Assembly (NCBI GenBank): GCA_938027655.1
Contig: CALJAP010000081.1
Location: 1 to 32,572, forward strand
Length of the DNA: 32,572 nt
Direction: 5' to 3'
Source of the DNA: an uncultured bacterium
GTDB taxonomy: Bacteria; Armatimonadota; HRBIN16
The notes beneath the pieces were generated by a model, which saw only the letters and a program-made list of their open reading frames with translations, was not told where the DNA came from and did no database searches. Position 1 is the stretch's first letter. Each line of letters starts with the position of its first letter. Below, piece after piece: positions 1 to 32,572 of the stretch. The translations under genes and the position numbers were made by a program.

Positions 1-291
1 GGCGAGTTGGTGTTATATCGTCCGGACGGCGAGCGTTTTGTGCCGTATGTGGAGTTACGCAGGCGTTTGGAGCAGGAGCGTTTGCGGGCGGAGCAGGCGC
101 AGTGGGCAGCGGAACAGGCACAGCGCGAGGCGGAACAGGAGAGGCTGAGGGCAGAACAGGCACAGCGCGAGGCAGAACAGGAGAGGCTAAGAGCAGAGCA
201 GGCACAGCGTGAGGCGGAGCTGGCTAGAAGACGCGCCGAACAGCTAGCGCAGCGCCTGCGCGAAATGGGGATAGATGCTGATGGGCAGTGA
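1..291 (+). CDS. Uma2-family protein, C-terminal part (5' truncated by window edge)
   Basis: The frame is open from base 1 and ends at a TGA at 289-291, so only the last ~96 codons are present. The visible start (GELVLYRPDGERFVPYVEL) resembles the segment after the nuclease-fold core of Uma2 (DUF820) proteins. It is followed by a long Glu/Arg/Ala/Gln-rich coiled coil built from the heptads ERLRAEQ and AQREAEQ, and then the characteristic ending LAQRLREMGID. Uma2 proteins have a PD-(D/E)XK-like fold and are usually present in many copies in genomes rich in them; their function is poorly known. The catalytic part lies outside the window, so activity cannot be judged. The gene converges on the amidohydrolase, with 7 bp between the two stop codons. 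Confidence 0.7.
   Translation, partial: GELVLYRPDGERFVPYVELRRRLEQERLRAEQAQWAAEQAQREAEQERLRAEQAQREAEQERLRAEQAQREAELARRRAEQLAQRLREMGIDADGQ
119..223 (+). repeat. 42-bp tandem repeat encoding coiled-coil heptads
   Basis: Units beginning CACAGCGCGAGG start at 119, 161 and 203, an exact 42-bp period. The third copy decays after about 21 bp, and a degenerate half-unit lies just upstream at 98-118. Each unit encodes two heptads, so the repeat is in phase with the coiled coil of the Uma2-family protein and probably expands or contracts by slippage without breaking the frame. Confidence 0.75.
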
Positions 292-298
292 GGACAGG

Positions 299-1915
299 TT
301 ACGCCTCCTGGCGTTTGAGCACTCTGCCCGCCAGCACCCCGGTGGGAACCCCCTGTTGCAGGGCAATCTTGCCGGATACCACGACATACTCAATACCCAG
401 AGGCAGCTGATGAGGTTCCTCAAAGGTAGCACGGTCCTGTACGGTTAGCGGGTTGAATATCGTAATGTCCGCTATCGCCCCCTCGCACAGTATCCCTCTG
501 TCACGCAAGCCAAGCCTCTGCGCAGGCAAGCCGGTCATCTTGTGTACCGCTTCGGGCAGAGAGAGCAGACGCAGTTCGCGCACATATCTTCCCAGCACGC
601 GCGGAAAAGTTCCGTAGTTGCGCGGGTGCACGCGGTCTACCGACATCTTGCCCAGCGGCGCGGTGGCGATGGCGTCAGAGCCGATCATCGTAAGGGGATA
701 GCGCAGAACCGTTTGCACGTCCTCTTCGCTCAGGGTGAATCGCACCGCGCTGACGAAGGTATGTTCCTCCACCAGAATATCCAGCACGCAGTCCAGCGGA
801 TGACATTCCCGCTCGTGGGCGATGTGCAGGATGCTCTTGCCCTGCAGGTCGCGGTTGTTTCGCGCCACCGCGATGACCACACGCTGCCAGTGCGCCGGCT
901 CGGTCCAATCAGGATGTAACGCCAGAATCTCCGCCTTTATCTGCTCGCGAAGAGTGGGGTTTGTCAGGCGGTCTACGATGGCATCGGGCCCACCTTCGGT
1001 TGCCCAATCGGGAAGGATGCCCGTGAGCAAGGAGGTAAGGTAAGCATCGTATGGATACTGATCCAGCATCACGTCCAGCCCCTTCGTGCGTGCCTCTTCT
1101 ACCATCTGCACAGTCCGATGCACCAGCCCCCAGTTACGCACACCGTCCGCCTTGTGGTGCGACAGTTGAACCCGGATGCCTGCCTCTTCGCCGATGCGCA
1201 ACGCTTCCTGAACCGCCTCTACCAGATGGTCTGCCTCATCGCGCAGGTGAGTGGAGTAGAACAACCCATGCTTCGCTGCCACCTTCGCCAGTTCGATAAT
1301 TTCCTCTGTTCGCGCGTAGGAGCCGGGCGCGTATTCCAGCCCTGTGGAGAACCCCCACACCCCGTCTTCTGCCGCTTGCTCAATCAGCTCCTGCATTCTG
1401 CCCAGTTCTGGTGGGGCGGGGGAACGGCGTTCCATTCCCATCACGCGCTTGCGCAGCGTGCCATGTGCTACCTGCGGAACGATATGGGTGGCGGTGCCTC
1501 GTTCGCCGACCAGTTCGTAGAAGAGCGCCAGTCTGCCTTCCCAGGTGACTCGGATGCCGTAAGGAGCCAGCCAGCGACGCTCGTAGGCGAAAATCGGTTC
1601 GTCTGTAATCAGCCCCATCGCGATACCGCAGTTGCCCACCACCTGCGTGGTAATGCCCTGTGCCAGCGCAGAGGTTTGTTGGGGATTGTACAACAGGCTG
1701 ATGTCGGAATGGGTGTGGATGTCGATAAATCCGGGCGCAACGCACAAGCCTGCAGCCTCGATAACGCAAGGGGCGTGTGCTGCACGCAGGTCGCCAACCA
1801 AGGCGATGTGTTCGCCACGAATGCCCACGTCGGCGACGAACGGTTCGCCGCCCGTGCCGTCCACTACCGTACCACCGCGCAATATCAGGTCAAAGCAGAG
1901 CGCGTCTTCGCCCAC
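299..1915 (-). CDS. D-aminoacylase / N-acyl-D-amino-acid deacylase family amidohydrolase
   Basis: A 538-residue amidohydrolase, the usual length for the D-aminoacylase family, which removes the acyl group from N-acyl-D-amino acids; some relatives act on dihydropyrimidine-like rings. The N-terminal beta-domain (LILRGGTVVDGTG, ~10-22) leads into PGFIDIHTHSD (61-71) with the metal-binding HxH at 67/69. The GNCG cysteine at 96 matches the metal-ligand cysteine of the Alcaligenes enzyme. STHLRDE (His 223), SHHK (His 253/254) and MIGSDA (catalytic Asp) follow in order. The start is a GTG with AGGCGG about 7 nt upstream. It is divergent from the nitroreductase gene across ~134 bp; a TACAAT box lies in that gap on this strand but has no good -35. 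The exact acyl-amino-acid substrate cannot be read from sequence. Confidence 0.85.
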   Translation of the reverse strand: MGEDALCFDLILRGGTVVDGTGGEPFVADVGIRGEHIALVGDLRAAHAPCVIEAAGLCVAPGFIDIHTHSDISLLYNPQQTSALAQGITTQVVGNCGIAMGLITDEPIFAYERRWLAPYGIRVTWEGRLALFYELVGERGTATHIVPQVAHGTLRKRVMGMERRSPAPPELGRMQELIEQAAEDGVWGFSTGLEYAPGSYARTEEIIELAKVAAKHGLFYSTHLRDEADHLVEAVQEALRIGEEAGIRVQLSHHKADGVRNWGLVHRTVQMVEEARTKGLDVMLDQYPYDAYLTSLLTGILPDWATEGGPDAIVDRLTNPTLREQIKAEILALHPDWTEPAHWQRVVIAVARNNRDLQGKSILHIAHERECHPLDCVLDILVEEHTFVSAVRFTLSEEDVQTVLRYPLTMIGSDAIATAPLGKMSVDRVHPRNYGTFPRVLGRYVRELRLLSLPEAVHKMTGLPAQRLGLRDRGILCEGAIADITIFNPLTVQDRATFEEPHQLPLGIEYVVVSGKIALQQGVPTGVLAGRVLKRQEA

Positions 1916-2049
1916 GGTGTCACCGCCTGAGAGTCATGCTTGCCCCCTATTGTACCCTGCAGAAGGTGTTGTTTGTTGTGGTGGCGAAAAAACAGCATAC
2001 TCTTGCCTTCCCCGCACGCGGGGAAGAGCGACTGGAGGTGTCTGCCGAG

Positions 2050-2553
2050 ATGGATGCAAGGCTGTCTTTTATCTTTGCACGAAGGAGCATTCGCCATTAC
2101 ACTTCGGAAGCGATCAGCGATTCTGACGTGCGGGCGCTGCTGGATGCGGCGATGGCGGCGCCGTCCGCTCGCAACACCAGACCCTGGCACTTCGTGGTGG
2201 TACGTGATCGCGAACAGCTGCGTCGTCTGGCGAGCATCCACCTGAACGCGAATATGCTGGAGGGAGCCGCGCTGGGTATTGCGGTATGCGGAGAACCACG
2301 CGAGTCCGAGTACTGGGTTCAAGACACCAGCGCAGCCACCGAAAACATCCTGCTAGCGGCAACTGCACTGGGGCTGGGGGCGGTATGGGTTGGCGTGCAT
2401 CCCAAGGCTGAGCGCGAGCAACGGGTGCGGGAGATTCTAGGACTACCCGAGTATATCACCCCGCTGTGCTTAGTTGCCGTCGGACACCCGGCGGAGCAGA
2501 AGCCGGCACGCACGCAGTACGACGCCTCGCGAGTACACTACGAGCGATGGTAG
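2050..2553 (+). CDS. Nitroreductase-family FMN oxidoreductase
   Basis: A short (167 aa) nitroreductase-fold protein that would bind FMN and reduce nitro, quinone or similar substrates with NAD(P)H as a dimer. The FMN phosphate-binding RRSIRHY (11-17), the PSARNTRPWHF segment (38-48) and the C-terminal GLGAVWVG (108-115) are all present. The ATG at 2050 is chosen because GGAGGTG sits 9 nt upstream at 2034-2040. The frame runs open further upstream but would overlap the divergent amidohydrolase and adds no family sequence. It lies 93 bp before secDF, which has its own promoter, so the two are probably separate transcripts. The physiological substrate is unknown. Confidence 0.85.
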   Translation: MDARLSFIFARRSIRHYTSEAISDSDVRALLDAAMAAPSARNTRPWHFVVVRDREQLRRLASIHLNANMLEGAALGIAVCGEPRESEYWVQDTSAATENILLAATALGLGAVWVGVHPKAEREQRVREILGLPEYITPLCLVAVGHPAEQKPARTQYDASRVHYERW

Positions 2554-2571
2554 CTACCCGACGGGCAACGC

Positions 2572-2600
2572 TTGACGCTCCCCCTGTGATTTTGTATAAT
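2572..2600 (+). promoter_or_regulatory. Sigma-70-type promoter of secDF
   Basis: TTGACG (2572-2577), a 17-bp spacer and a consensus TATAAT (2595-2600). Transcription would start near 2607 and leave a ~40-nt leader containing the GGAGGT Shine-Dalgarno at 2633-2638. This is the best plus-strand promoter seen in the window. Confidence 0.8.
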
Positions 2601-2646
2601 TCCGGTAGGTTCGTTGTATTCTTGAGTAATCTGGAGGTTTTCTGCT

Positions 2647-5088
2647 TTGGACACGAATACCCGCTGGTGGATCGTGATAATACTGGTCACGCTGGTATCA
2701 GCCTGGGTGGTCATCGTTCAACCGTTGACAACAGGCAAAGGCAAGGAACCCTTCAAGCTGGGATTGGACCTCAAAGGCGGCGTGCGTGTGGTGTTACGCG
2801 CGCAGACCGAGAAGCTTTCCCCGGAAAAGCAGCGCGAGTGGAAGCCCGAAAATATGGCTTCCGTCGTGGACATTGTGGAACGGCGTGTGAACCGCCTCGG
2901 CGTCACCGAGTCTGTAGTCGCACGGCAGGGGCTCGACCGTATTCTGGTGGAACTGCCGGGCGTCGTGGACGAGAAGGAGGCGTTAAGGCTTATCCAGACC
3001 ACCGCCCAGCTGGAGTTCTGGTACCTGCCGTCGGTGCAGAACGAGCGCAACCCGATGGCACGCTACCGGATAGAGTCGCGCACAGAGGGCTCGCGAGAGA
3101 TTAACACCGTTTATGACACGGTACAGCAGAAAGAGGTGGATATCGTCGAGTTCCTGCAGGACCAGAAGCTGCGTGCCCAGGAGATGGGCGAACAGAACCC
3201 GGTGGTCACCGGCGCGGAACTGAAGCCTGTCTGCAAACTGGTGCATGACCCGATGGGCAGACCGCAAGTCTCGTTCGAGTTCAACGCAGAGGGCGCACGC
3301 CGTTTCGGTGACTTCACCCGCAAGCATGTGGGCGAGATACTGGCCATCGTGTTGGACAACCGCATTATCTCCGCTCCTCGTATCAACGAGCCCATTCTAG
3401 GCGGAAAAGGCGTCATCGAGGGCAATTTCAGTGCGGTGGAGGCAGCGGAACTGGCAACCCTGTTGAACTCCGGTGCTTTGCCTGTGCCTTTGGAGATTAT
3501 TCAGATGGCTAAGGTCGGCGCGACGCTCGGCAAGGAGTCCGTCCGACAGAGCCTGTGGGCAGGAGTTGTGGGCTTAGGGCTGGTGCTGCTGTTCATGATT
3601 GGTTACTACCTTCTGCCCGGTGTTCTAGCATCATTGGCACTGGGGCTGTACACGCTCTACTCGCTGGCAGCGTACAAAATGCTGGGTGTGGTGTTCACCG
3701 TGCCGGGCATCGCTGGCTTCATCCTGTCTATCGGCATGGCGGTGGATGCGAACATCCTCATCTTTGAGCGCATGAAGGAAGAGCTTCGCTCGGGCAAGAC
3801 TCTGAAAGCGGCGATAGACGACGGCTTCAAGCGCGCCTTCACCGCCATCTTTGACTCGAACGTGTGTACCATTATCACCAGCGTTATCCTGTTTGCGCTG
3901 GGTACGGGCGCGGTCAAGGGCTTCGCATTGATGCTGATGATCGGTGTCGCTATCAGCATGTTCACCGCGATTACTGTGACGCGCACCATGCTGTGGACGC
4001 TGGTCACTCTGGGCATTGGCAATAACCCGCGCCTGTTCGGACTGGGCAGGCAGTGGACGGTTCACTATGACATCGTGGGGAAGAAGAACCTGTGGTTCGC
4101 GATAAGCGGAGCCTTCATCGCAATAGGCATTATCGCGTGGGTGGTAGGTGGACTGAAGCTTGGGGTGGATTTCGCGGGCGGTTCCGAGCTGCAGCTGCAG
4201 TTTAACAAGCCCGTTACCGCCCAGCAGGTGCAAAGCGCACTGGCGCAGGGTGGTTTCCGCGACGCGAAGGCGGTGGTCGGTGAGGGCAACCTCGTGTTCA
4301 TCCGCACGCGCGAAATCAGCGCAGAGGAGAAAGAAGCCATCAAGCGTGCCCTTGCCGGTTTGGGTACGCCGGTGGAGCAAAGCTTCACGCAGGTCGGTGG
4401 CATCGTCAGCAAGGAGCAGACTCGCAACGCGGTGGTAGCCATCGTGCTGTCGGAGGCGTTGATTCTGTTATACCTGGCGGTGCGCTTCGCCATTGGCGGT
4501 ATTCGCGAAGGTTTCAAGTTCGGTGTGGCGGCGGTGATCGCGCTGGTGCACGACGTGCTGGTGCTGGTAGGAACCTTTGCCATTATGGGCAAACTGCGCG
4601 GATGGGAGGTAGATGCGCTGTTCGTCACTGCGATGCTCACGCTCATCGGTTTCTCGGTGCACGATACCATCGTGGTGTTCGACCGCATCCGCGAGAACCT
4701 GCGCAACCGCACTCGCGACGAGACCTTCCACGACATCGCCAACAAGAGTATCTTGCAGACCTTCGCCCGCTCCATCAACACCTCGTTGACGGTTGTTCTT
4801 ACCCTGGTGGCGTTGCTGGTGCTGGGCAGCCCGGTGGTCAGACTGTTCACCATCGCTTTGCTGGTGGGTATCATCACCGGTACCTACTCTTCTATCTTCA
4901 ACGCCAGCCCGGTTGTGGCGTGGTGGGAGGAGGTTGCGGAGCGACGTGGGGCGCGTCCGGCGATGCCGCGCGTAGCGCCTGCACAGCCTTCGGAGGCAAC
5001 GGTGAGGCGAGATGGTGCGCCGGAGGCGGGTGCTGTTCCTGCTACGACAAGCAGCAAATCGCGTCCCAAGCGTCGCCGCAGGGCGTAA
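2647..5088 (+). CDS. secDF: SecDF fusion, proton-driven Sec translocon accessory protein
   Basis: An 813-residue protein joining SecD (about 1-460) to SecF (about 470-780). It uses the proton-motive force to help pull secreted proteins out of SecYEG. SecD shows an N-terminal membrane segment (7-27), the P1 signature LGLDLKGG (38-45) and the TM4 motif SIGMAVDANILIFERMKEEL with its conserved proton-relay Asp and Arg. SecF shows LGVDFAGGSEL (~505) and the equivalent FSVHDTIVVFDRIRENL (~670). A basic, low-complexity cytoplasmic tail (SKSRPKRRRRA) ends the protein. The start is TTG with GGAGGT 8 nt upstream; no better ATG exists before the first membrane segment. SecD and SecF are separate proteins in E. 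coli and fused in Bacillus and several other lineages. Confidence 0.95.
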   Translation: MDTNTRWWIVIILVTLVSAWVVIVQPLTTGKGKEPFKLGLDLKGGVRVVLRAQTEKLSPEKQREWKPENMASVVDIVERRVNRLGVTESVVARQGLDRILVELPGVVDEKEALRLIQTTAQLEFWYLPSVQNERNPMARYRIESRTEGSREINTVYDTVQQKEVDIVEFLQDQKLRAQEMGEQNPVVTGAELKPVCKLVHDPMGRPQVSFEFNAEGARRFGDFTRKHVGEILAIVLDNRIISAPRINEPILGGKGVIEGNFSAVEAAELATLLNSGALPVPLEIIQMAKVGATLGKESVRQSLWAGVVGLGLVLLFMIGYYLLPGVLASLALGLYTLYSLAAYKMLGVVFTVPGIAGFILSIGMAVDANILIFERMKEELRSGKTLKAAIDDGFKRAFTAIFDSNVCTIITSVILFALGTGAVKGFALMLMIGVAISMFTAITVTRTMLWTLVTLGIGNNPRLFGLGRQWTVHYDIVGKKNLWFAISGAFIAIGIIAWVVGGLKLGVDFAGGSELQLQFNKPVTAQQVQSALAQGGFRDAKAVVGEGNLVFIRTREISAEEKEAIKRALAGLGTPVEQSFTQVGGIVSKEQTRNAVVAIVLSEALILLYLAVRFAIGGIREGFKFGVAAVIALVHDVLVLVGTFAIMGKLRGWEVDALFVTAMLTLIGFSVHDTIVVFDRIRENLRNRTRDETFHDIANKSILQTFARSINTSLTVVLTLVALLVLGSPVVRLFTIALLVGIITGTYSSIFNASPVVAWWEEVAERRGARPAMPRVAPAQPSEATVRRDGAPEAGAVPATTSSKSRPKRRRRA

Positions 5089-5094
5089 ATTGCC

Positions 5095-5126
5095 AGGAGC
5101 GGGTGAACTTTTCGCCCGCTCCTTTT
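5095..5126 (+). terminator. Intrinsic terminator after secDF
   Basis: A 13-bp stem (5095-5107 with 5111-5123, one G-U pair) around the triloop CTT, running into TTTT. It begins 7 nt after the secDF stop and ends secDF transcription before recJ. Confidence 0.85.
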
Positions 5127-5150
5127 GATTCATAGCGTGGGGGTGCTTAG

Positions 5151-6893
5151 GTGATACAAAGTCTTTCTCGTCGTGTGCGCTGGGTTATTCAGCCGGGTCG
5201 CCCGGAAATCGTTGCCAGACTTCAGCGAGAAGTGGGCGTCAGTGAGATTCTGGCTCGTCTGCTGGTGAACCGCGGCATTACCGAACCGGAGCAGGCAGAG
5301 CGTTTCCTGAACCCCGATTGGGAACACCTGCCCGATGCTTCCTTGCTGCCCGATGCTCAGGTCGCGGTGCATCGCCTGTTGCAGGCGTTGGAACGCAAAG
5401 AAAAAATCCTCATTTACGGCGACTACGACGTGGACGGCGTGACCAGCGCGGCGCTGTGGTACCACATGCTGAGCAAGCTGCAAGCGAACGTGCAGGCGAA
5501 AGTGCCTCACCGCAAGCGCGATGGGTATGACATCCGTGTGCCGGTGGTGGACGAAGCGCATCGACAGGGAGTGTCGCTTATCCTCACCTGCGACTGCGGG
5601 ATTCAAGCGCACGATGTGGTGGAACGCGCTCGCGAGCTGGGGATAGATGTCATCATTACCGACCACCATGAGCCGGGTGAGCAGGTACCCCGCGCTCTGG
5701 CGGTGGTGAACCCGCATCTGCCTCACTCGCAGTATCCCTTTGCCAACCTGAGCGGGGTAGGGGTCAGTTATCGTTTGGGGGAGGCGCTGGTGCGGGCGAA
5801 GGGGTTCTCGCCCCAGAACTACCGCAATCACTTTCTGGACCTTGCCACGCTGGGCACGATCGCCGACGTGATGCCCCTGATGGAGGACAACCGCGTGTTC
5901 GCCTGGTACGGTCTACCGTCCATTCCGCGTTCGAAGCGACCGGGTGTTCAGGCACTGTTGTCGGTAGCGCGCGTGTCTGTCGATGCACCGTTAACCATGC
6001 GCCAGGTGCAATTTGCGCTGGCGCCGCGTATCAACGCGGTCGGCAGACTGGATGACGCGGCTGTTGCGCTGGAGCTGTTGACCACAGACGACCCGCAGCG
6101 CGCCCGGCAGCTGGCGTGGGAGCTGGAGGAGCATAACCGGCGCAGGCGCAGCGAGCAGCAGCGTATTCTGGAGCAGGCATTGCAGCAGGCGGCGCAGCGC
6201 GACCTCGCCCACGAGTGGGTGCTGGTACTGGCAGGTGAGGAGTGGGATAAAGGCGTCATCGGTATTGTGGCAAGTAAGGTGCTGGAGCAGTACCACCGCC
6301 CGACGGTGATGATTTCGGTGGATGCCGAGTGTGGGGTAGGGCGGGGCTCCGCGCGCAGTATTCGCCCATACGACATCTTTCGGGCGATTGAGGAGCGCCG
6401 CGAACTGTTCATCGAGTGTGGCGGGCACACACTGGCGGCAGGCTTTTCCATTCGGATGGAGCATTTCGAAGAACTGCGCGAGCACCTGAACCGTCTGGCG
6501 CATGAGTGGATGTCGCCCGATGACCTGTTGCCGCGGCTGGACATCGACGCGGATATCGAGCCGGCGGAGATAACCCCTACGCTGGTGGATGAGATAGCGC
6601 AGATGGAGCCGTTCGGGCACGGCAATCCCGAACCGATGTTCCTCAGCCGCGGTCTAACCATTCTGGACAAGCGGCGGGTAGGCGATGGTTCCCACTGGAA
6701 GCTGACGGTGCGCGGGGAGGCACTGCCTCCCACAGGTTGTATTGCCTTTGGTATGGGCGATTACGATGAGCGGTTCGAGGTGGGGGATGAGGTAGACATG
6801 GTGTACACTCCCCAGTGGAACGATTTCAACGGGCGGCGTGACGTGCAGCTTCAGGTGCACGACGTCCGACACAGTTCGGGTACAATAGAATAA
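5151..6893 (+). CDS. recJ: Single-strand-specific 5'-3' exonuclease RecJ
   Basis: A 580-residue RecJ of normal length, a DHH-superfamily 5'-3' ssDNA exonuclease used in recombination and mismatch or base-excision repair. The Mn-binding motifs appear in order: DYDVDG (91-96), CDCG (147-150) and DHH (171-173). The DHHA1 domain carries GGHTLAAGFSI near 423, and the C-terminal ~100 residues match the RecJ OB fold. The GTG start at 5151 follows a purine-rich GTGGGGGTG. The gene sits 24 bp beyond the secDF terminator and 34 bp before rel, so recJ, rel and dtd may be co-transcribed. A TACAAT box at the 3' end of recJ could give rel extra transcription but lacks a recognisable -35. Confidence 0.95.
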   Translation: MIQSLSRRVRWVIQPGRPEIVARLQREVGVSEILARLLVNRGITEPEQAERFLNPDWEHLPDASLLPDAQVAVHRLLQALERKEKILIYGDYDVDGVTSAALWYHMLSKLQANVQAKVPHRKRDGYDIRVPVVDEAHRQGVSLILTCDCGIQAHDVVERARELGIDVIITDHHEPGEQVPRALAVVNPHLPHSQYPFANLSGVGVSYRLGEALVRAKGFSPQNYRNHFLDLATLGTIADVMPLMEDNRVFAWYGLPSIPRSKRPGVQALLSVARVSVDAPLTMRQVQFALAPRINAVGRLDDAAVALELLTTDDPQRARQLAWELEEHNRRRRSEQQRILEQALQQAAQRDLAHEWVLVLAGEEWDKGVIGIVASKVLEQYHRPTVMISVDAECGVGRGSARSIRPYDIFRAIEERRELFIECGGHTLAAGFSIRMEHFEELREHLNRLAHEWMSPDDLLPRLDIDADIEPAEITPTLVDEIAQMEPFGHGNPEPMFLSRGLTILDKRRVGDGSHWKLTVRGEALPPTGCIAFGMGDYDERFEVGDEVDMVYTPQWNDFNGRRDVQLQVHDVRHSSGTIE

Positions 6894-6927
6894 CAGTAGC
6901 ATCGAGATTGCCCCGGTACCCACGACG

Positions 6928-9198
6928 ATGGCGCAGGTTAATCTGGAACATATCCTTCACGATAGCGGCACCGAACTGCCGGAAGAACTGCTCGCGCTTC
7001 TAGACAGGGTACGCGAGTACCTTCCCCAGGCAGAGACCACTACCATCGTGCGGGCGTACAGGGTGGCTGAGTACGTCCACCAGGGGGAGACTCGTGCTTC
7101 TGGCGAGCCGTACGTCACCCATCCTCTGGCAGTAGCAGGCATCCTCGCCGAGCTGGAGATGGATGTTCCCACCATCGCTGCAGGTCTGATGCACGATGTG
7201 ATTGAAGATGGTAAAGACGAGCAGGGCAACCCAAAGGTTACGCTAGAGGATATTCGTCGTCTGTTTGACGAGGAGATCGCTCTGTTGGTAGACGGGGTGA
7301 CCAAGCTGGCGAGCTATCTGGATATCGAGCGCGAACTGGAAGAGACCACCGACCACGAGAAGCGCAAACGCAAACGCGACGTGCTGCAGACGGCGGCGAA
7401 CCTGCGCAAGATTTTCGTCGCGATGTCGCGTGACCTGCGGGTGATGATTATCAAACTGGCAGACCGCTTGCATAACATGCGCACTCTGGACGCCCTCTCC
7501 CGCGAACGACAGATAAGAATCTCCACCGAGACCCTGCAAATCCTTGCGCCAATGGCACACCGGCTGGGTATCTGGCAGATAAAATGGCAGCTGGAAGACC
7601 TTGCGTTTAAGTACCTGGAGCCGGAGAAGTACGCGGAACTTGCCGCTCGCGTGCAAAGCACTCGCAAACAGCGCGAGGCGGATATTAACGAAGCCATCCG
7701 CATCCTCAAAGAGCGACTGGAGAAGGAAAAGATACGCGCCGAAGTGCATGGCAGGCCCAAACACCTGTACAGCATCTACCAGAAGATGCTGCGCGAGGAG
7801 ATAGACCTCGACCAGATTTACGACCTGCTGGCGATACGTGTTATCGTAGACACCGTTCCCGATTGCTACCACGCGCTGGGCGTTGTGCATGACCTCTGGC
7901 TACCCATTCCCAATCGCTTCGACGATTACATCGCCAAGCCCAAGCCGAACATGTACCAGTCGCTACACACGAAGGTCATCGGACCCCGCCAGCAACCTCT
8001 GGAGGTGCAGATACGCACCTGGCAGATGCACCGCACCGCCGACTTCGGCATCGCCGCGCACTGGCAGTACAAAGAGGGCGCGACCGCTCAGGACCGGTTT
8101 GAGGAGCGCATGCGGATGCTCCGCCAGCAGCTGTTTGAGTGGCAGGCGGATGGTAAGGACTCCTCCGAGTTCCTGCGCTCTGTGGTCAACGACCTGTTCA
8201 ACGACCAGGTTTTCGCGTTCACCCCGAAGGGGCAGGTTATCGACCTCGTGGCAGGCTCCACACCGGTGGACTTTGCGTATCGGGTGCATACCGACGTGGG
8301 AAACACCTGCGTCGGGGCGAAGGTGAACGGACGCATTGTGCCCCTGAACTACCAGCTCAAGAACGGTGATATTGTGGAGATTATCACCCGACCTAACGCC
8401 CACCCTAGCCGTGACTGGCTGAACTTTGTAAAGACCTCGCACGCCCGCAGTAAAATCAAACAGTACTTCCGCCGACAGGCGCACGCCGAAAACGTGGCAC
8501 GCGGCAGGGAGATATTGGAGCGGGAAGCGGAGCGTTTGGGAATGGAGCCCAAAGACCTGTTGCACGCCGACGCGCTGGAGGAGGTAGCCAGACAGCTGAA
8601 TCTGCCAAACGCAGAAGAGGTATACGCTGCCGTAGGCGATGGCCGCTACTCGGCGCAGGCAGTGCTGAACCGTCTCCTGCCCGAGATGCCCGCTCAACCC
8701 ACCCTGTTTCCCACTGGCAAGGTGATGGAGGGCGAGACCCGACTGACGGTGGACGGTATCGACAACGTGATGATTCGACGAGCAAAATGCTGTACCCCGC
8801 TGCCGGGTGATGAGGTAGTAGGCTACACCACCCGCGGGCGCGGCATGACCCTGCATCGTCGCGCCTGTAAGAACGTGCAGAGTTACCTCTTGAACGAACC
8901 GGAGCGTCTGGTGGCGGTGCAGTGGGATGCAAAGCCCGGCGCATACTACGCCACCTCCCTGCACATCGAAGCCGCAGACCGCACCGGCTTACTGTCGGAC
9001 ATCGCGAACGTGTTCGGCGAGGCGAAAACCAACATTACCTCCGTGCGCACTATCTCCCTGCCCAGCGGTGTGGCGCACATCGACCTGACAGTGGAGGTGC
9101 AGAACACCTCACAGCTGCGCAATCTGATAGACAGGGTGCGCCGAATCAGCGACGTGCTGGACATCCGTCGTACGGGCACGATGGGGGAGGCGGCGTGA
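6928..9198 (+). CDS. rel: Bifunctional (p)ppGpp synthetase/hydrolase Rel, with hybrid RFDD motif
   Basis: A 756-residue long RelA/SpoT homologue controlling the stringent response. The N-terminal HD hydrolase looks intact: R56, H65, H89-D90, E93-D94, D179 and N183, with a ~5-residue insertion after HDVIED. The synthetase domain (~250-385) has [13 protein letters not shown] and [12 protein letters not shown] ([11 protein letters not shown]), a Cys-containing helical/ZFD region ([21 protein letters not shown]) and a C-terminal ACT domain complete the usual layout. The charge-switch motif that separates bifunctional RxKD enzymes from synthetase-only ExDD RelA reads R330-F-D-D333, a mixture of the two. 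ATG at 6928. It overlaps dtd by one base (TGATG). Confidence 0.95.
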
Positions 9199-9647
9199 TG
9201 CGGGCGGTGCTGCAGCGGGTTTCTCGCGCCGAAGTGACCGTTGAAGGTAAGCAGGTGGCGGCTATCGGCAGGGGCTATCTGGTCTTGTTGGGTGTGACGC
9301 ACGGAGACGACGATTCGGATGCCCGCTATATCGCCGACAAAATCGCCTCCCTGCGCCTCTTTGAAGATGAGGCGGGCAAAATCAACCGGGGCATTACCGA
9401 CATCGATGGAGAAGTGCTTGTGGTGTCGCAGTTCACGCTGTATGCCGATTGCCGCAAAGGGCGTCGCCCCAGCTTTACCGATGCTGCACCACCAGAGGTA
9501 GCGGACAGGCTGTATCAGCGGGTGGCGGAGATGCTACGCGAGGCGGGCTTGCCTGTGCAAACAGGCGTTTTTGGGGCGCACATGCAGGTCGCGCTGGTCA
9601 ACGACGGGCCGGTGACTATCTTGCTGGATAGTCGGAAGGCGTTCTAA
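9198..9647 (+). CDS. dtd: D-aminoacyl-tRNA deacylase
   Basis: A 149-residue DTD, which hydrolyses D-aminoacyl-tRNAs and mischarged Gly-tRNA(Ala), acting as a chiral proofreader of translation. Both signature motifs are present: SQFTLYAD (77-84) and NDGPVT (135-140) with the Gly-cisPro pair at 137-138 that sets chirality. The start ATG overlaps the rel stop (TGATG), implying translational coupling; rel-dtd adjacency is common in bacteria. It ends 6 bp from the convergent DUF151 gene, with no hairpin terminator between them. Confidence 0.95.
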
Positions 9648-9653
9648 GACCGC

Positions 9654-10160
9654 TCACATCGCGTCCGCTATCGACTCGAAGACCGGTTCTGCCACGTAAA
9701 TAGGCGAGCGGGTGCGTAAGGCTAAAGCGATGGCGTCGCTGGGGCGCGAGTCGATCTCGAGGCTCTCTCCATTGCGCACAATGGTGATTTTGGCGTAGAA
9801 GGTGCTCTGCCACAGGTCGTCCACGATAATGCGCTCCACCGTACCGCCCAGACGTTCAATAACATTCTTGAGCAGGTCATGCGTCATCGGGCGGTCGGGC
9901 ACGTCGCCTTCCAGCGCCATCGAGATGGACAGAGCTTCGTACTTGCCAATCCATATCGGCACGCGGCGCCCACGGTTATCCTGCAGCAAGACAAAGAATT
10001 GAGAGGGTATGCCCGTTTCCTGATGCTCGTACACGCCCACCACACGCACCTCTTTCTCATCCAGGCGGCGCGGCTCGACGCGGTCAAGCTCGTCGAACTC
10101 ATCCGGCGGACCCTCATCGTCTTGCCAGTCGTCGAACATGTCGCGGAAACGTTCGCTCAT
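9654..10160 (-). CDS. DUF151 'bifunctional nuclease' family protein
   Basis: 168 residues. After an acidic N-terminal tail (~1-28, many Asp/Glu) comes the DUF151 fold, with QFFVLLQDNRGRRVPIWIGK, EALSISMALEG, RPMTHDLL and SRPSDAIALALR. The family includes plant BBD proteins and Thermotoga structures described as bifunctional (RNase/DNase) nucleases; the true role in bacteria is unsettled. I choose the ATG at 10160 because AGGGGGG lies just upstream. An in-frame ATG at 10193 overlaps the rho stop codon and would add 11 residues but lacks a clear Shine-Dalgarno. It is downstream of rho on the same transcript. Confidence 0.85.
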   Translation of the reverse strand: MSERFRDMFDDWQDDEGPPDEFDELDRVEPRRLDEKEVRVVGVYEHQETGIPSQFFVLLQDNRGRRVPIWIGKYEALSISMALEGDVPDRPMTHDLLKNVIERLGGTVERIIVDDLWQSTFYAKITIVRNGESLEIDSRPSDAIALALRTRSPIYVAEPVFESIADAM

Positions 10161-10192
10161 GCTGGATCCCCCCTCAACACTCCGCGTGTTCA

Positions 10193-11464
<1,272 letters not shown>

Positions 11465-11500
11465 GCCGGTTTTCACCTTTCAACGTGTGGATATTCTTTA

Positions 11501-11521
11501 CGCACTGCCTCGTACAGTGCG
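11501..11521 (-). promoter_or_regulatory. Hairpin in the rho leader, start-proximal
   Basis: A perfect 7-bp inverted repeat, CGCACTG / CAGTGCG, with a 7-nt loop, ending ~37 nt upstream of the rho start codon. No T-run follows on either strand, so it is a leader structure rather than a terminator. Confidence 0.45.
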
Positions 11522-11604
11522 CTGCTACGAGGTCGGAATAGTCTGCGAGGTATAATGGCTATCACCTGCAATTCAGCAAGGGCTCCTGTGCTCTCCGTAC
11601 AGGG

Positions 11605-11628
11605 CAGATACCCACGCTTGGGAATCTG
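11605..11628 (-). promoter_or_regulatory. Hairpin in the rho leader, promoter-proximal
   Basis: CAGAT-A-CCCA, loop CGCT, TGGG-A-ATCTG: a 9-bp stem with one A-A mismatch. It lies within the predicted 5' leader, about 60 nt after the likely transcription start. On this strand a GGTTTTTCC stretch precedes the stem instead of following it, so it is not an intrinsic terminator. Confidence 0.45.
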
Positions 11629-11697
11629 GAAAAACCTCTGGTTGTTTCACGTTCACTGGCGATGGCGAGGGAAGACACAGGAACTATCCCACCACCT

Positions 11698-11726
11698 ATT
11701 ATAGCCTATTTTTCATGCGGAGTCTA
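11698..11726 (-). promoter_or_regulatory. rho: Promoter of rho
   Basis: On the minus strand: TAGACT (11726-11721), a 17-bp spacer and a consensus TATAAT (11703-11698). Transcription starting near 11691 gives a ~225-nt leader before rho. The promoter lies ~35 bp downstream of the hpt stop, so rho and the DUF151 gene can be expressed independently of guaA-hpt. Confidence 0.65.
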
Positions 11727-11761
11727 CCCCCTGCACCCATTTCCACGAGTTTTTTGCACGA

Positions 11762-12304
11762 TTACTTTGCGGATTCCTCCTCCAGTACGCCGATATAGGG
11801 CAGGTTGCGGTACAATCCGGCGTAGTCCATCCCATAGCCTACCACAAACACGTCGGGCACTTCAAATCCCCGGTAATCGATGGGCACGCCCACAACGCGT
11901 CGCGCCACCTTGTCCAGCAGGGCGCACACCTTCACGCTGGCGGTGCGGTGCATCTTCATGTTTTCCAGCAGGAACTCGAGGGTCAGCCCACTGTCCACGA
12001 TGTCTTCTACAATCAACACGTGCCGTCCGATAGGGCTTTCGTCCAGGTCCTTGAGGATGCGCACCACACCCGAGGACTTCGTGCCGTTGCCGTAACTGGA
12101 GATGGCGACGAAATCGTAGTCCACCTCCCCGTCGATAGCACGCAGCAGGTCAGACAAGAACACCGCTGCCCCCTTCAGCACACCGACCAGCAGGATGTTC
12201 TTGTCACCGTAGTCCTGTCGGATTTGCCTGCCCAGTTCCGCTACGCGCGCCGCTATCTGCTCTTCGGAAATCAACGGTTTGATAGTGGTTTGTACGGTCG
12301 TCAT
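11762..12304 (-). CDS. hpt: Hypoxanthine(-guanine) phosphoribosyltransferase
   Basis: A 180-residue type I phosphoribosyltransferase that salvages hypoxanthine (and guanine) to IMP/GMP using PRPP. The PRPP-binding motif VLIVEDIVDSGLTL (96-109), the LKGA loop (43-46), the flexible-loop SSYGNGTKSSG (69-79) and the C-terminal FVVGYGMDYAG purine-binding region are all present. ATG at 12304 after a GC-rich leader with GGGGGGA. It lies 75 bp downstream of guaA, so two purine genes stand together: one makes GMP de novo and one salvages it. Confidence 0.95.
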   Translation of the reverse strand: MTTVQTTIKPLISEEQIAARVAELGRQIRQDYGDKNILLVGVLKGAAVFLSDLLRAIDGEVDYDFVAISSYGNGTKSSGVVRILKDLDESPIGRHVLIVEDIVDSGLTLEFLLENMKMHRTASVKVCALLDKVARRVVGVPIDYRGFEVPDVFVVGYGMDYAGLYRNLPYIGVLEEESAK

Positions 12305-12348
12305 TGCTGTCCCCCCGCGAAACGTTGATGCAAGGTGAAGTGAATCCT

Positions 12349-12357
12349 ATTATGGCA
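12349..12357 (-). promoter_or_regulatory. Possible extended -10 promoter for hpt
   Basis: TGC-CATAAT on the minus strand, ~45 nt upstream of the hpt ATG. There is no convincing -35. hpt could equally be transcribed from the guaA promoter. Confidence 0.3.
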
Positions 12358-12379
12358 CATTTTTCGCACAGATTCCTAC

Positions 12380-13933
12380 TCATTCCCACTCGATGGTAGC
12401 GGGCGGCTTGCTGGTGATGTCGTACAGCACGCGGTTGACACCCGGCACCTCACCCACGATACGGTTGCTGATTCGCTCCAGCACCTCGTAGGGCAGCCTT
12501 GCCCAGTCGGCGGTCATAGCATCCTCGCTCACAACCGCCCGCACCACGATAGGATGAGCATAAGTGCGCTGGTCGCCCATAACGCCCACACTGCGCACCG
12601 CTGGCAACACCGCGAACGACTGCCATATCTCGCGCATCAACCCCGCCCGCCAGATTTCCTCCAGCACGATTTTATCCGCCGCGCGCACCATCTCCAGTCG
12701 CTCGGGCGTGACCTCTCCGGCGATGCGCACCGCCAGCCCCGGTCCGGGGAAAGGTTGGCGCCACACCACCTCTTCGGGCAAGCCCAGCTCCGCCGCGACC
12801 GCACGCACCTCGTCTTTAAACAGGTAGCGCAACGGCTCAATCACCTTCAGGCGCATATCCGGCGGCAAACCACCCACGTTGTGGTGTGTTTTGATGGTGG
12901 CGGAGTGTTTGGTGGCGCCGCTTTCGATGACGTCCGGATACAGCGTGCCCTGCGCGAGGTACTCGCACCCGCGCAGTTCGTCGGCATGCTCCTCGAACAC
13001 CCGGATGAAGGTCTCCCCGATAATCTTGCGCTTCTGTTCGGGGTCTTCCACGCCTTTCAACCGCTCCAGGAACCGCTCGCGGGCGTCTACGTACACGAGA
13101 TGCACGGGGAAGAGGCGGGAGAAGGTTTCACGTACCTGTTCAGCCTCGCCTGCCCGCAACAGTCCGTGGTCCACGAACACACAGGTGAGCCTTTCGCCTC
13201 CGATAGCACGATGCACCAGCGCGGCGACGGTCATCGAGTCCACCCCTCCGCTCACCGCCACCAGCACATGCCCATCGCCGACCTGTCGGCGTATCTCCTC
13301 CGCCGCTTGCTCCACGAAGTTGCCCGGCGTCCAGTCGCCTTTGCACCCGCACACCCGCTTGAGGAAATGGTCTATCAGCTGCCTGCCGAACGGAGTGTGG
13401 TGCACTTCGGGGTGGAACTGCACGCCGTAGAAGCGCCGCACGGGGTCCGCCATCGCCGCAACGGGGGTGGATTCTGTCACCGCGGTTACCCGGAAGCCGG
13501 GGGGAGGTTGTAGCACTTTGTCGCCATGGCTCATCCAGCAGGTCAGGTGTGTACCCAAACCGGCGAAAAGGGAGTCTTCGGGTTCCGTCACGGTCAGTTC
13601 CGTGCGTCCGTACTCTCGCCGTTCAGAAGGCTCTACCACGCCGCCCAGCTGGTAGCTCATCAGCTGGTGCCCGTAGCAGATACCCAGAACGGGAATGCCC
13701 ATCTGGTAGATGCCCATGTCTGCGCGCGGAGCGTTCGGCTCGTACACGCTGGCAGGGCCGCCTGACAGCACAATGCCTTTCGGCTGTCGGCGAGTGATTT
13801 CCTCAGCGGGCATGTCGGCAGGGATAATTTCACAGAACACGTGGCACTCGCGAATGCGGCGTGCGATGAGCTGTGTATATTGCGCCCCAAAATCGATAAC
13901 GAGAACGGTTTCGGTATCCGGTGGTTGTGACAT
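12380..13933 (-). CDS. guaA: GMP synthase (glutamine-hydrolysing)
   Basis: 517 residues. It converts XMP to GMP with glutamine and ATP. The N-terminal class I glutamine amidotransferase has nucleophile Cys 86 in GICYGHQ and the His 174/Glu 176 pair in GVQFHPEV. The ATP-pyrophosphatase domain has the P-loop SGGVDS (228-233). The C-terminal dimerisation domain ends in the canonical [10 protein letters not shown] choose the ATG at 13933; an in-frame TTG 12 nt upstream is possible, and neither has a strong Shine-Dalgarno. A good promoter lies 32-60 bp upstream. Confidence 0.97.
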
Positions 13934-13964
13934 CGTAAACCCCAACGATGGTAATCCAGATAAG

Positions 13965-13993
13965 AATATAGCCTAAAAGCAGGAGGAAGTCAA
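13965..13993 (-). promoter_or_regulatory. guaA: Promoter of guaA
   Basis: On the minus strand: TTGACT (13993-13988), a 17-bp spacer and TATATT (13970-13965), leaving a leader of ~25 nt. No purine riboswitch fold could be recognised in this short leader. Confidence 0.7.
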
Positions 13994-14119
13994 TTTGCGC
14001 CGTTGACGCAAGGATTCCGCGAACATCGCTTGTTCTTCAGGGGTCAAGTTCTGTAGCATACCTGCGAGACGCAGAGATAGAAAATCAAAGGATTCCCCTC
14101 GTAAATATGCTAAAATACC
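13973..14119 (-). other. Open frame of 48 codons upstream of guaA, possible small or decayed gene
   Basis: Minus-strand frame, stop TAG at 13975-13973 and open back to an in-frame TAA at 14122-14120. The predicted peptide contains SLRLAGMLQNLTPEEQAMFA followed by ESLRQRRK, which reads like real, helix-forming protein. The first ATG (14059) gives only 28 residues and has no good Shine-Dalgarno. The 3' part overlaps the guaA promoter. It could be a relic or a very short gene; I cannot assign a function. Confidence 0.25.
14108..14116 (+). promoter_or_regulatory. Extended -10 promoter for the Trm112-aroQ-pepP run
   Basis: TGC-TAAAAT, ~36 nt upstream of the Trm112-like ATG, with no clear -35. It is the only promoter-like element in the divergent gap (13934-14151) on the plus strand. 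Confidence 0.45.
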
Positions 14120-14151
14120 TTAGATGACCTTGAGGCAGGAGGCTGGTAACG

Positions 14152-14334
14152 ATGCCCTTGAGCGAGGAACTGTTGCGTATTCTGGCGTGCCCCGCGTGCG
14201 ACGACCGTCCACCGCTGCGCCAGGAAAGTGAGGAGAGCTTAGTATGTGACAAATGCCATCGTCACTATCCTATCCGCGACGGAATCATCGAACTGCTGGT
14301 AGAGGAAGAAACGGAACAGCAGACCCAGAGGTGA
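14152..14334 (+). CDS. Trm112-like zinc-ribbon protein
   Basis: 60 residues with two zinc knuckles, CPAC (13-16) and CDKC (32-35), and the family endings YPIRDGI and IELL. Eukaryotic and archaeal Trm112 activates several methyltransferases; the bacterial homologues (UPF0434/YcaR type) are small and mostly uncharacterised. AGGAGG lies 9 nt upstream of the ATG. Ten bases separate it from aroQ, so it is the first gene of the aroQ-pepP run. Confidence 0.85.
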   Translation: MPLSEELLRILACPACDDRPPLRQESEESLVCDKCHRHYPIRDGIIELLVEEETEQQTQR

Positions 14335-14344
14335 GGAGAACAAA

Positions 14345-14791
14345 ATGCCACGAGTTGCTGTGATTCACGGTCCCAACCTGAACATGCTGGGGATACGGGA
14401 AACAGAGGTATACGGCCACCTGAACTTAGAGCAAATTAACCAGCGCATTATGGAGCGGGCGAAGTCGCTGGGATTGGAGGTGCGTATCACCCAGTCCAAC
14501 CATGAAGGGGAGATTATCGAAGCCATCCATGAGGCGCTGCAGTGGGCGGACGCGCTGATTATTAACCCCGGCGCCTACACGCACTACAGTATCGCCATTC
14601 GGGACGCCATTACCGCAGTACGCCTGCCGACGGTGGAAGTGCATCTGTCCAACATCTATGGACGGGAAGAGTTTCGCCGGCATTCGGTAACCGCACCGGT
14701 AGCGCACGGGATTATTGCCGGCTTTGGCGTGATGAGCTACCTGCTGGCTCTGGATGCTGTGAAGTTTATTCTGGAGGAAAGCCGTCGATGA
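14345..14791 (+). CDS. aroQ: Type II 3-dehydroquinate dehydratase
   Basis: 148 residues, the standard length for type II dehydroquinase, which catalyses the third step of the shikimate pathway as a dodecamer. Visible signatures are GPNLN (9-13), the lid with Arg 18 and catalytic Tyr 23, QSNHEGE (50-56), NPGAYTHYS (74-82), EVHLSNIYGREEFR (98-111) with catalytic His 100, and RHSV. It overlaps pepP by 4 bp (ATGA), so translation is probably coupled. Confidence 0.96.
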   Translation: MPRVAVIHGPNLNMLGIRETEVYGHLNLEQINQRIMERAKSLGLEVRITQSNHEGEIIEAIHEALQWADALIINPGAYTHYSIAIRDAITAVRLPTVEVHLSNIYGREEFRRHSVTAPVAHGIIAGFGVMSYLLALDAVKFILEESRR

Positions 14792-15882
14792 GCTGGAGGT
14801 TTGCTCACCGGATAGAACGCCTGCGTGCTCGAATGGAAGAGCCTTTTCTCGAAGCCTTTTTGATTACCTCTCGTCCGAATGTGCGTTACCTGAGCGGTTT
14901 CACCGGTAGCGCAGGGGCCCTGCTCATCGGCAGAGATTTCACCGTGCTGCTTACCGACAGGCGATACACCCTGCGTGCCCAGAAGGAAGCGACCGGTTTC
15001 GAGGTGATAGTACCCGACAACCCGGATGATGACATTCTGAAAACCCTGCTGGAGACACGAGGTCTGCGAAAGGTTGGCTTCGAGGCGAACCACGTCACCG
15101 TCAAAACGCTGGAAGGCTGGCGGGAGAAGTACGGCGAATTGGGTGTGGAGTGGATAGCTACCAGCGGTATGGTGGAAGATCTGCGCCTAGTAAAGGACGC
15201 CGAGGAGATTGCCTCCATCCGCGAAGCGTGCGGTATCGCCGACGCCGCCTTCAACCACATCCGGCTCTTCATGCAGCCCGAAACGGTGGAGATGGACGTG
15301 GCGATGGAGCTGGAGTTTTTTATGCGCAGACAGGGAGCACGTCGCCCCGCGTTCGAGAGCATCGTCGCGTCGGGTGAGAACTCCGCAATGCCCCATGCAG
15401 AGACCTCTGAACGTCGCTTCCGCCCGGGAGACTTCGTGACACTGGATTTCGGCGCGGAGGTGAACGGCTACTGCTCCGACATTACCCGCACGGTGGTTAT
15501 CGGCAAGGCGACGCAAGAACAACGACGCATCTACCAGACAGTGCTGGAGGCGCAACGGCGTGCTATCGAAGCCATTCAGCCCGGCGTCAAAGGCTGCGAT
15601 GTGGATGCCGTCGCCCGACAGGTCATCACCGACGCCGGGTATGGAGATTACTTCACCCACTCGCTGGGGCATAGCATCGGCTTGAGCGTGCATGACGGCA
15701 TGGGTTTCGCGCAGAAGTCGGAGATAGTGCTGGAGCCGGGCATGGTGTTCACGGTGGAGCCGGGTATCTACATCGAGGGCTTTGGTGGTGTGCGCATCGA
15801 GGACGACGTGCTGGTGACAGAGGAGGGGGCGGAAGTGCTGACACACGCCCCGAAAGAGCTGATGGAGTTCCCGAGTGGATAG
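14788..15882 (+). CDS. pepP: M24 aminopeptidase P family (Xaa-Pro peptidase)
   Basis: A 364-residue pita-bread-fold peptidase. The creatinase-like N-terminal domain (1-~130) starts RIERLRARM and contains YLSGFTGSAG. The catalytic domain has all five metal ligands in place: D220, D231, H295 (HSLGHSIGL), E324 (VEPGIYI) and E338 (VRIEDDV). It releases N-terminal residues preceding proline, or cleaves Xaa-Pro dipeptides; the two activities (PepP or PepQ) cannot be told apart by sequence reading. The aroQ-pepP pair is the common neighbour of efp-accB-accC in many bacteria; here those genes lie ~10 kb away on the other strand. Confidence 0.9.
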   Translation: MSWRFAHRIERLRARMEEPFLEAFLITSRPNVRYLSGFTGSAGALLIGRDFTVLLTDRRYTLRAQKEATGFEVIVPDNPDDDILKTLLETRGLRKVGFEANHVTVKTLEGWREKYGELGVEWIATSGMVEDLRLVKDAEEIASIREACGIADAAFNHIRLFMQPETVEMDVAMELEFFMRRQGARRPAFESIVASGENSAMPHAETSERRFRPGDFVTLDFGAEVNGYCSDITRTVVIGKATQEQRRIYQTVLEAQRRAIEAIQPGVKGCDVDAVARQVITDAGYGDYFTHSLGHSIGLSVHDGMGFAQKSEIVLEPGMVFTVEPGIYIEGFGGVRIEDDVLVTEEGAEVLTHAPKELMEFPSG

Positions 15883-15894
15883 AGGAGGAGAATG

Positions 15895-17430
15895 ATGCAT
15901 TTTGCGAAACGCTTACTGGCAATTGCTCTCTTGCTGGCGCTTGGCGCATCGACCCTTATCGCTTCCGACGCGCCGCCGCGCTACTGGAAGCTGACCATCT
16001 TGCACACGAACGACACGCATGGCAACCTGTTGCCGTTCCACTATCCCGACCCGCCCGACCCCAACACGCAAGAGGCGCAGCTGGCAATGCGTCGCAATAT
16101 CGGGGGTATCGCCCGACGTGCCACGCTGGTGCGCCAGCTACGCCATGCCTTTGGCACGACGTGGGTGGTGGATGTGGGCGATTTCTGCAGCGGTACCGCC
16201 TTCTCGGTGGAGTTTCGCGGCGAGGCGGATGTAGCGGCGATGAACGCGCTGGGCTATACGGTCGCCACGCACGGCAACCACGAGTTCAACAACACTCGTG
16301 CTCAGTGGCAGAAGCTGATTCGGATGGCAAAGTACCCTGTTGTGTGTGCGAACGTGGTGGACGCCAATACCAAACAACCTCTGCTAAAGCCGTACGAAAT
16401 ACTGCAGGTGGAAGGAGCGCGCGTGGCGGTCCTCGGTCTAGTTACCGAAAGCACACGTGGCTATCCTGCCACCCGCGAGGGGATAGAGATACAGGATGCG
16501 CTCGATACCGCCCGACGACTGGTGCCCCAATTGCGCGGGCAAGCGGACCTCGTGGTACTGCTTTCCCATCTGGGCTATGAGGTGGACCAGCGGCTGGCAC
16601 GTGAGGTACCCGGCATCGATGTCATTGTGGGCGGGCACTCGCACACCCGGCTGGCTAAACCCGACTTTGTGCCCAATGGGCATCTCACCAGTGCGTTTCA
16701 GAAGAACGGTACGGTGATTGCACAGGCGTTTCAGTGGGGCGGAGAGCTGGGCAAGCTGGAGATAATCCTGCGACGCGACCCCAACACGGGCAAGTGGACG
16801 TTCATGAGCTACCGCGGCGAGCTGATTCTTGTCTCCCCAGATATTCCCGATGACCCTGCGGTGAAGGCGGTGGTGAATCGCTACTGGAAACCGCTGAAGG
16901 GCTATTACGGCGTTGTCGTTGGTGAGGCGGAAGACGACTTCACCCGCCGCGGCAACGATGATGCGGAGTACAATCTGGTGGCGGACGCCCTCCGTGAGGT
17001 GCTGGGCACGGAAGCGGACCTGGAGAACATGGGGGGCGTGCGTGCGCCCATCCTGCGCGGACCGATTACCCGCTACGACCTCGCCAAGGCACTACCGTTC
17101 GGTAATACGATGGTGAAATTCCGCGCGACAGGGGCACAACTGCGTGAACTGCTCAAGAGAACTCGCCCGGCGGTTTCCGGCATCCGTTATCGCTATCGCC
17201 GAGGGGAGCTGACGGAAGTGACCATAAACGGTCAACCGTTACAGGACGACCGGCAGTATCTGCTGTCCACCAATAGCTACTTTGCCCAGCGTTACCTGCA
17301 ACCGATGGGTATCGCCTACGAAGATACAGGCAGGAAAAGGCTGGACATCGTGTCGGAATACATCTTGAAGCATAAGCGTATCCGCCCTGCGTACGACGGA
17401 CGGCGTATCGTAGATGAGTCGGTATATTAG
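15895..17430 (+). CDS. Secreted 5'-nucleotidase / UshA-family phosphoesterase
   Basis: About 511 residues with an N-terminal signal peptide (KRLLAIALLLALGASTLIAS). The calcineurin-like metallophosphatase domain shows LHTNDTHG (~37-44), DVGDFCSG (~94-101), GNHEF (~128), LLSHLGYE (~223) and GGHSHT (~247). The C-terminal substrate domain has a GGVRA / LPFGNTMV nucleoside-binding region, where the usual NGGG appears as ENMGG. It would hydrolyse nucleotides or sugar nucleotides outside the cytoplasmic membrane. Two adjacent ATGs (15892 and 15895) compete; AGGAGG (15883-15888) is 6 nt from the second and only 3 from the first, so I prefer 15895. Confidence 0.9.
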   Translation: MHFAKRLLAIALLLALGASTLIASDAPPRYWKLTILHTNDTHGNLLPFHYPDPPDPNTQEAQLAMRRNIGGIARRATLVRQLRHAFGTTWVVDVGDFCSGTAFSVEFRGEADVAAMNALGYTVATHGNHEFNNTRAQWQKLIRMAKYPVVCANVVDANTKQPLLKPYEILQVEGARVAVLGLVTESTRGYPATREGIEIQDALDTARRLVPQLRGQADLVVLLSHLGYEVDQRLAREVPGIDVIVGGHSHTRLAKPDFVPNGHLTSAFQKNGTVIAQAFQWGGELGKLEIILRRDPNTGKWTFMSYRGELILVSPDIPDDPAVKAVVNRYWKPLKGYYGVVVGEAEDDFTRRGNDDAEYNLVADALREVLGTEADLENMGGVRAPILRGPITRYDLAKALPFGNTMVKFRATGAQLRELLKRTRPAVSGIRYRYRRGELTEVTINGQPLQDDRQYLLSTNSYFAQRYLQPMGIAYEDTGRKRLDIVSEYILKHKRIRPAYDGRRIVDESVY

Positions 17431-17440
17431 GGGGTGGCGC

Positions 17441-18697
17441 ATGAGCGATATTCTGGAACGGACATACGAGAAGTACCTGCAGTATGTCAATCCGGGGCTG
17501 GCACAGCTGATGAAATTTGCCGACTTCGGCGTGGAGATGCGCGCGGAGGGGATGTTCGTCTATGACCATCAAGGGCGTGCCTATCTGGACTTTTTGGGAG
17601 GGTACGGCACGTTTGCGCTAGGGCATCGCCACCCGAAAGTGGTGGAGGCGGTGAAAACGCAGTTAGATCGGATGCCGCTCTCCAGCAAGGTGTTCTTCAG
17701 TGCGCTGGTCGCGGATTTCTGTGAGGCGCTGGCGAAAGTGCTGCCCGGTAACCTTCAGTATACCTTCCTGTGTAACAGTGGCACCGAAGCGGTGGAAGGT
17801 GCGCTCAAAATCGCCCGCAAGTTCACCGGCAAGCACAAGTTCATCGCTACCGTCGGGGGGTATCATGGCAAGAGTATGGGCTCGCTCAGCGCGACGGGGC
17901 GCGAACAGTACCGCCAGCCGTTCTACCCGCTGGTGCCCGGCTTTGTGCACGTGCCCTTTGGCGACGTGGACGCGGTAGCGCGAGAGATGGACGAGGACAC
18001 GGCGGGTATCATTCTGGAGCCTATTCAGGGCGAGGGGGGCATCTTCTTGCCCGGAGAGGATTACCTGCCCAAACTGCGTGCGCTGTGCACCGAACGCAAG
18101 GCTTTGCTGATTATCGACGAGGTGCAGACCGGCTTGGGACGCACGGGCAAGATGTTTGCGGTAGAACACTGGGGCGTGCAACCCGATATTATCACGCTGG
18201 CGAAAGCGCTGGGTGGTGGAGTGGTACCCTCAGGAGCGTTTTCCTCCACGCCGGAAATCTGGGAGAAGGCGTTTGGTGACAACCCGCTTATCCACACCAG
18301 CACCTTCGGCGGCAACCCGTTGGCGTGCGCCGCAGGCATCGCGACGCTGCAGGTCCTGCAGGAGGAAAATCTGCCGGCGCGTGCGGCCGAGCGCGGTGAG
18401 CAGCTCGTCGCAGGGTTGAGCGCGGTACAACAGCAGTACCCCGATGTGGTCACCCAAGTGCGCGGCAAGGGGTTAATGGTGGGCGTGGAGTTCGCCATCG
18501 AGGATGTGGCGAAGCTGGTTATCGGCGGCATGACCCGTCGCGGCGTGATTGCGGCGTATACGCTGAACAATCCGCGTGTGATTCGCTTCGAGCCACCGCT
18601 GATTGTCTCGGCAGAGCAGATAGACACTGCCGTGTCGGTGTTCGCCGAGTCGGTGGAGGAGTCGGTGAAGGGGCTAAGGGCGCTGGGGTTGCTGTGA
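17441..18697 (+). CDS. Class III aminotransferase, putrescine/acetylornithine type
   Basis: A 418-residue PLP enzyme. Motifs are NSGTEA (112-117), YHGKS (141-145), EPIQGEGG (193-200), IIDEVQTGLGRTG (224-236) and the Schiff-base Lys 255 in LAKALGGG. The N-terminal YLQYVNPGL segment resembles YgjG/PatA putrescine aminotransferases more than ArgD, but other omega-amino or acetylornithine substrates are possible. The ATG at 17441 has GGGGGTG upstream; an earlier in-frame ATG at 17414 lies inside the nucleotidase gene and lacks one. The 3' end overlaps the convergent translin gene by 24 bp, with no terminator between them. Confidence 0.88.
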   Translation: MSDILERTYEKYLQYVNPGLAQLMKFADFGVEMRAEGMFVYDHQGRAYLDFLGGYGTFALGHRHPKVVEAVKTQLDRMPLSSKVFFSALVADFCEALAKVLPGNLQYTFLCNSGTEAVEGALKIARKFTGKHKFIATVGGYHGKSMGSLSATGREQYRQPFYPLVPGFVHVPFGDVDAVAREMDEDTAGIILEPIQGEGGIFLPGEDYLPKLRALCTERKALLIIDEVQTGLGRTGKMFAVEHWGVQPDIITLAKALGGGVVPSGAFSSTPEIWEKAFGDNPLIHTSTFGGNPLACAAGIATLQVLQEENLPARAAERGEQLVAGLSAVQQQYPDVVTQVRGKGLMVGVEFAIEDVAKLVIGGMTRRGVIAAYTLNNPRVIRFEPPLIVSAEQIDTAVSVFAESVEESVKGLRALGLL

Positions 18698-19312
18698 ACC
18701 CTCTTGTAATGCCTTCTCCAGCTCTCTCTGTATCGCCGTAATCGTCACATCGCCCCGGGTGCGTTCCAGCACCGCGCGCAGGGCGTCTACGCTGCGACGC
18801 AAACCGCCCGTGATGGCATCGGGATAGTCGAAGGTGACCAGCATGTAGTAGATGTCGTCCATGTCCGCCAGCAATCCCTCTGCCTTCGTGGTGTCACCGT
18901 GGCGCAGGAGGTCTAAGATGTGCCGTCGGCATTCGCTGGCGGCTTCGCATAGCGCGTTGAGGTAGGCAGGAACTTCCATCCGCAGTTCGGCAAACGCGGG
19001 CAGCGGTTGCCCCTGCACCAGCGCGTGCAATAAGCAGGCTTCGGCGTATTCCTTCAGCGCGTCCTGCACGTAGCCTGCATAATAGATGTCGGGGTGTGTG
19101 TCACGCAGGGCATTCAGGTCTGCGGCACGCTGGGCGGCTTCCTGTAAACCCTGCTGGGCGTTTTCAAACTCGTGGCGGTGGATACTGCGCACGGTGGTGG
19201 CAGAGAGGCGTATCAGCTCGCGCGACTGGCGCAGAGCCTCTTCCCGCACCGCGTCTTTGGTGTCCAGAACCGTGCGTATGGCTTCGGACAGGGATTGCAG
19301 CTGGTGGTTCAC
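18674..19312 (-). CDS. Translin-family protein (bacterial, C3PO-like fold)
   Basis: A 212-residue all-helical protein matching the translin/Trax family. Features include the early ALRQSRELIRLSA helix, YAGYVQDALKEYAEA (78-92) with acidic residues D84, E88 and E91 spaced like the Trax catalytic glutamates, the ADMDDIYYMLVTFDYPDA region (149-166) and the family hallmark GGLRRSVD...ERTRGDVT. Eukaryotic translin and Trax form the C3PO octamer that binds RNA/DNA and degrades RNA; archaeal homologues also act as RNases. Translins are uncommon in bacteria. The GTG start has AGGAGG upstream and overlaps the HEPN gene stop by 4 bp (GTGA), so translation is coupled to the MNT/HEPN pair. Nuclease activity is inference. 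Confidence 0.85.
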   Translation of the reverse strand: MNHQLQSLSEAIRTVLDTKDAVREEALRQSRELIRLSATTVRSIHRHEFENAQQGLQEAAQRAADLNALRDTHPDIYYAGYVQDALKEYAEACLLHALVQGQPLPAFAELRMEVPAYLNALCEAASECRRHILDLLRHGDTTKAEGLLADMDDIYYMLVTFDYPDAITGGLRRSVDALRAVLERTRGDVTITAIQRELEKALQEGSQQPQRP

Positions 19313-19776
19313 TGTGATGCCTCCTTATCTACGGAGGGGTTTATGGCGTCTATGGGAACCCCTAAGTACGCTGAAATCTCCCGAAGAAACTCTTCCCATG
19401 CGGACTGTAAACCCTGGGCAAGAGGACGTAACTTGCGCTCATCGAGTAAGATGCCGTAGCCATGCACGAAGAAGTGGCGAAAAGCGCGGTACTCGTCCAG
19501 CCTTTCCAGAAGTTCTTGGGTGATGATCCCCCTTTCCTGAGATGCTAACAGCAGATCCTTATGCCATGTCTGGGTATCTGGCAACGGAAAGCCATAGTAT
19601 TTGAACACACGTTTAAGCATGTTTTCCATACCGTTGTAGACATTCAAGATGAAGGTAGCGATGGCTGCTCTCTCAACTATGGAGAGCGCCTCCCTACTCA
19701 ATGCCTCTCCCAATCCAGCAAGAGTATCAGATACCAGTTGCTTCTCTATTCGTAGCTCTTCTACTAGTTCATCCAT
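19309..19776 (-). CDS. HepT-like HEPN RNase toxin-type protein
   Basis: 155 residues, all helical. It carries the HEPN signature R100-x4-H105-x-Y107 (FRHFFVHGYG), followed by LDERKLRPL, and an upstream WHKDLL, as in the HepT-like branch that pairs with minimal nucleotidyltransferases. In the well-studied HepT/MntA systems the HEPN protein is an RNA-cleaving toxin and the partner MNT inactivates it by adding AMP residues to the tyrosine of the R-x4-H-x-Y motif; that tyrosine is present here. I choose the ATG at 19776; a TTG at 19785 is also in frame. The start overlaps the MNT gene, which precedes it, and the stop overlaps the translin start. Toxicity has not been shown. Confidence 0.85.
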   Translation of the reverse strand: MDELVEELRIEKQLVSDTLAGLGEALSREALSIVERAAIATFILNVYNGMENMLKRVFKYYGFPLPDTQTWHKDLLLASQERGIITQELLERLDEYRAFRHFFVHGYGILLDERKLRPLAQGLQSAWEEFLREISAYLGVPIDAINPSVDKEASQ

Positions 19777-20038
19777 AGATAACAATGCCCCTCGCCTTTA
19801 CCACTTGCGCCAGAGGGTTCTGTTCCGAAAGGTCTATTACATCCACCGGCAGGTTCAGTTGACGCATCACCTCAGCGTAGAACTTGAAAAACCGATGTGG
19901 AGGGATACCCTCGACCGCGATGTCAATGTCGTGGTATCCATGTCCTTTTTGAGTGCACGAACCGAAGAGGTATACACGAGAAGCCCCGAACTTGCGGGCA
20001 CACCGTATAATGGCTTCACGCTCCCTATCACTAATCAT
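19769..20038 (-). CDS. MNT-type minimal nucleotidyltransferase (MntA-like antitoxin)
   Basis: An 89-residue pol-beta-superfamily nucleotidyltransferase. It has G26-S27 and the metal-binding D37-x-D39 (HDIDIAVEG) with a third Asp in the PVDVIDL strand (66 or 69). MNT proteins of this size pair with HEPN partners and, in MntA, transfer AMP from ATP onto the toxin tyrosine. The ATG at 20038 has GGAG about 8 nt upstream, 10 bp after the tdk stop. The 3' end overlaps the HEPN gene by 8 bp, so the antitoxin-type gene is translated first, the usual order for such pairs. Confidence 0.88.
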   Translation of the reverse strand: MISDREREAIIRCARKFGASRVYLFGSCTQKGHGYHDIDIAVEGIPPHRFFKFYAEVMRQLNLPVDVIDLSEQNPLAQVVKARGIVIYG

Positions 20039-20048
20039 GCCTGTTCTC

Positions 20049-20702
20049 CTAAAACAGCCTTTCCTGTTGCTCTGCCGGCTCCGTTGCCTGCGTTTGGGTG
20101 TTACGCCTGGTGCGTCGATGCCCGTTGCGTGGGGCGTTCAGCACACGGTGGCAGCGACGGCAGCGTGCCTCATACTTCTCGGCTGCGCCGATGAGGATGG
20201 TGGGTTCATCCCACGAGGCGGGGCGTCCGTCCACCAGCCTCTGTGTTTTGCTCGCCAGCTGCCCGCACCGCGCACAGATCGCCCTCAGCTTAATCACCTC
20301 GTCCGCCAGAGCCAGCAGAACGGGCATGAACCCAAACGGCTGACCGCGAAAGTCCTGATCCAGCCCTGCCACAATCACCGTTCTGCCTTCGTTCGCCCAG
20401 CGGTCGCACAGCGCGACGACACCCTCGTCGAAGAACTGTATCTCCTCGATGGCGATGACTTCGGTATCGGGTTCCACCAGACGCTCCAAATCCGCGCTGG
20501 ATGAGGCGGGAATTGCCTCAAAACGCACACCGTTATGTGTGGCGATAGCCGCGCTGTCCCATCGGTTGTCCAAAGCGGATTTGAACACCTGCACCTTCTT
20601 GCGAGCGTACAGGGCGCGGCGCACCTGGCGTATCAGCTCTTCCGATTTGCCCGCGAACATGCTTCCCGTAATCACAATCAGCGTGCCCACCGGCTTTGGC
20701 AC
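20049..20702 (-). CDS. tdk: Thymidine kinase (type II)
   Basis: 217 residues; phosphorylates thymidine in the salvage pathway. The P-loop is GSMFAGKS (13-20). The Walker B/catalytic stretch is IEEIQFFD (85-92), where the common Asp before the catalytic Glu is Glu. A structural zinc site is formed by C143/C146 and C181/C184. A basic, low-complexity tail (~185-217) extends past the usual end. The start is GTG, 6 bp after the ispA stop, with GGGAGG ~11 nt upstream. It links the metabolic part of the operon to the MNT-HEPN-translin tail. Confidence 0.93.
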
Positions 20703-20708
20703 TTTCTG

Positions 20709-21611
20709 TTATGCCTCCCGTTCCACCATGAGATGGGCGATAGCTCGCAGCGGCTCTGCGCTCTCGCCAAAGGGGCGCAGTGTCGCTATGGCTTCCTGCA
20801 CCAGCTGATGCGCCCGCTGGCGTGAGGCTTCCACGCCAAACAGCGCAGGGTAGGTGACTTTACCTCGTGCGGCATCCGTACCCACCGCCTTGCCCGTTTT
20901 GCGTGGGTCGCCGGTGACGTTCAGCAGGTCGTCGGCAATCTGAAACGCCAGCCCGGTCAGTTCTCCATATCGGCTCAGAGCATCTACCTGCCACTTTTCC
21001 GCCCCTACCAGAATCGCCCCCGACACCACCGAAGCGCGAATGAGCGCGGCGGTTTTGTGGCGGTGGATGTACTCAACCGTGTCGGCGTCTGCTTGCTTGC
21101 CCTCTGACTCGATGTCCACCATCTGCCCCCCCACCATGCCGCGCGTGCCGGATGCTTCCGCGACCAGGTGCAATACCTGCACCACACGTTCGGCGGGGAC
21201 GGTATCGGCGTTGCGTGCTATCAGCTCGAAGGCACTGGCATAGAGGGCGTCTCCAGCTAGTATCGCCACCGCTTCGCCAAACTGCACGTGGCAGGTAGGT
21301 CGCCCTCGCCGCAGCGTATCGTTATCGATGGCGGGCAGGTCGTCGTGAATGAGGGAGAAGGTGTGGATGAGTTCTACCGCACAGGCGGTCGGCAGTACCA
21401 TCTGCGCTTCGCCGCCGACCGCTTCCGCACCGGCAATCACCAATATCGGACGCAGCCGCTTCCCACCTGACATGGTGCTGTAGCGCATCGCGCGGTGCAG
21501 GCTCTGTGGGCGAACATCTTCGCCGGGCAGATAACGCTCCAGCGCGTCGTCTACCAGACGAACACGCTCGCGTAGGTACCGGCTCAGGTCAAATGACAGG
21601 GAAGCGTTCAC
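20709..21611 (-). CDS. ispA: Polyprenyl synthetase, probably farnesyl/geranylgeranyl diphosphate synthase
   Basis: A 300-residue short-chain trans-prenyltransferase. It has GGKRLRP (49-55), the first aspartate-rich motif D90-D91-x4-D96 (LIHDDLPAID) and the second motif DDLLN (227-231), in which the last Asp is Asn. The residue five before the first motif is Phe (HTFSLIHDD), which in bacterial enzymes usually caps the product at C15; this is inference. The GTG start overlaps the folD stop by 4 bp (GTGA). In many bacteria xseA and xseB sit between folD and ispA; they are absent here. Confidence 0.92.
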   Translation of the reverse strand: MNASLSFDLSRYLRERVRLVDDALERYLPGEDVRPQSLHRAMRYSTMSGGKRLRPILVIAGAEAVGGEAQMVLPTACAVELIHTFSLIHDDLPAIDNDTLRRGRPTCHVQFGEAVAILAGDALYASAFELIARNADTVPAERVVQVLHLVAEASGTRGMVGGQMVDIESEGKQADADTVEYIHRHKTAALIRASVVSGAILVGAEKWQVDALSRYGELTGLAFQIADDLLNVTGDPRKTGKAVGTDAARGKVTYPALFGVEASRQRAHQLVQEAIATLRPFGESAEPLRAIAHLMVEREA

Positions 21612-22468
21612 TGCGTCCTCAACCTCATCTCCGCCGCGCGTACCGTGTTGGAAAGCAGCATCGCGATGGTCATGGGCCCCACTCCGCCCGGTACGGGCGT
21701 AATGTATGATGCTACCTGTGATGCCGACTCAAAGTGCACATCGCCTACGTCGCCACTGCGCCCCTCCACGCGGTTGTAGCCGGCGTCCACCACGACCGCC
21801 CCCGGACGTATCATGTCGCCGGTAATCAGCTCCGCCCTGCCACATGCCGCAACCAGAATATCCGCCTCGCGGGTGACCGAGGGTAGATCGCGCGTGCGGG
21901 TGTGACATACGGTGACAGTGGCGTTACGCTGCAGCAGTAACAGCGCCAGCGGCTTGCCCAGAATAATACTGCGCCCTACTACCACAGCGCGCTGCCCTTC
22001 GATAGGGATGTGATAGCGGTCAAGCAGTTCCACAATGCCCAGCGGGGTACACGAGACGAACTTCGCCACGCCTGCCACCAGCGCACCCAGTGAAGCGGGC
22101 GAGATACCGTCTACATCCTTGTCAGGGGACAGGTGATTGAGCAGACGTATCTCGTCGAGGTGCTTGGGCACAGGATGCTGAACCAGAATGCCGTGTACGC
22201 TCTCATCGGCGTTCAGGCGGGCGATCAGCTCTTCCGCCTCTTGCTGGGTGGTGTCATGGGGCAGAGCGAAGGTCTCCGACTCGATGCCCACGCCGCGACA
22301 CGCTTTTGCCTTCATACGCACGTAGGTGTGGGAGGCGGGATCATCGCCGATGATTAACACACTGAGCTTTGGCACGATGCCCGCCTCGCGCAGCCGTTGC
22401 ACCCGTGGCTTCAGTTCTTCGCGAATCTGCGCAGCGGTTGCTGCGCCATCCAGCAGCATTGCACTCAC
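21608..22468 (-). CDS. folD: Bifunctional methylene-THF dehydrogenase/cyclohydrolase FolD
   Basis: 286 residues; interconverts 5,10-methylene-, methenyl- and 10-formyl-tetrahydrofolate with NADP. It shows Tyr 49/Lys 53 in SHTYVRMKAKAC, ILVQHPVPKHL (the common QLPLP appears as QHPVP), DKDVDGISP, the nucleotide-binding VVGRSIILGKPLALLL and PVPGGVGPMTIAML. The GTG start at 22468 has GGAGGAG 5 nt upstream and overlaps the nusB stop by 4 bp. Confidence 0.95.
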   Translation of the reverse strand: MSAMLLDGAATAAQIREELKPRVQRLREAGIVPKLSVLIIGDDPASHTYVRMKAKACRGVGIESETFALPHDTTQQEAEELIARLNADESVHGILVQHPVPKHLDEIRLLNHLSPDKDVDGISPASLGALVAGVAKFVSCTPLGIVELLDRYHIPIEGQRAVVVGRSIILGKPLALLLLQRNATVTVCHTRTRDLPSVTREADILVAACGRAELITGDMIRPGAVVVDAGYNRVEGRSGDVGDVHFESASQVASYITPVPGGVGPMTIAMLLSNTVRAAEMRLRTQ

Positions 22469-22908
22469 CGATACTCCTCCAGATGTTTCAGTACGCTTGC
22501 CAGCACACCATTGATGAACTTGCCCGACTCGTCGGAGTTGTATTTCTTCGCCAGCTCCACCGCTTCGCTGATAACGACGCTATGAGGCGTTTCGGGATGG
22601 TGGAGCAGCTCATATATCGCCAGACGCAGCACGTTGCGATCGGGGACAGGCTGTCTCTCGGGAGGCCAGCCGATGGCGAAACGGGCGATAATAGAGTCTA
22701 TCTTCTGCAGGTTCTGCAGCGTGCCACAAGCCAGATCGTAGGCGAATTGCTGTCCTCCCTCCTCGATAGGCATGTGCTCCAGCGCAAAGGCGAAGCACTC
22801 ATCCAGCGGCATCTGCGCGATGTCCACCTGGTACAACAGACGCAGTGCCAGCTCTCTTGCCTGTCGGCGTGTGCCCGCGCTATGTTTTCGCAGCGTGGAA
22901 CTGCTCAT
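22465..22908 (-). CDS. nusB: Transcription antitermination protein NusB
   Basis: 147 residues, all helical. It has RRQARELALRLLYQVDI near the N terminus and the hallmark RNVLRLAIYELL ... VVISEAVELAKKYNSDESGKFINGVL in the C-terminal half (read as two separate blocks). With NusE (S10) it binds boxA RNA and promotes rRNA antitermination. ATG at 22908, 12 bp after the accC stop. Confidence 0.96.
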   Translation of the reverse strand: MSSSTLRKHSAGTRRQARELALRLLYQVDIAQMPLDECFAFALEHMPIEEGGQQFAYDLACGTLQNLQKIDSIIARFAIGWPPERQPVPDRNVLRLAIYELLHHPETPHSVVISEAVELAKKYNSDESGKFINGVLASVLKHLEEYR

Positions 22909-22920
22909 ATATCGCTCTCC

Positions 22921-24276
22921 TCACTCCGTGCCGTTTCGCAGGTAGCGGCGTAGGAATTGCGTGGATACATTGCCCTTTTGATACTCTGGGTGTTCTAGGA
23001 TACGTTTCAAGAAGGGCAAATTGGTTCTCACCCCTTCGATATGCGTTTCTTCTAGTGCCCGTCTCATCCGCGCGATGGCAGCCGGTCTATCCTCTGCCCA
23101 TACGATAATCTTTGCAAGCAGCGAGTCGTAGTAGGGCGGTATCTCGTAGCCCGGGTATAGATGGGTGTCCACCCGCACCCCCGGACCCCCCGGAAGCACC
23201 AGATGCGTGATTTTGCCCACGCAAGGAGCAAAGTCGTTGTCTGGGTCCTCGGCGGTAACGCGGCACTCAATGGCATGCCCCCGCCACTGCACATCGCGCT
23301 GAGAAAGGTGTAGCCGTTCCTTCGCCGCGATGCGTATCTGCTCGCGCACGATGTCCACCCCGGTGACCTGTTCGGTGACGGGATGCTCTACCTGAATGCG
23401 CGTGTTCATTTCGATGAAGTAGAAGTTCCCCTTGCTGTCCAGCAAAAATTCTACCGTACCTGCGTTGACATAGCCAACAGCCTTCGCCGCGCGCACGGCT
23501 GCTTCGCCCAGCTTCTGGCGCAGGGTTGGAGCCACTATCGATGCGGGTGCTTCTTCCACCATCTTCTGGCGTCTGGCGGTCTGGATAGAGCATTCGCGCT
23601 CGCCCAGGTGAATGACGTTACCATGCGAATCGGCGAGCACCTGCACCTCCACGTGGCGAGGGTCGGGGATGAATTTTTCCACGTATACCTCTGGCGAGCC
23701 GAACGCAGCCAGCGCCTCGCTCTGCGCCAGCTGCAGCACACGCGAGAGGTCTTCTGCATTTTCCGCGAGGCGGATACCCTTGCCCCCGCCACCAGCCACT
23801 GCCTTCACCAGCACCGGATAGCCGATACGCTGTGCCTGTTTTAGCGCTTCCTGCTCGTTGCGTATGGCGCCGTGTGTGCCGGGCACGATAGGTACCTTCG
23901 CCTGGCGTACAATCTCGCGTGCCACCGCCTTGTCGCCCATCTTCTCGATGGCGGAGGGTGGTGGACCGATGAACACCAGCCCGCTGGCTTCACACGCTTC
24001 GGCGAAGCTGGCACGCTCTGAAAGGTAACCGTAGCCCGGGTGGATGGCTTCCGCGCCGGTGATAATGGCTGCCATGATGACGTTGGGAATATTCAGATAG
24101 CTATCTTTGCCCGCACCGGGCCCGATGCACACCGCTTCGTCTGCCGCCTGTACGTGCAGGCTATTGGCATCGGCTTCCGAGTAGACGGCAACGGTGGCTA
24201 TACCCAGCTCTTTGCAGGCACGAATGATGCGTAGAGCAATCTCACCTCGGTTAGCAATCAGCACTTTCTGAAACAT
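22921..24276 (-). CDS. accC: Biotin carboxylase subunit of acetyl-CoA carboxylase
   Basis: A 451-residue ATP-grasp enzyme of standard length that carboxylates biotin on its carrier protein. It starts MFQKVLIANRGEIALRI. The glycine-rich ATP lid VAGGGGKGIRL, ARHVEVQ-type segment (PRHVEVQVLAD), YFIEMNTRIQVEHPVTE and GHAIECRVTAEDP are intact, with the catalytic Lys, Glu and Arg residues in place. The bicarbonate-side segment reads CSIQTARRQKMVEE, one residue longer than the common CSIQRRHQK form and with Arg in place of His. I choose the ATG at 24276 (GAGGGG upstream), 2 bp after the prepilin stop. Its adjacent accB-like gene lacks the biotinyl lysine, so the real carrier may be encoded elsewhere. 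Confidence 0.95.
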   Translation of the reverse strand: MFQKVLIANRGEIALRIIRACKELGIATVAVYSEADANSLHVQAADEAVCIGPGAGKDSYLNIPNVIMAAIITGAEAIHPGYGYLSERASFAEACEASGLVFIGPPPSAIEKMGDKAVAREIVRQAKVPIVPGTHGAIRNEQEALKQAQRIGYPVLVKAVAGGGGKGIRLAENAEDLSRVLQLAQSEALAAFGSPEVYVEKFIPDPRHVEVQVLADSHGNVIHLGERECSIQTARRQKMVEEAPASIVAPTLRQKLGEAAVRAAKAVGYVNAGTVEFLLDSKGNFYFIEMNTRIQVEHPVTEQVTGVDIVREQIRIAAKERLHLSQRDVQWRGHAIECRVTAEDPDNDFAPCVGKITHLVLPGGPGVRVDTHLYPGYEIPPYYDSLLAKIIVWAEDRPAAIARMRRALEETHIEGVRTNLPFLKRILEHPEYQKGNVSTQFLRRYLRNGTE

Positions 24277-24278
24277 GC

Positions 24279-24638
24279 TCAAAACCCCTCGTGCGACGGA
24301 GTAGGGCACTGCACTCGTCCGGTTTGTGGGTCATACCAGTAGGGTTGTTTGCTAACCGGGCAATACAGCATCTCTGCCGGCAATCGCAGGTCTTGTAAAG
24401 AGGCAGGCAAAGGCTCTTCACCCGTCGGACGAGACATACGGATGGAGAGGCGAATCTGCTGCAGGTTGTTCCGGCACTGTACCGCTAATGCCGCGTTTTC
24501 AGGCGTCTTGCGAGGTTGACCGGACGGCTCGGTGCCTCTGCCAGTATATTTGGGCAGTAGCCAGATTGCCAGGATCAACAGCAGGGCAAGCACCACCAGT
24601 ATCTCTACTAAACTCCACGCCTCATGAAACCGTCTCAT
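24279..24638 (-). CDS. Type II-like prepilin/pseudopilin
   Basis: 119 residues. The N terminus FHEA-WSLVEILVVLALLLILAI is a class III prepilin signal: cleavage would follow Ala 7, leaving Trp +1 and the diagnostic Glu +5 in front of one hydrophobic helix. The short globular domain ends with LYCP...YWYDP...VQCPTPSH, a Cys pair seen in small pseudopilins where it may form a disulfide. No assembly genes (ATPase, platform protein, peptidase) are nearby. The start overlaps the accB-like gene by 17 bp, and the stop is 2 bp from accC. The role is unknown: it could join a type IV pilus, competence or secretion pseudopilus encoded elsewhere. Confidence 0.8.
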   Translation of the reverse strand: MRRFHEAWSLVEILVVLALLLILAIWLLPKYTGRGTEPSGQPRKTPENAALAVQCRNNLQQIRLSIRMSRPTGEEPLPASLQDLRLPAEMLYCPVSKQPYWYDPQTGRVQCPTPSHEGF

Positions 24639-25047
24639 CGCCTTCCTCCTCTACCAGACGATACAGCGGCTGACCGTACTCCACCGCGATACCCTCCTCG
24701 ACAAGCACCTCTGCCACGCGCCCGTTGACAGGACTTTGCACCTCATTCATCAGTCCCATCGCGCGAATCAAACACATGACCTCACCCTGCTTGACAACAT
24801 CGCCCACCTGCAACGGCTTGGGGCGCGGCTGGAAAAAGCCCACCAGCGGCGAGCGTACCCATACCGAAACAGGTTCGGGCGCCGGAGATGGCTCTGCTAT
24901 CGGTTCCTGCACTGCTGGCGCCGCCACCGCTACCTGTCGGCGCGCCCGCAATCGCCAGGTACTGGTTTCCACCTCCAGCTCGCTCGCGTCGCTATGGTGG
25001 AGCAGGTTCAGCAAGCGCTCAATCCGTTCCACTTCTACCTGTGCCAT
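24622..25047 (-). CDS. accB: AccB-like biotinyl-domain protein lacking the biotinyl lysine
   Basis: A 141-residue protein with the layout of bacterial biotin carboxyl carrier protein: an N-terminal helix/strand segment (IERLLNLL...ELEVETSTWRLRAR), a Pro/Ala linker (~40-62) and a C-terminal biotinyl fold (64-135) including QVGDVVKQGEVMCLI and AVEYGQPLYRL. The attachment motif, normally E-A-M-K-(L/M)-M, reads R-A-M-G-L-M: Gly 98 is encoded by GGA at 24756-24754. It therefore cannot be biotinylated at the normal site. The reading frame is otherwise undamaged, and it sits 3 bp after the Cys-rich membrane gene and upstream of accC. Plant BADC proteins, which lack the same lysine and inhibit acetyl-CoA carboxylase, are the closest functional precedent (inference). 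Confidence 0.85.
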   Translation of the reverse strand: MAQVEVERIERLLNLLHHSDASELEVETSTWRLRARRQVAVAAPAVQEPIAEPSPAPEPVSVWVRSPLVGFFQPRPKPLQVGDVVKQGEVMCLIRAMGLMNEVQSPVNGRVAEVLVEEGIAVEYGQPLYRLVEEEGDETVS

Positions 25048-25050
25048 CGG

Positions 25051-26163
25051 CTACACCTTCAACTGAAAGATGAAGTATTCCACGATGCGCAGGATGTAAC
25101 TGACAAATATCACCGCGATGATGCCTATCATCATCCACGCAACGAATTCAGACGAGCGTGCCAGCGACTCGATCTTCATATACTGTACTTCGCCAGTTGA
25201 CGGCAGAAACGCGAAACGGGCGACGAAATTATCCACCGCACGGAGCACCTGGAATAGCAGTTGTTGAGCTTGCTGCGCGTAGTTCACCACGATGGTGACT
25301 GCAGCCACTATCACGATAGGGGCAATAACCTGATATTTCTGTTGCTGCCGGTAGTTGTAGATGATGCAGTTGCGGCACCGTTCACGCTTCTCTTCTTCCG
25401 AGAGATGTCTGTTGTAAGGGATGAAACGCACATTCTGACGAGGGTCACTGCTTGGCGCGCCCTTGCCCTCCAGCGCCTGCAGGATGACGCGCTCTTCACA
25501 CATGCAACCTACCCCCTCCCGCCAGCAAGCGCGTCGGGCGTGGTAGATAGGGCAGCTCTTGCGGATGCTTGGGCGACAGAAAGGTAGCTGCCAGCACTTG
25601 CCGAGAAATCGATTGGTCGGCTGGCTTTCTCGCGCCACATGTGCGCCGTACTGCAGGCTCCCCCGATTGAACATCTCGCGGAAGTAACCGGAGGTGACAC
25701 GCATCCATACGTCCAGCACTGCGAAAATGATGCCCGGTACCAGACACAACAACCCCGCCTGCTGGAAAGCCACCACCACTGCGGGCAAAAGGGTGGGTTC
25801 CCGCCCCTGTGGGGCAAGGTGGATGATGCCCAGAGGCGCGCCCAGAGCCAGCAGAGCCGCCAGCAGCAAGAAGATATATCCGATAGTGGTCTCCTGAATG
25901 TACAGCAAGGTGAAGCTCGCCGCGGCGGCAGCGGTGCTTATTAACAGCGCGCGCCCGGCGAGATTCACGTTCTGCTCCACGCGCAAGCGTTCGGCTGGGG
26001 GCAGGGTCGCCCACGAGCTGACCATGCCCGAAAAAACGCCCCAGAGCAGATATGCAATCGCCAAGACTGCACCCACTGCTGATACAACACCGACGAGCTG
26101 CAGCAGGTCCTGTAGCAGTTCTGCACTCTTACGGGCGCGAAAGGAACGAACTGGGCGACCCAT
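25051..26163 (-). CDS. Membrane protein with central two-CW-like cysteine-rich domain
   Basis: 370 residues, no family name I can assign with certainty. Hydrophobic segments at about 22-45, 68-90, 92-115, 125-150, 276-296 and 342-363 suggest six membrane passes. Between the fourth and fifth lies a ~120-residue soluble region with eight cysteines: C190, C196, C204, C213, C220, C222, C263 and C266. The pattern CW-x4-C ... CPIY ... ACW ... GxxC-x-C ... CRNC resembles the small 'two-CW' domains of other bacteria and looks like a metal or Fe-S site. ATG at 26163 with AAAGGGGG upstream. It sits between efp and accB, where most genomes have nothing. Function unknown. Confidence 0.8.
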   Translation of the reverse strand: MGRPVRSFRARKSAELLQDLLQLVGVVSAVGAVLAIAYLLWGVFSGMVSSWATLPPAERLRVEQNVNLAGRALLISTAAAAASFTLLYIQETTIGYIFLLLAALLALGAPLGIIHLAPQGREPTLLPAVVVAFQQAGLLCLVPGIIFAVLDVWMRVTSGYFREMFNRGSLQYGAHVARESQPTNRFLGKCWQLPFCRPSIRKSCPIYHARRACWREGVGCMCEERVILQALEGKGAPSSDPRQNVRFIPYNRHLSEEEKRERCRNCIIYNYRQQQKYQVIAPIVIVAAVTIVVNYAQQAQQLLFQVLRAVDNFVARFAFLPSTGEVQYMKIESLARSSEFVAWMMIGIIAVIFVSYILRIVEYFIFQLKV

Positions 26164-26188
26164 AGTCTTCGCCCCCTTTCTCTACCGG

Positions 26189-26755
26189 TTACTGCGCCTT
26201 CACGCGCTCCAGGTACTGGTCTGTTCGCGTGTCTACCTTGATGATGTCGCCCACGTTAATGTGAAACGGTACGCGCACGACCGCGCCGGTTTCAAGCGTA
26301 GCGGGCTTCGAGCCGCCGGAAGCGGTATCTCCACGCACGCCGGGATCGGTCTCCACCACCTGCAGCTCCACAAACCAGGGTATCTCCACGCCGACCACGC
26401 GTCCTTCGTGCATCAGCACCGTTACCTCCATGTTCTCTTTGAGGTACTTGATGCCATCGCCGAACTGCTCGCGGCGCACCATAATCTGGTCGTACGTATC
26501 CATGTCCATCAGGTAGTACTCATCGTCCTGATTGTACAGGAACTGCATGGGCTTGCGCTCCAGGAACGCCTGCTCCATGCGCTCGCCGGCGCGGAAGGTT
26601 TTATCTATCACCGCCCCCGTGCGCACGTTCTTCAGCTTGGTGCGCACAAACGCCCCGCCTTTACCCGGCTTGACGTGCATGAATTCGACAATGGTGTAGA
26701 TGTCGCCATCTACGATGATATGTAGGCCGTTGCGGAAATCGCTGGTGTCTATCAA
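26189..26755 (-). CDS. efp: Elongation factor P
   Basis: 188 residues, three beta-domains in the usual EF-P order. It rescues ribosomes stalled on polyproline stretches. The modification-loop lysine is Lys 32 in VKPGKGGAF. No EpmA/EpmB or other modifying enzyme is encoded in the window. The start is TTG at 26755 with AGGAGGT ~8 nt upstream; no ATG lies near the expected N terminus. It is the promoter-proximal gene of the twelve-gene minus-strand run and is 25 bp from the membrane-protein gene. Confidence 0.96.
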
Positions 26756-26791
26756 GAAAACGAACCTCCTGTCGTGCTCAAGTCCTTAAGC

Positions 26792-26821
26792 AGTATATCA
26801 AAGAGGGCAGGGTGAAGTCAA
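26792..26821 (-). promoter_or_regulatory. Promoter of the efp-to-translin gene run
   Basis: On the minus strand: TTGACT (26821-26816), an 18-bp spacer and an extended -10 TGA-TATACT (26797-26792). It is ~37 nt upstream of the efp TTG. No other promoter of this quality was found inside the following 8 kb on this strand. The rest of the 26756-26958 gap, including the upstream region of the PEP-CTERM gene, shows no clear motif beyond that gene's AAGGAGG. Confidence 0.7.
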
Positions 26822-26958
26822 CGCATGAGAGTGCCATCCCCGTACCGCTACCTGTTTTCCCTGTTCTTGGCAGGAATCCCCGTATTTTGCGAAGCCCATC
26901 TGCGCCACTTCTTGCTATCTAATAAGGGTGACTACATTTCTAAGGAGGTAGTGTACAC

Positions 26959-27699
26959 ATGCAGAAACGCGTTTCTCGATGGCTCCTGCTCGTGGTAGCG
27001 GGGGTGATGGCGCTGACTGTCTCCGCAAGTGCAACCACCAACGTGGTGGGGTCTGCGGGGGCAGGGTGGCAGGCATGGTCTGCGCCTAATCAGGATGGGG
27101 ACCCCTACTGGGACAACACCTCTCAGGACGGGAACCAGAAGAATATCGGTTATTTCCTGAGCAAGACCGGTGGCTTCAGCAGCCATCCTGCCAGCCCGAA
27201 CATCACGCCACCCTGGTGGGGCTATAGCGGTGGTGGCGCGGACCTCAACTTCTACTTCAACAGCACCCTGTCTCAGTCAGTGAAGCTGGTCATTGAGGTC
27301 GCAGGCTACGCCAATATTAACGAGCTGGGCTGGTACGACGTGGCGAACCCCCTCGTTGGTGGGGTTATCTTTCCTGGTCCGGCTGGGGCAGGCTCTACCA
27401 CCGTGTTCACGCCGAGCACCAACTTCGGTCTATATATCAAGACCGCGGGCGGCAAGAAGTACTACACCCAGTCCATGTTGAACGTGGGATCAGAGCAGCA
27501 GCACCAGCACTTCGCTCTGTTCAAAGAGGCTCCGAGCGTCTACTGGATTGGCATCGAGGATAAGCCCGCGAACAGCGGCGAGGGCTTCGGTGGCGACTAC
27601 AACGACATGGTGATTCGCATGGCGGTCGTACCGGAACCCGCAACCATGAGCCTGTTTGCACTGGGCTTGCTTCCTTTGCTGCGGCGGCGTAAGGCGTAG
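26959..27699 (+). CDS. PEP-CTERM-sorted secreted protein, DUF4114-like
   Basis: 246 residues. A signal peptide (MQKRVSRWLLLVVAGVMALT..., likely cut after SASA at 25) is followed by a Gly/Asn/Trp-rich beta-type domain and GGDYNDMVIRM, the kind of (D/N)-x-N-D segment found in DUF4114 proteins. The C terminus (224-246) is a complete PEP-CTERM signal: VPEPATMS, a hydrophobic stretch and RRRKA. Such proteins are processed by an exosortase and released or anchored at the surface, often with exopolysaccharide; no exosortase is in the window. AAGGAGG lies ~10 nt upstream of the ATG. It is a single-gene unit ended by a hairpin terminator. The ligand or role is unknown. Confidence 0.85.
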   Translation: MQKRVSRWLLLVVAGVMALTVSASATTNVVGSAGAGWQAWSAPNQDGDPYWDNTSQDGNQKNIGYFLSKTGGFSSHPASPNITPPWWGYSGGGADLNFYFNSTLSQSVKLVIEVAGYANINELGWYDVANPLVGGVIFPGPAGAGSTTVFTPSTNFGLYIKTAGGKKYYTQSMLNVGSEQQHQHFALFKEAPSVYWIGIEDKPANSGEGFGGDYNDMVIRMAVVPEPATMSLFALGLLPLLRRRKA

Positions 27700-27726
27700 A
27701 ACCACCATAGGAGTGGGACAGAGACG

Positions 27727-27754
27727 AAGGGCGCAGGAACCCCTGCGTCCTTTT
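27727..27754 (+). terminator. Intrinsic terminator after the PEP-CTERM gene
   Basis: An 11-bp stem (27727-27737 with 27742-27752, one G-U pair) with loop AACC, running into TTTTGTTGT, ~28 nt after the stop codon. Confidence 0.8.
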
Positions 27755-27778
27755 GTTGTATTAGGGTATAAAGGGCTC

Positions 27779-27970
27779 GTGAATGTCGCCTTCTACATGG
27801 ATGCACATGTGCCTCGCGCTATTACTCTCGCCCTGCGCGCGCGAGGTATCGATGTGCTTACGGCGCAGGAAGACAGGTACGGTCAGATGAACGATGAGGT
27901 TATCCTGTCGTCTAATCTTTTTCGGTATAATAGAATCGCTATTCTTGGGAGAGAGAGGCGAGGGAGATGA
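27779..27970 (+). pseudogene. Truncated DUF5615 (PIN-like) toxin-type remnant
   Basis: From the GTG at 27779 (AAAGGG just upstream) the protein reads VNVAFYMDAHVPRAITLALR and then ARGIDVLTAQED, matching the N-terminal half of DUF5615 proteins, whose first Asp is a PIN-like metal ligand. The similarity stops at about MNDEVIL (near 27903). The frame then runs into unrelated sequence containing the pdxS promoter region and ends at 27970, inside pdxS. The second half, with the remaining catalytic acids, is missing, so it is very probably inactive. Full-length members are ~110-130 residues and often sit beside small antitoxin genes; none is seen here. Confidence 0.7.
27926..27931 (+). promoter_or_regulatory. 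-10 box of pdxS
   Basis: A consensus TATAAT 36 nt upstream of the pdxS ATG. No recognisable -35 lies at 16-18 bp, so either it is weak or it relies on an activator. Confidence 0.5.
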
Positions 27971-28857
27971 ACGAAGCAGAGAAGGCGACGTGGCGCACCA
28001 AAGTTGGTCTGGCGGAGATGCTCAAGGGCGGCGTGATTATGGATGTCACCTCGCCCGAGCAGGCGGAAATCGCTGAGGAGGCGGGCGCAGTGGCAGTGAT
28101 GGCATTAGAGCGTGTGCCTGCCGACATCCGCGCGCAGGGTGGCGTCGCCCGTATGACCGACCCCAAAATCATCAAAGCCATTATGAAGGCGGTCAGCATC
28201 CCGGTGATGGCGAAGTGCCGCATCGGGCACTTTGTGGAGGCGCAGATACTGGAGGCGCTGGGCGTGGACTTCATCGACGAGAGCGAGGTGCTGACCCCTG
28301 CCGATGAGCAACACCACATCAACAAGCACGCTTTCAAGGTTCCTTTCGTGTGCGGTTGCCGCGACCTGGGTGAGGCACTGCGTCGAATCGGCGAGGGCGC
28401 GGCGATGATACGCACCAAAGGCGAGGCAGGAACGGGCAACGTGGTGGAAGCGGTGCGCCACATGCGCGCGGTAATGAGTGGTATCCGCTGGCTGCAAAGC
28501 CTGCGCGAGGATGAGCTGATGGCAGCGTCCAAACAGCTGCAGGCTCCATACGAGCTGGTAGTGGAGGTGCACCGTACCGGTAAATTGCCCGTGCCGAACT
28601 TCTCGGCGGGGGGTATCGCGACGCCGGCAGATGCCGCGCTGATGATGCAGCTGGGTGCGGAGGCGGTGTTCGTTGGTTCCGGCATCTTCAAGTCGGGCGA
28701 CCCGAAGCGCCGTGCCAAAGCCATCGTGGATGCGGTAACCTATTATAACGACCCCAAGATTCTGGCGGAGATTTCGGAAGACCTCGGCGAGCCGATGGTA
28801 GGCATCGATATCCGCCAGCTGGAGGAGAAAGAGCTTCTGGCACCGCGCGGGTGGTAA
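27967..28857 (+). CDS. pdxS: Pyridoxal 5'-phosphate synthase, synthase subunit PdxS
   Basis: A 296-residue (beta/alpha)8 enzyme that makes PLP from ribose 5-phosphate, glyceraldehyde 3-phosphate and ammonia. D26 (VIMDVT), K83 (VMAKCRIGH) and K151 ([12 protein letters not shown]) are the known catalytic residues, and the sequence is colinear with the family throughout. ATG at 27967 with GAGGCGAGGG just upstream. The glutaminase partner pdxT, often the next gene, is not here: the downstream gene is the convergent fliO. Confidence 0.97.
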
Positions 28858-28862
28858 GACGG

Positions 28863-28888
28863 ACGGGGAGGAGTACGCTCCTCCCCGT
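28863..28888. terminator. Hairpin between convergent pdxS and fliO
   Basis: A perfect 11-bp inverted repeat ACGGGGAGGAG / CTCCTCCCCGT with loop TACG, 5 bp after the pdxS stop and 13 bp before the fliO stop. No U-tract follows on either strand, so it may act as a weak bidirectional terminator or as an RNA 3'-end stabiliser. Confidence 0.6.
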
Positions 28889-28901
28889 GAGGGATGTGAC
28901 C

Positions 28902-29564
28902 TCACCCTGCCAATCGCTCGCACGCCTGCCGCAATCTCTGCTGAAACTCGCGAAGCACGTGCTGGGTCTCGTCCGCTTCCTCGTTCAGCGTCGGCTCTGG
29001 CGTAAAGGGTTTGGACTCGGCAAGCACTTTGTCGAAACCGGAAGCAACATCCGGAGGCTCGGTTAGGTCGATTAGCAGGTTCACCTGTTGTGCTGTGGAG
29101 CCTATCAGCAGGGTTTTGCCCCGGACAGTGATGAGGTGTACCGCCCCTGCTCCCAAAAAGCGTGTGTCGAGCACAGTAATGGTTCCTTCGCTTTTGGGGG
29201 GAGCAAGGCGGGTAAACCACTGGGCAACCTGTCCGTTGCTACCACCGTTCAACGCACGGGGCAATCCCCACTTGATAAGAGCCAGCGCGACCACTAGCCC
29301 CAGCAGCCATCTCCACGCCTGGCTTGTGGGAGAGCCGACCGGTTCGGGCAGGGTTTCACGCCGCAGGGTATCCCAGCCTTCGCGAGGGGGCTGCACCGTT
29401 TTGGCATCCTGCGCCGACATGGATGTTGTAGCGGACGGTGGCGAGGCGCGATGCAGGTTGGGGGCGCCGGAGGCAGGTGGCGAGAAGGCAGACCCAGGCG
29501 GTGAAGCCGCTATCCGCGCTACCGTCAGCACGCAAAGCGCGAGGATGAACACTGCTCTCCTCAT
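28902..29564 (-). CDS. fliO: Flagellar biosynthesis protein FliO
   Basis: 220 residues. FliO helps assemble the FliP/Q/R flagellar export gate. An N-terminal signal-like segment (1-20) precedes a long Pro/Ser/Ala-rich region (~22-80), one membrane helix (~83-101) and the conserved cytoplasmic FliO domain: ITVLDTRFLGAGAVHLITVR and then GKTLLIGSTAQQVNLLIDL. The tail is acidic and helical. FliO sequences diverge widely; identification rests on this domain and on the position directly after fliN. The ATG overlaps the fliN stop by 4 bp (ATGA). fliP, normally next, is not present: pdxS follows on the opposite strand. Confidence 0.85.
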   Translation of the reverse strand: MRRAVFILALCVLTVARIAASPPGSAFSPPASGAPNLHRASPPSATTSMSAQDAKTVQPPREGWDTLRRETLPEPVGSPTSQAWRWLLGLVVALALIKWGLPRALNGGSNGQVAQWFTRLAPPKSEGTITVLDTRFLGAGAVHLITVRGKTLLIGSTAQQVNLLIDLTEPPDVASGFDKVLAESKPFTPEPTLNEEADETQHVLREFQQRLRQACERLAG

Positions 29565-30529
29565 GCCACTGCTCTCCGGCTAATCTCCACCAGCTGCTCC
29601 TGCGGATTGATAATCTCGGTAATGCGGATGCCGAAGTTATCCTCGATAACCACCACCTCCCCGCGTGCCATAATGCGTCCGTTCACCAGAACGTCCACCG
29701 GCTCGCCCGCCACGCGATCCAGCTCCACGATGGAACCGATGGTCAGTTCCAGCACATCTTTGATGAACATTCGCTTGCGCCCCAGCTCTACAGTGAGCTC
29801 CAGCGGCACATCCAGTATCAGGTCGATGCCTGCAGGCAGGGGTTGGGAAGCGGCCTGAGCCAGGGGAACGAACGGCTGTGCGGAAGCTCCTGTCTCCTCC
29901 AGCGGCTGGAAGGGGCTGGCTCCGGCGGAACCCGCTTCACCCTGTGCCGAAGGTACCCCCGACTCTTCTCCTGCCAGCCACAAGCCGGATCGTTCGTCGC
30001 CTATCACCGTCAACGCGCCGATGGGATTGCCGTCCACATGCAATACCGCATCCATGCGCACAAGGTTGTCTTGAGTGAGCCATTCTATAGGGGACTGCAG
30101 AGTATCGTAATGAGCTTCGACCTGGAGTACGTTGCACTCCACACCGCTGGTATTGACCATAGCCTGTGCCAGCCCGCTTGCGATAACGAACAGCACCTGC
30201 TGCAGCACCTGCAACATGCCCTCGTCGATCTCCGCTGGAGGGGAGGAGCCGTCGCCTCCTACGGCGATATCCGCCAGCGTTGCCGCCGACGCGGTTTCCA
30301 GCGTGATAATCAGGGTGTAGGCGGTTGTGGTTTGAAGGGTCGCTATTCCGTAAATGCGCTTTCCGGTGAACGTGTTTTCCAGCTCGGAAAGTGGCAGCAA
30401 GGTCACAAGAGGCGACGAAAGAGTTGCCTGCCGGTTCACCGCCTCCGACAGGGATACGGACACAGTGCCCCACAGGCTCTCTTGTTTTGCCGTAATCGTG
30501 TTGATATGCTCCAGGTTTAGAGATGCCAT
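29561..30529 (-). CDS. fliN: Flagellar motor switch protein FliN/FliY
   Basis: 322 residues, far longer than a minimal FliN (~100-140). The C-terminal SpoA domain is canonical: ILDVPLELTVELGRKRMFIKD, GSIVELDRVAGEPVDVLVNG and EVVVIEDNFGIRITEI (three blocks from ~240 to 310). The N-terminal ~170 residues look like the CheC-like domain of FliY, but the phosphatase signature with its catalytic Glu/Asn pair is not recognisable (EGMLQVLQQVLFVIASGLAQ). A Pro/Ala/Gln linker (~185-230) joins them. I choose the ATG at 30529, with GAGGAGGGG ~9 nt upstream and 16 bp after the fliM stop; an in-frame TTG at 30598 lies inside fliM. Confidence 0.9.
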   Translation of the reverse strand: MASLNLEHINTITAKQESLWGTVSVSLSEAVNRQATLSSPLVTLLPLSELENTFTGKRIYGIATLQTTTAYTLIITLETASAATLADIAVGGDGSSPPAEIDEGMLQVLQQVLFVIASGLAQAMVNTSGVECNVLQVEAHYDTLQSPIEWLTQDNLVRMDAVLHVDGNPIGALTVIGDERSGLWLAGEESGVPSAQGEAGSAGASPFQPLEETGASAQPFVPLAQAASQPLPAGIDLILDVPLELTVELGRKRMFIKDVLELTIGSIVELDRVAGEPVDVLVNGRIMARGEVVVIEDNFGIRITEIINPQEQLVEISRRAVA

Positions 30530-30545
30530 CGGCGACAACCCCTCC

Positions 30546-31607
30546 TCACGCAGATGACGGCGATGGATTTGGCTTCGCAACGGGTTTGTTGCTGACAATG
30601 CTTTCTATCTGCACGACCACCTGTTTACCGCGCAGCCCCGGCCGTGCCCGAAATTTCACCTTATTACCCACCATGATATCGATAGGTTCACTGGTGCGTC
30701 GGGTAAGCAGCACGACGTCGCCTTCCTTCAAATCCAGTATCTGGCGCAGCATCAGACGGGTGCTTCCAAGCACTGCTACGAGCGGCACCCGGGTCTGTTG
30801 AATCTGCTGGGCAATGAGCACAGCATGTTGCGAAGGGGCACGTTTACTGCCGGAGAACCAGCGCTGGGCGCTGAGCTTGGACAGGATGGGTTTGAGTACT
30901 AGGTAAGGAATGCACAGGCTCATCGCTCCATGCGTTTCGCCCACACGGATTTCGAACAGGATGGAGACAACAATGTCGTTCGGAGGCACAATCTGCACGA
31001 ACTGCGCGCTGGTCTCCATACCTTCGCGAACGGGAGTGAAGCTGACAATGCCTTCCCACGCTGTGCGCAATGCCCCCAGAGCGCGGTCCACCACGTTCTC
31101 TACCAGCGGCCGCTCGATATCGGTCAGCGCTGCCTGCGGGCGTTTTACCACCGTGCCCGGGCCGCCCAGCAGTCGGTCTATCATGCTGATTACCACGTCG
31201 AACTCTATCTCTAGCAATGCCTGTCCGGACAGGGGTTGCATACTGAAGATGTTAATCAGACTGCTGGTCACGGCGCGGATATATTCGTCGTAGGGAATCT
31301 GTTCTACCGAGATCAGGTCGATATGCACCGGCGCGCGCAGGTAGGCGGAGAGGGTGGAGGAGAACAGCCGCGCGAAGGTCTCGTGCAGCATCTGCATGGT
31401 GCGCAGCTGGTCTTTGGAAAACTTGTCAGGGCGACGGAAGTCGTACACCTCGTAAGCGATGGGTGCGCGCCGGTCGGCTTTTCCTGTTCCGGGCACCTGC
31501 ACAGCCGCACCGGGTGCGCTCGCTGCGGCGGGTGGCGCCATCTCTTCCGAGCCGCTCAGCGAAGCCAGTAACGCCTCTATCTCTTCCTGCGACAGTATCT
31601 CCACCAT
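30546..31607 (-). CDS. fliM: Flagellar motor switch protein FliM
   Basis: 353 residues. The N-terminal CheY-P-binding peptide LSQEEIEALLASL (5-17) is present, implying chemotactic control of motor direction. The middle CheC-like domain has GQALLEIEFDVVISMIDRLLGG-type sequence, and the C-terminal SpoA domain (~265-345) pairs with FliN. It forms the C-ring with FliN and FliG; fliG is not in the window. ATG at 31607, 21 bp after the fliL stop. Confidence 0.95.
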   Translation of the reverse strand: MVEILSQEEIEALLASLSGSEEMAPPAAASAPGAAVQVPGTGKADRRAPIAYEVYDFRRPDKFSKDQLRTMQMLHETFARLFSSTLSAYLRAPVHIDLISVEQIPYDEYIRAVTSSLINIFSMQPLSGQALLEIEFDVVISMIDRLLGGPGTVVKRPQAALTDIERPLVENVVDRALGALRTAWEGIVSFTPVREGMETSAQFVQIVPPNDIVVSILFEIRVGETHGAMSLCIPYLVLKPILSKLSAQRWFSGSKRAPSQHAVLIAQQIQQTRVPLVAVLGSTRLMLRQILDLKEGDVVLLTRRTSEPIDIMVGNKVKFRARPGLRGKQVVVQIESIVSNKPVAKPNPSPSSA

Positions 31608-31628
31608 GTGTACCTGCCTGATGACGTG

Positions 31629-32099
31629 CTACTGGAGCGTCAGCGAGGTGAAGTACACCTCTTTGACTACCTCATCCCCAAGCAACTCGTTCAGCTTCTC
31701 CTTCAGTTCCTTTTTCAGCTTCTCTTTGCCTTCACCGCTCACCAGCTGCTTCATGCTCTTGCTGGACAGCACGGTAATAATCGCGTCGCGGATAGGGGCG
31801 AGCAGTTTGGGTTGCAGTTTGCCCCCTTCGCCCCCTCCCAGCGGTTTCTCGATGCCTATCGCCAGCGTCACCTTCGCATAGTGCGAACCGTCGGCGAGGT
31901 TCACCACGAACTCGTCCAGCTCGACGGTGTGTTCGGGCAGGGTTTTCTCCTTCTTCTCCTCCTTGCTTTTGCCAAGCAGCATCTTGCTGGCGCCAAACGC
32001 CACTACCGCGCCGAGCAAGATACCCACAACCAAAAAGAGAATGGTTTTGTTCTTACCGCCACCGGAAGTGCCTTCTGCACTTGCTTTCTTTGCTGCCAT
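31629..32099 (-). CDS. fliL: Flagellar basal body-associated protein FliL
   Basis: 156 residues: a short cytoplasmic start, one membrane helix (ILFLVVGILLGAVVAFGAS, ~20-38), a charged Lys/Glu linker and a periplasmic domain (VELDEFVVNLADG ... HYAKVTLAIGIE ... IRDAIITVLSSK) typical of FliL, which surrounds the stator and raises torque. I choose the ATG at 32099, with GGGAGG ~6 nt upstream; a longer in-frame version from 32153 has no family support. Confidence 0.92.
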   Translation of the reverse strand: MAAKKASAEGTSGGGKNKTILFLVVGILLGAVVAFGASKMLLGKSKEEKKEKTLPEHTVELDEFVVNLADGSHYAKVTLAIGIEKPLGGGEGGKLQPKLLAPIRDAIITVLSSKSMKQLVSGEGKEKLKKELKEKLNELLGDEVVKEVYFTSLTLQ

Positions 32100-32167
32100 G
32101 ATAACCTCCCGAACAGGAGCGATAGTGATAAGCAGATGTTGGATGTTACCCATCCTCTATTGTCGGC

Positions 32168-32572
32168 TTAACGCGAGCCGAATCTTAGAGCGTTCTGCGA
32201 GGTTTTGAGGATGGCGATATCCACCCGACGGTTCTGTGCGCGGTTGGATGGCGAGTTGTTCGGTGCCAGGGGACGGGTATCGGCGTAACCGACGGCTATC
32301 AGGCGATGCGAGGGAATACCGCCTTTCTGCACCAGATAGCGCAGTACTCGTGCCGCGCGTGCCGCCGAAAGCTCCCAGTTCGACGGGTACTGGGGGGTGC
32401 GGATGGGTAGGTTGTCGGTGTGCCCTTCGATAAGCACCGGGTTCGGCACGGCACGAAGCACTTGAGCCACCTGATCTAGCACCTGTCGGGCAGAGGGTTT
32501 CAGGTCCGCACTGCCGAGGTCGAACAGGGTGCCATCGCTAAGCAAGGAGATAACCATGCCACGCTCCTCGTG
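32168..32572 (-). CDS. motB: Flagellar motor protein MotB, C-terminal part (5' end beyond window)
   Basis: The frame is open to the last base of the window. The visible ~134 residues begin HEERGMVISLLSDGTLFDLGSADL (two blocks), the start of the MotB OmpA-like domain, and include the peptidoglycan-binding EGHTDNLPIRTPQYPSNWEL and SAARAARVLRYL. MotB anchors the proton-driven stator to the cell wall. The plug and membrane helix with the proton-binding Asp lie outside. The domain also fits other OmpA-like proteins, but position upstream of fliL-fliM-fliN and the EERG-VISL start favour MotB. It is 68 bp upstream of fliL. Confidence 0.9.
   Translation of the reverse strand, partial: HEERGMVISLLSDGTLFDLGSADLKPSARQVLDQVAQVLRAVPNPVLIEGHTDNLPIRTPQYPSNWELSAARAARVLRYLVQKGGIPSHRLIAVGYADTRPLAPNNSPSNRAQNRRVDIAILKTSQNALRFGSR

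Follow-up and report, generated by a model that had tools for sequence, protein, structure and literature searches.

What does an AccB-like protein do when it has lost the lysine that would carry biotin and yet is encoded in the same gene cluster as accC? The question is raised by a locus in the window, i.e., the whole stretch of 32,572 nt that was analysed, which comes from an uncultured member of the Armatimonadota. The initial annotation had noted a glycine at the biotinyl site of this protein and had proposed a bacterial equivalent of the plant BADC proteins, namely a negative regulator of acetyl-CoA carboxylase (ACC) tied to accC. Here we call the protein AccB2 and the canonical carrier of the same genome AccB1. 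A lysine-less AccB that is conserved beside accC points to a helper or regulator of fatty-acid synthesis that is itself non-catalytic. In our preferred reading of the sequence evidence, which we hold at a probability of roughly two-thirds, AccB2 would belong to the AccC-AccB sub-complex as a non-catalytic AccB subunit without biotin, acting as a BADC-like assembly aid and/or brake.

The accB2 gene and the ACC gene set

The accB2 gene (24622..25047, minus strand) encodes a protein of 141 aa, and its reading frame contains CLIRAMGLMNEVQSPVNG. The biotinyl motif reads RAMGLM, and the reading frame confirms that Gly98 (codon GGA, positions 24756-24754, minus strand) stands in place of the biotinyl lysine of the (E)AMK(M/L) motif of catalytic BCCPs. 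AccB2 is a genuine AccB homologue, matched by the Pfam family Biotin_lipoyl (E = 9e-14) and by the NCBIfam equivalog for BCCP, TIGR00531 (E = 4e-23), the latter at 82.7 bits, short of the curated cut-off (115.2). The AlphaFold2 model (mean pLDDT 90.8, approximately 98 over the C-terminal biotinyl domain) consists of an N-terminal helix followed by a beta hairpin and the biotinyl barrel. The retained helix-hairpin segment spans residues 1-36 (24940..25047, minus strand; helix at 2-18, strands at 23-27 and 32-36) and aligns with the N-terminus of AccB1, and the beta barrel spans residues 61-133 (24649..24867, minus strand). The top PDB matches of the model in Foldseek were BCCPs from E. coli (1bdo and 4hr7, the latter being the E. 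coli BCCP-BC complex), Pyrococcus and Arabidopsis (BCCP1, 9a87).

The initial annotation had also described the rest of the fold as intact. This holds for the biotinyl fold and the N-terminal segment but not for the thumb, which has 11 residues between G70 and G82 (24805..24837, minus strand) compared with 16 in all 58 canonical AccB proteins of the phylum. AccB2 has neither the biotinyl lysine nor a full thumb nor a sufficient family score, and is therefore predicted not to be a catalytic BCCP. Compared with bacterial AccB/BCCP proteins (TIGR00531; E. coli 4hr7 and 1bdo), it shares the fold, the N-terminal segment and a cluster of the efp-accB-accC type, but is lysine-less, trimmed in the thumb and below the family cut-off.

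The surrounding cluster lies entirely on the minus strand and begins with efp (26189..26755, TIGR00038), followed by a gene for a predicted membrane protein of 370 aa (25051..26163) that has no Pfam or NCBIfam match. After accB2 come a pseudopilin-like ORF of 119 aa (24279..24638), which overlaps the 3' end of accB2 by 17 nt, accC for biotin carboxylase (22921..24276; TIGR00514, 701 bits), and two downstream genes of conserved position that were named from sequence and gene order, nusB-like (22465..22908) and folD-like (21608..22468). The claim that accB2 is in operon with accC can be kept as far as the shared same-strand cluster is concerned, with the correction that the 119-aa pseudopilin-like ORF stands between the two genes. 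A sigma-70-like promoter candidate precedes efp (26792..26821, minus strand; TTGACT-18-TATACT, 10/12); it is a consensus match only and carries little weight, since four such sites occur in the region against 2.7 expected. Several features of the neighbouring genes were recorded in passing. The predicted membrane protein (25051-26163, minus strand) has a Cys-rich loop, the translation of the pseudopilin-like ORF (24279-24638, minus strand) includes AWSLVEILVVLALLLILAIW, and a gene divergent from efp (26959-27699, plus strand) encodes a secreted protein with a PEP-CTERM-like tail (VPEPATMSLFALGLLPLLRRRK).

The source genome (3.53 Mb, 99% complete, a single draft of 219 contigs) contains exactly one accC, which is the copy in the accB2 cluster, one accA and one accD, which are neighbours on another contig (C45), and one match to the biotin/lipoyl ligase (BPL) family. 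A canonical accB, whose presence remained to be checked after the initial annotation, is indeed found elsewhere in this genome. This accB1, with the motif EAMKVFNEV and a full thumb, is located on a separate contig (C205) between the genes for a DegP-like protease and homoserine dehydrogenase, and its product is 33% identical to AccB2. No second accC that might serve AccB1 is present in the genome (single PF02785 match), and the three further Biotin_lipoyl matches over the cut-off are, by sequence and length, E2 components of 2-oxoacid dehydrogenases and not other biotin carriers. Since the genome has exactly one accC, AccB1 must depend on the AccC from this cluster, which is encoded together with a carrier-like protein unable to hold biotin. 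AccB2 therefore coexists with both a canonical BCCP and a BC.

Two AccB lineages in Armatimonadota and other phyla

Among 61 genomes of Armatimonadota, we identified 58 AccB1 and 56 AccB2 proteins, with exactly one of each in 54 genomes. The biotinyl lysine is present in every AccB1 (58/58). Among the AccB2 proteins, lysine occurs in 17 and another residue in 39, namely Gly (23 proteins), Arg (8), Thr (3), His (2), and single cases of Ser, Asp and Asn. In the AccB2 tree, which was built with the biotinyl-site column left out, there were 9-11 changes between the lysine and non-lysine states, of which at least four are forced by well-supported branches. The thumb is trimmed in 44 of the 56 AccB2 proteins, and some have it at full length. 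Within AccB2, thumb and lysine are associated with a Fisher p of 0.03, a value uncorrected for kinship that we do not count as evidence. Some of the 17 lysine-bearing AccB2 proteins have the full thumb, and these 17 may play a carrier role.

Gene context also separates the two lineages. Within the phylum, 50 of the 56 AccB2 loci have accC downstream in the same orientation, and 40 have efp upstream; the pseudopilin-like ORF occupies the same position in 44 of these loci, and the predicted membrane protein is found in 27. Homoserine dehydrogenase, an unusual partner for a BCCP gene, is encoded beside AccB1 in 48 of 58 loci.

We further searched one genome per species (84,980 species) with a DNA pattern that requires, at the position of the biotinyl lysine, a codon whose first base is not A, together with the AccB spacing and a downstream VE[YF]GQ, and that by design selects for lack of lysine. 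As a result, 94 matches were obtained, of which 70 were AccB by profile search; the other 24, from Pseudomonas, Ralstonia and others, were rejected as chance matches. The lysine-less AccB2 proteins belong to Armatimonadota, Vulcanimicrobiota/Eremiobacterota, Elusimicrobiota, Walliibacteriota, Spirochaetota, UBP9 and Chloroflexota, while the isolated matches assigned to Burkholderiales and Actinomycetota appear to come from misbinned or misnamed genomes. Among the 56 matches followed by 1.5 kb or more of DNA, 46 had accC as the next gene in the same orientation. Eight of the ten exceptions are from Chloroflexota, where the gene mostly follows directly after efp. A canonical EAMK AccB was also present in most of the cross-phylum genomes tested. 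The spread of AccB2 may be wider still, because the pattern is blind to AccB proteins without VE[YF]GQ and to replacement codons that start with A. In a sample that was not selected for lysine (38 genomes around an Eremiobacterota genome), 25 of 27 accC-linked AccB2 proteins had no lysine. In a Spirochaetaceae MAG, the sole match to the BCCP family has Asp at the biotinyl site (EAMDMMN) and is encoded beside a divergent accC; either the genome is incomplete or a canonical carrier is absent in this case.

In a tree of 83 AccB proteins from several phyla, which is unrooted and based on a short alignment with some long branches, one branch (support 94/91) separates AccB1 from AccB2. By sequence, this fits an old paralogy. 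A broader proposal would make AccB2 an old cross-phylum ACC subunit, i.e., a biotin-less AccB that is encoded with accC, forms an obligate component, structural or regulatory, of the biotin carboxylase sub-complex and is an independent or ancestral counterpart of BADC; we consider its chances to be evenly balanced.

Proposed role of AccB2

The plant BADC proteins (Arabidopsis BADC1-3) are the closest likeness. They are BCCP-like, lack the biotinyl lysine and coexist with canonical BCCP in a heteromeric ACC. The identity between the two paralogs is 33% for AccB2 and AccB1 of the present genome and 25-30% for BADC and BCCP in plants (PMC11926652). AccB2 likewise is a BCCP homologue without the biotinyl lysine, but it differs from BADC in being bacterial and co-encoded with accC, in its shortened thumb, and in that the loss of lysine was recurrent and not single. 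By its anatomy, AccB2 may work like BADC, but we do not class it as one. Plant BADC contacts the BCCP thumb and aids BC-BCCP assembly in vitro, whereas inhibition has been reported in vivo (PMC11926652, PMC7712654), and the literature is accordingly split between an inhibitor in vivo and an assembly 'glue' in vitro (PMC11926652).

As for the mechanism, AccB2 would be made together with the cell's only AccC, while AccB1, the true carrier, is encoded elsewhere. AccB2 might then fill one of the carrier positions of the AccC-AccB sub-complex, either alongside AccB1 or paired with it, and so could determine how much biotinylated AccB1 is bound to AccC. Like BADC in plastids, it would in this way scaffold the complex and/or restrain the flux towards malonyl-CoA, and the effect could go in either direction. 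The thumb is kept in all 58 AccB1 proteins and trimmed in 44 of 56 AccB2 proteins, as would be expected if the two pair asymmetrically. Against a non-catalytic role in the carrier complex, we count the lysine in 17 of the 56 AccB2 proteins of the phylum and the linkage of the Chloroflexota gene to efp and not to accC.

The model of the initial annotation, in which AccB2 would be a purely competitive inhibitor, a biotin-free occupant of AccC that lowers ACC activity, is an unlikely form of this role. It is consistent with the BADC-like anatomy, given the inhibition reported in plants in vivo (PMC11926652, PMC7712654), and co-encoding with accC would allow AccB2 to match the amount of AccC. However, plant BADC promotes BC-BCCP assembly in vitro (PMC11926652), and a protein encoded with the only accC is more easily understood as an obligate subunit than as a conditional brake. 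Because accB2 is constantly co-encoded with accC, we favour a standing subunit. One biotinylatable AccB, one lysine-less AccB and one AccC reproduce the plant layout of BCCP, BADC and BC, and to this extent the proposed equivalence with BADC is supported; its negative direction is only partly supported.

It is very unlikely that AccB2 has left ACC altogether, for example to link AccC to the membrane protein or the pseudopilin, or to regulate transcription or translation of the cluster. The retention of the pseudopilin-like ORF (44/56) and the membrane protein (27/56) around accB2 within Armatimonadota would agree with such a role. Neither gene was seen beside accB2 in Eremiobacterota, Elusimicrobiota and Walliibacteriota, however, although accC is still present in these phyla, which speaks against such a role.

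Two further systems resemble this proposed non-catalytic subunit in part. The epsilon subunits of actinobacterial acyl-CoA carboxylases (e.g., TfAcCCE) are non-catalytic, promote holoenzyme assembly and activity, and were likened to BADC by the authors of that work (PMC7835884). A non-catalytic subunit, which may promote assembly, is also what we propose for AccB2, a likeness drawn by description only. To our knowledge, the actinobacterial epsilon subunits are not BCCP-like. In Chloroflexus aurantiacus, the heteromeric ACC has a fused BC-BCCP and a separate BCCP, and hence two BCCP domains (PMC11077971); unlike AccB2, both of these domains carry the lysine of the biotinylation motif.

Lysine-less BADC has been described as unique to the plant enzyme, and BCCPs without the lysine have been regarded as something that only plants use at the committed step of fatty-acid synthesis (PMC11926652). 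We found no report of a bacterial BADC or lysine-less AccB subunit in the literature searched; since coverage of the literature is incomplete, such a bacterial subunit is likely, rather than proven, to be new. If our reading is correct, a second, non-catalytic carrier subunit would be a widespread and ancient feature of heteromeric ACC, present in six or more bacterial phyla and mostly encoded with accC. It would have been overlooked because its annotation resembles that of an ordinary BCCP or biotin/lipoyl protein, and the annotation of lysine-less AccB2 genes as working BCCPs would be wrong. Such bacteria would also offer simple systems for settling the 'brake or glue' dispute over BADC.

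Conservation of accB2

A further alternative is that accB2 is a decaying duplicate, a functionless relic left in an essential cluster after AccB1 took over as carrier. The lysine was indeed lost many times independently, with varied replacements, and AccB2 diverges more between families than AccB1 does. On the other hand, within the genus accB2 is under purifying selection, with a median pN/pS of 0.28 compared with 0.25 for AccB1, and no disrupted copy was found among the genus genomes. In addition, one intact copy is kept in each of the 54 genomes that have both paralogs, VEYGQ and the glycines are conserved in AccB2, and the gene adjoins accC in several phyla. These observations make a decaying duplicate scarcely credible. 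In two more genomes of the same genus (93% and 77% complete), neither accB2 nor accC is present, probably because the region was not assembled.

The residue found in relatives agrees with that in the window: the biotinyl site is occupied by glycine in all eight same-genus genomes that have the gene, including that of the window, and by a residue other than lysine in 39 of the 56 orthologues across the phylum, and Gly98 is therefore not a chance occurrence. Both findings that could have overturned it, an error in the sequence or lysine in all relatives, were sought, and Gly98 proved genuine. Although the source is a single draft genome of 219 contigs, an error of sequencing or assembly and a mutation confined to this strain are both refuted, since eight independent genomes share the glycine through two synonymous codons (one has GGA and seven have GGG) and the pattern is found phylum-wide.
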